Shown in pieces: positions 1-64,000 of a stretch of 64,000 bases of DNA (the stretch's first letter is position 1; every line of letters begins with the position of its first letter). The stretch lies in the NCBI GenBank assembly GCA_029907255.1, contig JARYMF010000009.1, forward strand, positions 62,001 through 126,000, in the 5' to 3' direction. Position numbers and translations under genes: made by a program. The notes below the pieces were generated by a model. That model did no database searches and was not told the DNA's origin. It worked only from the letters and a program-made list of their open reading frames with translations. The stretch comes from Armatimonadota bacterium. GTDB taxonomy: Bacteria > Armatimonadota > UBA5829 > DTJY01.

Positions 1-3000
1 TATCCTTATAGAATGCAGAACCGCCTGAGCTCAGAACGTATCGTTAGGCAGTATGATTGTGTTATACTTGAGAATGAGTTTCTTCGCTTGACGTTTCTAC
101 CCGATTTTGGTTGTCGCTTGTTCTCTGCATATGATAAGTTGCTCGGGCGTGAAATATTTTACAGAAATGACTGTATAAAACCGGCGCTTATAGCTATCCG
201 AGGCGCATGGATTTCCGGCGGCATCGAGTACAACTTCCCCATTGGCCATTCCGTTTATACTTATTCGAGAATTCCTTATGTTACGCGCCAGAATGCCGAT
301 GGCTCGGTTTCGATTATATTTGGTCATACTGAGCGCATGACGGGGATGCGTTTCACAATGGAAGTTCGTCTTGCTCCCGAGGAGTATCGGTTCTTCCAGC
401 ATGGCAGACTCTATAACGGAACTTCTATGCCCCATCGCCACTATTGGTGGACTAACGCTGGAGTTTATCAGACACCTCGCACCCAACTAATTTATCCAAT
501 GACGATGGCTACTTCTGGCGCTTATGGAGACGAGATGGCGTGGCCTGTCCACAAAGGAACTGACCTAAGCTGGGCATATGCGCATGAAACCTCGTGCGAT
601 ATTTTTGCCACTGAAGTCTACGACGATTTTTTTGGGATTTACTATTGGGATTGGGATTATGGGGTTGCTCACTGGTCGCCCAGGGAGGAATTGCCAGGCA
701 GAAAAGCCTTCTTCTGGGGCAGGGATGAAATGGGTAGGCTTTGGCAGAGAATGCTTACTGAAAATGCTGGCGATTACTTTGAGATTCAAGCAGGAAGATT
801 TGCCACGCAAGGTGATTTTGACTTTCTCATGCCTCATGAGCTTGTTGAGTTTAACGAAGTATGGATACCTGTTGGCCCAACTGGCGGTTTTGTGAAGGCA
901 CACAAAGAAGGCGTTATAAACATACGTGAGGAAGGTGCGGCCACCGAGGTCATCATCCAGATGACTCGAAAGGTTCCTCAAGCTCAAGTTCTGGTTTTGC
1001 AGGGAGGCATTACCATAAAAGAGCGGCGGCTTGATTTATTGCCAGGTTGCGTAGAAAGAATATCAATTGAGCATCCTGCAAAAGAATTGAACATAGAGAT
1101 TAGGGATAGCGGCGGGAGGCCCATTCTCCAATACGATTCTCTTGCGAAAGATAGGATTCGAAATGCGGTGCCGCGCACTAGTGTGATGCCTCCGAAAGTG
1201 CAGACGCCTGATGAAGTACTTCAGGCGGCTTGTGTTTTCGAGCGGTTGGATTCCTTAGCGACTGCGGAGGAGCATTATTGGCGACTACTTGGCACAGAGC
1301 ATGAAGCCGAAGGCCGGAAGGGGCTTGCAAGGCTGAGGTTGCTCGCCGGACGCTTGCAAGAAGCTGCCGAACAGGCACGCATTGCGTTGTGCTTCCGCCA
1401 CGACCCTGAAGCAACGGCATATCTGGCGCTAGCCTTGGGTGATTCGCCGGAGGCTGGAAAGCTTTGGAGGTCGCTTCTTAAAGATACGGTTTTTGGCAAA
1501 CTTGCATCTTGGCGATTGGCTCTAGCAGGTCTACGGGATGGTGCGTACAAAGAGGTTATCCAACTATACGAGAACAATCCTTGTGATCCTCTACTCACCC
1601 TTGCGGCGGCGGTATCAGCTAGAAAACTCGGAGAGACAGAACAGGGGCTTAGTTTGATTTGTAAGTTGCAGGATACAGACCCTTTATGGCGAACGGCGCA
1701 GTGGGAGAGGTATTTCCTCGAAAGTGGGCTTTTTAATTCATCAGACCTGGTTCAATCTTCTGGTAAGAAAAGGCAAGTATATCCAACACTTTTGTTGGAA
1801 GGATTCCAGGAAGACATGGATGCGGCTGCATGGTACTTCGAGCTAGGTTTGTTGGAGGAGGCAAGGGAGGTCATTAATGCTTGGGTCGAATATGGGCCGC
1901 CGGATGATCCATTTTTAAATGGCATTGCAGTTGAGCTTGGAATAGAATTGCCGAGCAAACGCCGGCCAGATGAGTTAGGAATAGTAAATTGTTTTGCTCA
2001 CCGCGGGATATTAATGCGCATTCTTGAAAGGCAGCCTGACGCAGAAGCTAGAACTCACATTGGCTGCATGCTTTACGTTCATGGGCGCATTGATGAGGCA
2101 ATTGAACACTGGAAGCAAGCTTGTGAAGCAGGAAGCGCTAATCATATGCCTTATCGGAACCTTGCATTAGCATACTGGTGTAAGAAGAATGATCCGGAGA
2201 CAGCTTATAAGTTTATGCTAAAGGCGAATCAAGTTAGCCCAGGGGATGCAGAGACTCTGCGTGATTTGGACATTCTGGCTGAGACAACGGGTAGGGATGC
2301 TGAGCGGGTTAAAGTTGCAGAGAATATCCTAAAATATGCGCCGGACGATAGTGGATGTCTGGAACGTGCAGTTAGGGCATTTCTTGAAGTGGGGCGGCTT
2401 GACGAGGCAGTAGAGTTGATAACTACTAAGCGTTTCTTTGTGCCGGAGCTGGCATATCACACACGAATATTATATGTTAGGGCACTCCTTATGCGAGGCG
2501 CGCGACTGTTTAGCGAACGGAACTTTAAAGAGGCGGCTCGAGATTTCCAGAAGGCGACCGAATATCCGGAAAATATCGGGGCGAGCAAATTCCATGATTC
2601 CAGCGATGCCCAGGCATATTATCTCCTTGGTCTTGCGCTAGAGCAGCTTGGCTTAACCAAAGAAGCAGTTCTTGCATGGAAGTCGGCAGCAGATGACATT
2701 GCCGTGCGAGGCGCTGAACAGGCATTTTATGTTGGCCGAGCGCGCGAAAAACTTGGAAGAAAAGATGCAAGTGATGCTTTTGACCTTTTGCTTCCGACAA
2801 GCGCCCTTAGGGATGCGGATAATCCTCATGCTCACGCCCGGGATGCATATCTCCAGGGACTTCATCTTTTGGCAATGGGAGAAGCCGAATCTGCAGCTGT
2901 CTGCTTCAAAACCGCCCGTGAGATTGAGCTATCTGCTCCTGCAAAAATGCATGCATACCTCGAGGCTGTTTGCCAAACCCGTTCCGAAGGCCGCCGAATG

Positions 3001-3042
3001 CCAATTCCGGTCTGGTGGACGGTCGAACCCACAGCAGTATAG
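1..3042 (+). CDS. DUF5107 domain plus TPR protein, 5'-truncated by the window edge
   Basis: The first methionine in the window is at base 13, but the frame is open to base 1 and reads YPYR just before it, which fits the YPYP-type start of the DUF5107 fold. The gene therefore begins upstream. The first ~310 residues form the DUF5107 domain (galactose-mutarotase-like beta sandwich): LENEFLRLTFLPDFGCRL, then ALIAIRGAWISGGIEYNFP, then the HYWWTNAGVY stretch. The remaining ~650 residues are helical repeats of TPR type, for example the GKRQ/GRLDEAVEL-like helices. DUF5107-TPR proteins are known from glycan-using bacteria and have no proven enzyme activity; a carbohydrate-binding or epimerase-like role is inferred. 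No signal peptide can be judged because the N-terminus is missing. It is convergent with the TSUP gene that follows. Confidence 0.85.
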   Translation, partial: YPYRMQNRLSSERIVRQYDCVILENEFLRLTFLPDFGCRLFSAYDKLLGREIFYRNDCIKPALIAIRGAWISGGIEYNFPIGHSVYTYSRIPYVTRQNADGSVSIIFGHTERMTGMRFTMEVRLAPEEYRFFQHGRLYNGTSMPHRHYWWTNAGVYQTPRTQLIYPMTMATSGAYGDEMAWPVHKGTDLSWAYAHETSCDIFATEVYDDFFGIYYWDWDYGVAHWSPREELPGRKAFFWGRDEMGRLWQRMLTENAGDYFEIQAGRFATQGDFDFLMPHELVEFNEVWIPVGPTGGFVKAHKEGVINIREEGAATEVIIQMTRKVPQAQVLVLQGGITIKERRLDLLPGCVERISIEHPAKELNIEIRDSGGRPILQYDSLAKDRIRNAVPRTSVMPPKVQTPDEVLQAACVFERLDSLATAEEHYWRLLGTEHEAEGRKGLARLRLLAGRLQEAAEQARIALCFRHDPEATAYLALALGDSPEAGKLWRSLLKDTVFGKLASWRLALAGLRDGAYKEVIQLYENNPCDPLLTLAAAVSARKLGETEQGLSLICKLQDTDPLWRTAQWERYFLESGLFNSSDLVQSSGKKRQVYPTLLLEGFQEDMDAAAWYFELGLLEEAREVINAWVEYGPPDDPFLNGIAVELGIELPSKRRPDELGIVNCFAHRGILMRILERQPDAEARTHIGCMLYVHGRIDEAIEHWKQACEAGSANHMPYRNLALAYWCKKNDPETAYKFMLKANQVSPGDAETLRDLDILAETTGRDAERVKVAENILKYAPDDSGCLERAVRAFLEVGRLDEAVELITTKRFFVPELAYHTRILYVRALLMRGARLFSERNFKEAARDFQKATEYPENIGASKFHDSSDAQAYYLLGLALEQLGLTKEAVLAWKSAADDIAVRGAEQAFYVGRAREKLGRKDASDAFDLLLPTSALRDADNPHAHARDAYLQGLHLLAMGEAESAAVCFKTAREIELSAPAKMHAYLEAVCQTRSEGRRMPIPVWWTVEPTAV

Positions 3043-3087
3043 GCATTCATTAACTTGTCAGTTAGTTCGGCTTTAAAGCGATAGAAA

Positions 3088-3109
3088 GGCCACGACATGA
3101 GCCGTGGCC
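3088..3109. terminator. possible bidirectional hairpin between convergent genes
   Basis: A 7-bp perfect stem (GGCCACG / CGTGGCC) with an 8-base loop lies between two convergent genes. On the minus strand it is followed by TTTCTATCG, a poor T-tract; on the plus strand there is none. It may end transcription of the TSUP gene or of both genes. I see no gene in the rest of this 199-base gap. Confidence 0.35.
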
Positions 3110-3241
3110 CTAAATGAGGATGAAGGAGATAGATTCGGCAATATTCGGTCTATAATGCCTGATAGATTTACCAGGCTCGCCGATAAGTATAGGGCTATAA
3201 TGGCTGCTTGTCAATCGGTGAGTATAAAATTTCCTTGAAGG

Positions 3242-4030
3242 CTACGCCGGCTTTGCTTGGCGCGGTCTGGCCATGCTTACTCCAAATGCTAACATTAGCA
3301 AGCCAAACATTGCTTTAAGGGTAACTTCTTCTGCACCGATGGCTATCTTTGAGCCTACCAGACTGCCAATAAATCCTCCAATTGCTACCCATACGGCTAC
3401 CTTTAGTCTCACGTTGCCCTGGGTGTAGTGCATTAGCGAGCCGGAAACTGAGACAGGCACTATAACTGCTAACGAAATGCCTTGAGCAAGCTTTTGTGGA
3501 AAGCCTAACAATAATACCAACGTTGGGATCATAATTACTCCGCCGCCAATGCCAAGAAGTCCGCTTAAGATGCCCGTTACTAGACCTGCAATTATTACCA
3601 GGAAACCTCCTGCAAACGAAGCGGCATCGATGATTTGAGCATGATTTCCGGTAGAGCTCCCGTTTATTATCCAATCAGCGATCATTCTCAAGCCAATTAG
3701 TACTAAGAAGATGCCGAAGAACTGCCTTAGCCTGCGATTGCTACATATCGAGCATAACTTTGCGCCAATGATTGCGCCAATCACGCCACCAAAAGCCATC
3801 TCGGTGCCGATTAACCAATCAACTTTCCCGTGAGTGCTGTAGTAGCATGCGCCTGTAACTGCTGAGAGAAGGATGGCAACTAGTGAGGTGCCGTGGGCCT
3901 GACGCTGGGATAGGTGAACTAAATAAACCAGCGCTGGTACAACTATTACTCCACCGCCGATGCCTAGAAGTCCACTCATCATGCCTGCGGTAAATCCGAT
4001 GGCGACTGAGAGGAAGATTCTATATGGCAA
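3242..4030 (-). CDS. TSUP family (TauE/SafE, DUF81) membrane permease
   Basis: A 262-residue, very hydrophobic protein with about eight membrane segments arranged as two similar halves. Each half opens with the family glycine motif: GMMSGLLGIGGGVIVVPAL near residue 15 and GILSGLLGIGGGVIMIPTL near residue 155. This internal duplication and the length are typical of TSUP permeases, which export or import sulfite, sulfonates, sulfoacetate or other small organosulfur anions. The substrate cannot be read from sequence and no sulfur-metabolism gene is adjacent. It is divergent from the oxidoreductase gene at 4240 and convergent with the DUF5107 gene. Confidence 0.88.
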   Translation of the reverse strand: MPYRIFLSVAIGFTAGMMSGLLGIGGGVIVVPALVYLVHLSQRQAHGTSLVAILLSAVTGACYYSTHGKVDWLIGTEMAFGGVIGAIIGAKLCSICSNRRLRQFFGIFLVLIGLRMIADWIINGSSTGNHAQIIDAASFAGGFLVIIAGLVTGILSGLLGIGGGVIMIPTLVLLLGFPQKLAQGISLAVIVPVSVSGSLMHYTQGNVRLKVAVWVAIGGFIGSLVGSKIAIGAEEVTLKAMFGLLMLAFGVSMARPRQAKPA

Positions 4031-4239
4031 GCATCCGCTACGTGTACTTCTTGAGGTGCTCAGTTTTTTGTTCCTTTCCTACTTATTTGTGCATGCCAGC
4101 CCACATTATACTCTAGCTTCTATTAGTGAAGCAAGAACTGGGCTTCGTATGGAGGATAAACATAGGCTCGTGGTGAATACGAAAGTTAGCCAGTATTTCG
4201 AGCTGGAAGTTTAAAGTCTTCGTTTTGGAGGTTTCTAAT

Positions 4240-5568
4240 TTGGTTTACAAAGAAGGTCTTTCAAGACGTGAGTTTCTGGCAAAGTCGGTCACGGGGCTGG
4301 CTGTTGCTGGAATCCCTGCATGGTTTGCTAAGGAAGTTGAGGCTTCCAATAAAGAAGCTCTTGCTGCCGAGACCCGTAGGATAGCCAAAAATGATACTAT
4401 ACAATTTGGAGTAATTGGCACCGGTGGTAGCAAGGGTGGATATAGAATGGGGTTGCATAATGCCCGCGCAGCTGCCAATCGCAATGGGTGCAAGATTGTT
4501 GCTGCATGCGATGTGGATGCTCAGCATCTAAAAGAGGCATGTGAAGAGTTTGGCCCTGATTGCAAAGGTTATCGTGATTTTCGGGAAGTCCTTGCTCGCA
4601 AAGATATAGATGCGGTAATTATTGGGACGCCTGATCATTGGCATGCATACATGTGCATCGCGGCGATGAAAGCTGGTAAGCATGTGTACTGCGAGAAGCC
4701 GCTCACGCTTACGATAGATGAGGGGAAAAAGCTTGTTAAAGTCTGGCGTGAAACAAAGCGCATATTCCAGACGGGAAGCCAACAGCGTTCGGATGCGAAA
4801 TTTCGACTTGCCTGTGAATTGGTGAGAAATGGCCGCATCGGTAGAATCAAGTGGGTAGAAACGCATTTACCAACTGGTCCAAGGGGCGGACCATTCGAGG
4901 TGAAGCCTGTACCGGAGGATCTCGATTGGGATATGTGGCTTGGTCCCGCATTCAAAACCGATTATGTTCCCGAACGAACGCATGGGACTTTCAGATGGTG
5001 GATGGAGTATTCTGGGGGGATGCTTACAGACTGGGGTGCGCATCATAATGACATCGCCCAATGGGGACTCGGAACAGAGCGCTCAGGACCTATCCAAGTC
5101 TATGGAAGCGCCGAAGCGCCCAACCCATGCCCGAATTGTTACAACACGTTCCCCGCGTTTGATGTTACGTTCATCTATCCTGGTGGCATTAGACTTCGAT
5201 GTACCAACCAAGGAGAGAACGGCGTACACTTCCAGGGTGATGAAGGCTGGATATTTGTGAGCCGTGGCAAGATTGAAGCTAGCGATCCTCGTCTTCTCGA
5301 GGATCCGCTACCTGCAAACGCCGTTAGGCTTTATGAATCCAACGACCATATGGGCAACTTTATAGAATGTATTCGCGATGGGAAGAGGCAACCAATCTGC
5401 GATGCAGAAATTGGCCATAGGTCAGTGACTGTCTGCCATCTTGCAAATATCTCTCTCCGTCTTGGTGGGCGGAAGTTGGATTGGGACCCAAAGAAAGAGG
5501 AGTTCGTCAACGACGACGAGGCAAATCTGTTTCTAAGCAGGCCAGGCCGCAAGCCATGGCGTATATAA
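4240..5568 (+). CDS. Tat-exported Gfo/Idh/MocA family oxidoreductase
   Basis: NAD(P)-dependent oxidoreductase of the Gfo/Idh/MocA family (sugar, inositol or amino-sugar dehydrogenases). The N-terminus has a twin-arginine signal (SRREFL, then a hydrophobic stretch ending near AWFAKEVEAS), so the protein is probably exported folded with its cofactor, as in glucose-fructose oxidoreductase. The Rossmann segment starts at QFGVIGTGGSKGGYR, and the family motif EKPLTLT (catalytic-type Lys after GKHVYC) is present, as is the GGMLTDWGAHHNDIAQWGL motif of the C-terminal domain. The start chosen is TTG 4240, placed 8 bases after GGAGG (4227-4231); a TTG at 4225 overlaps that site and lacks its own. Its role in glycan turnover is inferred from the neighbours. 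Confidence 0.9.
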   Translation: MVYKEGLSRREFLAKSVTGLAVAGIPAWFAKEVEASNKEALAAETRRIAKNDTIQFGVIGTGGSKGGYRMGLHNARAAANRNGCKIVAACDVDAQHLKEACEEFGPDCKGYRDFREVLARKDIDAVIIGTPDHWHAYMCIAAMKAGKHVYCEKPLTLTIDEGKKLVKVWRETKRIFQTGSQQRSDAKFRLACELVRNGRIGRIKWVETHLPTGPRGGPFEVKPVPEDLDWDMWLGPAFKTDYVPERTHGTFRWWMEYSGGMLTDWGAHHNDIAQWGLGTERSGPIQVYGSAEAPNPCPNCYNTFPAFDVTFIYPGGIRLRCTNQGENGVHFQGDEGWIFVSRGKIEASDPRLLEDPLPANAVRLYESNDHMGNFIECIRDGKRQPICDAEIGHRSVTVCHLANISLRLGGRKLDWDPKKEEFVNDDEANLFLSRPGRKPWRI

Positions 5569-5619
5569 TAAATCGGAAGCGTTGAACTGCTAAGCAAGGC
5601 TTATTGTTTTTGGGTTCTA

Positions 5620-7704
5620 TCACCGCGGTTCCGGCATTTTTGCTGAGAGGTCGCGCACGAGGCGCGGGTCAGGCTTGAGGCCATATTTTTGGCAGAGATG
5701 GATGTGGTTCCAAGCTTGGCGATACTTTCCTGTAAGGAAAAGCGATACGGCAAGGTTGTGGTGGGCCTCGGCATTCTGAGGTTCGATTTTTACGACTTTC
5801 AAGAAATAAGGTATAGCTGCTTTATGCCTTCCTTGCTCGGCAAGCAGCGCCCCGAGGTTTAGATTAGCGTTTACATGATTTGGCGCAATCTCAATGGCGC
5901 GGCGGTAGTGTTCAATGGCTTCCTCGATTTTGCCTTGGTCAGTCAATGCAATCCCTAGATTGTGGTGCGCCTCAACGCACTGCGAATCAATCTGGATGGC
6001 TTTTTTCCATTCTTGAATTGCTTCTGCTATCTTGCCCTTGGCGCTGAGTGCAGTCCCAAGGTCATTGTGCATTGCTGCCGAATCAGGCGCTGCTTGGCCA
6101 AGCTTCCTGTACTCGGCGATTGCTTCATCAACTTTTCCTTCCTCTTTGAGAACAGCCCCCAGGCTGATACGGGCCTTCGCATTCGATGGTTCGAGTTCTA
6201 ATACCCTTCGGTACATATGCTCAGCTTCTGCCCACTTTTTCTGCCGTCGGAAAGCATTCCCCATGTTGTTCAATGCATCCACATATGTAGGCCTGATTCT
6301 AATAGCAATTTGATAGTGCGCTGCGGCCTCATCCGCACGCCCGGCATCTTCGAGTGCTGCTCCATAATTATTGTGTGCTAGGTAGTTGCCCCTAGTAACG
6401 TGGATTGCATGGCTGAAAAGCGTAAGGGCATTTTTCCAGTAGCCGACTTGAGTGCGGGTGCATAAAGTTAAAGCGAAGAGAGAGAAGATGGCCACGGGTG
6501 GGAGAGCTGAGCGAATAAAGAAAGCAAATGGGCGATATTCTCCGTTCCTTTTTTCACCCATTCTTTCTTTTGTGGCTGTATTTCCGATGAGCTCAGGGAT
6601 TCCCCATGCAATTATCACGAAAAGACCAATCAGTGGTATATAGGTATACCTATCTGCCATCGCCTGTGCTCCAACTTGGACAATTCCAATTACTGGAACG
6701 AGAGTTCCCACGTACCAGAGCCAACCTACTGTGATGTAAGGCCGTTTATGGTATGCGTTGACAGCTAGCAAAGTAATTGCGACGAGGATGAATGCCGCGG
6801 CGATTGTTTGCCATTCAGGGAGGTTTCGAACAGGATGTGGGTATAGCACTGATAGCGCCCTTGGCCAAATCATCTTAAGAATATAAGCTACGTAGGAGAC
6901 AAATGCATTTGCGAGGCGGATGCCAATCGGCATTAGCTCTCCTTCTCGTCCCATTGCGCCTGCTGCCTGTTGGACGCGATATGTGATTATGCTTGAGGCA
7001 AACGATAGGATAAAAAGCGGTATTTTTTCGACCACCAGCTTTGAAATTATTGATGGCTTAATGGATGGTGAACGTTTAGAAAGTGCTAAGCGTCCTATTG
7101 GCCAGTAATCAAGTAGGAGTAGTACGAAAGGCAGGGTTACAAGCATAGGCTTTGACATTAGGCCTAGCACAAAGAAAAGCACTACAGGTATATATGTTTT
7201 GATTCCTGGGGATTTAGAGTATCGAAAATACGCCCAAATTGTTAGCAGTAGAAAGAATGTACTGAGTAGATCTTTTCGTTCCGCCACCCATGCTACCGAT
7301 TCCACGTGAAGGGGATGAAGCGCAAATAAACCTGCGACAAAGGCGCTCCTCCACGTAAACCCTGTTACTTGTGCAAATATAAAGAAGAGCAAGATTGAAT
7401 TTAATGCATGAAGGACTATGTTGGTTGCGTGGTGGCCTGCCGGTTTCAAGCCAAAAAGTTGGCAGTCAAATGCATGGGATAGCCAAGTGATAGGGTGCCA
7501 ATTCGCGGCCCGCACAGAAGTGAATGCCCATGCAACTGCCTTGGGAGTTAGCCCCTCTTGAACATTTTTGTTCTCAGATACGTAAGGTCGGTCATCAAAA
7601 ACAAATTCGTGCCTGAGCGTCGGCCAATAAGCGGCGAGTATAGTCAACGCAAGAAACAGGCTTATGGCTAATCGCTGACCAAATTGACTGCGATGCCATG
7701 CCAT
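5620..7704 (-). CDS. TMTC-like (GT105-type, DUF1736-like) membrane protein with C-terminal TPRs, copy 1
   Basis: A 694-residue protein with an N-terminal membrane half (~residues 10-410, about ten hydrophobic segments) and seven TPR repeats (~425-660). The first outer loop carries VFDDRPYV, an acidic pair where GT-C fold glycosyltransferases keep their catalytic acid. The loop HPLHVESVAWVAERKD is the signature of bacterial proteins related to eukaryotic TMTC O-mannosyltransferases. A role as polyprenyl-phosphate-sugar dependent protein glycosyltransferase is inferred, not shown. The C-terminus ends in the cap motif YRQAWNHIHLCQKYG...LSAKMPEP, shared with proteins 38-46 kb away. GGGAGGAG lies 7 bases before ATG 7704. 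This is a stand-alone member of the family whose other four copies sit at 41.5-49.5 kb. Confidence 0.85.
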   Translation of the reverse strand: MAWHRSQFGQRLAISLFLALTILAAYWPTLRHEFVFDDRPYVSENKNVQEGLTPKAVAWAFTSVRAANWHPITWLSHAFDCQLFGLKPAGHHATNIVLHALNSILLFFIFAQVTGFTWRSAFVAGLFALHPLHVESVAWVAERKDLLSTFFLLLTIWAYFRYSKSPGIKTYIPVVLFFVLGLMSKPMLVTLPFVLLLLDYWPIGRLALSKRSPSIKPSIISKLVVEKIPLFILSFASSIITYRVQQAAGAMGREGELMPIGIRLANAFVSYVAYILKMIWPRALSVLYPHPVRNLPEWQTIAAAFILVAITLLAVNAYHKRPYITVGWLWYVGTLVPVIGIVQVGAQAMADRYTYIPLIGLFVIIAWGIPELIGNTATKERMGEKRNGEYRPFAFFIRSALPPVAIFSLFALTLCTRTQVGYWKNALTLFSHAIHVTRGNYLAHNNYGAALEDAGRADEAAAHYQIAIRIRPTYVDALNNMGNAFRRQKKWAEAEHMYRRVLELEPSNAKARISLGAVLKEEGKVDEAIAEYRKLGQAAPDSAAMHNDLGTALSAKGKIAEAIQEWKKAIQIDSQCVEAHHNLGIALTDQGKIEEAIEHYRRAIEIAPNHVNANLNLGALLAEQGRHKAAIPYFLKVVKIEPQNAEAHHNLAVSLFLTGKYRQAWNHIHLCQKYGLKPDPRLVRDLSAKMPEPR

Positions 7705-7923
7705 TTGAACGCTCCTCCCAGGATTTATAGTGCAATTGAGGTATTCGATGATAGTACGAGGTAAACCTGCTTCGCTTTGCCCTTTGGTGCGTTATTGTCG
7801 TAGGGGTTTAAAAGTTTTTTCATCTTAAGTCGAATAGCGGTATTTTGATTGTCAGATGGTGTTCTTAGGTATCTTGCCCTTAAATGAAGGAACTTATGAT
7901 GCAAAAGTAGAAGAGGTGGTAAA

Positions 7924-8394
7924 TTGAGTTTATCGCCAATAACTTTCCAAGGGGCCAACATTATGGAGTGCCAAACATTGCCGATTGCGTTGTTTGTGCT
8001 TCTTATTGCCATATCTGCCGGCGTGGCGGCTTGTGGGTTGACCAAAAACAAATATTACTTAGTTGGGGTTGCATTGTTAGTTGGGATTGTCGGAGCGGTT
8101 TTGCTTGCAATATTTACCCAGATATCAATGCGTCCAGCCGGAATTGCTTTTGCAGTTATCTTCACAGTCCTTGGCTTGCTGATTTCTTTCGAAGCCAATA
8201 AGAAGCGCGATAGGGAGCTTTGGCTTCAGGGTCTTGCACAATTTTTAGTAGGAGGTGCTCTTCTAGCATATACACAGGCTTCAAACTTACTAAAAGGAAT
8301 AAGCGGTGGGATAATTGCAGTAAACATCCCTTGGTTCATTGTTTGTGTGTTGCTCATTGTCTTGGTTGTTAAGACATCAAAGCGCAAGTTATGA
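7924..8394 (+). CDS. small four-helix membrane protein of unknown function
   Basis: A 156-residue protein with four predicted membrane helices: PIALFVLLIAISAGVAACG, YYLVGVALLVGIVGAVLLAIF, a pair around AGIAFAVIFTVLGLLISF, and the end IPWFIVCVLLIVLVV. I do not recognise the family. The start is uncertain: TTG 7924 follows GAGGTG by 5 bases, while ATG 7963 follows AAGGGG by 8 bases and begins right at the first membrane helix. It stands alone, divergent from the TMTC-like gene at 7704 and convergent with the MFS gene. Calling it a real gene rests on its length, its hydrophobic periodicity and the ribosome-binding sites. Confidence 0.6.
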   Translation: MSLSPITFQGANIMECQTLPIALFVLLIAISAGVAACGLTKNKYYLVGVALLVGIVGAVLLAIFTQISMRPAGIAFAVIFTVLGLLISFEANKKRDRELWLQGLAQFLVGGALLAYTQASNLLKGISGGIIAVNIPWFIVCVLLIVLVVKTSKRKL

Positions 8395-8450
8395 TTAGGA
8401 GGCGAGTGATATAGGTTTCTTCCCAAGGGGTGTTCGTAAAGATTAGAGCA

Positions 8451-9626
8451 CTACCTCTGCCGATTTGAATGCCAATAAACTAAGCCTGAAAGCATGAGCA
8501 GTGCTGCAAATATTGCCGTTGCCATATAAGGCGCTCGTAATGAAATCATCTCGGCTGTTTCTCCACCGACCAAACTGCCGAGAATGTTACCTCCAGCTAC
8601 TAGTGACTCGTGGATTCCTGTATTCCTGCCCATATTTATCCTTGCTTGCAACCCATAATAAAGCGCCGCTGTATAAGCTATTCCGAGCCCAACCCCCTGG
8701 ATTAGGAAGGCGCTTGCGAAAAAAGCGGCTATTGAGGTATAGAATACTACCAGCCCCGAGACTAACACCATCCCTTGTGCGAGCAACAAAGGCCATAGTT
8801 TGCCTCGCCACCATGGTCCGGCGCCTGCGACGGCGATTCCGAGTGCCTGGCCAACTAACAGCATGCCAACAAGGAGTCCAATTTCTCCAGGTTTCATCCC
8901 TAACTCAACTGCAAGCTTTGGGAAAAGCTGTCGGGCAGCCGCATATGCAAAAAAACCTAGGAAGTGTCCCATTCTTGCGATGGCTAGCAGTGGACCTGGG
9001 CTAGGTCCCGCTGACGGGGATAATCCTTTTGAATCAGAATGTTGCATATAGGTGTAGGTTTTATGCCAAGCATACACTAGGATGATTACTAAGGCAACGA
9101 AAAGCGCTCCAATTTCAAAGGGGAGTCCGCGGCTTTTGGCGAAAGTGTATCCAGCTACCAAACCACATGTTGCGCCACCTATCGTCCACCCGGCATTGAA
9201 CGCAGAAAGATTTTTCCTGAGTTCTCCAATTGGGCTCCTGTCGCCAATGAAAGCTTGGAGGGAGGGATAAAACGCACCTATTGATGCCATAAAGAGGATG
9301 TAAATTATTAGAATTTCGGCATTGTTTTGTGAAAAAGAGAGGCCAAGACATGCAATGCATGCTAGAACAGCGGAGGGGAAAATTACGGTGGTACGGCCGA
9401 TTTTTTCAGATAGTGCACCGGATGCAAGACATACTGGCAGGCGCACGCTTTGAGCTGTCCAACCGAGAAGCCCTAGAAAATGAGGACTTGCGCCAAACTG
9501 GATTGCTAGCAGAGGAAGGGCGACCTGAACCAGAGCTATCATACCATCCATTAGGGCTGGGATGGTAAAGCAAAAAAACCTCATATAAAATGTGTTTATT
9601 TTGCTCATGAACAAGGAGTATTTCAC
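8451..9626 (-). CDS. Major facilitator superfamily (MFS) transporter
   Basis: A 391-residue protein with about twelve membrane segments. The loop after helix 2 reads GALSEKIGRTTVIFPS, a match to the MFS motif A pattern (G-x3-D/E-x2-G-R). The two six-helix halves are separated by a polar loop containing QHSDSKGLSPSAGPSPGP. It resembles bacterial drug or metabolite:proton antiporters; the substrate is unknown. The GTG at 9626 opens the frame, but no good Shine-Dalgarno precedes it, and ATG 9608 (MSKINTFY) is an equally possible start. It is divergent from the ferredoxin gene across 76 bases. Confidence 0.85.
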   Translation of the reverse strand: MKYSLFMSKINTFYMRFFCFTIPALMDGMIALVQVALPLLAIQFGASPHFLGLLGWTAQSVRLPVCLASGALSEKIGRTTVIFPSAVLACIACLGLSFSQNNAEILIIYILFMASIGAFYPSLQAFIGDRSPIGELRKNLSAFNAGWTIGGATCGLVAGYTFAKSRGLPFEIGALFVALVIILVYAWHKTYTYMQHSDSKGLSPSAGPSPGPLLAIARMGHFLGFFAYAAARQLFPKLAVELGMKPGEIGLLVGMLLVGQALGIAVAGAGPWWRGKLWPLLLAQGMVLVSGLVVFYTSIAAFFASAFLIQGVGLGIAYTAALYYGLQARINMGRNTGIHESLVAGGNILGSLVGGETAEMISLRAPYMATAIFAALLMLSGLVYWHSNRQR

Positions 9627-9702
9627 CGTAAGGGGAGAATAATCCTCTGTGTATTTAAATACATAAATGGGAAAAGTAAAAAGAAAAGAAAGGAGGATTC
9701 AA

Positions 9703-9897
9703 ATGAGACCCGAGATTGATGAAAGCCTTTGCATAGGAGATGCAATTTGTGCGGATATTTGTCCAGAAGTTTTTGAGATGGGCGATGATAACCTTGCACA
9801 TGTTATCAATGAAAATCCAGGCCCCGAGCTTGAAGAAAAAGTTCGCGAGGCCGCTGAAGCCTGTCCGACAGGCGCAATAAGCATTGAGGAGGATTAG
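9703..9897 (+). CDS. small single-cluster ferredoxin with an Asp in place of the second Cys
   Basis: A 64-residue cytoplasmic ferredoxin. The cluster motif is C10-x2-D13-x2-C16-x3-C20-P, with the fourth cysteine in ACPTGAI near residue 55. The Asp at the second ligand position and the strings CIGDAIC and CPEVFEMGDD match single [4Fe-4S]/[3Fe-4S] ferredoxins such as those of Pyrococcus and Thermotoga, where the Asp-ligated iron is labile. It should serve as a low-potential one-electron carrier; the partner enzyme is not in the window. The start is ATG 9703, with AGGAGG at 9691-9696 and a 6-base spacer; an in-frame ATG at 9667 lies upstream of that site and is rejected. It is monocistronic, with a clear terminator downstream. 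Confidence 0.92.
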   Translation: MRPEIDESLCIGDAICADICPEVFEMGDDNLAHVINENPGPELEEKVREAAEACPTGAISIEED

Positions 9898-10012
9898 TTA
9901 GGTTTAAAATTAGGGTTTTTAACCGCTTTGCAGTAAAGTGCTAAGTTTTATTGGCAGGTTCTAGTTTATTGAAGAAACTTTTAAATTTCCCCTTATATTG
10001 CTTTTAATGAGT

Positions 10013-10046
10013 AGGCCATCAGCCATATTCGACGGATGGCCTTTTT
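10013..10046 (+). terminator. intrinsic terminator after the ferredoxin gene
   Basis: An 8-bp perfect stem (AGGCCATC 10013-10020 with GATGGCCT 10035-10042), a 14-base loop and a run of T's to 10046. It lies 115 bases after the ferredoxin stop and in front of the convergent htrA end. Confidence 0.75.
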
Positions 10047-10086
10047 AGCGAATTCATTCTATGCTTGGAATGAATGATGCCGTGGG

Positions 10087-11214
10087 CTATTGAACTCCGG
10101 CCGGCATCTTTGCGAGCCTTATTGCAACTACTCTTGTAACGCCGTCTCGCCAAATGGTCACTCTAATAATGTCGCCAATTTTGTGCTTGGCAACAATTTT
10201 AACGAACTCTGATGCGCTTCGCAACTTCTTTCCGTCAACATCGGTAATTATGTCGTATTGCATTATTCCAGCCTTTGCGGCTGGGCTATCAGGTACAACT
10301 TGAGCAATTATAACTCCATGGTTGCCTTTGAAGCCCCTCTGTTCGTACCAGGCTGCTAGGTCACCCCCGAGGTCTTGCAGAGCAACTCCAACCCACGGAC
10401 GTACAACTTCGCCCTTTTCGATGAGTTGAGCTACTATCGTTTTAGCGTTGTTGATAGGAATTGCAAACCCTAGGCCTATGTTTCCGCCAGTCTCCGATAG
10501 AATCGCCGTGTTAATTCCTATCACTTCGCCGTTTATATTTGCCAGTGCGCCGCCGCTGTTTCCTTGGTTGATTGCTGCATCTGTCTGAATGACTTCCTCA
10601 AGAACACTGCCGTTTGGCAATGGAAAGTCAGTGCGCTTGGTTGCACTTATTACGCCCACAGTAACGGTGTTGCTGAAGCCTAACGGATTGCCAATTGCTA
10701 TCGCCCAGTCTCCTACTCTGAGGTTGTCGGAATCTCCAAGCACTGCTACAGGCAGGTTGTTGGCGTCAATTTTGATTACTGCTAAATCCGATCGCGGGTC
10801 TCTGCCTATTATTCTGCCTTTGAAACGGCGCCCATCGGCAAGGCGCACTACAATTTTGTTTGCTCCTTCTACAACATGGTTATTTGTTAAAATGTAACCA
10901 TCTTTTCGTATAATTACCCCCGAGCCTTGGCCTCTTACTTGAGATTTGGGCGCTGGGAAACCAAAGAACTCTTCGATTGGTGATGACATTCGGATTTCGC
11001 TTACAGTGTCTATATTGACGACGGCTGGTGCTACCTTAGCGGCGGCATCTGCAATAGGGTTGAGTCCCTTTTGCACAACTTGTTTTGTTCTTGTGCCTTG
11101 CGAAATCACTAGCCCAGCATTTTCAGGGCGGGTGTAACCCCATTCTTTTAGAATCCAAGCGCACGCGGCAAAGCCTAAAACAAAAACGAAAACATAAGAA
11201 GCGACTTTTTTCAT
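10087..11214 (-). CDS. HtrA/DegP-type S1C serine protease with one PDZ domain
   Basis: Envelope quality-control protease. A membrane anchor or uncleaved signal (residues ~4-22) is followed by a linker, a trypsin-like domain (~55-265) and one PDZ domain (~275-370). The triad is complete: His113 in LTNNHVVEGA, Asp143 in RSDLAVIKID, Ser220 in NQGNSGGAL. The protein should face the periplasm and degrade or refold damaged proteins. It is the last gene of the minus-strand run that begins with the PASTA kinase, 61 bases after ribH, so it may be co-transcribed or have its own promoter in that gap. Length and architecture match DegQ/HtrA-like proteins with a single PDZ. Confidence 0.93.
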   Translation of the reverse strand: MKKVASYVFVFVLGFAACAWILKEWGYTRPENAGLVISQGTRTKQVVQKGLNPIADAAAKVAPAVVNIDTVSEIRMSSPIEEFFGFPAPKSQVRGQGSGVIIRKDGYILTNNHVVEGANKIVVRLADGRRFKGRIIGRDPRSDLAVIKIDANNLPVAVLGDSDNLRVGDWAIAIGNPLGFSNTVTVGVISATKRTDFPLPNGSVLEEVIQTDAAINQGNSGGALANINGEVIGINTAILSETGGNIGLGFAIPINNAKTIVAQLIEKGEVVRPWVGVALQDLGGDLAAWYEQRGFKGNHGVIIAQVVPDSPAAKAGIMQYDIITDVDGKKLRSASEFVKIVAKHKIGDIIRVTIWRDGVTRVVAIRLAKMPAGVQ

Positions 11215-11275
11215 TGCTTTACCTTTTTAATTGGCTATTTATTATTGGCTAAATTTTCTACTTTGCAAAATGCCT

Positions 11276-11749
11276 TTACTTTTTTTCTAACTCTTTCATC
11301 ACATTTGCCATCTCTATGGCTGTTTCGGCTGCATCGAAGCCTTTATTGCCCTGCTTCGTACCGGCGCGTTCGATTGCTTGTTCGATGGTGTCGGCTGTGA
11401 TAATGCCATAAACTGTTGGGATGCCAGTGCTAAGCGCCGTCTGCGCTATTCCCTTCGTTACCTCTGCCGCTAGGTAGTCGAAGTGTGGAGTTGCGCCTCG
11501 AATTAGGGCGCCCAGACATATAACGGCATCGAATTTCCCCGAGGAAGCCATTTTTTTGGCGACTATTGGTATCTCAAATGTGCCTGGCACCCATGCTATC
11601 CCAATATTATCCTGAACTGCACCATGTCTGGCAAGCGCATCTAGTGCGCCTTCGAGAAGTTTTTTAGTAATAAACTCATTGAATCTACTGACCACTATGC
11701 CAAACCTCAGTCCGTTGGCAAGCAGTTTGCCTTCATATACCTTAGCCAT
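11276..11749 (-). CDS. ribH: 6,7-dimethyl-8-ribityllumazine synthase
   Basis: Penultimate enzyme of riboflavin synthesis: joins 5-amino-6-ribitylaminouracil with 3,4-dihydroxy-2-butanone 4-phosphate. The 157-residue length is normal. Visible motifs are SRFNEFI near the N-terminus, GAxDAL, the phosphate-binding segment [18 protein letters not shown] with the catalytic His, and the C-terminal G(N)[12 protein letters not shown]. The enzyme normally assembles into pentamers or 60-mers that may enclose riboflavin synthase. It lies 36 bases downstream of ribBA. An AGGA-type ribosome-binding site precedes ATG 11749. Confidence 0.96.
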
Positions 11750-11785
11750 GAAAATCCTCCTTTTGAAAAGTTGGACCTGATAGGT

Positions 11786-13021
11786 TTATTGGCCCACGCC
11801 GCTTTTTTGCTCCCCTATTAGATCCTCGGTGTCAATTAGATGTCCCATCTTTTCACGCTTGGTTTGAAGATAACGCAAGCTATTGCTATTCGGCGTTGCT
11901 ACGAGGGGGACACGCTCTACTATCTCAAGGTCATATCCTGCCAATCCAGCTAATTTTGCTGGATTGTTGGTCATGTATCTTATTTTCCTTACTCCGAGAT
12001 CAATAAGCACTTGGGCTCCGATGCCGTAATCTCTGAGATCGGCAGGATAGCCAAGCCGCTCGTTTGCTTCGACGGTGTCATATCCTTCATCCTGGAGCTG
12101 ATATGCCTTCATTTTGTTCAAGAGGCCGATGCCTCGTCCCTCCTGCTGGATGTAGACAAAGACGCCTCTTCCTTCCTCTGCAATTTTGGATAAGGCTAGC
12201 TCCATTTGCTGACCGCAGTCACATCTCAGGGAGTGGAATACATCGCCCGTGAGACAGCTTGAGTGTATGCGCACAAGTACTGGCTCTCCGGTTGACACAT
12301 CGCCCATTGTTAGAGCGATGTATGGATTGTCTTCAATCTCGGTCTCATATGCGTGGAGTTGGAATTCACCATAAGGAGTGGGGAGGCGGGTGAGCGCAAC
12401 ACGTTTGATAAGCTTCTCGGTTCGTCTGCGGTATCTGATGAGGTCGGCAACTGTGGCAATTTTTAGACCAAACCTCTTTGCAATTTCTTGGAGCTCCGGA
12501 AGCCGTGCCATGGTTCCGTCTTCACTTAGTATCTCGCAAAGCACGCCGCTTGGATTCAGTCCAGCGAGCCGAGCCAAATCTACGGCGGCTTCTGTATGGC
12601 CAGCTCGTTTTAGCACCCCGCCTTCGCGTGCTACAAGTGGAAATACATGTCCTGGCTTGGCCAAATCCGATGGCTTCGTGGCAGGGTCAATAAAGACCTT
12701 TATAGTGTGCGCCCTGTCGTATGCAGAAATGCCGGTCGTTGTGCCGTGAATTGCGTCCACGCTCACTGTAAAAGGTGTTCCAAGTAAGGCGGTGTTTTTC
12801 TCAACCATCATCGATAGGCCGAGCTCTTCGATTCGTGCTCGGGTTGTCGCCACGCATATAAGCCCACGCCCGTACTTCGCCATAAAATTAATGGCTTCGG
12901 GAGTAACCTTTTCTGCCGCCATGATGAAGTCGCCTTCGTTTTCGCGATCTTCATCATCCACGACAATCAGCATTCTTCCTGCACGAATCTCTTCAATTGC
13001 TTCTTCAATAGTGCAAAACAT
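11786..13021 (-). CDS. ribBA: bifunctional DHBP synthase / GTP cyclohydrolase II
   Basis: Fusion enzyme that starts both branches of riboflavin synthesis. Residues ~1-200 are 3,4-dihydroxy-2-butanone-4-phosphate synthase, with the acidic [11 protein letters not shown] motif and the [16 protein letters not shown] region. Residues ~205-400 are GTP cyclohydrolase II, with the zinc cysteines in [17 protein letters not shown] and the [11 protein letters not shown] segment. Both halves appear intact at 411 residues total, the usual length of RibBA. It sits between ribE and ribH in the rib run. No FMN riboswitch could be placed upstream, since the genes ahead of it are nearly contiguous. Confidence 0.96.
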
Positions 13022-13072
13022 GATGCGTTTCCGGTAATTAATGCGATATCAGTTATGGCTTCTAATTACTTG

Positions 13073-13720
13073 TTATTCCATGAATCCTCCTTCCGACAGC
13101 AAGTTAATAAGGCGCTCATCGGAAGCAGGAGTATTCCTTGATAAGAATTTATGTACGTACTTACCTATTATATCAGTTTCGAGGTTTATTGTGTCTCCGA
13201 TGGTCTTCTCGCTGAGTGTTGTGGCTTCCCACGTATGGGGTATTATCGCCACGGCAAACCAATCTTTGCCACACTCGGCAACGGTGAGGCTAATCCCATC
13301 CACCGCTATTGAGCCTTTCTCGACAATATACTGCATGATATTCGGTGGTGCTTGTATGCGAATCGAAGTTGAATCTCTACTCTTGTGAATCTCCCGAATT
13401 GTTCCTTTTCCGTCAATATGACCCAATACTATATGCCCGCCAAGGCGGCCGCCCGCCTTAAGTGGACGTTCGAGGTTTACAAAGTTGCCGGGTTTGAGAT
13501 TGCCAAGGTTGCTTCTTTCTACGGTCTCGCGCACAACGTCAAATGTGATATTGGGCGGATTGACGCCGACAGCAGTCAGACACACGCCGTTCACGCTTAC
13601 ACTGTCGCCGATAGCGGCATCCCTCGAGATCTCTGGGGCGTTGATTGTGAGTTTCAGCCCTGCAGGTCCACGCTCGATTTGAACGATTTTTCCTTTTTCT
13701 TCAATCAAACCTGTAAACAT
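13073..13720 (-). CDS. ribE: riboflavin synthase, alpha chain
   Basis: Final enzyme of the pathway: dismutates two molecules of 6,7-dimethyl-8-ribityllumazine to riboflavin and the pyrimidine precursor. At 215 residues it has the expected two lumazine-binding barrels: the first starts MFTGLIEEKGKI with DSVSVNGVCLTAV, the second has GHIVLGHIDGKGTI and SIAVDGISLTVAE. The C-terminal trimerisation helix is present (ASDERLINLLSEGGF). It lies 35 bases after ribD and 51 bases before ribBA, in one operon. Confidence 0.96.
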   Translation of the reverse strand: MFTGLIEEKGKIVQIERGPAGLKLTINAPEISRDAAIGDSVSVNGVCLTAVGVNPPNITFDVVRETVERSNLGNLKPGNFVNLERPLKAGGRLGGHIVLGHIDGKGTIREIHKSRDSTSIRIQAPPNIMQYIVEKGSIAVDGISLTVAECGKDWFAVAIIPHTWEATTLSEKTIGDTINLETDIIGKYVHKFLSRNTPASDERLINLLSEGGFME

Positions 13721-13755
13721 TTTTTACCTTGAGTTATAGATGGCTTAAGTTTGAG

Positions 13756-14862
13756 TTAGAAGTCGAATTCCAAGGCTAAGTCATCGCCAAAACGGCGTAC
13801 TTTCAAATTTGACACGCTCAGGGCTTGGGCCATCAACTCGATGCCTTCTCCTTCGACGGGTGTTTTTGCCGAGCGTCCTCCTACTATTTTTGGAGCGATG
13901 AAGATTAGACCTTTATCTACTAGGCGTTCGGCAATCATGGATGCCGCAAGCTCGCCGCCCCCTTCAAGAAGGACATTGTTTATGCCCATTTTAGCGAGTT
14001 CGCCCATCAAATAGCGAAGGTCAACCTTGCCATTTACCTCTCGAATGGAAAGAATCCTAGCTTGGATATTCCAAAGTAAATCCAGGTTTGCTTCTGGCGC
14101 ACTCCTTCCAACTGCCAAAATGGTTGGCGCGTCAGGTCGCAACACCTTTGCATTTAAAGGTATAGATGCTTTGGTATCTACCACAACTCGTATGGGCTGA
14201 ACTGCAGCGCGAACTTCGCGAACTGTAAGCTCAGGGTCGTCTGCACGTATTGTACCAATGCCGACGAGAATCGCGTCTGACTGGCTGCGCAGACGGTGGA
14301 CGTATCGCCTTGCCTTTGTTGAGGTGATCCATCGTGAATCTCCAGTTCGCGTGCATATTTTGCCGTCCAGCGTCATAGCGCACTTCCAAAGAACGAATGG
14401 CAGTTCTTTGGTAACGCGTTTGATATAGCCACGATTGAGCTCATGGGCTTCTGATTCGAGGAGGCCGACGTCGACTTCGATTCCCGCCGACCGCAGTGCC
14501 TCGATGCCCTTACCTGCGACCTGAGGGTTTGGGTCTACCATAGCGGCGAAAACCCTTCGAATGCGAGCTTTTATAATTGCATCGGTGCAAGGCGGGGTGC
14601 GCCCTTGGTGACAGCAGGGTTCTAGCGATACATACAAGTCCGCCCCATTTGCCAAATCACCTGCATGTCGTAGGGCGAATACCTCGGCGTGCGGTTCGCC
14701 TGCCTTCGGATGAAACCCTTCGCCTACAATTTTGCCTTCACGGACAACGACAGCCCCGACCATTGGGTTGGGGCTGGTGTGTCCGCGCTTGGCGAGCTGA
14801 ATTGCTCGTCTCATGAAGGTAGTCTCAGGTGTTTTTTGATTCTTGGCTGCCAGCATTTTCAT
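13756..14862 (-). CDS. ribD: bifunctional pyrimidine deaminase / reductase
   Basis: Catalyses the second and third steps from GTP to riboflavin. The N-terminal deaminase (~14-145) has the zinc site HAE in GEPHAEVFAL and SLEPCCHQGRTPPC. The C-terminal reductase (~150-368) has LWKCAMTLDGKI, the SRWITS motif and the NADPH-binding VLLEGGGELA. The 368-residue length is normal. The start at 14862 overlaps the upstream membrane-protein gene by 38 bases, implying translational coupling; Met17 (MRRAIQLAKRG) is an alternative start with no better ribosome-binding site. Because of the overlap there is no room for an RFN element, so any FMN control must act elsewhere. Confidence 0.95.
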   Translation of the reverse strand: MKMLAAKNQKTPETTFMRRAIQLAKRGHTSPNPMVGAVVVREGKIVGEGFHPKAGEPHAEVFALRHAGDLANGADLYVSLEPCCHQGRTPPCTDAIIKARIRRVFAAMVDPNPQVAGKGIEALRSAGIEVDVGLLESEAHELNRGYIKRVTKELPFVLWKCAMTLDGKICTRTGDSRWITSTKARRYVHRLRSQSDAILVGIGTIRADDPELTVREVRAAVQPIRVVVDTKASIPLNAKVLRPDAPTILAVGRSAPEANLDLLWNIQARILSIREVNGKVDLRYLMGELAKMGINNVLLEGGGELAASMIAERLVDKGLIFIAPKIVGGRSAKTPVEGEGIELMAQALSVSNLKVRRFGDDLALEFDF

Positions 14863-15202
14863 CTGTTCCAGTAGTCAAGTCGTGAATTATGCGTTTCCTT
14901 TGTTCACCGTAGCCAATGCCTATGTCGCGTAGGTCTAGAAGCGCCAAAGCAACCAAGCCAAATGCCAACGCTAGACAGATCATCCAATACATCAACGCCG
15001 AGATTGAATTGCCGGCTTCACTGGCTTGGCCACCTAGCACCATAAGGCTGAGAATGGCGAGCGCAACTATTCCGCTTGCTACCCGAGCAATTTTCTGCCG
15101 CCGTGTCAGTAGTCTCCCGCGCACCGGCCACCTTGACATCTCATAGGCTAGCAAAAGGATGATGATGGAGCCCGCTAGGATTGCGTAGACAAGCAAACCC
15201 AT
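14825..15202 (-). CDS. small membrane protein between rpe and ribD, unknown function
   Basis: A 125-residue protein with three to four membrane helices: LLVYAILAGSIIILLLAYEM, VASGIVALAILSLMVLGG and ALMYWMICLALAFGLVALALLDL. The C-terminal ~30 residues are charged and likely cytoplasmic. ATG 15202 is chosen because AGAGG lies 8 bases ahead; the frame extends further up but into the end of rpe. I do not recognise the family. It starts 38 bases after rpe and overlaps ribD by 38 bases, so it is translated with them. It may be a partner of the upstream PASTA kinase, which is only a guess from position. Confidence 0.7.
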   Translation of the reverse strand: MGLLVYAILAGSIIILLLAYEMSRWPVRGRLLTRRQKIARVASGIVALAILSLMVLGGQASEAGNSISALMYWMICLALAFGLVALALLDLRDIGIGYGEQRKRIIHDLTTGTDENAGSQESKNT

Positions 15203-15240
15203 AATATTTTCCTCTGCCCTTTCCAGTGGGAAAGGAAAAA

Positions 15241-15906
15241 TCAAACCTCGCGACAGTGCCGACGGAGATCCGAGATAGCCTTCTCGATGCACTCCGGGCC
15301 ATTAAATACAAAGGATCCGGCAACTAATACGTTTGCGCCCGCTGCAGTCACTAGCTCACAGGTTTTAGTATTAATTCCGCCATCCACTGATATATCTATC
15401 TTTCGGCCCGAATTTTCAATCATTGCCCGCGCAGCTTTTATTTTAGGAAGCATTTCAGGTATGAAGTCCTGACCTCCAAAGCCGGGGTTAACTGTCATTA
15501 TCAGCAACTCGTCTATTTCGGATAGAACATTTTCGATTAAGCATAACGGCGTTGAAGGGTTTAATGCAACTCCTGGTGCCGCTCCAAGCTCTCGTATCTG
15601 TTGCAAAGTCCGATGCAGGTGGGCACAAGCCTCAGCATGCACGATTATTGTATCACATCCGGCGGCAATGAACTCGGCCAGAATCGATTCGGGCTCAATA
15701 ATCATTAAATGGCCACAGAATGGCAAATCGGTTTTGCCGCGGATGCTTCGAACGACAAGTGGTCCAAATGTGATATTTGGCACAAACCTTCCATCCATGA
15801 TATCTAGGTGCAGGCTATCTGCTCCGCCCTCCGTTACTTGGCGAACGGCACGTTCGAGATTGCTGAAATCAGCGGATAGGAGGGATGGAGAAATCTTTAT
15901 TTTCAC
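15241..15906 (-). CDS. rpe: ribulose-phosphate 3-epimerase
   Basis: Interconverts ribulose-5-phosphate and xylulose-5-phosphate in the pentose phosphate pathway. The 221-residue TIM barrel shows ISPSLLSADFSNL at the start, the metal-binding LHLDIMDGRFVPN and HLMI segments, TVNPGFGGQDFI and the second acidic site ISVDGGIN. The gene starts with GTG 15906, which overlaps the kinase stop codon (GTGA), a sign of coupling. Ribulose-5-phosphate is also the precursor of the RibB half reaction, so placing rpe ahead of the rib genes links substrate supply to riboflavin synthesis. Confidence 0.96.
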   Translation of the reverse strand: MKIKISPSLLSADFSNLERAVRQVTEGGADSLHLDIMDGRFVPNITFGPLVVRSIRGKTDLPFCGHLMIIEPESILAEFIAAGCDTIIVHAEACAHLHRTLQQIRELGAAPGVALNPSTPLCLIENVLSEIDELLIMTVNPGFGGQDFIPEMLPKIKAARAMIENSGRKIDISVDGGINTKTCELVTAAGANVLVAGSFVFNGPECIEKAISDLRRHCREV

Positions 15907-17600
15907 TTTGTTTCCTCCTGCACGAGCTTGCCGTCTATGTAAACGCGAATTACTATGCGTTCACCTATTCCCTCGACGGTTTGTTGGATTCTATCGCCAG
16001 GCTTTGCTACGCCGGTGTATGCTACTTTCTCGCCAAGATCATCAACTACGACAATCTGGACTGTCTGATTATCGCGGCCAGGGGGCACTTTCTTTATAAT
16101 TACATCGAAGGATCTTGGCTCCATGGACGCGCGAGTTTCCTCTTCTGGAGGTGTTGGTATCTCCTCTTCGAATTTTGGGCCAAGGCTTACGACCATATTC
16201 ACACGCTGGCCCCTTTCTTGGCGTGTTCCAGGGGCAGGTGATTGGGATATCACACTTCCAGCTGGAATGGTGTCATTGTAATCTTGTGAAATCTCACCGA
16301 CTGTAAGCCCCGCATTTATGATTTTCTCACGGGCGTCTTCCATTGTGAGATTGACTATAGAAGGTGTTTTTGTATACTTTGAGCCTTTGCTCACCCAAAC
16401 ATCGACGGACTTGCCCTCTTTAATATGGCGGCCTGGCGCAGGGTTCATGAAGTATATTGTCCCTTTTGGGAATTTTTCTGTGTTTTCATTATACTCTTCG
16501 CCCTTGATATTTAATGTTATGTGCTTTTGGTCGGCAATTATCCTTGCACGGTCAATTTGCTGACCAATAAGATTTGGTACCTCAACTTCTCCAGGGCTCA
16601 TCCATACATATCCGATTACCATGACACCAAATAAGCCTATCAAGGCGACTATAACGATGAGCGTCCTTAGAATAGCAGACAAAATCGGTATTTCCTCCCA
16701 CTCCTCCTCCACCTCTTCGCTTGGAGGCTCGGGAGTCTCCTTCTCCGAGACAGGAGTCCACGTTACCGTTTTCGTCAGGTTGAGCGCGTCGCGGATTGCC
16801 TTTAAGTCGTTGAACATAGCTTTAGCTGAGCGAAATCTCTGATGGGGTAGTTTCTGAAGCGCCTTGACAATGACAGCTTCGAGTGTCTTCGGTATGCCAG
16901 GATTTAATGTGCGTGGGGAAGGCACTGGTTCCTTGGCATGCTTTAGCGCTACTGTAATCGGCGTGTCGCCCTCAAACGGAAGCGTGCCGGTTAGTGCTTC
17001 AAAAAGTATTATGCCGAGTGAGTAGATATCGCTTGCGGTACTAGCTTGCTTGCCCTCGGCAACTTCGGGTGCCATGTAATGAATCGCCCGCATCATAGCG
17101 TTTGTGCGGATTGACTGCGATGATACTACTGCCTCGTTGACCCAAAAATCTGCTATCTTAATCTGGCCCTCAGCAGTTACCAGAATGTTTCCCGGACGGA
17201 GGTCCCCATGTACGAAGCCTCTGCGGTGTGCATAATCCAGGGCGTCGCAGAGTGCCATGCCGAGGTCAATAGCTGTTAAAAGTGTAAGGGGTGTGCTTCT
17301 GCGCAGCCGCTCCCGAAGGTCTACTCCCTTGACGTACTCAACAACTATGAAGTAGTTGCCATCTTGACAACCGGTGTCTAATACCTCCACGATGCCCGGG
17401 TGACGAACGCCAATCATCGCTTGCGCTTCAACTATCATACGTTCGGCAAACATGCCGTTTGCGGCATACTGGGGAAGCAGAACCTTCACAGCAACTGTGC
17501 GGTTGTCAATCTTGTCTTGGCACTTGTAAACTGTGAAAAGGTTTCCCTCCCCAATCTTCTCAAGTACCTCATAGCGATGTTTAAGAACTGTACCAATCAA
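15903..17600 (-). CDS. PASTA-domain Ser/Thr protein kinase with an altered DFG motif
   Basis: Membrane Ser/Thr kinase of the PrkC/PknB/Stk group. The kinase domain (~8-270) has the glycine loop IGEGNLFTVYK, Lys39 in VAVKVL, Glu58 in helix C, the catalytic loop H131-G-D-L-R-P-G-N138, and APE at 177-179. Two deviations stand out: HGD instead of HRD, and D151-F-W instead of DFG. A membrane helix (~311-333) leads to two PASTA domains (~338-405 and ~408-474), which in this family sense peptidoglycan fragments, and then a ~90-residue extracellular tail. TTG 17600 is the start, with GGAG 7 bases before it. It heads the rpe-rib-htrA run. No cognate PP2C phosphatase gene is next to it. Confidence 0.93.
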   Translation of the reverse strand: MIGTVLKHRYEVLEKIGEGNLFTVYKCQDKIDNRTVAVKVLLPQYAANGMFAERMIVEAQAMIGVRHPGIVEVLDTGCQDGNYFIVVEYVKGVDLRERLRRSTPLTLLTAIDLGMALCDALDYAHRRGFVHGDLRPGNILVTAEGQIKIADFWVNEAVVSSQSIRTNAMMRAIHYMAPEVAEGKQASTASDIYSLGIILFEALTGTLPFEGDTPITVALKHAKEPVPSPRTLNPGIPKTLEAVIVKALQKLPHQRFRSAKAMFNDLKAIRDALNLTKTVTWTPVSEKETPEPPSEEVEEEWEEIPILSAILRTLIVIVALIGLFGVMVIGYVWMSPGEVEVPNLIGQQIDRARIIADQKHITLNIKGEEYNENTEKFPKGTIYFMNPAPGRHIKEGKSVDVWVSKGSKYTKTPSIVNLTMEDAREKIINAGLTVGEISQDYNDTIPAGSVISQSPAPGTRQERGQRVNMVVSLGPKFEEEIPTPPEEETRASMEPRSFDVIIKKVPPGRDNQTVQIVVVDDLGEKVAYTGVAKPGDRIQQTVEGIGERIVIRVYIDGKLVQEETK

Positions 17601-17771
17601 GACAATTCTCCGTTAAGCGGCTCGCCTTTTAATAAGCATTTATTTCTAAGTTATTTTACATTATTCGACAATTGCAATATTATTCCTATTTTGGCGTCTC
17701 AATATCGCCAAATATTGCCTGGCTTAAGCCTTTTCTTTGCTAGGGCCTTTAAGAAGTCATGACAGCAATAG

Positions 17772-20468
17772 TTAACAGGCGGTGATTACTAACTTCTCGC
17801 CGGCTTTTAGCGTTATTGGCTTGTCGAATAATACTGATTGACCCTCAATGTGCGCAGATACCATGCCATCCGGGCCATTTATAGCGATATCTGTTTGGGG
17901 AAGGTCTGCAATGTCTAAGCGACTAAGTTGCTGGCTTCCATATAGGACCTCGAATGTGAATACGCCATTGCCAAGGTCTTGAGAGTAAATACCCCATCCT
18001 GTGCCTGTATTCCAGACTGTGCTATAATTCTCAGGATTAAGCTTTGGTGCGAAGCCCAATCTTTTTTCTACTAGGCTATATGTAAATCCGTCGAGAGCAA
18101 GCTTAACCGACCACGAAGACATTGCTCTTGCATAATGATGACCGCACTCCACTTCGTTCCAGGGATTTCTATTGTAACCAGCGTATCTGTCGCGTGTAGC
18201 TTTCACGATTGCAAGGCCTTCTTCAATCCAGCCTTCGTATATTAAATGAGCGGCTACCTGATATTCAATGCCCGTCCAGACCTCGTCAGAATATACGAAA
18301 GGTAGCGCAGGACGGTTTCCGTGCGGCCATGTGCACAGCAAAAGTCCGGCTTCGTCATTCAACGCGTACACCCTCTGGACATTTGGAAAATTTCCTACGG
18401 ATGATAGGAAATTGTTGTCGAAAATGGATTTGAGCGCGGTCCGTACCTGATATGGGTCTAGCAAGTATCCCAACCCGGCAACATGAGCTGCCCATTGGCC
18501 AAGAAGCTGGTCAGACAAACACCCTTCGCCATATTGATACTTCGGCATAATATCGCCATTACCTAAAGCGGCTGCAGGACCTCCTGGTGATTGCTTACAT
18601 GGGCAAGATGGCTCGCTAATTTTAGGGGTTTTCAGGTTGTCTGGGACTTCTACGCCATCGATTAACATAACCTTTTGGATATAATATTCGCCATTCCATA
18701 GCTCAGACTCAACTTTTGACCGCCCGCTCTCGTAGATGGCGCGATACTCTTCCGCCTTTTCAGTTTCGCCGAGGTAGCGAGCTATTTCCTCGCAAGCTCG
18801 AAGAGCACCAAGGTACATGGCAGTGCACATTGTATTGGGACCAAAGAACTCTATGTCGTAGGTGTTGTGTTGCTCTCCCTCCATGACGCCATCCTTGTTG
18901 GGATCCCATAGGGAATCGTGGCTACGGTCGCCCTCCCTGGCTGGAGGAGCCATCTTTTCCCTTGTCATCGTCCAAGCATATTCCAAAGCAAGCTTGACCT
19001 TTGGCCAAATCTCTCTGAGGAACTCGTCGTCGCCTGAGAGCTGCCAGTCGCGGTAAACTTGAATAATGGTGCCCATTTGGCCATCAGCACAAGGCTTAAA
19101 ATTCCATATTTCTGAGCCTCTTGGCAGCTTTGTACGAAAGCCCATGTGGCCTGTTTTGCGAGTGTTATAGAGGAATTCAGTTTGCCGCATGGTGCGTTCG
19201 AGTTGCGGGAATAAAAATGCTACCGCCTGTTCATAGTTCCAAACATGGGTGCAGTTGCCGGGGCAGCAACCGCCTTTATCGCGGCAACCCTCCCATCCGT
19301 AAAAGCTGCCGTCTTCTAAAAGGAAGCATGTGCACGAGCGCATGATGCTCGCCTGAGATGTTATAGCGTCGAGAACGTGTGCAGGCAGAGTGCTGTTGAA
19401 GATTGCCCTACGCCATAGCTCTGTTTCTCCTTTGAGGCGTTCAAAATTTTTTGCAACATATTCAGCAACTCCCCATGCATCGTCAAACTGTGCACCTGGA
19501 TATGTTTTAAAAGGTTTTGGGTTCTGCAGTCCCTCCGGAGGCCAGGGATTCGCCATCATTGGAAATAGCCAAGTGAGAAATATGGGCATTGTAACCGATC
19601 CGTTAGGTGGAATTTCAGCGTGTAAAACCAGCGATGAAACATCGGCAACACTAGGCGTGGGATCGGAATCCATCACTTCGGTAATGCGGCCGTCAGTGGA
19701 GAAGTCGTCCCAGAAAATGTGGCACTTATCCCACCAACCTCCTCTGTACCAGTGTGTTTGGATGTCCAGGTCGTTCCAAGTAGTGCTTATGGCTACTGTG
19801 CCGTACTCAGGGCTTGCAGGGTTGGCCTTGGGGTGCGTTAGGAATATTCCACGCAGGTTGCCGGTAGACTTGAAGGCGTTCAATGAACCTGCGCTCGTTG
19901 GGTTACCGTTCTCGTCTCTTGCAATTAAAGGATTTGATATGCTGGCAGCCAGTGATATGCTAACAGGTTTATCGTTTGGATTACTGAACGTCCATTCGAA
20001 GATTGCTACAGGGATGGCGCTGTCCTTAATATTAAGAGGTATAAATGGATTCCAAGCAACTAAAGATACATTTACCATTATATCTGGGTCGGAAAGTTTG
20101 AGGTTTGCAACAGGATATTCGCCTTTGAAACTAGCACCTCGAAATCTTGGAAGGCCTAATAACTGAGCTTGTGGTTCTCCGAAGCCGCTTCGATATGGAG
20201 GTGGAACTCTGCCTTCAAGCACTTTGGCAACCGGTTTCCCTTTTTCTTCTTTAGCCCAAAGTGCGAAGAAAGTGAAAGGCCAAACAGTTCCCTTGGCAGC
20301 TTGGTTCATGACCTCAAAATCTCGAAGGTTGCCTCTTCCTCCAAGGCTGATGGTTCCTGTACCAATTCCTCCCAGTGGAAAAGCTATCTCACTGGTAGCT
20401 TCGCCTTCAAAAGTACGCTGTTCACCAATTCTGGTAAGTTCGCTATGCTTATATGGTATTTTGCCCAT
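17772..20468 (-). CDS. GH116 family beta-glucosidase / glucosylceramidase-like protein
   Basis: An 898-residue glycoside hydrolase of the GBA2-like family. The N-terminal beta-sandwich (GH116 N domain, ~15-340) carries EIAFPLGGIGTGTISLGGRG; the (alpha/alpha)6 barrel (~370-830) carries the catalytic motifs. By comparison with GH116 family members, the nucleophile should be the Glu in CTHVWNYEQ and the acid/base the Asp in QHNTYDIEF; VWTGIEYQVA is also conserved. No signal peptide is visible, so it is probably cytoplasmic. ATG 20468 follows GGAGG by 5 bases; the frame extends to a TTG at 20480 that overlaps that site. It follows the aminotransferase by 14 bases in the GH38-DegT-GH116 operon. 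Specificity (beta-glucoside, xyloside or glucosaminide) cannot be read. Confidence 0.92.
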   Translation of the reverse strand: MGKIPYKHSELTRIGEQRTFEGEATSEIAFPLGGIGTGTISLGGRGNLRDFEVMNQAAKGTVWPFTFFALWAKEEKGKPVAKVLEGRVPPPYRSGFGEPQAQLLGLPRFRGASFKGEYPVANLKLSDPDIMVNVSLVAWNPFIPLNIKDSAIPVAIFEWTFSNPNDKPVSISLAASISNPLIARDENGNPTSAGSLNAFKSTGNLRGIFLTHPKANPASPEYGTVAISTTWNDLDIQTHWYRGGWWDKCHIFWDDFSTDGRITEVMDSDPTPSVADVSSLVLHAEIPPNGSVTMPIFLTWLFPMMANPWPPEGLQNPKPFKTYPGAQFDDAWGVAEYVAKNFERLKGETELWRRAIFNSTLPAHVLDAITSQASIMRSCTCFLLEDGSFYGWEGCRDKGGCCPGNCTHVWNYEQAVAFLFPQLERTMRQTEFLYNTRKTGHMGFRTKLPRGSEIWNFKPCADGQMGTIIQVYRDWQLSGDDEFLREIWPKVKLALEYAWTMTREKMAPPAREGDRSHDSLWDPNKDGVMEGEQHNTYDIEFFGPNTMCTAMYLGALRACEEIARYLGETEKAEEYRAIYESGRSKVESELWNGEYYIQKVMLIDGVEVPDNLKTPKISEPSCPCKQSPGGPAAALGNGDIMPKYQYGEGCLSDQLLGQWAAHVAGLGYLLDPYQVRTALKSIFDNNFLSSVGNFPNVQRVYALNDEAGLLLCTWPHGNRPALPFVYSDEVWTGIEYQVAAHLIYEGWIEEGLAIVKATRDRYAGYNRNPWNEVECGHHYARAMSSWSVKLALDGFTYSLVEKRLGFAPKLNPENYSTVWNTGTGWGIYSQDLGNGVFTFEVLYGSQQLSRLDIADLPQTDIAINGPDGMVSAHIEGQSVLFDKPITLKAGEKLVITAC

Positions 20469-20482
20469 TTCTTCCTCCAATG

Positions 20483-21808
20483 TTAGCTGGAGTGCTGGAA
20501 GAAATGCCAGCCGCCAATATTCTCAGGGTTACCTGGATCATCGGCTAATAACTCCTCGTAGTTATCGCAAACTTTTCTAAACGCCTCTATGTACTGGTCA
20601 ATGATTTCTGGCCGGTATTTCTTAAACCATGGGATTGAGTAAGTCCTTGCTCCTACTCCTTCGCTTACTGGTAGGTCGCCCTTATATTGGCGCACGTCGC
20701 GTGTGGAGTTTGCTATTCTGGTGGGCTTTCCATGGCCATAGACATCGCACTTGGTGAAAAGTGGATGGAGGTGTAAAGCGTTATTCGCCCCAGGACTTGT
20801 AGGGCAACCTTCCGCCCTCACCGCTTCTGTGAATCGGGTCACGGAAAGTCCGCCTAGTTCTTCTGGTACGTATATCCCGTGGCATGCATACCACCCACCC
20901 ATTGTGCAGTTCGACCCTTTAGGCGGTCTGTGCGCCCTAATGCCTGGGACACCCTCCAAGCCATCCCAGAAGTAATTCATTGCCTTATCTATTTCTTGCA
21001 TTCTTTCATCATAATGTTTTAGTTGAACCCTTCCCATTGCTGAACTTAGTTGGTGCATCCGATATTTGTAACCACCTAGGGGAAGCCCAGCGAACTGTTT
21101 GAGGTAGGGTGTTGTTATGTTTGCTCCAAAGCGCTCATAGTGCCCAAATGCGATTGCACGCTCATAAATTTCAAGGTCGTCGGTGCAGAGAATGCCACCT
21201 TCACCAATGGGCAGAGATTTGCCGCTCATTAAGGACATTGCAGCCACATCGCCAAAAGTACCGACTTTTTTCCCTTTATAGAGGCCGCCATGTGCATGCG
21301 ATACGTCTTCTATTACCTTCAAACCATGTTTGCGGGCAATCGCCATAATGCGGTCCATATCCGCTGGGTAGCCTAAATAATGGACAACCATAATTGCTTT
21401 TGTTCGGTCGGAAATCCATCTTTCAATGTCGTCCGGGTCGAGGCAGAGCGTCCAAGGATCTACATCTGCAAATACAACAGTTGCGCCAAGTGTGAACGCC
21501 GGAATTGCTGATGCCCAGTAGGTTATGCTTGGACAAATTATCTCATCTCCTACTCCAATCTTGCATCCAAACATTGCCGCTTGAATGGCTGCCGTGCCGT
21601 TATTGTGTGCCAGGGCGTATTTGCAGCCCAACCATGCAGCAAATTCTTCTTCGAATTGCTTAGTTACATCTGTGCCGGACATGGCTCCGCGCTGAAGTAC
21701 TTCGAGCACCGCAGCCTCGTCCTCTTTTGTGACGATTGGCCAAGTGAAAATGTCGCCGTCGTTGCTTTTGACAGCCTTTTCTCCACCAAATAAAGCCAAT
21801 TTACTCAT
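20483..21808 (-). CDS. DegT/DnrJ/EryC1/StrS family PLP-dependent aminotransferase
   Basis: A fold-type I aminotransferase of 441 residues. It has the cofactor Lys197 in MSGKSLPIGEGG, the PLP-contacting Asp168 and His171 in EDVSHAHGG, and NNGTAAIQAAM near residue 70. The family transaminates keto-sugars and keto-cyclitols (nucleotide sugars, scyllo-inosose, AHBA precursors). Its location between two glycosidases suggests work on a sugar or cyclitol released from, or destined for, a glycan; no nucleotide-sugar gene is near, so the substrate is open. It overlaps the GH38 stop by 4 bases (ATGA) and is followed by GH116. Confidence 0.92.
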   Translation of the reverse strand: MSKLALFGGEKAVKSNDGDIFTWPIVTKEDEAAVLEVLQRGAMSGTDVTKQFEEEFAAWLGCKYALAHNNGTAAIQAAMFGCKIGVGDEIICPSITYWASAIPAFTLGATVVFADVDPWTLCLDPDDIERWISDRTKAIMVVHYLGYPADMDRIMAIARKHGLKVIEDVSHAHGGLYKGKKVGTFGDVAAMSLMSGKSLPIGEGGILCTDDLEIYERAIAFGHYERFGANITTPYLKQFAGLPLGGYKYRMHQLSSAMGRVQLKHYDERMQEIDKAMNYFWDGLEGVPGIRAHRPPKGSNCTMGGWYACHGIYVPEELGGLSVTRFTEAVRAEGCPTSPGANNALHLHPLFTKCDVYGHGKPTRIANSTRDVRQYKGDLPVSEGVGARTYSIPWFKKYRPEIIDQYIEAFRKVCDNYEELLADDPGNPENIGGWHFFQHSS

Positions 21809-24264
21809 TTTGCTAGCTCCAATCTAAGTGTTTTAATTTCCCATTTACCGAAAGGAATAGTAACATCCCTTCCCCTAAGCGCCAGGGCAGGCTTGTGAAG
21901 CGGCCGCTCGGCTAAGTCGGTTTCCAAGGCGGCTCGCACCTTCATTCCCATATTAATTCTTGCAGTTCCTGGTTCTCCTTTGCATTCGTAAAACCTAAGT
22001 ATAAGGTCATTTGAATCCTCTGCTTTCTTTAGTGCTGTGACGATTAGGTTCGGCGGTTCTATGCTGAGAAATGAGTGCTCCTCAGGCAGATTGCCTGGGT
22101 GCCTTTGAGCAAAAATTGGGATGAGCGGGTTGTTTAGCTCAAAGCCTCTTCTTGGCGTGTTGGCCTGACGCCAATCACCTGCGTGGGGATAGAGAGAATA
22201 AGTAATTTCATGTCGTCCCTGGTCGGGTGTCGGGTCAGGATCATCCGATGCTCTTAGCAGGGAAAGGCGCATAACGTTGTCTTTGACGTCATGGCCATAT
22301 TTGCAGTCGTTTAACAGGCTGACCCCGTAATCTTTGCCGGATAAGTCTATCCATTTTAGTGCGGGAACTTCATCGCCATTTGAGGGCCGTTCGATGCTTC
22401 CAAAAGGGATGTCAAAGACAGCCTTGCCATCCTTGACATTGACAGGGAATGCTACTTTTAGCATTGCACCATCCGTCTTGGATGTTCCTTGCTCGAACCA
22501 GTCGGCGGTCATTTTGAAATCAATCCGCGGCACACCAGGACGGAGGATTATATCTTGCATGAATGTGGATTTGTTGAACTTGTGTTTGACACGTATGACA
22601 CCTGGTGCTATGACATTGACAAACTCGGCTTTGTCTAAGTCAAAGGTCTGCTTAATGTTTCCGATATTCCAGGCTGACATCCCGGCGGGATCTTCAATCA
22701 ATACTTGAAGAAGCGCAGCCTTGCTATTCGGAGGGAGAACATTGCGGCTGGTTTTCTTGTCATAAATATTGGTGATAGTACCGGAAAGCTTATCAACAGT
22801 TACTTTGAAGTATTCGTTCTCTATTGTTGGTTCCTGAGAAAGTGCCGTTTGTCTTATTTTTGACGGCTTTGCGCGAATATAGAATGTTTTATAGCCAACT
22901 GAAGGAACATCTTTTGCTGTAAATACTAACTGACCATTGATGATTTGCGAAGTCATTTCATGGTTTTTAGCGTCCCATACGCTTATTTCTCGTCCGACTA
23001 GGTTTTTGGGTAAGGGCAAGCTTATTGATTCTGTTCGTTGCCAGGAGAGCGGGTTGAATACTATGATGGGCATTCCAGCGCCTGTAGTATTTACTTTGTC
23101 AGCAAGAGTTTTAAGAGCGCCTTTTAGCGCTGCTTCTCCAATCGAATATGCCTTATCGAAAAGCTTCTTTGAGTAGTCGTAGGAGCCGTGTATCGCCGTG
23201 CCGTCAAGGATGTCATGGAATTGGTTGAAACATGTATTTCGCCAAGCTTCTACGAACTCCTCGGCAGGGTATTTGAAGCCAAAAGGAACCGCTAGTGAAG
23301 AGAACGTTTCTGCCGTCGGCAGCAGATTTTCCATAGTGCGGTTCATCTTCTTGATATCTGAGTGGCTAGTATAGCAGCCTCTAAATACGAAATTTAATTC
23401 ATTGCTTATAACAGGAAACTCTTTCTTTTGCGCTAGCAAGGTGTCAAAGAAGCCAACGGCTGTGTCAAACTTGACATTTGGAAAGTCTTTGCGTTTTCCA
23501 AGCTCGAGGGCTTTTTCAATATCTTTCCTAGTTGGGCCACCCCCGTGGTCACCGACACCATAGACGAACATTGCGTCTTTGACGTCATAGCGTCTGGCTA
23601 AGTCAAGTACAGCATCCTTGATGCTTTCATTAATGGAGCCGTTGTAACTGCCGCGATTAAATGCAAGAACTCGAGATCCATCCGGGGATTCCCACCAAAA
23701 TACAGGTTCACCTTTGCCGCAGCGCATAAAATAGTAGTACTTGATGCCACTCTTTGCTAATATTTGAGGGATAGTCCATGCGTGTCCGAATGTGTCAGGC
23801 TCCCAGCAGATTAGCGGTTCAACGCCGAACTTTTCCATAAAGTAACGCTTGGCATAGAGAATTTGGCGAACAATTGCTTCACCGGAGGCCATGTTCATGT
23901 CGCCTTCGGTCCATGTTCCTCCGGTAATTTCCCATTGCCCGCTTTTTACGCGTTCCTGTATTTGCCTAAAAATTTCGGGATATTGCTCTTCGATTGGCAA
24001 ATATGCTGATGCCTGGCTTTGTGAGAAACGGAATTGCGGATATTCTTCCATGAATTTGAGCATTGTGGAGAACGTGTTTTTGCATACCTCAACTGTTTCT
24101 GGCCAAAGCCAAAGCCAGTTCATGTCAATGTGTGCGTGTCCAATAAGATGAACGGTATATTCCTTAATGGATGCTTCGTCAATTGCTGAATCTGGATGCA
24201 AGTCCGTTGGGAATAGCCATAAAAAGAAAGCAAATATTAAAGTCAGAGCTACACTTAGTCTCAC
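21805..24264 (-). CDS. GH38 family alpha-mannosidase-like glycoside hydrolase, secreted
   Basis: Retaining alpha-mannosidase family. The zinc and nucleophile set is complete: the second His and the Asp of HAHIDMNW, the Asp of WEPDTFGHA (nucleophile) and the His of FHDILDGT. The catalytic barrel (~30-300) is followed by the three-helix bundle and beta domains. The N-terminus MRLSVALTLIFAFFLWLF is a signal peptide or anchor, so it acts outside the cytoplasm. GTG 24264 is preferred: GGAGG lies 8 bases before it, while ATG 24279 has no ribosome-binding site and lies across that motif. It is first in a three-gene operon, overlapping the aminotransferase by 4 bases. The mannoside linkage is unknown. 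Confidence 0.92.
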   Translation of the reverse strand: MRLSVALTLIFAFFLWLFPTDLHPDSAIDEASIKEYTVHLIGHAHIDMNWLWLWPETVEVCKNTFSTMLKFMEEYPQFRFSQSQASAYLPIEEQYPEIFRQIQERVKSGQWEITGGTWTEGDMNMASGEAIVRQILYAKRYFMEKFGVEPLICWEPDTFGHAWTIPQILAKSGIKYYYFMRCGKGEPVFWWESPDGSRVLAFNRGSYNGSINESIKDAVLDLARRYDVKDAMFVYGVGDHGGGPTRKDIEKALELGKRKDFPNVKFDTAVGFFDTLLAQKKEFPVISNELNFVFRGCYTSHSDIKKMNRTMENLLPTAETFSSLAVPFGFKYPAEEFVEAWRNTCFNQFHDILDGTAIHGSYDYSKKLFDKAYSIGEAALKGALKTLADKVNTTGAGMPIIVFNPLSWQRTESISLPLPKNLVGREISVWDAKNHEMTSQIINGQLVFTAKDVPSVGYKTFYIRAKPSKIRQTALSQEPTIENEYFKVTVDKLSGTITNIYDKKTSRNVLPPNSKAALLQVLIEDPAGMSAWNIGNIKQTFDLDKAEFVNVIAPGVIRVKHKFNKSTFMQDIILRPGVPRIDFKMTADWFEQGTSKTDGAMLKVAFPVNVKDGKAVFDIPFGSIERPSNGDEVPALKWIDLSGKDYGVSLLNDCKYGHDVKDNVMRLSLLRASDDPDPTPDQGRHEITYSLYPHAGDWRQANTPRRGFELNNPLIPIFAQRHPGNLPEEHSFLSIEPPNLIVTALKKAEDSNDLILRFYECKGEPGTARINMGMKVRAALETDLAERPLHKPALALRGRDVTIPFGKWEIKTLRLELAK

Positions 24265-24567
24265 CAGTAGAGCCTCCATTTTAGTTTTTGATGTGCAGAT
24301 GATTATACATTAGCCGGAAAGTTGATTAATCCCTTGTGGATTTATGGATTCTATTTACCAGGTTTGCGCACGGAGTAGAACTGTGGGACATTAGAGAGTT
24401 TAATAAGCAATATATGACTCCCTGAAGATTTTAGAAGTTATTAAGTAACTCTAGTATTTATTGCAGGCCTGCCTTGCTGTCATTGCCAATCTTACGTCTA
24501 TGTCATTTTTAAACATGACCATCTAAAGTCATGATAGGTTGGCTCCCGAACACGAGACTCTCGGGCG
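24265..24567 (-). promoter_or_regulatory. gap ahead of the GH38 operon with a TATAAT box
   Basis: This 303-base gap holds no gene that I can support. On the minus strand TGTATAAT occurs with TATAAT at 24307-24302, about 38 bases before GTG 24264; the -35 region is weak. This is the best promoter candidate for the GH38-DegT-GH116 operon. Near 24545-24565 there is only a 5-bp stem with no T-tract, too weak to call a terminator for the HTH gene. Confidence 0.4.
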
Positions 24568-25107
24568 TTACCCCCCGAAAATTTTGCGATACCAAGGTTT
24601 TCGCTGAGTTATCTCTTCGCGTGTTTTTGGTGCTGGTGCAAGCATTTTGAGCTCTTCTTGTAGTGTCTCAACCCTCCCTTGTAGGAAGCCTACTTGTCCT
24701 GAACGCTGTTCCAGCTGATAATGAAGCTCGCGATTCTCCGCTCGCAATTCTTTTATTTGCTCCAAGAGGGTGTCTATGACATATTTAATATGGTCCGGCG
24801 CTATCGAAGCTATACCGTCTATGACAGCAGTCTCGTCCTTTTCCGATTCCCCATCCGTTGCTTTGTTGATAAGTTTAGCATCAACCATTATTTTATTATC
24901 AGATTCCCCAAGTGCGCTTTCTTTCATCAAAGTTTCCTTGAAGTTCAAAACTTGCTCGCGATTGAACATTAATTTAATATGTCCATCGACTCTGACTGGT
25001 CTGGCTTTAAGACGGTTAGCTTTGACATAGCGGCGTATTTGACGATCACTCTTTTCGAGGATCTCCGACGCCTCTTTGATTGACATGTCATAGATCACCT
25101 CATTCAT
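24568..25107 (-). CDS. HTH-coiled-coil protein with basic aromatic C-terminal tail, RacA-like architecture
   Basis: A 179-residue protein. Residues ~5-55 form an excisionase/MerR-type helix-turn-helix (MSIKEASEILEKSDRQIRRYVKANRL). A variable acidic linker follows (~65-95), then a heptad-rich coiled coil (~105-160, IKYVIDTLLEQIKELRAENRELHYQL...LQGRVETLQEEL), and it ends in the basic/aromatic tail RKPWYRKIFGG, which could act as a short membrane-binding helix. It starts 28 bases after parB and is almost surely co-transcribed. I do not recognise a named family. The layout (DNA-binding head, coiled coil, terminal anchor, next to parB) recalls RacA of Bacillus, but sequence homology is not claimed. 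Confidence 0.7.
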   Translation of the reverse strand: MNEVIYDMSIKEASEILEKSDRQIRRYVKANRLKARPVRVDGHIKLMFNREQVLNFKETLMKESALGESDNKIMVDAKLINKATDGESEKDETAVIDGIASIAPDHIKYVIDTLLEQIKELRAENRELHYQLEQRSGQVGFLQGRVETLQEELKMLAPAPKTREEITQRKPWYRKIFGG

Positions 25108-25135
25108 TACCCTGCTTTCCTCCCTTTTGCATTAA

Positions 25136-26023
25136 TTATGTTTGAAAAATTAGGTCGATTATGCGCATTAGGTCATCCTCCCCGTAGAATTCGATTTCTA
25201 TGCGGCCTTTATTTTCATGATTGGTTGAAATCGAAACTTTTGTGCCGAGGAATCGCCTGAGTTTATCTTCGACATTTGCAATATGCGGGTTTGTGTGTCC
25301 ATGACGTCTAGTTTCACGTGAAACTTTGACATGGCGAGGCGGCTTGCCTGTCGCTGACATCCTGGACAGCCTTTCGGCTTCCCTGACACTGAGGCCGTCC
25401 TTGACAATCTTCTCCCATGCCTTGAGTTGTTCTTCGGGGTTTGGAATGGAGAGAAGGGCTCGCGCATGCCCTTCTGTAATCTGCTCGCGGTCGAGGCTTT
25501 CCAAGATTTCTGCTGGAAGGTTCAAAAGACGAAGGGTATTTGCCACCGCCGGGCGGCTTTTTCCAACACGCTCGGCAACTTGCTCCTGCGTTAGACCAAA
25601 TTCATCCATAAGTCGCCGGTAAGCTTGGGCGCATTCGAGAGGTTTAATGTCTTCTCGTTGGAGGTTTTCTATAAGTGCGATCTCAAGCGATTCCCTTTCT
25701 GAGAGCTGCCGAGCGACTCCTGGGATGCTGTCAAGGCCTGCTAGAACCGCCGCTCTGAATCTGCGTTCGCCAGCCACAAGTTCGAACGCACCGTTATCTA
25801 CAGGTCGCACTACGATGGGTTGAAGTATGCCATTTTGTCGTATGGATTCTGCAAGTTCATGAAGTTTCTGGTCGTCAAATGATTTTCGTGGTTGATAGGG
25901 GTTGAGCCTTATCTTGTCAATGTCGATGTCAATGACAGATTGTATTTCAACAGGCCTAGGTATATTCGAGGCATTGTCTTGTTTCTTTGTGTCCATGCGA
26001 GTGTTCTTGTCTATGATGTCCAT
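25136..26023 (-). CDS. parB: ParB/Spo0J-type chromosome partitioning protein
   Basis: CTPase/DNA-binding protein that loads on parS sites and spreads. At 295 residues it has the N-terminal ParB/Srx domain with the CTP motif GERRFRAA (in LVAGERRFRAAVLAG) and ENLQRED, then the HTH (LTQEQVAERVGKSRPAVANTLRLL), then a C-terminal dimerisation domain ending in IIDLIFQT. A parS sequence lies inside the gene. No parA/soj is adjacent on either side, which is unusual because parAB are generally paired. No Shine-Dalgarno precedes ATG 26023; a 7-codon upstream ORF ends 2 bases before it. The HTH-coiled-coil gene follows. Confidence 0.95.
   Translation of the reverse strand: MDIIDKNTRMDTKKQDNASNIPRPVEIQSVIDIDIDKIRLNPYQPRKSFDDQKLHELAESIRQNGILQPIVVRPVDNGAFELVAGERRFRAAVLAGLDSIPGVARQLSERESLEIALIENLQREDIKPLECAQAYRRLMDEFGLTQEQVAERVGKSRPAVANTLRLLNLPAEILESLDREQITEGHARALLSIPNPEEQLKAWEKIVKDGLSVREAERLSRMSATGKPPRHVKVSRETRRHGHTNPHIANVEDKLRRFLGTKVSISTNHENKGRIEIEFYGEDDLMRIIDLIFQT
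25311..25324. promoter_or_regulatory. parS: parS centromere-like site inside parB
   Basis: The perfect 14-bp palindrome GTTTCACGTGAAAC is identical to the core of the widely conserved bacterial parS consensus; the flanking bases (A on the left, T on the right) keep the palindrome to 16 bp though they differ from the usual T...A. It is read within the parB coding sequence as codons of VSRET. A parS inside the parB gene is also known from Bacillus subtilis. Confidence 0.9.
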
Positions 26024-26025
26024 GG

Positions 26026-26049
26026 TTATTTTTTAACTTCAACAGGCAT
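26026..26049 (-). CDS. seven-codon upstream ORF ahead of parB (MPVEVKK)
   Basis: The only strong ribosome-binding site before parB is AGGAGG at 26065-26060, and it precedes this ATG by 10 bases. The reading frame is ATG plus six codons, then TAA at 26028-26026, and parB ATG follows after two bases (TAACCATG). The parB frame itself has a TAA at 26035-26033, so the site cannot serve an extended ParB. Termination-reinitiation at the parB start is inferred. An alternative is that this mini-ORF is accidental and parB is weakly initiated. Confidence 0.45.
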   Translation of the reverse strand: MPVEVKK

Positions 26050-26072
26050 TTTTGAAAATCCTCCTGCTTTGA

Positions 26073-26090
26073 TAACAATAAATATTGTTA
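26073..26090. promoter_or_regulatory. inverted repeat upstream of parB
   Basis: TAACAATA and TATTGTTA, 8-bp arms separated by two A's, lie just upstream of the AGGAGG site in front of parB. It could be an operator or a short AT-rich hairpin; AT-rich palindromes also arise by chance. Confidence 0.3.
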
Positions 26091-26235
26091 ACTTTAAGAA
26101 CAATTTCCTTTTAAGAAAATTATTGACCCTCTGGCAAATGGGAGAATAATATTGTCGAACTTGTCGCTTTGGTGATGATATTCAAACCGAGCAATTAGGA
26201 GGGCTTAAATAGCTTGCTCTTTATTTCTACTAATG

Positions 26236-26277
26236 AAAAAAACAAGAGAGGCCACTTTTTAAGGAAAGCCTCTCTTG
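26236..26277 (-). terminator. strong intrinsic terminator after the FlgM-like gene
   Basis: On the minus strand a perfect 10-bp stem (CAAGAGAGGC / GCCTCTCTTG) with a 15-base loop is followed directly by seven T's. It starts 27 bases after the FlgM-like stop codon and separates that gene from parB. Confidence 0.9.
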
Positions 26278-26303
26278 CTTAGTTGATACCCAGTGGATGG
26301 TAA

Positions 26304-26609
26304 TTAGCGAATTCTATCTGCGCGCATCCGACGGAGCATCATCTCGGCGATTTCCTCGCCGGAAATTTTGTATTCGCCTTTCTCGATGCGCTCTTTTAGC
26401 CGCATAACTATTTCCTCTCGCACATCGGGCATTTCTTTGACCATTTGAACAACACGCTCAACTTCGGCGGCATCCGGCTCGACTATTTTGGATTCAGGTA
26501 GTTCATCGGCGGTAATCTCTTTGAATTCCAAATCTGGTGTTTTCTGCTTTCCGAGTCTTGTGCTTTCGGCGGCCAAAAGCTTTGCTACTTCTATTGCTGA
26601 TATCTGCAT
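26304..26609 (-). CDS. FlgM-like anti-sigma-28 factor under a c-di-GMP riboswitch
   Basis: A 101-residue protein. Its N-terminal part (MQISAIEVAKLLAAES) and disordered acidic middle are followed by a C-terminal helical region, VERVVQMVKEMPDVREEIVMRLKERI...GEYKISGEEIAEMML. The ERIEKGEYKISGEEIAE stretch matches the FlgM pattern I-x2-G-x-Y-x-V/I-x3-x-I-A, the part that binds the flagellar/motility sigma factor. ATG 26609 is chosen because AGAGGGG (26622-26616) lies 6 bases before it; an upstream in-frame start would lie in the riboswitch hairpin. No flagellar genes are in the window, so the target may be a sigma-28-type factor for motility or another surface program. It is a single-gene unit with its own promoter, riboswitch and terminator. 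Confidence 0.75.
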   Translation of the reverse strand: MQISAIEVAKLLAAESTRLGKQKTPDLEFKEITADELPESKIVEPDAAEVERVVQMVKEMPDVREEIVMRLKERIEKGEYKISGEEIAEMMLRRMRADRIR

Positions 26610-26625
26610 TTTCAGCCCCTCTTCC

Positions 26626-26666
26626 GCTTCGGAGCGCCAAAAACAAAAAGGCAAACGCTCCGAAGC
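26626..26666 (-). promoter_or_regulatory. 11-bp hairpin between riboswitch and gene (expression platform candidate)
   Basis: GCTTCGGAGCG (26666-26656) pairs perfectly with CGCTCCGAAGC (26636-26626). The 19-base loop contains TTTGCC followed by TTTTTGTTTTT. That loop holds the 3' arm that would close the riboswitch P1 stem, so the hairpin and an extended P1 appear to compete. It ends just ahead of the AGAGGGG ribosome-binding site. Confidence 0.6.
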
Positions 26667-26766
26667 TTAGACGGCAACCAGGCTGTCATTCCCGGAATCT
26701 CTTTCCGAGTTTCCCGGGGTTAGACCCTTGGCTTTGCGTCCCCTTCTTTCGAAGAGTTTGCCTTTT
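26647..26766 (-). promoter_or_regulatory. class I cyclic-di-GMP riboswitch (GEMM-I)
   Basis: Read on the minus strand, the leader contains the conserved GEMM-I blocks in order: GGCAAAC (26762-26756); a short helix closed by a GAAA tetraloop (CTCTTC GAAA GAAGGG); GGGACGCAAAGCC; GGGTCTAA (receptor side of the second helix); a variable stem around CCCGGGAA/TTCCGGG; and GACAGCCTGGTTGCCG at the 3' end of the aptamer. The 5' arm AAAAGGCAAAC can pair with GTTTGCCTTTT (26656-26646) to extend P1. The aptamer lies directly upstream of the FlgM-like gene on the same strand. Ligand identity follows from the known family; the direction of control (ON or OFF) is not certain. Confidence 0.93.
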
Positions 26767-26836
26767 CGTTCTTCGTTATTTTTTCCTATTTGTATTATCG
26801 GACTGACTGTGAAATATCTTAAGGGCATTTTTACTA

Positions 26837-26861
26837 AAAATTCTTTTGGCAAAAGAATTTT
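26837..26861 (-). promoter_or_regulatory. perfect 11-bp hairpin at the 5' end of the riboswitch transcript
   Basis: AAAATTCTTTT and AAAAGAATTTT with a 3-base loop form a near-perfect palindrome within a few bases of the predicted transcription start. Positioned first in the leader, it may protect the 5' end of the RNA, or act as an operator in DNA form. Confidence 0.5.
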
Positions 26862-26871
26862 CAGCGCTGTC

Positions 26872-26900
26872 AGTATACCACTCTCTTTGCAGGCTGTCAA
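26872..26900 (-). promoter_or_regulatory. consensus sigma70-type promoter for the riboswitch/FlgM-like unit
   Basis: On the minus strand TTGACA (26900-26895) and TATACT (26877-26872) are separated by exactly 17 bases, predicting transcription from about 26865 into the hairpin and riboswitch. This gives a leader of roughly 255 bases before ATG 26609. The region from 26901 to ~26975 shows nothing else I can name. Confidence 0.85.
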
Positions 26901-26980
26901 CCTCGTCCTTTTGCTGATGACGCACAATCTGACCCTATTTAAAAAATGAAAGGAACATTTGCCAATAATAAAAAGAAAAT

Positions 26981-27009
26981 AATGCTCAAGGTGAGATTGG
27001 GCATTTTTT
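26981..27009 (+). terminator. possible hairpin upstream of the atp operon
   Basis: AATGCTC pairs with GGGCATT (one G-T pair) around an 11-base loop, followed by TTTTT on the plus strand. No plus-strand gene lies directly upstream, so it may only insulate the atp promoter from read-through. Confidence 0.35.
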
Positions 27010-27064
27010 GGCGGCTGGTTTATATGTGACTCTCAAAAGTGCGGGTGGTGCGTTTTGAGAAGTT

Positions 27065-27073
27065 TGGTATAAT
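27065..27073 (+). promoter_or_regulatory. extended -10 promoter candidate for the atp operon
   Basis: TGGTATAAT matches an extended -10 element (TGnTATAAT), with a perfect TATAAT at 27068-27073 and a poor -35. It would start transcription near 27080, about 50 bases ahead of the first atp gene. Confidence 0.55.
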
Positions 27074-27132
27074 ATCAAGGATGCCTGCCAACCCACAAGC
27101 TGATAAGCGGGCATAATTGTGCGGAACGCGTC

Positions 27133-27375
27133 ATGCCATATAATAGATATAGATGGATGAGAGGTGCAGGCCTTGCGTTGAGCGCTGGCCTTGTGCTGGT
27201 AATCTCGACAGTTATTGGATTGTTGTTCGGTCGTTGGCTTGACCAGAAATTTGGCACCGAACCATGGTTGATGCTGGTGTTTACGGTGCTTGGAATTGTG
27301 GCAGGATTTGTGGAGATGTTTAGGATGTTATTGCAGGCAATCCAAGAGGGGGAAAACAACTCGTCTGATGGATGA
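27133..27375 (+). CDS. atpZ: AtpZ/AtpI-type ATP synthase accessory membrane protein
   Basis: An 80-residue protein with two membrane helices (LALSAGLVLVISTVIGLLFGRWLD and WLMLVFTVLGIVAGFVEMFRML) joined by a short QKFGTEP loop. This is the AtpZ-like (F0F1 subunit, putative) pattern: G-x3-G-x3-D at the end of helix 1 and G-x3-G in helix 2. In other bacteria such proteins aid c-ring assembly or Mg2+/Ca2+ handling. It is the first gene of the atp operon and overlaps the next by 8 bases. Confidence 0.85.
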   Translation: MPYNRYRWMRGAGLALSAGLVLVISTVIGLLFGRWLDQKFGTEPWLMLVFTVLGIVAGFVEMFRMLLQAIQEGENNSSDG

Positions 27376-27751
27376 GGGCGTCATTGTAAGAGCATATCGT
27401 TCTATCGCAATTTCGTGGGTAATTGCTATGATTTGGTGCTGGGTATTCCGAAGCACCTGGGTTGCCGTCAATATAACAATTGGCATGGCTGTGGGCACGG
27501 CAATTTTGTTTGCTTTTCATCAAATAGTGAGAAAGGCATTTGTGCCGGGAGAATCTAAGGGGAAAAGAGCCTTGCTCAAGTTTTCTCTTATCAAATATCC
27601 GATCGCTTTTATTATTCTGATTGCTTTGGTAAGATGGAGTAAGTTCAACGCAGCTGCATTCTTCGGAGGAATTGTCCTCGTGCATTTTGCGCTTTACGCT
27701 AAGCTTGCTGGCATACTAATTGCTGAACAAAATAAGAGCAAGCAGTCCTAA
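27368..27751 (+). CDS. atpI: ATP synthase subunit I-like membrane protein
   Basis: A 127-residue, four-helix membrane protein: SIAISWVIAMIWCWVF, VAVNITIGMAVGTAILFAF, YPIAFIILIALVRW and AFFGGIVLVHFALYAKLAGIL. Position directly ahead of atpB and the hydrophobic profile fit the ATP synthase I group, which supports c-ring assembly. ATG 27368 lies inside the 3' end of atpZ (overlap 8 bases), and AGAGGGGG is about 15 bases upstream, so coupling to atpZ is likely. Sequence identity to named AtpI proteins is not obvious, so the name rests partly on context. Confidence 0.7.
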   Translation: MDEGVIVRAYRSIAISWVIAMIWCWVFRSTWVAVNITIGMAVGTAILFAFHQIVRKAFVPGESKGKRALLKFSLIKYPIAFIILIALVRWSKFNAAAFFGGIVLVHFALYAKLAGILIAEQNKSKQS

Positions 27752-27786
27752 GACATGAGCGATGTTTAATTGCGAGGGTTCCAAAA

Positions 27787-28461
27787 GTGGAGTATGAAGT
27801 AAGCCCATGGTTGTATTTTGGGATGTCGGTTCTAGTGATTGTTGCGCTTTGCATCTTGGCAGTTTTGCTTACTCGCAAACTTGAGCTAGTTCCGACCTCA
27901 CGTCGGCAGAACTTTGTAGAGTTTATCGTTGCCTCGCTTGATGATTTTACCCGGGGGGTAATTGGCCCCGAGGGGAGGAAATATACCCCATTTATCGGTA
28001 CCTTGTTTATTTACATACTAGTCATGAACTTACTTGGATTAATTCCCCCGCTCAGGTCGCCTACTAGTAATTTGAGCACGACAATTTCGCTAGCTTTGAT
28101 TGTGTTTGTAATGTTTAATGTAGCGGGAATACGCAAGCTTGGGTTTGTCAATTATTTGAAGCAAATGCTACCCGGTCCCCCTTGGCTGTGGATTCTTATA
28201 TTCCCAATAGAATTAATAGGCATGCTGGCTAGGCCTTTATCACTTTCTATTCGTCTTTACGGAAACATCTTTGGCGAGGAAACCGTGCTTGCCGTACTTG
28301 CCAGCCTGACGTTTGTGGTGATACCATACATTATAGCTTTGCCTACCCAATTTCCTATAATGTTATTTGCTATTTTTACATCTTTTATCCAGGCTCTTGT
28401 ATTTACGATGCTTTCTGCCACGTATATTGCAATGGCAATTGCTGGAAGTGAAGAGCATTAA
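27787..28461 (+). CDS. atpB: ATP synthase subunit a
   Basis: Integral membrane stator subunit that forms the ion half-channels beside the c-ring. At 224 residues it has five to six helices. The essential Arg is in LSLSIRLYGNIFGEE, and MNLLGLIPPLRSPTSNLSTT is the conserved periplasmic-helix segment. The gene begins with GTG 27787, with GAGGG 8 bases ahead. It is slightly shorter than the Escherichia coli subunit but normal for this type of operon. Confidence 0.95.
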   Translation: MEYEVSPWLYFGMSVLVIVALCILAVLLTRKLELVPTSRRQNFVEFIVASLDDFTRGVIGPEGRKYTPFIGTLFIYILVMNLLGLIPPLRSPTSNLSTTISLALIVFVMFNVAGIRKLGFVNYLKQMLPGPPWLWILIFPIELIGMLARPLSLSIRLYGNIFGEETVLAVLASLTFVVIPYIIALPTQFPIMLFAIFTSFIQALVFTMLSATYIAMAIAGSEEH

Positions 28462-28509
28462 AACACCTTTTTGTACAAAAACTCGTTTTACGCAAAGGAG
28501 GAGTGTTTA

Positions 28510-28776
28510 GTGAGTTACTTCGTGGCAATGGTTCTGGCAATCGGGCTGGGACTGCCTATCGCCGTCCTTTCTGCAGCAATGGCTCAAGGTAGGGCAGCAA
28601 GTTCGGCGCTTGAGGGAATTGCCCGTCAGCCTGAGGCAGCCGGAAAAATTCAGCTCGCAATGATTATCGGTCTTGCAATTATTGAGTCTCTGGTAATCTA
28701 TGTGCTGGTGATTGTGCTCCTGCTACTCTTCACCAGACTGCCTGCGACCGACGCGATACTGAAGCTAATCCACTAA
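28510..28776 (+). CDS. atpE: ATP synthase subunit c with Na+-type ligand residues
   Basis: An 88-residue proteolipid hairpin that forms the rotor ring. Helix 1 contains Gln26 (MAQGRAA), the loop is ARQPE, and helix 2 holds the ion-binding Glu59 followed by Ser60 and Tyr64 (AIIESLVIY). Gln-Glu-Ser-Tyr in this spacing is the set found in Na+-binding c-rings such as Ilyobacter; the residue after Ser is Leu, not Thr, so ion choice is open. GTG 28510 is the start (AGGAGG at 28496-28501, spacer 8); an ATG at 28471 lies upstream of that site and is rejected. Confidence 0.95.
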   Translation: MSYFVAMVLAIGLGLPIAVLSAAMAQGRAASSALEGIARQPEAAGKIQLAMIIGLAIIESLVIYVLVIVLLLLFTRLPATDAILKLIH

Positions 28777-28801
28777 TAGGCTAGTATGGGGGAAGAGGCA
28801 A

Positions 28802-29305
28802 ATGGAAGCCCTTAAAGAGCTTGGCATTGACCCAAAAGTCATGGCGGCTCAAGTAACGGGTTTTATCCTCTTGTGGATAGTACTAGCTCGTTACCTGTTT
28901 CGTCCTGTTCTTGCTTTTCTTGATGAGCGCCAAAGGCAGATTAAGCTGGCAATTGATAATGCCAATGAAGAGCGGGCAAAGGCTGAACAGCTGCGGGCCG
29001 AGTTCGAACAGCGCATGGCTAGCATAGAAGCAGAGGCACGATCGCGAGTGCAGGCTGCAGTAAGGGAGGCAAACGCCGCTAAAGAGGAAATCCTGGCTGA
29101 AGCGCGAAATCGTGCTGAAAGCATCCTTCAGCGAGGGCAAGAGGACCTTGCTCGGGAGCGCGAGAAAATACTTGCCCAACTCAGAGAAGAAGTGGTAAAC
29201 ATATCTCTTGCCGCGGCCGGCAAAGTTATTGGTGAGGCCCTGGATGAAGAACGGCATAGAAAGCTTGTAAGTGATTTCATTGAAAAGCTGGAAGCCAAAA
29301 AATGA
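28802..29305 (+). CDS. atpF: ATP synthase subunit b
   Basis: Peripheral stalk subunit of 167 residues: one N-terminal membrane helix (VTGFILLWIVLARYLF, RPVLAFLDERQRQI) followed by a long charged coiled coil rich in Ala, Glu, Arg and Lys, ending in the delta-binding region. Only a single b gene is present, so it presumably homodimerises. Its ATG is preceded by GGGGAAGAGGC. It overlaps atpH by 4 bases (ATGA). Confidence 0.95.
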   Translation: MEALKELGIDPKVMAAQVTGFILLWIVLARYLFRPVLAFLDERQRQIKLAIDNANEERAKAEQLRAEFEQRMASIEAEARSRVQAAVREANAAKEEILAEARNRAESILQRGQEDLAREREKILAQLREEVVNISLAAAGKVIGEALDEERHRKLVSDFIEKLEAKK

Positions 29306-29841
29306 AGTTGACGGTTCTCGCAAAACGATATGCGGCTGCTTTGTTTGAAGCGGCAAAGGCCTCTGATAGTATAGACTTAGTGGAAAGCGATCTTGGATTG
29401 GTTACTTACTCGCTGGAGTCTGTGTCTCAACTGACGGAGGTCCTAGAGCAACCGCTTATCCCGATTGAGCGCAAGAAAGAAATAGTGAGGGATATATTTA
29501 GTGGAAGGGTTCAGGAACTCACGCTTAATTTTCTTGGCCTTGTAATCGAAAAACGTCGAGAACGCATATTAACCGAGGTTGAGAAGGAGTATGTAAAGCT
29601 TGCCAACGACTACCGTGGCATCGTCTTAGTTCAGGTGACGAGTGCCTTGCCGCTTACTTTGGATGAGAAGTCGGCGCTTCGGGCTAAGCTGGAGGCGTTT
29701 ACGGGTAAGCAGGTCGAGCTAGAGCTTCACGAAGACCCAACGCTAATTGGGGGGTTGGTTCTACGAATTGGCGACACAGTAATTGATGGGAGTGTGAAAG
29801 GCTACCTAGAGTCGCTGAGAAATCAAATGCTCGGTAGATAA
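29302..29841 (+). CDS. atpH: ATP synthase subunit delta
   Basis: A 179-residue OSCP/delta subunit that links F1 to the peripheral stalk. The N-terminal helical bundle starts LAKRYAAALFEAA; the C-terminal domain has the conserved DPTLIGGLVLRIGDTVIDGSVKGYLESL. It overlaps atpF by 4 bases and precedes atpA by 18 bases. Confidence 0.96.
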   Translation: MKLTVLAKRYAAALFEAAKASDSIDLVESDLGLVTYSLESVSQLTEVLEQPLIPIERKKEIVRDIFSGRVQELTLNFLGLVIEKRRERILTEVEKEYVKLANDYRGIVLVQVTSALPLTLDEKSALRAKLEAFTGKQVELELHEDPTLIGGLVLRIGDTVIDGSVKGYLESLRNQMLGR

Positions 29842-29859
29842 ACGAAACGGGAGCGTTAG

Positions 29860-31386
29860 ATGGACATAACAATAAGACCTGAAGAGGTAACTTCAATCCT
29901 TGAAAAGGAGCTGGGAGCATATAGTAAGGAACTAAAAGAGGTCGGCGTTGGCACCGTTCTTCAGGTTGGCGATGGAATTGCTCGCCTTTATGGTCTAAGC
30001 GACGCCATGGCAGGCGAGTTAATCGAGTTCCAGAACGGCGTCTTCGGGATGATTTTTAATCTTGAGGAAGACAATGTTGGCTGTATCATTTTGGGCTCGG
30101 ATATCGAAATAAAAGAAGGTGACGTGGCCAAGCGAACTGGCAAAATCGTTCAGGTTCCTGTGGGCGATGCGCTGAAGGGGCGCGTCGTGAATGCGCTTGG
30201 CCAGCCGCTTGATGACAAGGGGCCAATTGTGACCGATAAGTTCCGCCACGTGGAAGCTCGAGCACCTGGTGTTGTTGACCGCCGACCAGTAAAGGAACCC
30301 CTCCAAACTGGTTTGAAGGCTATTGATAGCATGATTCCTATTGGGCGGGGGCAGCGAGAGCTAATAATCGGCGACCGGCAGACTGGGAAGACGGCAATCA
30401 TAGTTGATACAATCATCAACCAAAAGGATAAGGACATCTACTGTATCTACGTTGCAATCGGACAGAAGCTTTCCACTGTAGCTCAAGTTGTGAAAACTCT
30501 TGAGGATTTCGGCGCGATGGAGTACACCACAATTGTAAGCGCAACTGCAAGCGACCCAGCGCCGCTTCAGTATCTTGCACCATATGCCGGATGCGCAATG
30601 GGCGAGGAGTTTCGCGACACAGGAAGGCATGCCGTCGTATTTTATGATGACCTTTCAAAGCACGCCCAGGCATATAGGCAAATCTCTCTTCTTCTAAGGC
30701 GCCCGCCGGGCCGTGAGGCTTATCCTGGGGATGTATTTTACCTACATGCAAGACTGCTGGAGCGTGCCGCAAAGCTTAACGATGAGCTTGGTGGTGGTTC
30801 GCTAACAGCAATCCCTGTAATTGAAACGCAAGCGGGTGACATATCGGCGTACATCCCGACTAATGTAATCTCCATCACCGACGGCCAGATATTCCTTGAA
30901 GCTGACCTCTTCTATGCGGGCGTTAGGCCGGCCATCAACGTTGGTGTATCTGTTTCTAGGGTTGGCGGAAACGCACAGATTAAGGCTATGAAGCAGGTGG
31001 CGGGCCGATTGAGACTAGATCTTGCGAGATATCGTGAAGTGCAAGCATTTGCGCAATTTGCGACCGACCTCGACAAGGCTACGCAGGAACAACTTGCCCG
31101 CGGCGCGCGGCTCACAGAAATCCTCAAGCAACCCCAATATGAGCCAATGCCAGTCGAGCACCAGGTGATGATTATTTATGTTGCAAATAATGGTTACCTG
31201 GATGATGTCCCACTGGAGGCCGTTAAGCAGTTTGAGAAAGAGTTCCATATTTTCATGAATGGTAGGTATCCTGATGTCGGTAGGCAAATCGCTAAAACTG
31301 GTGAGCTCAGCAAAGCCACCGAGGACCTACTAAGGAAGGCAATTGAAGAATTCAAAGCCGAGTTCAAGGCGGAGATAAGCAAATAG
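29860..31386 (+). CDS. atpA: ATP synthase subunit alpha
   Basis: Non-catalytic nucleotide-binding subunit of F1, 508 residues, full length. The Walker A motif is [10 protein letters not shown]; the family signature [14 protein letters not shown] is intact, as are the N-terminal [14 protein letters not shown] segment and the catalytic-interface Arg in SVSRVGG. It is separated from atpG by a single base. Confidence 0.98.
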
Positions 31387-31387
31387 A

Positions 31388-33716
<2,329 letters not shown>

Positions 33717-33796
33717 GAGATATTTTCACTCACTCTTGCCTAGTGGTAGACAGTCGCTAAAATTCATTAGTATCTCATCATTTACTTGGTGCGATT

Positions 33797-34207
33797 ATGC
33801 CGCAAAAAACGTTTAAACTTGAAATAGCAACCCCTGAGCGAGTAGTTCTGCAGGTGGACGCAGTCTCCTTGGTCGTTCCGGGCATCGAAGGCTCCCTTGG
33901 AATTCTGGCAGACCATGCCCCGCTGGTGGCTGAGCTTGATATTGGCGAGGCTGTGGTTCGCCAACAAGATGGTAATGTGATACGCCTCGCAGTCTCTGGG
34001 GGGTTTATAGAAGTCCGCAAAAATATCGTCCGTATCTTAGCTGATTCGGCAGAGCGTGCAGAAGAGATAGACGTTGCCCGCGCGGAAGCTGCCAAACGGC
34101 GTGCCGAGGAGCGCCTCAAGGAGCGCGCACGTGGAATTGACTATGCCCGTGCCGAGGCAGCCCTTAAAAGGGCGCTGACCAGGCTGAAAGTAGCACGTGG
34201 CGGATAA
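33797..34207 (+). CDS. atpC: ATP synthase subunit epsilon
   Basis: Rotor and regulatory subunit, 136 residues. The N-terminal beta sandwich (FKLEIATPERVVLQVDA, GSLGILADHAPLVA) is followed by a C-terminal helical hairpin rich in Ala, Arg and Glu that can inhibit ATP hydrolysis. It is the last gene of the operon, 80 bases after atpD. The transglutaminase-like gene follows closely and may be read through. Confidence 0.96.
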   Translation: MPQKTFKLEIATPERVVLQVDAVSLVVPGIEGSLGILADHAPLVAELDIGEAVVRQQDGNVIRLAVSGGFIEVRKNIVRILADSAERAEEIDVARAEAAKRRAEERLKERARGIDYARAEAALKRALTRLKVARGG

Positions 34208-34262
34208 ACTTCCTTTTACAAATACGCGTAGTGAAAGATTTTTTCTCTGGAGCGTGACAAAA

Positions 34263-35732
34263 GTGTTTAGCAGGTTTAACATGGCAAAAGTAATCATCAA
34301 AGCGGCTACAGTAATGGTGTCGGCGGCACTTATCTCGCATGCGCCGGCTAATGGCCAACAGATACCTAGCGAAACATGGATGGGAATCTATCTTGGCGAT
34401 ACTAAGATTGGTTATGCAAGGTTCGCGATTGACAAAGCAAAGTTTCAGGGTAAGGAGGGTTATAAGCTAGAAAGCACAAGCTTTACGCGCCTCCTCTCTC
34501 TGGGCGAGCCAGTAGAAATCATTATGGAGACTACCATCTACCTTAATAAAGAGTTTGCGCCGATTTATCAATTATTTGATATGTCGTCAGGCGGCCATAC
34601 TACCAAAGTTACTGCAAAGTTCAGCGAAAAGGAAGTTTTGGCTGAGCTTTTATCGGAAGGCGAAAAGAGCACGAAAACGATTCCAATTCCGAAGGGAAGT
34701 CAACTAGTTGGAGATTCTACGTTCTTCCCAGCCATGATGAAGCTAAAAATTGGCGACAAAATGACAGTTAAGTGTTTCAATCCCATCAGCTTAATGCTCG
34801 ACGACCTTCAGATTGAAGTATTGCGAAGAGAGGAGCTTAAGCTGGGTGATAAGGTTTATGATGCCTTTGTCGTAAAAAACCTAACACCATTGGGCGAAAT
34901 GACATGTTGGCAAGATGAAAATGGCGAGGTTCTGAAAGTAACCGCCCTAATGGGGATGGTGATGCTCCGCGAACCCCAAGAGGTTGCGCAAAATATTGGA
35001 GGGGCCTACACGCCACCCGCAGATCTTGCAGTCATGACGTCGGCGCCGACCACAACCGATATCCCAAATCCGCGGCAGGTAAGATATATGAAGGTAAGGT
35101 TGATTGGGCTGTCCGACAAATCGTTGGCGATTAGCGATAAGCGTCAGAAAGTGACTTATACCTCTGGCGAAAAGCCGTCGGCTGAGTATGAGATCACTTC
35201 TTCCGACTTCGTTCCAGCGAATGCGCCTAACTTGCCTATTCAGGATCCGAATCTGGAGAAGTATCTTGGTGACAGCCCCTATGTCCAACCCACAAACTCT
35301 GAAATCCAGCAGACGGCTAAAGATATCATAGGCAACGAAAAGAATGCCTATCTTGCTGCTGCTCGCTTAAGGTCATGGGTTCATGCTAACATGCAATCGA
35401 AAGGGAATATCGGAATTGTCAGGTCATCTCTGGATGTGCTTCATACGAAAACCGGTGTTTGCCGTGATTACGCCATACTTTATGCGGCTCTCGCACGGGC
35501 CGTTGGAATTCCTACCAAACTTGTGGCTGGTCTGGTGCATTGGAAGGGTGGATTTTTCTACCATGCTTGGGCGGAGAGTTACGTAGGCGAGTGGATACCA
35601 ATTGACCCGACGCTCCCATCTGACTTTGTGGATGCAACGCACATCAAGCTAGCGGAAGGCGATACCGGCGCAATGTTCGATACTGTAAAGACAATGGGTA
35701 GCCTTAAAGCTGAAATCTTAGAGTTTAAGTAG
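34263..35732 (+). CDS. exported transglutaminase-like (papain-fold) protein
   Basis: Envelope protein with an N-terminal signal (hydrophobic ...IIKAATVMVSAALISHAPANG), a ~250-residue beta-rich N-terminal domain, and a C-terminal transglutaminase-like domain. The cysteine-type triad is visible: Cys in TGVCRDYAILYAAL, His in FFYHAWAESY, Asp in WIPIDPTLP. Bacterial members are usually proteases or amide-modifying enzymes rather than cross-linkers. GTG 34263 is taken (TGGAG 10 bases ahead); ATG 34281 is possible and the open frame reaches back to 34197 inside atpC. It follows the atp operon in the same direction but has no evident functional tie to it. Confidence 0.85.
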   Translation: MFSRFNMAKVIIKAATVMVSAALISHAPANGQQIPSETWMGIYLGDTKIGYARFAIDKAKFQGKEGYKLESTSFTRLLSLGEPVEIIMETTIYLNKEFAPIYQLFDMSSGGHTTKVTAKFSEKEVLAELLSEGEKSTKTIPIPKGSQLVGDSTFFPAMMKLKIGDKMTVKCFNPISLMLDDLQIEVLRREELKLGDKVYDAFVVKNLTPLGEMTCWQDENGEVLKVTALMGMVMLREPQEVAQNIGGAYTPPADLAVMTSAPTTTDIPNPRQVRYMKVRLIGLSDKSLAISDKRQKVTYTSGEKPSAEYEITSSDFVPANAPNLPIQDPNLEKYLGDSPYVQPTNSEIQQTAKDIIGNEKNAYLAAARLRSWVHANMQSKGNIGIVRSSLDVLHTKTGVCRDYAILYAALARAVGIPTKLVAGLVHWKGGFFYHAWAESYVGEWIPIDPTLPSDFVDATHIKLAEGDTGAMFDTVKTMGSLKAEILEFK

Positions 35733-35806
35733 AGTATGCCTTCGCAAAAACCCCCAAATTAAAACTCAAGCAGAAGCTTATTATTGCCAATTATTAATAG
35801 TAAGTT

Positions 35807-37807
35807 ATGCGGAAAATTGGCATTCGAAAAGCAAAAGCATCAGGCCAGTCATCTTGGCGTTGGAAACTATGCGCTCTTGTTGCCTGTCTGGTAATGTTGG
35901 TGGGCACAAGCGGTATTTGTGCATTTTACTACTATGCTCGCCAAACACTCTTTGATGAGATATGCAAAAGGCCTGCGTTTTTTGCCAACAGCGTTGCCCA
36001 ACAAATTAACGCAGAAGAGCTTGAGTTGCTTCATGAGCGCGGAGACGAAGATACGGAAGCATACAGGCAAACAAAGAAACTGTTAGTCCGCTATAGAGCC
36101 GCAAATCCCGAAGTAAGACGTATCTACATACTGCGTCCGAGCAAGAATCTCAAGACATGGAAATTTCTCGTAGGCACAGAACAAGGCTCAAAGCTTGTTC
36201 CCCACATCGGCGACAAATTTGACGCATCGCAACTACCAGAATTGAGGGACGCGCTTTTGCGCCCGTCATCCGTCGCGAAGGTCAAGCATGCCCCCTGGGG
36301 CAATTGGATATCAGGATATGCGCCAATTCGGAACAGCTCGGGCCGGTTGGTAGGCGTCGTGGGAGTAGAAGTGTCTGCCAACCAGCTTGAAAGTGAGCTG
36401 GCCCAAATGCGGCGTGTGGGTGCATTTTTCTTGTTAACATCCGTCATATTTTCCATCGTGCTGACCTCAATATTCTCAGCGATTATCTTTCGTCCAATCA
36501 CGCAGTTTGTCAGTCGTTTGCATGCTGTGGTTAAGGGAGAATTGGCAAGGCTTACGGATGACCATAGGTCTGACGAGATAGGACAGGTTGCTAGTGCTTT
36601 CAATGAAATTCTGCAATTGCTCGAACATAAGGAAGAAATGCTTTCCCGGATTAATTTGGACTATCTAACTGGGCTTTACAACCATGGTTACTTTCAAGCC
36701 AGGTTGCAAGAAGAGATTGACCGTGCCAAACAGCAATCGGGCGAACTTGCTCTGCTGATGCTTGATATTGACAGGTTCAAGTTGATTAATGATTCACTGG
36801 GACATATGGCCGGCGATGATATTCTCCGCCAAATAGCTGGTTTGCTTAAGCGAAATCTACACGAAAAGAATATTGCAGCTCGATATGGTGGTGAGGAGTT
36901 TGCCATTATACTACCTGGGGAAGGATTGCTCGGTGCTTTGAAAACTGCCGAGAAGATTAGAAGAGCTGTATCCGCGCATGCGTTTAAGCTTACCAAAGAA
37001 TTGATAGGGGATGCCGAAAACCAAGCAATAAGCTTGACGGTAAGCATAGGGATAGCTGTATACCCGCAGCACAGCAAGGAGAAAATGGGTTTGATAATGG
37101 CGGCGGATTCAGCGCTTTATCAGGCAAAGCGACTTGGGCGTGACCGAGTATGTGCTTACAAAGCCGGAATTGGAGCGCGTGCAAGTGATCCTTCTCATGT
37201 CTCTATGTTCTTGCAAGACCCGACAGGAAGTGCAATTAAGGTCTTGGCTGCAGCCATAGATGCCCGAGACCCATATACGCGAAACCACTCGGAAAATGTT
37301 AGCAGATATGCTTTACTGATAGGCAAGCATTTTGGGCTAGATAATGAGCAGTTGGAGCTATTACATATGGCTGCCCGACTTCACGATATCGGGAAGATTG
37401 GCGTGCCGGACTGTGTGCTTGAAAAACCGGCAAGTCTTACGGAAGATGAGCTAAAACTTGTCAAGACCCATCCGCAGGTAGGCGTTTCGATCATCCGTGG
37501 CTCACAAAATCTTGATTTGATACTCCCGGGAATTCTATATCACCATGAACGCTATGACGGAACAGGTTATCCTTCTGGGCTTGCACAGGAAGAAATACCA
37601 CTTTTTGCGCGAATAATCGCTGTTGCAGATGCTTTCGATGCCTTAACTTCAAACCGGCCATACAGGAAAGGCTTTTCCATAAGCAAAGCAATTGAGGTGT
37701 TGAAGAATAACAGCGGCACCCAGTTTGATCCCAAGGTTGTCGAGGCTTTTCTGAGCGAACTCTCAGCAGAAGGTTTTGAGGAGGAATCACAGGATAAGGC
37801 TGCATAA
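35807..37807 (+). CDS. membrane c-di-GMP enzyme: sensor-HAMP-GGDEF-HD-GYP
   Basis: A 666-residue signalling protein. TM1 (~20-42), a periplasmic sensor region (~45-203, PAS/Cache-like), TM2 (~206-228) and a HAMP linker (~228-280) precede a GGDEF domain (~280-445) and an HD-GYP domain (~480-640). The cyclase active site reads GGEEF (361-365), an active variant; the upstream RxxD product-inhibition site is absent. The phosphodiesterase motifs HDIGKIG and HHERYDGTGYP are intact. It can thus in principle both make and break c-di-GMP, and lies 9 kb from a c-di-GMP riboswitch. It is transcribed alone. Confidence 0.94.
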   Translation: MRKIGIRKAKASGQSSWRWKLCALVACLVMLVGTSGICAFYYYARQTLFDEICKRPAFFANSVAQQINAEELELLHERGDEDTEAYRQTKKLLVRYRAANPEVRRIYILRPSKNLKTWKFLVGTEQGSKLVPHIGDKFDASQLPELRDALLRPSSVAKVKHAPWGNWISGYAPIRNSSGRLVGVVGVEVSANQLESELAQMRRVGAFFLLTSVIFSIVLTSIFSAIIFRPITQFVSRLHAVVKGELARLTDDHRSDEIGQVASAFNEILQLLEHKEEMLSRINLDYLTGLYNHGYFQARLQEEIDRAKQQSGELALLMLDIDRFKLINDSLGHMAGDDILRQIAGLLKRNLHEKNIAARYGGEEFAIILPGEGLLGALKTAEKIRRAVSAHAFKLTKELIGDAENQAISLTVSIGIAVYPQHSKEKMGLIMAADSALYQAKRLGRDRVCAYKAGIGARASDPSHVSMFLQDPTGSAIKVLAAAIDARDPYTRNHSENVSRYALLIGKHFGLDNEQLELLHMAARLHDIGKIGVPDCVLEKPASLTEDELKLVKTHPQVGVSIIRGSQNLDLILPGILYHHERYDGTGYPSGLAQEEIPLFARIIAVADAFDALTSNRPYRKGFSISKAIEVLKNNSGTQFDPKVVEAFLSELSAEGFEEESQDKAA

Positions 37808-37837
37808 TTCCTTGAATTATGCTTGCTATATGCTTGG

Positions 37838-38818
37838 TCACTGCGGTTCGTTATTGAGTTTGGGCGGAGTGGTTGGCACCTCAGGCTGAATTAAGGCAAT
37901 TTGGACGCTAACTTGAACTCTGCTTCCATTCGAGATGGAAGTTCCTGGGGGAGGCACTATCTTGAGGCGCTGAGTAAAAGACCGAGTACGATTGGAGAGG
38001 TTTAGCGTCTCAGTTCCTACCGTGCTTATACGCATCAACTGTTCCGGCCGGCCATTCAGTGCTACTGTCTGTGGTTGGACGTCAATTTTGCTTACTTTGT
38101 AAGGGAAAGGAGGGCGTCCAACAATTGTAGGGCATACAAATACCATGCGACTTGCAGGGACTTTCTCTAAGCTAAGCCGAAGGTGAACTTTGCTTGGCGA
38201 TATATCAATTCCGCGAATCTCGCGGTCGTTGCTGTCCCGCGCTGTTAATAGATAGTCCCCCTCTATTATTCCCTCTCTTAATTCTCCTGGTTGCACAGTC
38301 GCGGTTAGGCGGCTTATGCGGTTTACGAGCTCGGGCATTCCCCGCACAACTACCTTTGCAGGCGTAAATGAGGGAGCGCCAAAACGAAAGCCTACGGGTG
38401 GACTGCCGGCAAAATCAACCTCCGCTTTCATCACCCGTCGGGCCTCACGGACGAGAGTGATGAAGACTTCGCTGGGAACGGCTGTGCCCCGCACTAGCCC
38501 AGCATAGCCTTGGGGGGGAGTAACAATTACTGGTAATTTATGCTTGCCTTCTCCCTTCCCTCGGGCGCTGACGTGCACTTGTATTTCCTCTGGGTCTGCG
38601 GCTATTGCGTCGACATGCTCGCGAGGACCTTCGAGGATGACCTTGATTGTAGCAGGTTTGCTGGTAACAATTAGGCCTGGTTCGACCTTGCGGACTGCCA
38701 GCGGAATGCCGGATAGTTCTTTAGAGACGTTTGGGTTGTATCCCTTGTTGGCATAGAACCATATGACGAGCGCTATACCCAAGGCAAGTAGTTTGTATGG
38801 AAGGTTGTGCCTAATCAT
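37838..38818 (-). CDS. cdaR: YbbR-domain protein, CdaA regulator
   Basis: A 326-residue protein with one N-terminal membrane helix (LLALGIALVIWFYANKG) and three to four extracytoplasmic YbbR-like beta repeats (for example LSGIPLAVRKVEPGLIVTSKP and FPYKVSKIDVQPQTVALNG). YbbR proteins bind and regulate the diadenylate cyclase CdaA. It overlaps cdaA by 4 bases, the standard cdaA-cdaR coupling. The glmM gene that often follows is not present; the gene is convergent with the GGDEF/HD-GYP gene. Confidence 0.9.
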   Translation of the reverse strand: MIRHNLPYKLLALGIALVIWFYANKGYNPNVSKELSGIPLAVRKVEPGLIVTSKPATIKVILEGPREHVDAIAADPEEIQVHVSARGKGEGKHKLPVIVTPPQGYAGLVRGTAVPSEVFITLVREARRVMKAEVDFAGSPPVGFRFGAPSFTPAKVVVRGMPELVNRISRLTATVQPGELREGIIEGDYLLTARDSNDREIRGIDISPSKVHLRLSLEKVPASRMVFVCPTIVGRPPFPYKVSKIDVQPQTVALNGRPEQLMRISTVGTETLNLSNRTRSFTQRLKIVPPPGTSISNGSRVQVSVQIALIQPEVPTTPPKLNNEPQ

Positions 38819-39702
38819 GGGTTTCTCCGCTCGCCCGACGTGCTCCCAATTCGCACTTTTAAGAATGCGTTTGAGACCGTTCGCCCGAGCCTGAACCTCC
38901 TCTCGTCTTCTGGGGTAAGTTGTAACGCTTCAACAAGCTTTGCGCGGACCTGTTCAGGGCTCAACCCGCGGAGAAGCTCTCCTTCTGCTGCATAGGAAAT
39001 TGTTCCCGTTTCCTCTGAAACAACCAATACGATTGCGTCGCTCTCCTCAGCGACCCCTAGAGCTGCTTTGTGTCTGGTATGAATCATCGTGCCAAACCTT
39101 GGATTGTCGCTAAGAGGAAGCGTACAGCTCGCAGCAACGATTCGGTTGCCTCGGATTATAACCGCCCCATCGTGGAGCGGACTGCCGGGATGGAATATCG
39201 TCCTCAGAAGCTCAGCGGAAACAGCCGAATCAAGCTTGTTGCCGGTTGCAATAATGTTGTCAAGGCCAACGTCACGTTCTATTACAATAAGCGCGCCTGT
39301 TTTGGTCCTTGACATCTCGGCAATAGCCTTGCTAAGTTGATCAACGAAGTCCATGATGTCTTCTCGCCCTAGGGCATGGAAACCTTGGCCTAGAAATTTT
39401 AGCCGGCCAATTTCCTCAAGCGCATGGCGAAGCTCTGGAAAAAAGAGGATTACAAGCGCAACCGGGCCCAAGGGGACAAATACTCTAAGTATCCAGTTGA
39501 GTGCTCGGAGGTGGAGGTAATCGCTTATAAAAACTAAGAGGAAGAATATTCCTAATCCCCACATTATCTGCCATGCGCGCGTGCCTTTTACAAGCATCAT
39601 TAGCTTGTAAATGACGAAAGCGACTACGATTACATCTACCACGGGCCAGATGTAATCTACGCTAAAAAATCGCCAGGGCGATATTGTTAATCCAGCATTC
39701 AT
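38815..39702 (-). CDS. cdaA: membrane diadenylate cyclase (c-di-AMP synthase)
   Basis: Makes c-di-AMP from two ATP. Three N-terminal membrane helices (DVIVVAFVIYKLMMLV, MWGLGIFFLLVFISDYL, VPLGPVALVILFFPELR) are followed by the DAC domain with DGA (GSPLHDGAVII) and a TRHKAALGVAEESDA block, where the usual RHR reads RHK. ATG 39702 gives 295 residues, close to the family norm; the frame is open to 39822, but the extra 40 residues do not belong to the family pattern. The ribosome-binding site is weak, so the start is uncertain. c-di-AMP normally controls osmolyte and cell-wall balance. Confidence 0.92.
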   Translation of the reverse strand: MNAGLTISPWRFFSVDYIWPVVDVIVVAFVIYKLMMLVKGTRAWQIMWGLGIFFLLVFISDYLHLRALNWILRVFVPLGPVALVILFFPELRHALEEIGRLKFLGQGFHALGREDIMDFVDQLSKAIAEMSRTKTGALIVIERDVGLDNIIATGNKLDSAVSAELLRTIFHPGSPLHDGAVIIRGNRIVAASCTLPLSDNPRFGTMIHTRHKAALGVAEESDAIVLVVSEETGTISYAAEGELLRGLSPEQVRAKLVEALQLTPEDERRFRLGRTVSNAFLKVRIGSTSGERRNP

Positions 39703-39931
39703 CTTGATTCTTGCTTGCCGCCAAGGTATCTTTAAAAATTCTTGAAAAAGTATAGCACAGGCTATGATGAGGGTCAACCAAAGCGAGCAGATTAATTCTA
39801 GCCCGTGTTGACACTGCGTCAAACCTCATGTTAGACTTGCCGTGCAACAAATATAAATGCTTCTTGAATTTTTAATTCCCCTTATTCGCAATAGTGCAGA
39901 AAGTGCAATTTTCGGAGCATAATTAGAAGAC

Positions 39932-41572
39932 ATGCGTTTGAAAAACTTGCGAGAAAAGCTTAAGTGGCATTACATCTGGGCTCTTCGCGGAGCGCTTTTC
40001 CTTACAATAGCGCTTGTCATTATAGTCCGAATCCGATTTCTAGATGTTCCATTGGAGAGGGACGAAGGCGAATATGCCTATATGGCACGACTCATGCTTG
40101 AAGGAGTACCACCCTACCTTCTGGCATATAGTATGAAGTTGCCTGGAATCTATGTTGTCTATGCGCTAATTATGCTGCTCTTTGGCCAAACGATAGCTGG
40201 GATTCACCTTGGTCTTCTGTGCGCAAATGTTGCTACTATTATTCTTATTTACTTTGTTGGCAAGCGTTTGATGGGCGAGAGTGCTGGGGTCATTTCAGGG
40301 ATTAGCTTTGCTATGTTCTCCATAAGCCCGTGGATACAAGGTTTGTGGGCCAACTCTGAGCATTTTGTCATCCTGCCTGCAGTCGGTGGTATGCTTCTTT
40401 TGTTGAAAGCCTACACAAAAGGGCGGCCATTGATGTTCTTCTTAAGCGGCTTGCTTTTTGGTTTTGCGATTATTGTAAAGCAGCATGGGATGTTTTTTGC
40501 AATCTTTGCTATTCTTTATACTTTCTACCTCCGATTAAGGAATCGTTCAGTTGTGTTGCCAAGGCTACCTAATGCAGAAGGGCTACTGGCGGTTGGGGTT
40601 GCAATTCCCTACGTTGTGACGTGCGCTGTACTCTTGGCGGTGGGGGTTTTTGACAAGTTCTGGTTCTGGACGGTAAAGTACGCAAGCGAATATACACGCT
40701 TGACCACGCTTTCGTCCGGAATCGAGAATTTCAATCTGAGCGCAGAAGCTATAGGGATACCAGTTTTGCCTCTTTGGCTTCTGTCGGCATTGGGGCTAAC
40801 GGCGTTTATTTGGGATAGGAAATCCCGTGAGCATGCGGCGTTTCTTGTGGGTTTCCTGGTATTTTCATTCCTAGCTGTTTGTCCAGGTCTCTACTTTCGC
40901 CAACATTACTTTATACTTTTGCTACCCGCAGCCTCGTTATTCGTTGCTAGAAGCGTTGTCTCAACGAATCGCGTATTGAGAGAATCGAAAGTTCCGTTGC
41001 TCGGTTTTATACCCGTCATTATTTTTGTATTCGCATCAACCTATGGTCTTTACACGCAGGGTGATCTTTTATTTAAAGCAGACAATCGTATGCTATGCAG
41101 AGCTGTTTACGAGAACAGCCCATTTCCAGAATCAATAGAGATAGCAAAGTATATCCGGAAGCTTACTAGTGAAAAGGACAAAATTGTAGTATTTGGATCT
41201 GAACCACAAGTACCATTTTATGCACATCGTCGTTCAGCCGTGCCCTATATTTACACATACCCGCTCGTGGAAGTCCAACAGTATGCGATAGAGATGCAGC
41301 GTGACATGATTCGGCTTCTTGATAAAGCAAAGCCGAAATATTTGATTTTCTTTAATATGCAAAGTTCATGGTGTATTGCTAGGGGATCAACCAACGAAGT
41401 GTTCGGCTGGTTTGTAAATCAGATTATGAACAATTATCATACAGTTGGCATTATTGATATACTCTCTCCGGAGTTTACTTTGTACCTTTGGGATAGGGAT
41501 GCGGACGGCCGCGGACTACCTGAGCAACACGATATTTACATTTACGAGCGAATTGCCGATTCCGGAGGGTGA
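39932..41572 (+). CDS. GT39-type (PMT/ArnT-like) membrane glycosyltransferase
   Basis: A 546-residue GT-C protein with about eleven membrane segments. The first outer loop holds VPLERDEGEYAYMARLMLEGVPPY, whose Asp-Glu pair is the catalytic site of PMT/ArnT-like enzymes that take sugars from polyprenyl phosphates. The C-terminal ~140 residues form a soluble domain (EIAKYIRKLTSEKDKIVVFGSE...). Unlike the other transferase genes here it has no TPRs. It is the first gene of the plus-strand array; the next gene starts at its stop codon (TGATG). The acceptor (protein or lipid) is not known. Confidence 0.88.
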   Translation: MRLKNLREKLKWHYIWALRGALFLTIALVIIVRIRFLDVPLERDEGEYAYMARLMLEGVPPYLLAYSMKLPGIYVVYALIMLLFGQTIAGIHLGLLCANVATIILIYFVGKRLMGESAGVISGISFAMFSISPWIQGLWANSEHFVILPAVGGMLLLLKAYTKGRPLMFFLSGLLFGFAIIVKQHGMFFAIFAILYTFYLRLRNRSVVLPRLPNAEGLLAVGVAIPYVVTCAVLLAVGVFDKFWFWTVKYASEYTRLTTLSSGIENFNLSAEAIGIPVLPLWLLSALGLTAFIWDRKSREHAAFLVGFLVFSFLAVCPGLYFRQHYFILLLPAASLFVARSVVSTNRVLRESKVPLLGFIPVIIFVFASTYGLYTQGDLLFKADNRMLCRAVYENSPFPESIEIAKYIRKLTSEKDKIVVFGSEPQVPFYAHRRSAVPYIYTYPLVEVQQYAIEMQRDMIRLLDKAKPKYLIFFNMQSSWCIARGSTNEVFGWFVNQIMNNYHTVGIIDILSPEFTLYLWDRDADGRGLPEQHDIYIYERIADSGG

Positions 41573-43254
41573 TGCATCTGCATGCGAACAGACTTTCAAT
41601 TGCCGTTGGTCTATTTCTGATATTTGCAACCGGAGCTGTTTTCTGTCGAGTTCTGGAACATGATTTTGTTTTCGACGATAAGCCATATGTGCTTTTAAAC
41701 GAGCACGTTAGGACAGGTATAAGCTTAGAAAATCTTAAATGGGCTTTCACATCGTTCTATTCTGCCAACTGGCATCCCCTTACTTGGATTTTTCACATGC
41801 TCGATTGCATGCTCTTTGGGCTAAAGCCTGCTGGTCATCACCTTGTTAATTTGATGTTTCACATAGTGAATTCCCTCTTGCTTTTTGGGTTGCTGAGTAA
41901 GATAACCGGGTCACAATGGAAGAGTGCTTTCGTTGCAGTGTTGTTTGCTTTGCATCCTCTTCACGTGGAGTCAGTAGTATGGATTGCAGAGAAAAAGGAT
42001 GTTCTGAGCACGTTTTTCTTTTTACTCACAATATTGGCATATATCAGATATGTTAGAAATCCGATATTCAGCAGATATGCGTTAGTTGTTGTTTTCTTTA
42101 TCCTTGGTCTAATGTCAAAGCCAATGGTGGTGACTCTTCCCTTTGTGCTCCTTCTTTTGGATTATTGGCCCCTCGGCCGTGTTTCTTCGTCTATTCCTTC
42201 TTACTCATCGTCAACTAAAAGAGCGGCTTCCATGGGGTGGCTGTTTTTTGAGAAGGTACCTTTGTTAATTTTAGCTATCTCGTCTTGCGTTATAACATAC
42301 ATTGCTCAGCAGAAGGGTGGTGCTGTTGGTTCTTTTGAACAATACTCTTTTGGAATCCGCACGGCTAATGCGGTTCTCTCATATGTCAATTATATAGGCA
42401 AGATGTTCTGGCCAAGGAACTTAGCAGTTTTCTATCCCCATCCCGGCAATTCAATAGCAACTTGGCAGGTTGTTTTGGCGATGCTAACTCTCTTGGCAAT
42501 TTCTTTGTTCGCGGTGTTTACAAGGCGTACCAAACCGTTCTTCATAACAGGTTGGCTTTGGTATCTTAGCACCCTTATTCCTGTCATTGGTTTTGTTCAA
42601 GTTGGCGGCCAGGCGATGGCTGACAGATATACATACATACCGCTAATTGGTCTGTTTATAATGATTGCTTGGGGAGTTCCAGACTTGGTCGGGTATTTGA
42701 GAATCAAAGGCAAGCAAGGCGAAAGGTTGAAGGGTAGATTGCCTCACTATTTCGCTTCCAATGTTCTCCCATTGGTGGTTGGAATATCAGTCGGTGTTAT
42801 AATGTTCTCCACTTGGGTCCAAGTTAGCTACTGGCAAGATAGCATCTCTTTGTATCGGCATGCAGTCGCCGTCACGCATGGTAATTGGTTGATGCACAAC
42901 AATCTGGGAGTTGCTCTTGCGGCTGAGGGTAGGTATACCGAGGCAATTTGCCACTATCTTGCTGCTATTCGAGCCAAACCTGAATATGCCGATGCACACA
43001 CCAATATGGGTAATGCACTCTCTAAATTGGGGCGTTTTAATGAAGCTATTAGCGAATACCAAAAAGCCATATCCCTCAATCCAACCAATGCCCTTGCGCA
43101 CTACAACCTTGGAGCAATATTGGCTAGGTTGGGCCGATTTGATGAGGCTACTGCAGAGTTTGCAAAGGCTGTTAGCATTAATCCGAATTTGAGGGTGGCA
43201 CAGCAAGCCCTGGAGATGCTGCGGAAGAGGCAGGTAAATCCAGATGGTAAATAA
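41572..43254 (+). CDS. TMTC-like (GT105-type) membrane protein with TPRs, copy 2
   Basis: A 560-residue protein with the same plan as the relative at 5.6 kb: VFDDKPYV in the first outer loop, NWHPLTWIFHMLDC, the signature HPLHVESVVWIAEKKD, and AMADRYTYIPLIGLF late in the membrane half. It has only three complete TPRs (~445-545) and ends abruptly without the cap motif found in its neighbours, making it the shortest member. ATG 41572 overlaps the upstream stop (TGATG). Its 3' end overlaps the next gene by 11 bases, so the three genes are translated together. Confidence 0.85.
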   Translation: MHLHANRLSIAVGLFLIFATGAVFCRVLEHDFVFDDKPYVLLNEHVRTGISLENLKWAFTSFYSANWHPLTWIFHMLDCMLFGLKPAGHHLVNLMFHIVNSLLLFGLLSKITGSQWKSAFVAVLFALHPLHVESVVWIAEKKDVLSTFFFLLTILAYIRYVRNPIFSRYALVVVFFILGLMSKPMVVTLPFVLLLLDYWPLGRVSSSIPSYSSSTKRAASMGWLFFEKVPLLILAISSCVITYIAQQKGGAVGSFEQYSFGIRTANAVLSYVNYIGKMFWPRNLAVFYPHPGNSIATWQVVLAMLTLLAISLFAVFTRRTKPFFITGWLWYLSTLIPVIGFVQVGGQAMADRYTYIPLIGLFIMIAWGVPDLVGYLRIKGKQGERLKGRLPHYFASNVLPLVVGISVGVIMFSTWVQVSYWQDSISLYRHAVAVTHGNWLMHNNLGVALAAEGRYTEAICHYLAAIRAKPEYADAHTNMGNALSKLGRFNEAISEYQKAISLNPTNALAHYNLGAILARLGRFDEATAEFAKAVSINPNLRVAQQALEMLRKRQVNPDGK

Positions 43255-45088
43255 ACCTAATTTGGCTAGCTATGTGCGCTTATTTCTTCTGGTTTTAATA
43301 ATACTTGCAGTGTATTGGCGAGTATTGAACTTCGATTTTGTTGGTTTTGATGAAGATGTTTATATTACACAGAACGATCATGTCAAGCGTGGGCTGACGT
43401 TTGAAGGGGTAACCTGGGCGTTTACAACAACGGAAGCTTGTTTCTGGCATCCTTTGGTTTGGCTGTCGTACATGCTAGAACACACTTTGTTTGGAGAAAA
43501 ACCGTTTATTTATCACCTAACAAATCTGCTTCTTCATATCGCAAACACCTTGTTGCTGTTTGCCGTCTTAAATAAGATGACTAGCTCAGCATGGAAGAGC
43601 TGGTTTGTCGCAGCGTTGTTTGCCGTGCACCCACTTCATGTGGAATCGGTAGCATGGGTTGCTCAGCGGAAAGACGTGCTTTGTACGTTATTTTTGATGT
43701 TGACGTTGTGGGCATATGTCAGATATACCTCTTCTCCGAGGATTGGAACCTACATCCTTGTTGTTGTGTTTTTCGCAATGGGTCTTATGGCCAAGCCAAT
43801 GCTAGTAACTCTTCCGCTTGTGCTCATCCTCATGGACTACTGGCCTATTGGGCGTACTGCATTGTCAAGCCATTCGCTAATCAATAGGGTTTCAGTCAAA
43901 GGTCTTTTAGCTGAGAAAATACCTCTTTTAATACTCTCATTTGGAGCGGGCGTCGGGGCACTTATCGCTCAAAAAGGCGGCAGAGCCCTGGCAAGTTTGG
44001 AAGCCATTCCATTAGGAATCCGGTTGTCAAATTCATTGGTTGCTTGTGTAGGCTACCTTGCAAAGACCGTCTGGCCGCGAAGGCTTGCCGTATTCTACCC
44101 ACATCCCGGTGATTCAGTTCCAGAGTGGCAGGTGGTCGGAGCTGCTCTCTTAATAGTTGCAATAACGTTTTTGGTGCTTGCGATAGGTAAGCGTAAGCCG
44201 TTTCTTCCCGTGGGGTGGTTTTGGTATCTTATCACCATTGCCCCAGTCATTGGGCTCGTTCAGGTCGGCTCCCACGCAATGGCAGATAGGTATACTTATA
44301 TTCCCTTAATTGGCATCTTCATGATAATAGCATGGCTGGCGCCCAGCATGGGTGAATATATAGGGAGGGAGGAAAAATTTTCGATTCCTCGGTTTTCGGA
44401 GTCCATGATATTCACTATTGCAGCCGCATTGGTCATCGCTGCCCTGATGGTTTCCACCTGGGTGCAGGTTGGTTATTGGCAGAATGGCCAGACTCTATTC
44501 AGCCATGCTATTAAAGTGACGTCGAATAATTGGCTTGCACATCATAACCTAGGGGTGGCACTCAAAGAAAAAGGCAGAATCGATGAAGCGGTTGCTCATT
44601 TTCGAAAAGCTCTCAAGATTAGGCCGAATTACCCTGATGCTCGTTTGAACTTAGCAACTACTTTGGCTGAGAAGGGGGACTTGAACTCTGCGGGGACGGA
44701 GTTCGCAAGAGCATTGAGGGGAACCGCAGATGATGCTGATGTCTACTACAATCTTGGGATTGCTTTTTGCTCGCGAGGGAGGCTTGAAGAAGCAGAGGCG
44801 GAATTTCGAAAGGCGTTAGCGATAAAGCCTGACCATGTGTTGGCGCTGATGAACCTCGGTTCAGTATTAGGCCAAAAAGGAGACAACCAAAGTGCAATAA
44901 AATATCTAACTAGGGCTGTTGAAATTAGACCCAGCTATGCAGAGGCACACTTTAACTTGGCAGTTGCATTCTCTATCGCTGGTGAATATGAACGTGCCTG
45001 GGAGGAGCTTTGCCTGGCAGAGAAGCATGGTTTTAAGCCTGACCACAAATTTAGGAAATTTTTGGCAATCAAAGCAGGCAAGGAGTGA
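43244..45088 (+). CDS. TMTC-like (GT105-type) membrane protein with TPRs, copy 3
   Basis: A 614-residue protein. The first loop reads GFDEDVYITQN (an Asp-Glu-Asp variant of the DD pair) and the signature loop is HPLHVESVAWVAQRKD, with Gln replacing the usual Glu. Five TPRs follow (~425-600). The C-terminal cap is YERAWEELCLAEKHG, then KPDHKFRKFL, a partial match to the LSxKMPxP ending. It overlaps copy 2 by 11 bases. These substitutions mark it as the most diverged member of the array. Confidence 0.85.
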   Translation: MVNKPNLASYVRLFLLVLIILAVYWRVLNFDFVGFDEDVYITQNDHVKRGLTFEGVTWAFTTTEACFWHPLVWLSYMLEHTLFGEKPFIYHLTNLLLHIANTLLLFAVLNKMTSSAWKSWFVAALFAVHPLHVESVAWVAQRKDVLCTLFLMLTLWAYVRYTSSPRIGTYILVVVFFAMGLMAKPMLVTLPLVLILMDYWPIGRTALSSHSLINRVSVKGLLAEKIPLLILSFGAGVGALIAQKGGRALASLEAIPLGIRLSNSLVACVGYLAKTVWPRRLAVFYPHPGDSVPEWQVVGAALLIVAITFLVLAIGKRKPFLPVGWFWYLITIAPVIGLVQVGSHAMADRYTYIPLIGIFMIIAWLAPSMGEYIGREEKFSIPRFSESMIFTIAAALVIAALMVSTWVQVGYWQNGQTLFSHAIKVTSNNWLAHHNLGVALKEKGRIDEAVAHFRKALKIRPNYPDARLNLATTLAEKGDLNSAGTEFARALRGTADDADVYYNLGIAFCSRGRLEEAEAEFRKALAIKPDHVLALMNLGSVLGQKGDNQSAIKYLTRAVEIRPSYAEAHFNLAVAFSIAGEYERAWEELCLAEKHGFKPDHKFRKFLAIKAGKE

Positions 45089-45152
45089 CCCTCCTTCATG
45101 TCTAATTTTTGTATCATCAGGGGCATTTGCAAGAAGTGGAAGGTGGTTTGGA

Positions 45153-47273
45153 ATGCGCTCCCCATATTTAGTAGGATTATTACTTGTCATTATTACAGTT
45201 GCGGTCTATTGGCCTGTTCTTCGGCATGACTTTACCAATTATGACGACGATAAGTATGTAACCGATAACCCACCAGTGCAGGCAGGTCTAACGGCGCAGA
45301 GCATTGTGTGGGCTTTTACCAGAATTCACGAGAGCAACTGGCATCCGCTTACATGGTTATCCCATATGCTCGATGCCCAACTTTATGGTCCTAATGCTAT
45401 GGGCCACCATTTGACCAATTTGATATTTCATATAGCAAATGTTGTGCTTCTCTTTTTGGTGCTCATGTTAATGACTGGATGTGTGTGGAGAAGCGGCTTT
45501 GTGGCGGCGCTTTTTGCCATACATCCATTGCATGTCGAATCGGTTGCATGGATTGCAGAGAGAAAGGATGTTCTAAGCACCTTCTTTTGGCTACTTACCA
45601 TGTTGGCGTATTTCCGATATGCGTCATCACCGCGTCTGGGAACTTACTTGCCGGTCGTTGTTTTGTTTGCACTTGGTTTGATGTCAAAGCCAATGCTTGT
45701 AACGCTTCCTTTTGTGCTCCTTCTCATGGACTACTGGCCCCTTGGTCGGACAACGTTTTCTAGTAATTCAGGGCTTTGTGTGTCTTGCGGCGTGGAGGGA
45801 AAGCATAAGGCGGGCAATTTAGCGAGTGGGCGAAAGTCAGGCAAAGGTTTTGTCAGGTTTAGTGAGAATATGAGCCTTTTGAGGGAGAAAACGCCGCTTT
45901 TTCTGATGACCCTTGCGTCGTGTGTGATAACCTTCTATGCTCAGAAGAAACAGGGTTCGGTTCAGACCTTTGAGTTTTACCCATTCGGTGTTCGAATAGC
46001 TAATGCTTTCGCTGCATATTCAAGCTACATCCGAAAAACACTCTGGCCAAACGATTTAGCATGCTTTTATCCGCATCCTGGTAGAGACCTGGCGATGTGG
46101 AAGGTCCTGTGGGGATTCGTTGTACTTGCAAGCATTTCGTATTTTGTGTGGCGGTTTGCGAGTCGGCGACCATATCTGGTGGTAGGTTGGCTTTGGTATC
46201 TCGGCACTTTGGTACCAGTAATTGGCCTTGTCCAGGTTGGCATGCAAGCGATGGCAGACAGATATACATACATACCACTGATTGGTCTCTTCGTAGCCAT
46301 TGCTTGGGGAATACCCGAATTGATTAGAAAGAGCAATTCCGATGGCAAAGAGGATGGAAGGCAGAAAGTAGAAGCGACGACCATTTTTCCATTTGCGGCA
46401 TGCATTGCGATTGTTGCTTTAATGATAGGCACATGGTTTCAGGTAGGGTATTGGAAGAATAGCATAACCTTGTTCGAGCGCGCACTTGCTGTTACGGAAA
46501 ATAATGACACGGCACACAATAACTTGGGAATTGCCCTGGCATGGCAGGGGCGGCTGGAGGAGGCAATTCCGCACTACAAGCGGGCGCTTGAAATTTCACC
46601 GATGTATGGTGATGCGCACGGTAACTTGGCGAATGCATATGCTCAATTAGGCATGTACGACGACGCCATCCGCGAATACAAAGAGGTGCTCAAACTCAAC
46701 CCGAATGACCCAAGGGCCTACTATAACATGGGTAATGTTCTTGCTGCCCAAGGCAAGGCAAAAGAGGCACTGCAAAACTATTCAAGGGCTTTGGGAATCA
46801 AGCAGGACGACGCCGGCGCCCACCTTAGCATAGGAAAAATGCTTGCTGATCAAGGCAAGTATGACGAGGCTTTGGCGGAGTACAAGAAGGCTGTTGAGTT
46901 AAAGCCTTCGTTTGCTGAGGCGCATTACAATATGGGGTTGGCACTAAGGCGACTTGGCAGGTTTGATGAAGCGATTAAGGCATATCGCGAGGCCATTCGC
47001 TACAAGCCCGAATACCCAGAGGCACTAAACAATTTGGGCAATGTTTTGCTGCTTCAAAAGAAGTATGACGAAGCAATAGAGGAATATAAGCGCGCCATAA
47101 GAATCAGGCCGAACCATGCTGAAGCGCACCATAACTTGGCGGCGGCATACTTTTATAAAGGAGAATATGCTAAGGCATGGGAAGAAATACATCTCTGCAA
47201 GAGGTATGGGTTCAATCCGGTGCCTGCATTGCTAAACTCACTTTCTCAAAAAATGCCCGATCCCGGCGAATAG
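45153..47273 (+). CDS. TMTC-like (GT105-type) membrane protein with TPRs, copy 4
   Basis: A 706-residue protein. The first loop has NYDDDKYVTDN; the signature is HPLHVESVAWIAERKD. A ~35-residue polar insertion (~205-245, with two Cys in GLCVSCG) interrupts the membrane half. Seven TPRs end in YAKAWEEIHLCKRYG and LSQKMPDP. ATG 45153 follows AGGTGG by 6 bases; the open frame reaches back into copy 3 but that part has no similarity to the family. It lies 64 bases after copy 3. Confidence 0.85.
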   Translation: MRSPYLVGLLLVIITVAVYWPVLRHDFTNYDDDKYVTDNPPVQAGLTAQSIVWAFTRIHESNWHPLTWLSHMLDAQLYGPNAMGHHLTNLIFHIANVVLLFLVLMLMTGCVWRSGFVAALFAIHPLHVESVAWIAERKDVLSTFFWLLTMLAYFRYASSPRLGTYLPVVVLFALGLMSKPMLVTLPFVLLLMDYWPLGRTTFSSNSGLCVSCGVEGKHKAGNLASGRKSGKGFVRFSENMSLLREKTPLFLMTLASCVITFYAQKKQGSVQTFEFYPFGVRIANAFAAYSSYIRKTLWPNDLACFYPHPGRDLAMWKVLWGFVVLASISYFVWRFASRRPYLVVGWLWYLGTLVPVIGLVQVGMQAMADRYTYIPLIGLFVAIAWGIPELIRKSNSDGKEDGRQKVEATTIFPFAACIAIVALMIGTWFQVGYWKNSITLFERALAVTENNDTAHNNLGIALAWQGRLEEAIPHYKRALEISPMYGDAHGNLANAYAQLGMYDDAIREYKEVLKLNPNDPRAYYNMGNVLAAQGKAKEALQNYSRALGIKQDDAGAHLSIGKMLADQGKYDEALAEYKKAVELKPSFAEAHYNMGLALRRLGRFDEAIKAYREAIRYKPEYPEALNNLGNVLLLQKKYDEAIEEYKRAIRIRPNHAEAHHNLAAAYFYKGEYAKAWEEIHLCKRYGFNPVPALLNSLSQKMPDPGE

Positions 47274-47437
47274 ATTGATTAGGGATTAAGATGTCACAAA
47301 ACTTATTCTTGAATTAAGGTTAAGCGAGGCGGTTGACGTTTTTCAGGCACCAAGAAATTAAATTCGAAACGAGCTAAAATCCATTTTGAAGTTTTATTTA
47401 CCACATATCCAAAGGCTAAGGGAGGTTTGCTCGCGGA

Positions 47438-49540
47438 ATGGATGGCTTTGTCAAAATGTATGGGTCATATTTGGCCGGGTGTTTGCTTATACTTGTAGCC
47501 ATCGTTGCTTTTGTGCCTCTATTCGGCAATGGCTTTATAAATTATGACGATGACGAATATGTAACAGACAACAGTCATGTTAGGGCTGGCCTTACGCTTG
47601 CAAACGTTGGCTGGGCGTTCACCACAATGCACGAGAGCAACTGGCATCCTCTTACATGGTTGTCTCACATGCTCGACTGCCAGCTTTTCGGCTTGAATCC
47701 AATAGGTCACCACCTCATAAATTTATTTATACACATAGCGAACACACTATTGCTGTTTGGTATTCTTAGCCTTCTTACTAGGTCGATTTGGAAGAGTGGG
47801 TTTGTTGCGGCTTTGTTTGCCGTGCATCCGCTTCATGTTGAGTCGGTTGCCTGGGTAGCAGAGAGAAAGGATGTTCTAAGCACCCTTTTTTGGATGATTA
47901 CGATATTAGCCTACATCCGATATGTTCAATCCCCTAGGATTGCAACTTACATCCCAGTTATCGTATTCTTTGCTCTTGGATTGATGGCAAAGCCCATGGT
48001 TTTGACGCTCCCATTCGTTCTTCTCCTCATGGATTTCTGGCCTCTTCGCCGTCTTAGCGCTGCAAATCCCTCGTTGTTCTCTACACTTACGAATAAGAAA
48101 CTATTGGTTGAGAAAATACCCTTTTTTGTGCTTACCATTGGTTCTGCAATAATCACGTATATCGCTCAGCAGAAGGGCCTCAGTGTCGCCACGCTGGAGC
48201 GTTACCCGATTGGAATGCGCATAGGCAATGCGTTAATCTCCTATGTCTCATATATTGGCAAGATGATAATTCCAAGCGGCCTATCGGTCTTTTATCCATA
48301 CCCAGCCGTCATAGTTGCATGGAAAATGATTGGTGCGCTTGTGATTATTGTCGCCATTACTGCCTTGGTGCTCTGGCAGTCCCGAAGGCGGCCATATCTT
48401 GTGTTTGGATGGTTCTGGTATTTGGGCACCTTGGTTCCTGTGATTGGCTTTGTTCAGGTTGGTTGGCAGGCGATGGCAGATAGATACACATATATTCCGT
48501 TGATTGGTTTGTTTGTTATTCTCGCGTGGGGAATCCCTGATTTAATTGAGTCTATCCGAACGGGCAAGCAGGTCGGGAAAAAGTGCCAGACAGCAGATAT
48601 CAGACAAAACCTTATTTTCTCAGCAGTAGCTTGTGTTCTTGTCATGATTCTAGCGGCAACGACATTTAGGCAAGTGACGCATTGGCGAGATAGCGTGACG
48701 TTGTTCAGCCATGCCCTAAAAGTGACAAAGGAAAATCCCGTGGCAGAAAACAACCTTGGCCTTGCATTAACCGCTCTAGGAAAACATGCTCAGGCAATCG
48801 AGCATTTCAAGAAGGCATTGAAAATCGAACCTACTTGGGCAGATGCACATCATAATCTGGCAATTGCATATTTTCAAAGCATGGACTTTGAAAAAGCCGC
48901 TTTTCATTTCCAAAAAGCTTTGAAAATAGATCCTAAGCATGCGCGGGCTCATAACAACTATGGAGGACTTCTTCTAAAGCAGGGGAGGCTTGATGAAGCG
49001 GCAATGCACTTCGATAAGGCTCTAATGGCGAAGCCAGATTATGCACAAGCACACATCAATCTAGGTATCCTTCTGGGCATAAAGGGTAAATCTGAAGAGG
49101 CAGTTGAGAGTTATAAAAAGGCGATTGAACTCGATCCGTTCCTGCCGGATGCACATTATAATTTGTCCATAACATTGGGGGAGCTAGGAAAAGTGCGTGA
49201 GGCAATTGAAAGTTGCCGAGTTGCATTAAAGCTTCGCCCAAACTGGCCTGAGGCGAAGAACAATTTGGCTTGGTTGCTAGCAACCCAGAAGAAGCCTACT
49301 TACCGCGATGCGCTAGAGGCGATAAAACTGGCGAAAGCGGCATGCGAGGCCGTCAGATATGAGGATTCGGGTTTGCTGGATACGCTTGCAGCCGCCTATG
49401 CCGCCGCTGGCCGCTATGACCAGGCTATATCTACGGCACGCAGAGCGCTTCAGCTGGCGATAACTCAGGGCTCACCAGCAGCTCCTGAAATCGAGATGAG
49501 ATTGCGCAGTTACGAAGCTCACCGTCCGGTTGGTAACTAG
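47438..49540 (+). CDS. TMTC-like (GT105-type) membrane protein with TPRs, copy 5
   Basis: A 700-residue protein. The first loop is NYDDDEYVTDN, followed by HESNWHPLTWLSHMLDC as in copy 4, and HPLHVESVAWVAERKD. The TPR region (~430-690) is the longest and ends differently: NNLAWLLATQKKP...YRDALEAIKLAKAACE...GLLDTLAAAYAAAGRYDQAI, a terminal block common in other bacterial TPR proteins, instead of the array's cap motif. ATG 47438 lies 12 bases after GGAGG. The 164-base gap before it shows no terminator, so it may still belong to the operon. Confidence 0.85.
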   Translation: MDGFVKMYGSYLAGCLLILVAIVAFVPLFGNGFINYDDDEYVTDNSHVRAGLTLANVGWAFTTMHESNWHPLTWLSHMLDCQLFGLNPIGHHLINLFIHIANTLLLFGILSLLTRSIWKSGFVAALFAVHPLHVESVAWVAERKDVLSTLFWMITILAYIRYVQSPRIATYIPVIVFFALGLMAKPMVLTLPFVLLLMDFWPLRRLSAANPSLFSTLTNKKLLVEKIPFFVLTIGSAIITYIAQQKGLSVATLERYPIGMRIGNALISYVSYIGKMIIPSGLSVFYPYPAVIVAWKMIGALVIIVAITALVLWQSRRRPYLVFGWFWYLGTLVPVIGFVQVGWQAMADRYTYIPLIGLFVILAWGIPDLIESIRTGKQVGKKCQTADIRQNLIFSAVACVLVMILAATTFRQVTHWRDSVTLFSHALKVTKENPVAENNLGLALTALGKHAQAIEHFKKALKIEPTWADAHHNLAIAYFQSMDFEKAAFHFQKALKIDPKHARAHNNYGGLLLKQGRLDEAAMHFDKALMAKPDYAQAHINLGILLGIKGKSEEAVESYKKAIELDPFLPDAHYNLSITLGELGKVREAIESCRVALKLRPNWPEAKNNLAWLLATQKKPTYRDALEAIKLAKAACEAVRYEDSGLLDTLAAAYAAAGRYDQAISTARRALQLAITQGSPAAPEIEMRLRSYEAHRPVGN

Positions 49541-49625
49541 CGCCCAGTGGGTTTAGCGTGAGCGTAGCTGGCAGGAATTCCAAAAGTCGTTATTTTCTTC
49601 AGCTAGAAACTTAAGGGCCACGCGT

Positions 49626-51719
49626 TCAGGGTTTTTGCATCTTTTCTGATAATCCCCGAAGGAAGTTGGGATTTGGCTCGGCACCATATTTCTTTGCAAG
49701 CATGACCTCGTTCCATGCTTCCGCATACCGTCCTGACATAAAAAGTGCTACTGCAAGGTTGTTGTGTGCACGGCCAAATTTTGGATCAAAAGCCAATGCC
49801 TTCTTATATTCCTTTGCAGCTTCATCAAACTTGCCTTCACGTAGTAGGCCGTTCGCTCTGTTATAGTGTTCTATTGCTAGGTTCTGCTTTGACTTTTTGC
49901 TTGAACCCTCAAGCAGATTTTTGGTGGCGATGGCGACCTCCAGATTATGTCGCGCATCCGGCACTTCTGGGTCAAGTTGGAGCGCTTTTTGATAGTTGGC
50001 AATTGCTTCGTCATACAAACCTTTTAAAAGTAGGGCGTTGCCAAGGTGAACGCGCGTTGGGGCATAGTCTGGCCTAAGCTGGATTGATGCTTGGTAGTGG
50101 GCGATTGCATCATCGAGCCTGCCCTTGCGCACAAGTGCGTCGCCAAGGTTGAAATGTGCTTCAGGATAGTTAGGTGTGAGTCTTAAGGCTTCCTCATATT
50201 CAGCGATGGCTTCGTCAATTTTGCCCTGTCTTGCCAACGCAATGCCTAAGTTGTTATGCGCATGTGAGAATTCTGGATTCATTTCCAGCGCCCTTTTGAA
50301 CTGGACTATCGCCTCTTTGACTTTGCCCTGCTCCATGTAGCTCCATCCCATATTAGTCGGTGCTTCTGCTGTCACCGTGGGGGTTGGGAAACGCACTAGT
50401 GAAGGTAAAAACATCAAAGCGATGCATAATATGAAGCAAATAGTGCCGCGGATGTCCCTTCTTAAAACAAGCTTGGTTGCTTCTAGCAGCCCATAACCCG
50501 AAAAGATTGCTAGTGCCGGGACCATAGGCGCACGATATCGAGAACTTACAGAAAAAATCATTAGGCTTAAGAAAATCGAAAGTATGTATAGACCAAGAAT
50601 GCTGACCTGTCTATCGCGCAATCTTTTCCATCCAAATAACCCAAGTCCGGCAAGTAAGGGAAATGGCAAAGCAAGCCAGCGAAGAATAGGAACATATTCG
50701 CGCTCATAATAAATGTTGTAACTGCAGGGAGATTCGCGGTTGTGGAGCGACCAGATGACTTTGCGGCCAAGAAGTTTCAGATACTCGAATGGGTGCTCGC
50801 AGATGAAGCTCAGGGCGAGCCTGAACCAATATGCCGATGACTCGGATGGCTTAACTTGCCTACCGAGTGCACTCGATGCCTGAGCCATTTCCTCCTGCTG
50901 TTGGGTGAGAATTGTGCCGCTAAACCCTGGTAGCGGGGTAGATATTCCGGTTGCATATTCGCTGTTCCCTTGGGCAAACACGATGCCTGCATTTGTGGAA
51001 AGCAAGGCAAAGTCCTTGCCTATAAAGTAATTTCGCGCGGTAACCGGGATAATCGGAATCACCACGCCTATTAGGAGGAGTGCAGTATAGCAGATTGTTC
51101 GGTTGTTGCGTTTGTATTTTAGCAAAAGCCATAGAACTGCGAGCAGGGCCATTATGAGGGCAGCAGGGCGGCATAAAGCGCTAATTCCGAAAGCCAGTCC
51201 TAAGGCTAGAAACATGCTAGCTGATTGCCGCTCGGTGGCATAAATCAGAGCGAGAATTGAGGTTAGATTCAAAGTTATGGCAAGTATCTCAGTGAGAAGC
51301 TTGGTCTCAAGATAGATTAGTGGCGAGTAAATGAGCACTAGTCCAGAAGCAACAAGACCGACCGCACGGCTTATAAGCTTTCTCCCGATGATGTAGACAA
51401 GAATCGTGTTTATAGTGCCTAGCACCGCCTGAAGTAGATAAATAATAGGGTAGTTGTGTCCGGCTATTTTGTAAATTAGTGCTAAAAAATAGGGGTATAG
51501 CGGCGCCATATAGAATGGCATCGGCCCATATCCTTTTCCCTCGGCGACTCTCTGCGCCCATGCGTCGTAGTAGGCGGAGTCTAAGGTAACGCGGTAATAG
51601 TAAGGGATGTGTGCCTTGTATTCTAACAGGTATACGGCTCGAAGCGTCACTGCCGCGAGCAAAATAAGCCCTATTGGCAGTATTTCTCGGCGCAGGGAAC
51701 TTGCGTTCTTTCCCGACAT
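49626..51719 (-). CDS. GT39/ArnT-like glycosyltransferase fused to TPRs
   Basis: A 697-residue fusion. The N-terminal GT-C half (~15-430) has VTLDSAYYDAWAQRVAEGKGYG in the first outer loop with a single Asp, and FYMAPLYPYFLALIYKIAG, the ArnT/PMT_2 style. About six or seven TPRs follow (~450-660). The end is YAEAWNEVMLAKKYG, NPNFLRGLSEKMQKP, the same cap motif as TMTC-like copies 1 and 4, although the membrane half is of another family. It points toward the array (convergent) and lies downstream of ispA on the minus strand, 87 bases away. Confidence 0.87.
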   Translation of the reverse strand: MSGKNASSLRREILPIGLILLAAVTLRAVYLLEYKAHIPYYYRVTLDSAYYDAWAQRVAEGKGYGPMPFYMAPLYPYFLALIYKIAGHNYPIIYLLQAVLGTINTILVYIIGRKLISRAVGLVASGLVLIYSPLIYLETKLLTEILAITLNLTSILALIYATERQSASMFLALGLAFGISALCRPAALIMALLAVLWLLLKYKRNNRTICYTALLLIGVVIPIIPVTARNYFIGKDFALLSTNAGIVFAQGNSEYATGISTPLPGFSGTILTQQQEEMAQASSALGRQVKPSESSAYWFRLALSFICEHPFEYLKLLGRKVIWSLHNRESPCSYNIYYEREYVPILRWLALPFPLLAGLGLFGWKRLRDRQVSILGLYILSIFLSLMIFSVSSRYRAPMVPALAIFSGYGLLEATKLVLRRDIRGTICFILCIALMFLPSLVRFPTPTVTAEAPTNMGWSYMEQGKVKEAIVQFKRALEMNPEFSHAHNNLGIALARQGKIDEAIAEYEEALRLTPNYPEAHFNLGDALVRKGRLDDAIAHYQASIQLRPDYAPTRVHLGNALLLKGLYDEAIANYQKALQLDPEVPDARHNLEVAIATKNLLEGSSKKSKQNLAIEHYNRANGLLREGKFDEAAKEYKKALAFDPKFGRAHNNLAVALFMSGRYAEAWNEVMLAKKYGAEPNPNFLRGLSEKMQKP

Positions 51720-51810
51720 TCTTAGTTTGACACCTCTGCAGAGAAGCGCAGACCGGCGCCTTGTGTGTTAATCCATAGCTTTTCCTTAATGAGAATTTTG
51801 TTGCTTAATC

Positions 51811-52707
51811 TTATGTCTTGCGTTCAACTATGAACCGTGCAATTGCACGAAGCGGTTCTGCACGCATGTCAAAGCTTTCTAGTGCTTTTAAGGCTTCTTG
51901 GGTGACTTGCAGAGCCTTTTCTTTTGATTTTTCCAAGCCTAGTATTGCAGGAAAGGTTGATTTTTGCTTGCGCAGGTCGCTTCCGACTGTCTTGCCGAGC
52001 TTCTCTTGTTCGCCTTCTAGGTCGAGGATATCATCAACAATTTGAAACGCAAGACCAATCTTTCGCCCATAAAGGCTCAGCGCCGCCAACTGTTCGGAAG
52101 TTGCTCCGCCTAGAAGCCCTCCGCAAACAATGCACGCCTCGATTAATGCGCCAGTTTTGTGGGAATGCATGAATTCGAGCGTTTCAAGTTCAATTTTTCT
52201 GCCCTCAGACTCCATATCTACAACTTGACCGACAACCATACCCCCAGTGCCAGCAGCGGCGGCAATCCGCCTCGTTACATCAAGTATTGTGTTTGCAGGC
52301 ACGCCTTCAGTTTTGGTGATTGTTTCAAATGCGAGCGCCAGCAGCGCATCTCCTGCAAGCATTGCCATGGCTTCCCCAAAGACCTTGTGATTAGTAGGCT
52401 TGCCTCTTCGGAAGTCATCGTTGTCTAATGCAGGTAGGTCATCGTGAATCAGGGAGAAGGAATGGATGAATTCAACGGCGCATGCTGTGGGCAAGGCTTT
52501 CTCGGAATCACCGCCTACAGCTTCGCATGCCGCCAGCACGAGGACTGGCCTTATCCGCTTGCCGCCATCTAAGACGCTATATCTCATTGCGCGGAAGAGG
52601 ATTTGTGGGTATTGGTCCTCTTGTGGTAGAAACCTATCGAGGGCGGCTTCTATTTGCTTGCGCTTTTCCGAAAAATATTCTTGCAGGTCAAAGGTTTTGT
52701 TAATCAT
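51811..52707 (-). CDS. ispA: polyprenyl (farnesyl/geranylgeranyl) diphosphate synthase
   Basis: Short-chain trans-prenyl transferase that condenses isopentenyl with allylic diphosphates. The first aspartate-rich motif is DDLPALDNDDFRRGKPTNH, the second DDILDLEG; GGKRIRP binds isopentenyl diphosphate. The length of ~298 residues is normal. ATG 52707 is taken over TTG 52713 because the family starts close to there; no clear ribosome-binding site is seen and coupling to folD (stop 10 bases ahead) is likely. xseA and xseB, which often stand between folD and ispA, are absent. The product feeds polyprenyl lipids. Confidence 0.94.
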   Translation of the reverse strand: MINKTFDLQEYFSEKRKQIEAALDRFLPQEDQYPQILFRAMRYSVLDGGKRIRPVLVLAACEAVGGDSEKALPTACAVEFIHSFSLIHDDLPALDNDDFRRGKPTNHKVFGEAMAMLAGDALLALAFETITKTEGVPANTILDVTRRIAAAAGTGGMVVGQVVDMESEGRKIELETLEFMHSHKTGALIEACIVCGGLLGGATSEQLAALSLYGRKIGLAFQIVDDILDLEGEQEKLGKTVGSDLRKQKSTFPAILGLEKSKEKALQVTQEALKALESFDMRAEPLRAIARFIVERKT

Positions 52708-52716
52708 TAGCAAAAG

Positions 52717-53580
52717 CTATTTGCGTTCTGCTATTCGGCTAGCTGCTTTTAGAGTGTTTCTTAGTAGCATTGCAATCGTCATTGGACCGACACCGCCAGG
52801 AACGGGCGTTATCCAAGATGCCTTTTCCGCTGCTTGTTCGAAGTTCACATCGCCAACATCCTTATCGCGGCCTTCGACCTTGTTATAGCCTGCATCAATA
52901 ACGATTGCGCCTTCTTTAATCATATCGCCCGTTATCATTTCCGGTTTGCCTACTGCTGCCACGAGAATGTCTGCCTGCCTTGTCATCTCCGCCAGGTCTC
53001 GGGTGCGTGTGTGGCATATAGTCACTGTTGCATGGCGGTTGAGGAGATAAAGCGCGACCGGTTTGCCAAGGATTATGCTTCGGCCGACTACAACTGCATG
53101 CTGTCCTTCTATAGGAATATTATATCGGTCGAGTAGCTCGATAATGCCTGCAGGAGTTGCTGCTACGAACAAAGGATCTCCAGTCACTAGGCTTCCCAAG
53201 CTGTATCGGCTGATTCCATCAACATCTTTTTCTGGAGCAACAGCATCAAGGATGCTTTGTTCGTTTAGGTGCTTTGGAACTGGATGCTGAACCATAACGC
53301 CGTGAATGCTTGGGTCGGCGCTAAGCTTCTTGACGAGGTCTTCGACTTTTTCTTGTGTCGAGTCTGTCGGCAATTCGTGAACAGTCGAAAGCATTCCCGC
53401 CGCTATAGCGGCCTTTCTTTTCATGTTTACGTACACTTTAGATGCAGGGTCTTCGCCGACGATGACTACTGCGAGATTGGGCACTATCCCATGCTCGGCG
53501 ATTAATTTCTCAACGCCGGCTTTTACCTCTTCTCTAATAGTCCTAGCAGTTGCTAATCCATCAAGAATTTTGGCCCTCAT
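52717..53580 (-). CDS. folD: bifunctional methylene-THF dehydrogenase / cyclohydrolase
   Basis: One-carbon folate enzyme of 287 residues. The catalytic Lys lies in SKVYVNMKRKA (Y-x3-K), the folate-site motif is VQHPVPKHLNE, and the NADP site is VVVGRSIILGKPVALYLL with PVPGGVGPMTIAMLL near the end. ATG 53580 is preferred, with GAGGAG 7 bases before it; the open frame extends 11 codons further. Its start overlaps the nusB 3' end by 20 bases. Confidence 0.96.
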   Translation of the reverse strand: MRAKILDGLATARTIREEVKAGVEKLIAEHGIVPNLAVVIVGEDPASKVYVNMKRKAAIAAGMLSTVHELPTDSTQEKVEDLVKKLSADPSIHGVMVQHPVPKHLNEQSILDAVAPEKDVDGISRYSLGSLVTGDPLFVAATPAGIIELLDRYNIPIEGQHAVVVGRSIILGKPVALYLLNRHATVTICHTRTRDLAEMTRQADILVAAVGKPEMITGDMIKEGAIVIDAGYNKVEGRDKDVGDVNFEQAAEKASWITPVPGGVGPMTIAMLLRNTLKAASRIAERK

Positions 53581-54010
53581 TTTGTTGCTCCTCAATTTTG
53601 ATTCCTTGCTCACGTAACAAGGCTCCGAGAACTCCGTTCACGAAGCGTCCGGAATCTTCAGTGCTATATTTCTTGGCTAGCTCGACCGCCTCGTTAATTG
53701 AGACGCTCGGTGGTATTTGATCTAGATAAAGTATCTCGAAAATCGCCATCCGGAGGATGTTCCGATCTACAGCAGGTTGGCGTTGAAGTTCCCAGCCGAC
53801 GGATAGGCGCTTGAGGCGTTCGTCAATCTCTTTTAAGTGTTCTAAAGTGCCTTTGACTAGTTCTTCTGCGAACTTTGCACTGCTTTCCTCAAGCTTTGCA
53901 TTTATTAGGGCAGTATCTAACGCTTCTTGAGGCGGTATTCGCGCAATATCAACTTGATAGAGAACATTCAGTGCCAGCTCTCTGGCTGCTCTTCTGCTTT
54001 TAGTACCCAT
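53561..54010 (-). CDS. nusB: transcription antitermination factor NusB
   Basis: RNA-binding partner of NusE (S10) in rRNA antitermination. The 149-residue all-helical protein has the typical opening SRRAARELALNVLYQVDI, the central DRNILRMAIFEILY and INEAVELAKKYSTEDSGRFVNGVLGALL. It lies 32 bases after accC and overlaps folD. The ~15-residue tail beyond the conserved fold is charged. Confidence 0.95.
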   Translation of the reverse strand: MGTKSRRAARELALNVLYQVDIARIPPQEALDTALINAKLEESSAKFAEELVKGTLEHLKEIDERLKRLSVGWELQRQPAVDRNILRMAIFEILYLDQIPPSVSINEAVELAKKYSTEDSGRFVNGVLGALLREQGIKIEEQQNEGQNS

Positions 54011-54042
54011 TGCGTTGCTGCCTGGTTGGTAAGGTTTTTTCC

Positions 54043-55395
54043 TTATCCGCTTTCTTCTAACATACGCCTAATAAAGCTTGTAGATAAATCTCCTCGGCGA
54101 TAATCCGCATTCTTCATAATTTTCATATGGAATGGTATGTTTGTCTTAAGGCCTTCAATGGTAAACTCGGATAAGCATCTAGCCATGCGGTTTATTGCGC
54201 CATTTCGGTCATTATCCCACACGATTAGCTTTGCAAGTAGGGAGTCATAGTAGGGAGGAACGACATAACCCGGATATATATGAGTGTCGATGCGAACGCC
54301 TAATCCACCGGGGAGTGTCAACCCCTCAATTTTGCCCGAGGCTGGTGCGAAGTCTCGTTCGGGGTCCTCAGCGGTGATTCGGCATTCTATTGCATGCCCC
54401 CTAAGCTGGATGTCCTTCTGGTTGAAGCTAAGCTTTTCACCTGCGGCAATTCGTATTTGCTCTTTCACGATATCAACGCCGGTCACCGCCTCGGTGACCG
54501 GATGCTCCACTTGGACGCGAGTATTCATTTCCATGAAGTAAAAGTTTTTCTTTTCGTCAAGCAAGAACTCAACAGTTCCAGCATTTGTATAACCAACTGC
54601 CTTTGCTGCACGTACTGCCGCTTCCCCAATTTTTGCCCTCATCGATGGGGTCAAAGCAACTGATGGTGCCTCCTCGAGCATCTTCTGGTGGCGCTTGTTT
54701 TGAATGGAACATTCACGCTCACCCAGGTGGATTACATTCCCATGTTCATCTGCCAGGATTTGCACCTCGATATGCCTTGGTTCTTCGATAAACTTTTCCA
54801 TGTAGAGATCTGGGTTGCCAAATGCAGATTCAGCTTCTGTTTGGGCGATTTTAAGTGTTTTAATGAGCTCGTCTTCGTTCCTGACGAGTCGTATTCCACG
54901 GCCACCCCCACCAGCGGCTGCTTTTAAAAGCACGGGATATCCCATTTTTGCGGCGGTTTTGATTGCCACTTGCTCGTTTTGGAGCACTCCCTTCGTACCT
55001 GGTATCACAGGTACTCCCGCCGATTGCATTATTTCTCGCGCCTTAGCCTTATTACCCATTTTTTCAATGGCAGAGGGCTTTGGGCCAATAAACTTGATTT
55101 TACATGCTTCGCATGCTTCCGCAAAACTTGGAACCTCTGAAAAATAGCCGTACCCAGGGTGGATTGCTTCTGCACGGGTAATTATTGCGGCACTTATGAT
55201 ATTTGGTGCGTTAAGGTAACTGTCTTTGCTTGCTGGCGGCCCAATGCATATTGCCTCGTCCGCTAGTCGTACATGCAGCGAGTTTGCGTCTGCTTGAGAG
55301 TAGACTGCGACTGTGGCAATTTTCATCTCCCGGCAGGCTCGAATGATGCGAACGGCAATCTCACCACGGTTTGCAATTAGGATTTTCTTGAACAT
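54043..55395 (-). CDS. accC: acetyl-CoA carboxylase, biotin carboxylase subunit
   Basis: ATP-grasp enzyme that carboxylates biotin on AccB, the first step of fatty acid synthesis. The 450-residue protein begins [22 protein letters not shown]. It has the glycine loop [14 protein letters not shown], the [19 protein letters not shown] block and the catalytic [15 protein letters not shown]. All regions are intact. Its ATG overlaps the stop of the prepilin-like gene (TAATG). The carboxyltransferase genes accA and accD are not in the window. Confidence 0.97.
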
Positions 55396-55766
55396 TAGTA
55401 CCTCTCATGCCCAGGATATGTGCAGCTCACGGTACCGGTTGAAGGGTCATATTTGTATTCCTTGCCCGAAACAGGGCACTTCCGGATGCTTTCCGATACG
55501 CCGCTAGACTCAAGCTCGGCTAGCGTTGTCGGAAATTTCCCTTCTCCAGTCTGCCGGTACATTTCGATTGCTGCTCGAATATTCCGCAGGTTGTTCATGC
55601 ACTCAACGCTCTCTGCGCGCTCCTTCGGACCTGCAACCGTGCCTTCTTCAGGCGACGAGCGCTCCCCTAAATATCGGGGGATGATAAAGTACCCGATTAA
55701 CATCAGAATCGCAACCACTACGAGTATTTCAATTAGCAAGAGTTGCCCACGATTGTTTCGCAACAT
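55395..55766 (-). CDS. prepilin-like protein between accB and accC
   Basis: A 123-residue protein with a type IV pilin/pseudopilin N-terminus: [20 protein letters not shown], a hydrophobic helix to about residue 27, then a small soluble domain with three Cys ([25 protein letters not shown]). The [13 protein letters not shown] and FPTTLAEL segments are typical of GspG-like pseudopilins. After Gly7 the Glu falls at +6 rather than +5, so processing is uncertain. It shares the accB-accC operon (gaps 16 and -1 bases), with no other secretion gene nearby. Confidence 0.8.
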
Positions 55767-55782
55767 ATTTTTCCTCCGCTAA

Positions 55783-56220
55783 TTATGTTTGAGTAGTTGA
55801 GAGCCTAAAGAGAATCTGGCCATATTCGACCGGCATCCCATCCTCAATCAACACCTCGGTAATTATTCCGTCACAATCCGCAACCACGTCGTTCATCAAC
55901 TTCATAGATTCGATGGCTCCGACTGTCTGACCTTTCTTAACGCTTGCTCCAGGAGAGGAAAGGCTCTCTATGCTGTGGAATATACCGACCATTGGTGCGG
56001 TGATTAGGTGTTCAGCCTCTTGGGGTTCAGCTTTCTCAGGTGTCTCTTCGGCTGTTATTGGTTTCATGGCATAGCCTGGTTCTGACTTCGCCACTGGGGC
56101 CGTAGCTTGCTTTAAGGGCTTTTTTAACCTGACTGTTGATGTTCCCGAAGTAAGGGTTAGCTCTGAGATTCTTGCGTTTCTAATGAGCTTTATTAGCCGT
56201 TCGATGTCTTTTATGTCCAA
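55783..56220 (-). CDS. accB: acetyl-CoA carboxylase, biotin carboxyl carrier protein
   Basis: A 145-residue carrier. The N-terminal region (DIKDIERLIKLIRNARISELTL) is followed by a flexible Pro/Glu/Ala linker and the biotinyl domain (~70-145), with APMVGIFHS and the biotin-acceptor Lys in IESMKLMNDV. The usual EAMKM reads ESMKL here, a tolerated variant. It precedes the prepilin-like and accC genes and follows the eight-cysteine membrane protein by 21 bases. Confidence 0.95.
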   Translation of the reverse strand: MDIKDIERLIKLIRNARISELTLTSGTSTVRLKKPLKQATAPVAKSEPGYAMKPITAEETPEKAEPQEAEHLITAPMVGIFHSIESLSSPGASVKKGQTVGAIESMKLMNDVVADCDGIITEVLIEDGMPVEYGQILFRLSTTQT

Positions 56221-56241
56221 CTCTCACCAATCCTTTGCGTG

Positions 56242-57372
56242 CTATATCTGCCACTTGAAAATGCAGTATTCGAGAAATCTTAGTACGTAAGTTACAATCA
56301 CAAGATAAATGCAAAATATAAGTAGCCACTCAACTGCGTTTGCCGTGGAAGGAAGATTCGCCCACGGCGGCTGTGAGCCAGGTTGTCCGTGCCTGGCGCC
56401 GAAGGAAGCGATTTCTGCAAAGTGCTCTGTAAATACAATTGCCTTATGTAAAAAACTTTTTATGGGTTGCAAGTAATAAAACATTAGTAGGAAAACCGCC
56501 GGGAAAACAAGTGGGCTGAGTATTTTATATTTCTGCTTTTGGTGCTCTGCATAAAGGAAGCAATTCCTGCAACGTTCTCTTTTTTGAGCTGGTGTAAGAT
56601 TTTGCCTTCTGGTTGCTGTCTCGCTGAACTTTATGTCAAAGCCTTTTACAGCCTTCTGGTTCTGCCTGAGAATGCGTATGACCATTTCCTCGTCGCAGTA
56701 ACAGCCGCTTTTTATTCGCCAGCAAGTTTTGCGCTTTTCGTAAGCATTACAGTATTTCCTAATATGGGGGCGACAGTAAGGTGTTTGCCAGCACGCTAAG
56801 TAAAGCCTCCCAGGCTTTACTTCCTCCGCTGCTAGAGCGGCTCCCGTTCGCCTTTCAGATGTCCTTTGTTCGACAAAACGGCGCACGCCCGATAATCTTA
56901 AGTAGAGGTCTCCTATTATGAAAACCGCGGAAAGAAGAATGGCTGCTATTCCTACGAGCTTGAATTGCCCAAGGACGTACATTGGCAGGTAAGCCATTGA
57001 CTTGGGGAGAAGCTGGATTTTGCCAGCAAACGTTGATGGAATTCCCCAATATAGGATGGCGCCGAAAATTAGGAGTAAATACCCTACGGTTTCCTCATCA
57101 TAGAAGCGGATGGCAGCAGCGATGAGGAAGATTATTCCACTTGCCCCTAGGATTTTGGCCGCGTAAATGATGTTGCGTATTACCCGCAGCTTGTCTTGCG
57201 GAGGCAGTGAAAAGGAGTTGGTTATCGAATTTGTGGCAAGTCCCCAGATTAGGTAGCCAGCGACAAGTATAAATACCAGGCCGCCTACCTGCCACCCAAG
57301 TGCTACTAGATTGCGAAAAGGCTCGGTCACACCGCTTGGTCTAACCGAGCTTCCACGGCTTGCGCGGTTCAT
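56242..57372 (-). CDS. membrane protein with an eight-cysteine cytoplasmic-type domain, unknown function
   Basis: A 376-residue protein I do not recognise. Four membrane helices (~23-43, 70-90, 96-112, 138-156) are followed by a ~130-residue basic soluble region and two more helices (~285-302, 348-366). The soluble region has Cys at about 194, 200, 208, 217, 224, 226, 268 and 271: C-x5-C-x7-C-x8-C-x6-C-x-C, then C-x2-C. Eight closely placed Cys suggest two metal or Fe-S sites. ATG 57372 follows AGGAG by 8 bases; an in-frame ATG 24 bases upstream is rejected. It lies between efp and accB. Confidence 0.75.
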   Translation of the reverse strand: MNRASRGSSVRPSGVTEPFRNLVALGWQVGGLVFILVAGYLIWGLATNSITNSFSLPPQDKLRVIRNIIYAAKILGASGIIFLIAAAIRFYDEETVGYLLLIFGAILYWGIPSTFAGKIQLLPKSMAYLPMYVLGQFKLVGIAAILLSAVFIIGDLYLRLSGVRRFVEQRTSERRTGAALAAEEVKPGRLYLACWQTPYCRPHIRKYCNAYEKRKTCWRIKSGCYCDEEMVIRILRQNQKAVKGFDIKFSETATRRQNLTPAQKRERCRNCFLYAEHQKQKYKILSPLVFPAVFLLMFYYLQPIKSFLHKAIVFTEHFAEIASFGARHGQPGSQPPWANLPSTANAVEWLLIFCIYLVIVTYVLRFLEYCIFKWQI

Positions 57373-57416
57373 GTCGCGCTCTCCTATCCTAGCCAAGGTA
57401 GATTAAATATGATGGG

Positions 57417-57977
57417 CTACTTTACTCTCTCAAGGTATGCATCTGTGCGAGTGTCAACCTTGACCTTATCCCCCACATTTATGAAGAATGGAACTTGGAT
57501 TACAGCCCCCGTTTCAAGCTTTGCTGGCTTTGAACCACCTGATACGGTGTCGCCTCGTACGCCTGGCTCAGTCTCAACTACCTCAAGCTCCACAGTGTAT
57601 GGCAGTTCAACGCCGATTATTCTGCCTTCGTGGGTTAATGCCCAGACTTCTTGGTTATCCTTCAAGTATTTCACGGCGTCTCCAAAGGCTTCCTTCTGGA
57701 CGCAGATTTGGTCGTAGGTCTCCATGTCCATCAGGTAGTAGTCGCTATCTTGATGGTAAAGGTATTGCATTGGTTTCCGCTCCAGCACAGCTTGCTCCAT
57801 CCTTTCGCCGGCGCGGAATGTCTTGTCGATGACTGCACCTGTTTTAACATTCTTGAGCTTTGTTCGCACGAAAGCCCCACCTTTACCTGGCTTAACGTGT
57901 TGGAACTCCACTATTGTGTAGATTTCGCCGTCTTGGATTATGTGTAACCCGTTCCTGAAATCGCTGGTATCTATCAC
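57417..57977 (-). CDS. efp: translation elongation factor P
   Basis: Relieves ribosome stalling at polyproline. The 186-residue protein has three beta domains; the loop that enters the peptidyl-transferase centre reads [12 protein letters not shown], with Lys32 at the tip. GTG 57977 (reading [13 protein letters not shown]) fits the family start, with GGGAGG about 11 bases upstream; the open frame goes 19 codons further but that part is outside the family. It heads the efp-accB-accC-nusB-folD-ispA run. No lysine-modifying genes (epmA/B, earP) are seen here. Confidence 0.95.
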
Positions 57978-58155
57978 GTCCCGAAAGACCTCCCGGTATC
58001 TACTGATGTTTTTCTTGTCTTGTCGTGCAACCAAAAACTTTGGCCTACTAACCTAATTTAAAATAATTATATCACAGGAGGGAATGCTTTCGCAATCGGC
58101 TTGAACGGGCGAAAGAATACAAGAACGGCAGAGGCAGCCACGCTAGAGGAAATGC

Positions 58156-58184
58156 TTGACAGGGTTTGGAGAATGTTCTAACAT
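58156..58184 (+). promoter_or_regulatory. consensus sigma70-type promoter for the export operon
   Basis: TTGACA (58156-58161) and TAACAT (58179-58184) are 17 bases apart, predicting a start near 58191, about 55 bases ahead of the AbrB-type gene. The region 57978-58155 holds no gene I can support and should contain the efp promoter on the other strand. Confidence 0.75.
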
Positions 58185-58194
58185 TGTAACCAAC

Positions 58195-58210
58195 GTCTGA
58201 TTTATCAGAC
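58195..58210. promoter_or_regulatory. palindromic operator candidate at the export-operon start
   Basis: GTCTGAT and ATCAGAC, 7-bp arms separated by two T's, sit a few bases after the predicted transcription start and upstream of the ribosome-binding site of the AbrB-type regulator. Such a site would block transcription when bound. Confidence 0.5.
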
Positions 58211-58245
58211 ATTTCCGTTGTTGCGGATAAGAGGTGAACATACTA

Positions 58246-58506
58246 ATGATGCCTAAGTCTGCATTAGAGGAATGCTTCGTTGGGACGGTTACAGTGGGCG
58301 AGCGCGGCCAAGTAGTAATTCCTGCGGAAGCGAGAAAGAAGCTTGGCATTCATACCGGCGATAAGTTATTCATAATGAGCCATCCTACCAAGGGTGGTTT
58401 ATTTTTGCTCAAGATTGACTCAATGCGCGAATTTTTAGATCACCTAACAAGGAGTCTCAGCTTGGCCGAGTCAAATGAGGCAAACGAATGCTCGGAGCAT
58501 TCATAG
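58246..58506 (+). CDS. AbrB/MazE/SpoVT-family transcriptional regulator
   Basis: An 86-residue protein with the swapped-hairpin AbrB DNA-binding domain: GTVTVGERGQVVIPAEARKKLGIHTGDKLFIM. The C-terminal ~30 residues (MREFLDHLTRSLSLAESNEA) form a helix that may dimerise or bind a ligand. ATG 58246 is used, with GAGGTGA at 58231-58237; GTG 58234 lies inside that site. It is the first gene of the TolC/ABC/RND operon, 33 bases before tolC, so autoregulation through the upstream palindrome is inferred. No toxin gene is adjacent, which argues against an antitoxin role. Confidence 0.88.
   Translation: MMPKSALEECFVGTVTVGERGQVVIPAEARKKLGIHTGDKLFIMSHPTKGGLFLLKIDSMREFLDHLTRSLSLAESNEANECSEHS
58486..58502. 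promoter_or_regulatory. short palindrome at the 3' end of the AbrB-type gene
   Basis: GAATGCTC and GAGCATTC, 8-bp perfect arms around one base, overlap the last codons of the regulator and lie 37 bases before tolC. It may be a second operator or chance. Confidence 0.3.
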
Positions 58507-58539
58507 CGTTGGACAATATGTAAAGCGGGAGCAACAACA

Positions 58540-59895
58540 ATGATTGACCGGTTAGTAGAAAGATGCGGATTCATTCGTTCGCCTATCATTATTGTATTGG
58601 TTATTTTCCAACTAAGTCTTTGGTCAGCCGTCTTTGCAGAAAAGCTTACGCTTGAAGAGAGCATAAAACTGGCGGTGCAAAACAATCCTCGAGCGCACAT
58701 TGCCCTAGAGAATGTAAAGAAGGCATACGCAACTGTTGATGAGGCTACAAGTCAGGGAATGCCGAAGCTCAGTTTGGAGGGCACTTACCAAAGACTTGAT
58801 GAGGTTTCTGTTGTAAGATTCGGCGAAAGGGAAATTCCATTAGGCTCACTATATACCCGCACGGCTGATTTGATACTTACACAACCTCTTGATGTTTTTG
58901 GGATTGTTCGAGCAGGTAAGAGGACTGCCAAGTATAATACTTCGGCTTCCAAATCAGAGTATGAACAAGTCATAAACGATATTACTCTTGAGACAAAGAA
59001 AGCCTTTTTTAATGTGCTTCGGGCAGAGCAATTCCTCAAGGTTCAGGAGGAAAATGTCAAAGCTCTAGAAGCCCATCTGGCGGATGCGAAGGCTCACCTT
59101 GCTGCTGGAACTGTGGCACAGTTCGAGGTGCTTCGAGCGGAGACGCAGGTGGCAAATGCGAGGCAACAGCTAATCATCGCCCAAAATGGACTTGAGCTTG
59201 CGAAGTCAGCTTTCAATAACGTGCTAGCTAGACCTCTTGATGCGCAAGTAGACCTAGCTGAGCCAGAGATACCTCAGTTTGCTGAGGTCAATTTAAAAGC
59301 TTGCGTAGATGTTGCACTAAGCATGCGTCCGGAGATTAAAAAAGCCGAGATGCAGGTCAAGGCGGCCGAGGAAGTAGCAAGGGTAGCCATGCTCGCTGGC
59401 AAGCCGAGAATTAACTTGCGGTGGGCATATAACCGAAGCTTTGATGTCAGCACTTTTAGTCCCCGCGAATCATCATGGAGGGCTTTCCTGACGGCAAGTT
59501 ATTATATTTTTGACGGGGGCGCTACCAAAGCTTCTGTCAGAAAAGCCACATCCGATGCAAAGAGTGCAAAATCAATGCGTGAGCAAACAATGCGTGGAGT
59601 AACGCTAGATGTTCAGCAGGCATATCTCAGTCTTAGGGAGAGTCAGGAGCGTATTAAGGCTGCAGAAAAGGCGTTAGAGCAAGCACGCGAGAGTATGCGC
59701 CTTGCACAAGTGCGCTATCAAGGAGGAGTATCCACCCAAGTTGAAGTATTCGATGCTCAAGCGGCCTTAACTCTTGCGCAAACAAATTACGTAAATGCAA
59801 TCTACGACTACCAAATTGCACTTGCCCAACTTGAGCGAGCTGTTGGCGGGCCATCACAGATGGCTAAGCTGCTTGGAGATAGGTCTAAAAATTAG
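58540..59895 (+). CDS. TolC-family outer-membrane efflux protein
   Basis: A 451-residue outer-membrane channel. A signal peptide (IIIVLVIFQLSLWSAVFA) precedes LTLEESIKLAVQNNPRAHIALENV, the OEP family start. The long helical repeats appear twice: AKAHLAAGTVAQFEVLRAETQVANAR near 180 and AQVRYQGGVSTQVEVFDAQAAL near 390. As a trimer it should span the outer membrane and dock to the HlyD-type adaptor encoded downstream. It is followed by the ABC ATPase gene after 11 bases. Its presence is the clearest sign that the host has an outer membrane. Confidence 0.93.
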   Translation: MIDRLVERCGFIRSPIIIVLVIFQLSLWSAVFAEKLTLEESIKLAVQNNPRAHIALENVKKAYATVDEATSQGMPKLSLEGTYQRLDEVSVVRFGEREIPLGSLYTRTADLILTQPLDVFGIVRAGKRTAKYNTSASKSEYEQVINDITLETKKAFFNVLRAEQFLKVQEENVKALEAHLADAKAHLAAGTVAQFEVLRAETQVANARQQLIIAQNGLELAKSAFNNVLARPLDAQVDLAEPEIPQFAEVNLKACVDVALSMRPEIKKAEMQVKAAEEVARVAMLAGKPRINLRWAYNRSFDVSTFSPRESSWRAFLTASYYIFDGGATKASVRKATSDAKSAKSMREQTMRGVTLDVQQAYLSLRESQERIKAAEKALEQARESMRLAQVRYQGGVSTQVEVFDAQAALTLAQTNYVNAIYDYQIALAQLERAVGGPSQMAKLLGDRSKN

Positions 59896-59906
59896 CATAC
59901 TCGGCA

Positions 59907-60839
59907 ATGCAGCATATACAACATCAAATTGTAGAGACAATTGGGCTTACAAAAAACTTTCGAGGCCGACTTGCGGTAGATGATCTAAGCCTGCAGGTTG
60001 CGGAGGGAGATATTTATGGTTTCCTCGGACCGAATGGTGCAGGGAAGAGCACCACGATACGTATGTTGGTTGGCTTAATCCGGCCAAATCGCGGTGTGGC
60101 AAGGCTCTTGGGCCATGATATTATGAAAGATCGTATAAAGGCATTGAAGTATGTCGGGGCTTTGGTTGAATCGCCCAGTTTTTATAAATTTTTAACAGCC
60201 AGGCAGAACCTTAGACTACTGAGTAGGCTCTCTGGTGCATGTGATGACAGGCGAATAGATGAGGTGCTGGATGTCGTCGGCTTGCTTGACCATGCAAATG
60301 ACAAAGTTAAAACGTTCTCACACGGCATGTGTCAGCGGCTGGGGATTGCTCAGGCACTGCTTCCAAAGCCGAAGCTTGTTATCCTTGATGAACCAACGTC
60401 GGGGTTGGACCCTCAGGGCATGAAGGAAGTGCGAGAGCTTATCAAGCACCTTGTCAAAGAAGAGAAGGTTACCATATTCTTGTCAAGCCATCTCCTTTAC
60501 GAAGTAGAGCAAATATGTACAAAGGTTGGGATTATAAATAATGGCCGCCTCATTGCCGAAGGCGAAGTTGATAAACTTCTTCAACAAGAAATGAACTTGG
60601 TTGAGTTTGGGGTGAATGACGTAGGGCGAGCTTCAGAGATAGCGGCACGAAATGGCGAGGTTGACGTTGTCTCGTGCGGCCAAGATTGTTTGGTTGTAAG
60701 GGTGCGCCAAGAGATTATACCGGAACTCAACCGGGCATTAGTGACAGCTGGAGTTGAGGTTTTCTCGATAATTCCAAAGAAAATGAACCTAGAGGATCTT
60801 TTCCTCGACGTCATTCAGGATAGTAGGCATGATAACTAG
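59907..60839 (+). CDS. ABC transporter ATP-binding protein (ABC-2 type exporter)
   Basis: A 310-residue ATPase of the CcmA/NatA/DrrA group. Walker A is GPNGAGKST; the Q-loop follows at VGALVESPS. The signature is TFSHGMCQRLGIAQAL (SHGMC in place of the usual SGGMK/Q), and Walker B is LVILDEPTSGLDPQG, with the switch His in SSHLLYEVEQ. A C-terminal ~85-residue regulatory domain is present. It overlaps the permease gene by 11 bases. Confidence 0.95.
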   Translation: MQHIQHQIVETIGLTKNFRGRLAVDDLSLQVAEGDIYGFLGPNGAGKSTTIRMLVGLIRPNRGVARLLGHDIMKDRIKALKYVGALVESPSFYKFLTARQNLRLLSRLSGACDDRRIDEVLDVVGLLDHANDKVKTFSHGMCQRLGIAQALLPKPKLVILDEPTSGLDPQGMKEVRELIKHLVKEEKVTIFLSSHLLYEVEQICTKVGIINNGRLIAEGEVDKLLQQEMNLVEFGVNDVGRASEIAARNGEVDVVSCGQDCLVVRVRQEIIPELNRALVTAGVEVFSIIPKKMNLEDLFLDVIQDSRHDN

Positions 60840-61656
60840 TATCCGGATGGAGCTTCTAAAACTGTGGCGTAAGCCCAGAACTTACTTTGGTTTTATAAGC
60901 ATGACGTTGATGATAATTCTGATGCTGATTGCTATTAAATATGGCGATCCTTTTCGCCATATGCGGGAGCGCATCAGCCAAGATTTTATCATAGCAGGTT
61001 CGTTTATCAATGCCGCGTTTCTGACGCGATATTTGCTTGAGGGTGTGGTCTATACTTTCTTGCCCCTATTTGCATGCCTAGTTTGTGGAGATTTAATTGC
61101 CTCGGAGGCGTCGGATGGAACTTTGAGAACGGTATTGTGTCGTCCAATCAGCAAAGTGGGTTGGGCTGTCTCAAAGTATGTGGTCGGGGCATTCTATATA
61201 TTTGTGCTTGCAATATTTTCTGGTGTTGCGGCATATATGGTTGGTTGGGCGTTCCTAGGCAAGGGAAGTTTGGTAGTATTCAATGACGGCATATGGGTCT
61301 TCCCCGAATGGAGCGCAATCTTGAGACTTTTAGCAACATATGGCATAGTTGCAGTGGCAATGCTTGCTGTAGGAAGTGTGTCGTTTGCAATTTCGACATT
61401 TCTGAGCAACGCCAACGTTGCTATTATTGGTGGAATGGGTTTGCTTTATATGTCCGCAATCTTGCAGGAAATTGAGTATTTTAAGTTCCTCAAGCCTTAT
61501 TTACTAACAAGTTATTTCAATTCATGGAAGGGACTCTTTGTTGAGCCGATAGATACCACGATTATTTGGGAATCATTGGGTGTATTGCTTGTCTACTCAG
61601 CCGTTGCGTTTATCATCGGACTGGTAATTTTCCAAAGAAGAGATGTGCTTTCATAG
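60829..61656 (+). CDS. ABC-2 type permease
   Basis: A 275-residue permease with six membrane helices; the first is flanked by the cytoplasmic MELLKLWRKPRTYFGF. The segment LVCGDLIASEASDGTLRTVLCRPISKVGWAVSKY is the conserved cytoplasmic loop of ABC-2 permeases that contacts the ATPase (E-x-x-x-G-T-L-R). It works with the upstream ATPase. The substrate may be a lipid, polysaccharide or drug; the LolA-like gene next door favours a lipidic cargo. Confidence 0.92.
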   Translation: MITSIRMELLKLWRKPRTYFGFISMTLMIILMLIAIKYGDPFRHMRERISQDFIIAGSFINAAFLTRYLLEGVVYTFLPLFACLVCGDLIASEASDGTLRTVLCRPISKVGWAVSKYVVGAFYIFVLAIFSGVAAYMVGWAFLGKGSLVVFNDGIWVFPEWSAILRLLATYGIVAVAMLAVGSVSFAISTFLSNANVAIIGGMGLLYMSAILQEIEYFKFLKPYLLTSYFNSWKGLFVEPIDTTIIWESLGVLLVYSAVAFIIGLVIFQRRDVLS

Positions 61657-61681
61657 ATAGTGGAAGGGAGAACGGGCTCTG

Positions 61682-62362
61682 ATGCCCATAGTAGGTGTAG
61701 CATTACTAATTTATATTTTAAGTTGTGTTCAGGCGGTTGCAGGGACTCTAACTGCAAAGCAGATTCTGGAAAAGGCTGCTACGAACTACGACGCCGTTCG
61801 AGACTATGTTGTTGAAGCAAAGGTAAAGGTTGAATCTTCCACCATCCATGTACCTGAGACGGCAGTGAAAATCTATTTTAAAAAACCAAACAAGCTCTAT
61901 GTCGAAAGCAAGGAAGGATTTGCCATGCTTCCGAGGCAGGGGCTCTTAGTTGGCAATCCAGTGCGAGAGATAATGGCGGCATCTAAACTCTCGCTTGTTG
62001 GAACCGAGTTCGTTGACGGTTGCCGTTGTCATGTTGTCAAAGCGTCCTATGAGCGCGAAGGGCGTAGTGTAGATACTACTCTGTGGATAGATAATCGGCG
62101 ATGGTTAATACTTCGAATAAACTCAAATCCTGATTGGGGTCCATCCACAAGAATGAAGCTTCGGTATACAAAGGTAGCAGATAAGTTCTGGTTGCCTTCA
62201 CAATCTTACGCTACTATAATCATCCCACCGATTCCAGGCTCTCAGGCAGAGAGGAAGCCTGCAGCGCAGAAGCCGGCGGTGATATATATGAGTTTCTCAA
62301 ATTACCAGGTCAATACTGGCCTGAGCGATAAAATTTTCGAGGGGAAAAATGGCAAGAGGTAA
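61682..62362 (+). CDS. LolA-like outer-membrane lipoprotein-sorting protein
   Basis: A 226-residue exported protein. A signal peptide (VGVALLIYILSCVQAVAG) precedes LTAKQILEKAATNYDAVRDYVVEAKVKVE, the start of the LolA/LolB half-barrel. Further family-like strands are VKIYFKKPNKLYVESKEGF and TTLWIDNRRWLILRI. A pair of Cys (DGCRCHV) is present. Proteins of this fold carry lipids or lipoproteins across the periplasm. It lies 25 bases after the ABC permease and overlaps the HlyD gene by 14 bases. It differs enough from true LolA that only the fold-level name is given. Confidence 0.75.
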   Translation: MPIVGVALLIYILSCVQAVAGTLTAKQILEKAATNYDAVRDYVVEAKVKVESSTIHVPETAVKIYFKKPNKLYVESKEGFAMLPRQGLLVGNPVREIMAASKLSLVGTEFVDGCRCHVVKASYEREGRSVDTTLWIDNRRWLILRINSNPDWGPSTRMKLRYTKVADKFWLPSQSYATIIIPPIPGSQAERKPAAQKPAVIYMSFSNYQVNTGLSDKIFEGKNGKR

Positions 62363-63794
62363 ACCAAAAGTCACTATTTATATCTTACTAATCATAGTTG
62401 TTTTGCTCGGAGTATTTGTATCGAGACAGATTGGCCGGAAGACAAGTAAGCTTGTTGGCCAATCAGACGTGAATGTTTCAGTAAAAACTGCATTTGCGCA
62501 AATTGGGACTATGGATTCGTTAATCGAGGTATCGGGCGATATTAAAGCGCTCAAGACCGTCACATTATCAGCTAAGGCGCCGCTCCGCGTAGTCTCAGTA
62601 CCCTACCGGGAGGGTGACAGGGTTAGCGCGGGTGCTGTTGTAGTTCAGCAGGATACGTCCGACCTGAGAGCGCAAGTTCAGCAAGCCGAAGCAGCTCTTC
62701 AAGCAGCCAGAGCTCGACTTTCTCAGGCGATTACCACAAAGAGTGTTTCGGATACGCAGACTGAAGCGCAGATTGTGTCAGCAAAGGCCGCGCTAGAAGC
62801 AGCAAAAGCCCGCCTGCAGATGCTTAAGAAGGGCGCTAGAAGCCAGGAGATCGCCCAAGCAGAGAACGCTGTCGCTTCCACGAAAGCCAACTACGAAAAT
62901 GCAAAGTCAAATCTTGAGCGAATGAGAAACCTCTTTGCCCAAGGTGCCATCTCTCCGCTTCAGATGGACCAGGCGCAAACGCAATACGATGTCGCATTAG
63001 CCCAGTACGAAAGCGCAAAACAACAATTAAGCTTGGTAAAAGCAGGAGCACGTGAAGAGGAAATCGAGGCAGCGCAGAAGCAAGTCGAACAAGCCGAAGA
63101 GGCTCTTCGGATAGCTCAGGCAAACCGCAGTCAAAAGGAATTAAGGCTTGAGGATATTAAATCTGCAAGAGCAGGTGTTGCTCAAGCTGAAGCAAACTTG
63201 GCTTATGCGAAACAACAGCTGGAGAACGCTTATATTCGCACCCCGATTTCTGGAACAGTATCAAAGCGCATGACTGAGCCTGGGCAGATGGCAACGCCAG
63301 GCGTGCCACTAATCGAGATTGTAGCGTTGAATACAGTCTATTTCGACGCCGCCGTGTCGGAAATTGATATTCAGAAGATCAAACCAGGCCAGCCCGTAGA
63401 GGTCCAAGTAGATGCTTTTCCAAACCGCAAATTTACGGGCAGTGTTTTGAAAGTATTGCCAACAGCGGATACCAGCACGAGGCAGCTTAGAGTGTGGATT
63501 TCAGTGCCTAATCCACATAATGAGATAAAGCCTGGCATGTTTGCTAGGGGCAACATACGCATTGCCCGCCATAGCAATACGGTGATTGTACCAAAGGACG
63601 CATTGATGATAGATGGTGGCGGCTATACCATCTACCAAATCATTGATTCGGTTGCCCACCTGCGCAAAGTCCGAGTGGGGTTCATGACCCGGGACGAAGC
63701 AGAGATTTTAGATGGAATCAAGGCCGGCGACCAAGTCGTCGTGAGCGGCCAAGATAAGCTTTCCGATGGAGTGAAAGTTCATGTGGTTGACTAA
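62349..63794 (+). CDS. HlyD/RND-type periplasmic adaptor protein
   Basis: A 481-residue membrane-fusion protein. An N-terminal membrane anchor (VTIYILLIIVVLLGVFV) is followed by a split biotinyl-lipoyl domain (ALKTVTLSAKAPLRVVSVPYREGDRV and the matching AYIRTPISGTVSKRMTEPGQM). A long Ala/Gln/Glu-rich coiled-coil hairpin (~95-275) lies between them and contacts TolC. Beta-barrel and membrane-proximal domains complete it. The hairpin is longer than in AcrA and may suit the TolC encoded upstream. It overlaps the RND gene by 14 bases. Confidence 0.94.
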   Translation: MARGKPKVTIYILLIIVVLLGVFVSRQIGRKTSKLVGQSDVNVSVKTAFAQIGTMDSLIEVSGDIKALKTVTLSAKAPLRVVSVPYREGDRVSAGAVVVQQDTSDLRAQVQQAEAALQAARARLSQAITTKSVSDTQTEAQIVSAKAALEAAKARLQMLKKGARSQEIAQAENAVASTKANYENAKSNLERMRNLFAQGAISPLQMDQAQTQYDVALAQYESAKQQLSLVKAGAREEEIEAAQKQVEQAEEALRIAQANRSQKELRLEDIKSARAGVAQAEANLAYAKQQLENAYIRTPISGTVSKRMTEPGQMATPGVPLIEIVALNTVYFDAAVSEIDIQKIKPGQPVEVQVDAFPNRKFTGSVLKVLPTADTSTRQLRVWISVPNPHNEIKPGMFARGNIRIARHSNTVIVPKDALMIDGGGYTIYQIIDSVAHLRKVRVGFMTRDEAEILDGIKAGDQVVVSGQDKLSDGVKVHVVD

Positions 63795-64000
63795 CCTATC
63801 AATCAAACGCCCAATTGTCATATTGATGCTGTTCTCAGCAATTGCTGTATTGGGCATTAAGTCCAGATCGCGAATGCCCACCGACTTATACCCTAAGATA
63901 CAGTTTCCTTTTATAACCATAATGACTGTATACCCCGGGGCTGGTCCAGAGGAGATAGAGACCCTTGTAAGCAAGCCAATTGAGGACGCCGTAGGTGCTG
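63781..64000 (+). CDS. RND-family efflux pump, 3'-truncated by the window edge
   Basis: Only the first 73 codons are in the window. They read MWLTNLSIKRPIVILMLFSAIAVLG, the first membrane helix typical of AcrB/MexB-like pumps, then RMPTDLYPKIQFPFITIMTVYPGAGPEEIETLVSKPIEDAVG, which matches the conserved RND opening (P-x3-P-x-V/I and YPGAxPEEVE). The protein should be a proton-driven inner-membrane exporter of ~1000 residues. Its ATG lies inside the 3' end of the adaptor gene. Confidence 0.93.
   Translation, partial: MWLTNLSIKRPIVILMLFSAIAVLGIKSRSRMPTDLYPKIQFPFITIMTVYPGAGPEEIETLVSKPIEDAVGA

Follow-up and report, generated by a model that had tools for sequence, protein, structure and literature searches.

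On the minus strand of the window (the whole stretch of 64,000 nucleotides that was analyzed, from an Armatimonadota bacterium), a riboswitch aptamer of the c-di-GMP-I (GEMM-I) type is located ahead of a gene of the FlgM anti-sigma family. This is a real pairing, conserved across the phylum and not a one-off. The leader is probably a c-di-GMP ON switch for a second FlgM of the host, which would sequester a FliA/WhiG-family sigma factor, most likely the WhiG-like one encoded on contig C6, with the regulon of that factor shut at high c-di-GMP. All the evidence for this proposal is computational.

The unit runs from position 26900 down to 26236 and consists of a promoter, the aptamer, a 60-nt linker between the aptamer and the downstream gene, the gene for a 101-residue FlgM protein, and a terminator. 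These elements and their relevant neighbors are as follows.

26872–26900, minus strand: sigma-70-type promoter TTGACA-17-TATACT with TG before the −10 box; near-consensus, 11/12 matches.
26670–26772, minus strand: c-di-GMP-I (GEMM-I) riboswitch aptamer; RF01051, 78.3 bits, E = 1.1e-13, model positions 1–87 of 87.
26746–26766, minus strand: aptamer 5' strand AAAAGGCAAACUCUUCGAAAG, used by both the aptamer fold and the terminator fold.
26639–26665, minus strand: linker element CUUCGGAGCGUUUGCCUUUUUGUUUUU, the 3' arm and U-run of the ligand-free terminator; complementary to the aptamer 5' strand (duplex z −5.3, 0/300 shuffles).
26626–26666, minus strand: hairpin GCUUCGGAGCG...CGCUCCGAAGC, formable only after read-through and a rival of the terminator 3' arm (predicted fold, host).
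26607–26624, minus strand: ribosome-binding site region GAAGAGGGG with the start codon (direct reading).
26304–26609, minus strand: flgM-type anti-sigma gene, 101 aa; PF04316.
26236–26276, minus strand: intrinsic terminator for the flgM transcript; −21 kcal/mol, z −4.5, with a run of 7 T behind it.
25136–26023, minus strand: parB/noc-like gene, a conserved neighbor.
35807–37807, plus strand: HAMP-GGDEF-HD-GYP protein, one of five GGDEF proteins in the genome; context only.

The aptamer score exceeds the gathering score of 35 used in the Rfam scan, satisfying membership of RF01051 (a weaker match from the same clan was discarded). The conserved GEMM-I blocks, namely GGCAAAC, the GAAA tetraloop, GGACGCAAAGCC and AUGACAGCC, are all present, judged from the covariance-model alignment and from invariant columns. 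The open reading frame in the program-made list begins with TTG at 26654; however, the ATG at 26609 is the likely start codon, judged from the conserved start M-[KQR]-I-[ST]. The encoded protein contains a FlgM domain (PF04316, 50.3 bits, E = 2.7e-13) that scores above the Pfam gathering cut-off of 25. It does not meet the NCBI equivalog for flagellar FlgM, TIGR03824, either by score (35.7 bits, below the cut-off of 40.75) or by context, as the gene adjoins parB and is not found in a flagellar cluster near flgN/flgK.

The original prediction had proposed a c-di-GMP riboswitch on a FlgM-like gene, with the promoter, the aptamer and its conserved blocks, the gene and a strong terminator all on the minus strand and a GGDEF/HD-GYP enzyme about 9 kb away; every one of these elements was recovered. 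It would have been refuted by the lack of a significant covariance-model match, or by a protein far from FlgM with no sigma-28 partner in the genome. Neither is the case: the covariance match is strong, the Pfam cut-off is passed, and the genome encodes two factors of the sigma-28 family. The reading of a GEMM-I riboswitch acting on a FlgM-family gene is supported. Three points extend or modify it: the protein is a second FlgM, the expression platform indicates an ON switch, and a WhiG-like sigma factor of non-flagellar type is the likely partner.

The host genome (3.23 Mb in 33 contigs, 99.7% complete) contains four GEMM-I riboswitches and two FlgM genes. The other FlgM is encoded on contig C7 beside FlgN and FlgK, within an ordinary flagellar cluster that comprises FlhB, FlhA, sigma-28, FlgF/G/A/H/I/J, FlgN, FlgK, FlgL, FliW, FliC, FliD and FliS (names assigned by inspection). 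No GEMM-I riboswitch was found near this flagellar-cluster flgM in the host genome; the riboswitch gene thus encodes a second, separate FlgM. The two types are also separated in a FlgM tree, built on a short alignment, in which 32 riboswitch-linked proteins fall on one side of a branch with support of 83/91 and 18 riboswitch-free proteins stand apart, with two long-branch exceptions.

To survey the relatives of the host for the same arrangement, as had been suggested, 61 Armatimonadota genomes (the host and 60 relatives, mostly draft assemblies or metagenome-assembled genomes) were searched, yielding 124 GEMM-I and 68 FlgM matches in total. A GEMM-I aptamer lies on the same strand, 140–263 nt upstream of the FlgM domain, in 32 of the 45 genomes with a FlgM match. 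By rank, the pairing is present in 4/4 FlgM-bearing genomes of the family, 17/19 in the rest of the class and 11/22 elsewhere in the phylum, although related genomes are not independent. The two exceptions in the class are G015, where the locus ends at a contig edge, and G009, which has a riboswitch-type FlgM without a detectable aptamer (no Rfam match upstream of the gene, L103 on G009:C517). If G015 is set aside, the pairing holds in 21 of 22 FlgM-bearing genomes of the class. These counts cover Armatimonadota only. A scan beyond the phylum with a smaller protein alignment returned six loci, all in metagenome-assembled genomes and all on contigs that match, by length, those of genomes already in the set.

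The riboswitch-flgM gene is adjoined by parA and/or parB in 23 of the 32 loci. This linkage extends over several families, which points to descent from a single ancestral locus. In the host's own family, parA is absent between flgM and parB (window positions 25136–26023; loci L071–L101). The conserved linkage, together with the score below the flagellar equivalog cut-off, could be taken to mean that the FlgM-like protein has been repurposed and is not an anti-sigma factor, acting for example in chromosome partition with ParA/ParB. This we consider quite improbable, since the sigma-binding C-terminal FlgM domain is well preserved in the riboswitch-linked protein, a profile of it and its relatives hits a FlgM chain of solved structure (9wsf_B, E = 1.5e-9), the gene co-occurs with sigma factors of the FliA/WhiG family, and a terminator stands between flgM and parB in the host.

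The direction of the switch was inferred from the linker. All 21 flgM leaders of the class carry, in the linker, the element GUUUGYC followed by a run of U's, exact in 16 and as near variants in 5 (G003 is counted with the latter, as its GTTTGCC stands after the U-run). This element is the complement of GGCAAAC in the aptamer 5' strand and occurs in none of the linkers of 36 other GEMM-I riboswitches, mostly from the same genomes. When the leader is folded up to the U-run without ligand, the minimum-energy structure is the terminator stem in 21/21 cases, 10–22 kcal/mol below the aptamer with a separate tail, and the mean probability that GGCAAAC pairs with the tail is 0.71–1.00. Folded by itself, the tail is nearly unstructured in 20 of the 21 leaders, and the terminator thus needs the aptamer strand. 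Most linker/aptamer-strand duplexes are far better than shuffled controls (z down to −6.3), the exceptions with z above −2 being G004, G006, G007, G008 and G024. The same outer helix was recovered by RNAalifold from 19 leaders; with an aptamer strand that hardly varies, little covariation can be expected in this helix, and the case for the terminator is built on conserved complementarity and on the lack of an alternative stem.

According to these folding calculations, the terminator and the folded aptamer are mutually exclusive in all 21 leaders of the class. In the absence of c-di-GMP, the aptamer 5' strand would pair with the GUUUGCC element of the linker to form the terminator, and the transcript would stop before flgM. 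With c-di-GMP bound, the 5' strand would be held in the aptamer, precluding the terminator, and flgM would be transcribed; in the host, the extra hairpin is predicted to become available once read-through occurs. High c-di-GMP thus probably turns on the FlgM gene in the class, with ligand binding and actual termination in the cell being inferred from the predicted folds.

The opposite direction, an OFF switch by which c-di-GMP would lower FlgM and free the sigma factor, has precedents among GEMM-I riboswitches, such as Cd1 of Clostridioides difficile (PMC5386303). Outside the class, the folding leaves both directions possible: the element is absent from the leaders of f8, G037, G047, G052, G060, G038, G039 and G051, as is the U-run except for a short T4 in G039, and Shine-Dalgarno accessibility estimated by folding gave no consistent answer on the direction in these leaders. 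Within the class, however, no stem can be placed ahead of the U-run without the 5' strand of the aptamer itself, so that ligand binding should block the terminator, and we regard an OFF switch as very improbable. One specific version of it, operating through a local terminator, was rejected for the class, given how little structure the tail forms by itself.

Further features of GEMM-I leaders were noted. Five leaders of the f3 family (G014, G016, G022, G026 and G027; L080, L081, L086, L089 and L090) carry a −10-like TATTAT or TATGAT downstream of the U-run, about 17 nt beyond TTGCC. This could mark an internal promoter from which transcription would bypass the switch. The other GEMM-I riboswitches of the class (L008, L009, L010, L163–L182, L193–L195, L198–L201) often have a different platform, in which the 3' strand of the aptamer (CAGCCTGG) is repeated, often with a T-run after the repeat. 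The genes after them include small conserved open reading frames (MTIPEAKQYVGKNC..., Cys-rich MANVC...), GGDEF/HD-GYP genes and genes for secreted proteins. Tandem aptamer pairs are present at L180, L193, L172 and L199 (G018:C107, G024:C56, G006:C49 and G037:C116, respectively), and might serve as two-input switches or give a steeper response.

Both sigma-28 candidates of the host score above the FliA/WhiG cut-off of TIGR02479 (254.9 and 245 bits, compared to 189.6). One is encoded in the flagellar cluster on C7, and the other stands alone on C6 (G000:C6, L107:8577–9371) among genes for glycogen synthase, SurA-like and MazG-like proteins (names by inspection). They are 45% identical, and the riboswitch FlgM might therefore bind either. 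The stand-alone WhiG-like factor is kept through much of the phylum, including genomes without flagella.

Of the 32 genomes with the riboswitch FlgM, 31 also have a C6-type WhiG-like factor, and the one that does not is 69% complete (Fisher p = 1.4e-7, without correction for phylogeny). A WhiG-like factor without a detected riboswitch FlgM is seen in ten genomes. In ten genomes whose only FlgM is the riboswitch type, just one factor exceeds the TIGR02479 cut-off, always a C6-type one. The flagellar-type FlgM goes with the flagellar sigma factor in the class. In G003, G020, G024 and G039 (92–99% complete), FlhA is absent while the riboswitch FlgM and the WhiG-like factor are both retained.

These distributions bear on a different version of the ON switch, in which the second FlgM would act on the flagellar sigma-28 of C7 as an extra brake on flagellation beside the flagellar-cluster FlgM. 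The full flagellar cluster of the host does include a sigma-28, FlhA is present in 28 of the 32 riboswitch-FlgM genomes, and in several families a single sigma-28 must also serve flagella (that of G037 lies near flhA on the same contig). Such a target nevertheless seems unlikely, although it remains a possibility to be reckoned with: genomes with the WhiG-like factor alone carry the riboswitch FlgM alone, the flagellar sigma factor in the class is accompanied by its own type of FlgM, the pair persists in the four genomes lacking FlhA, and the FlgM tree sets the two types apart.

The likely partner of the riboswitch FlgM is thus the non-flagellar, WhiG-like C6 sigma factor and not the flagellar one. 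The simplest reading is that the riboswitch FlgM restrains the C6-type factor, with their binding, the inhibition and the regulon all being inferred. The FlgM product would capture a FliA/WhiG-family factor, most likely the stand-alone one of C6, and high c-di-GMP would shut down its regulon; where a C6-type factor is the only sigma-28, this regulon would take in the flagellar genes. A scan for the flagellar promoter TAAA-N15-GCCGATAA with up to two mismatches gave 422 sites compared to 445 for the reversed control, that is, no enrichment, and most sites with one mismatch lie inside genes. Upstream of fliC, a CCGATAA-like −10 box is present without a clear −35 box. In the absence of enrichment, no regulon is claimed.

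The c-di-GMP riboswitches known so far mostly have single output genes or operons as targets. If the preferred reading is correct, a riboswitch that doses an anti-sigma factor would give the messenger control over a whole sigma regulon. Whether this amounts to a phylum-wide circuit of an undescribed kind, in which an anti-sigma factor of the FlgM family, dedicated to a WhiG-type sigma factor of non-flagellar function, is brought into play by a c-di-GMP riboswitch, and which works even in bacteria that no longer have flagella, we judge to be evenly balanced. It would also offer an entry point into the biology of the little-studied Armatimonadota, for which our paper searches found little work on c-di-GMP. 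The original prediction knew of no described case with a FlgM-type protein, and we likewise found no description of a GEMM-I/FlgM pairing in the open-licence full-text literature (the search did not extend to subscription papers, among them some of the early GEMM literature).

Parts of the proposed circuit resemble known systems. The canonical flagellar FlgM, represented by the C7 copy, shares the PF04316 domain and the size of the riboswitch FlgM. It differs in its location beside FlgN/FlgK, the lack of a riboswitch and its position on the other side of the FlgM tree, and it fits the flagellar sigma factor. The Bc1 riboswitch of Bacillus thuringiensis and the B. cereus group provides a parallel for the predicted switch, as structure probing indicates that a terminator which forms without c-di-GMP is unfolded when the ligand is present; however, Bc1 controls mcpE and has dual terminators, and its authors found downstream expression unresponsive to c-di-GMP under the conditions tested (PMC11218506). 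Cd1 of C. difficile has the same aptamer class and ties c-di-GMP to the regulon of a sigma-28 (SigD), with high c-di-GMP lowering sigma output, but it is an OFF switch on the flgB operon, which includes the sigma gene itself (PMC5386303), whereas the Armatimonadota leader is a predicted ON switch on an anti-sigma gene.

In its outcome, the proposed circuit is like the RsiG-WhiG system of Streptomyces and Rubrobacter, where RsiG loaded with c-di-GMP holds WhiG, which belongs to the flagellar sigma clade (PMC8325347). As in that system, c-di-GMP would govern an anti-sigma factor directed at a WhiG-type sigma factor, and high c-di-GMP should turn the sigma factor off. In the actinobacterial system, the ligand binds the anti-sigma protein, whereas the riboswitch in Armatimonadota, a different phylum, would set the amount of a FlgM-family anti-sigma factor. 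The same logic would thus be reached by an independent route, making the Armatimonadota circuit a second, distinct way to solve this control problem.
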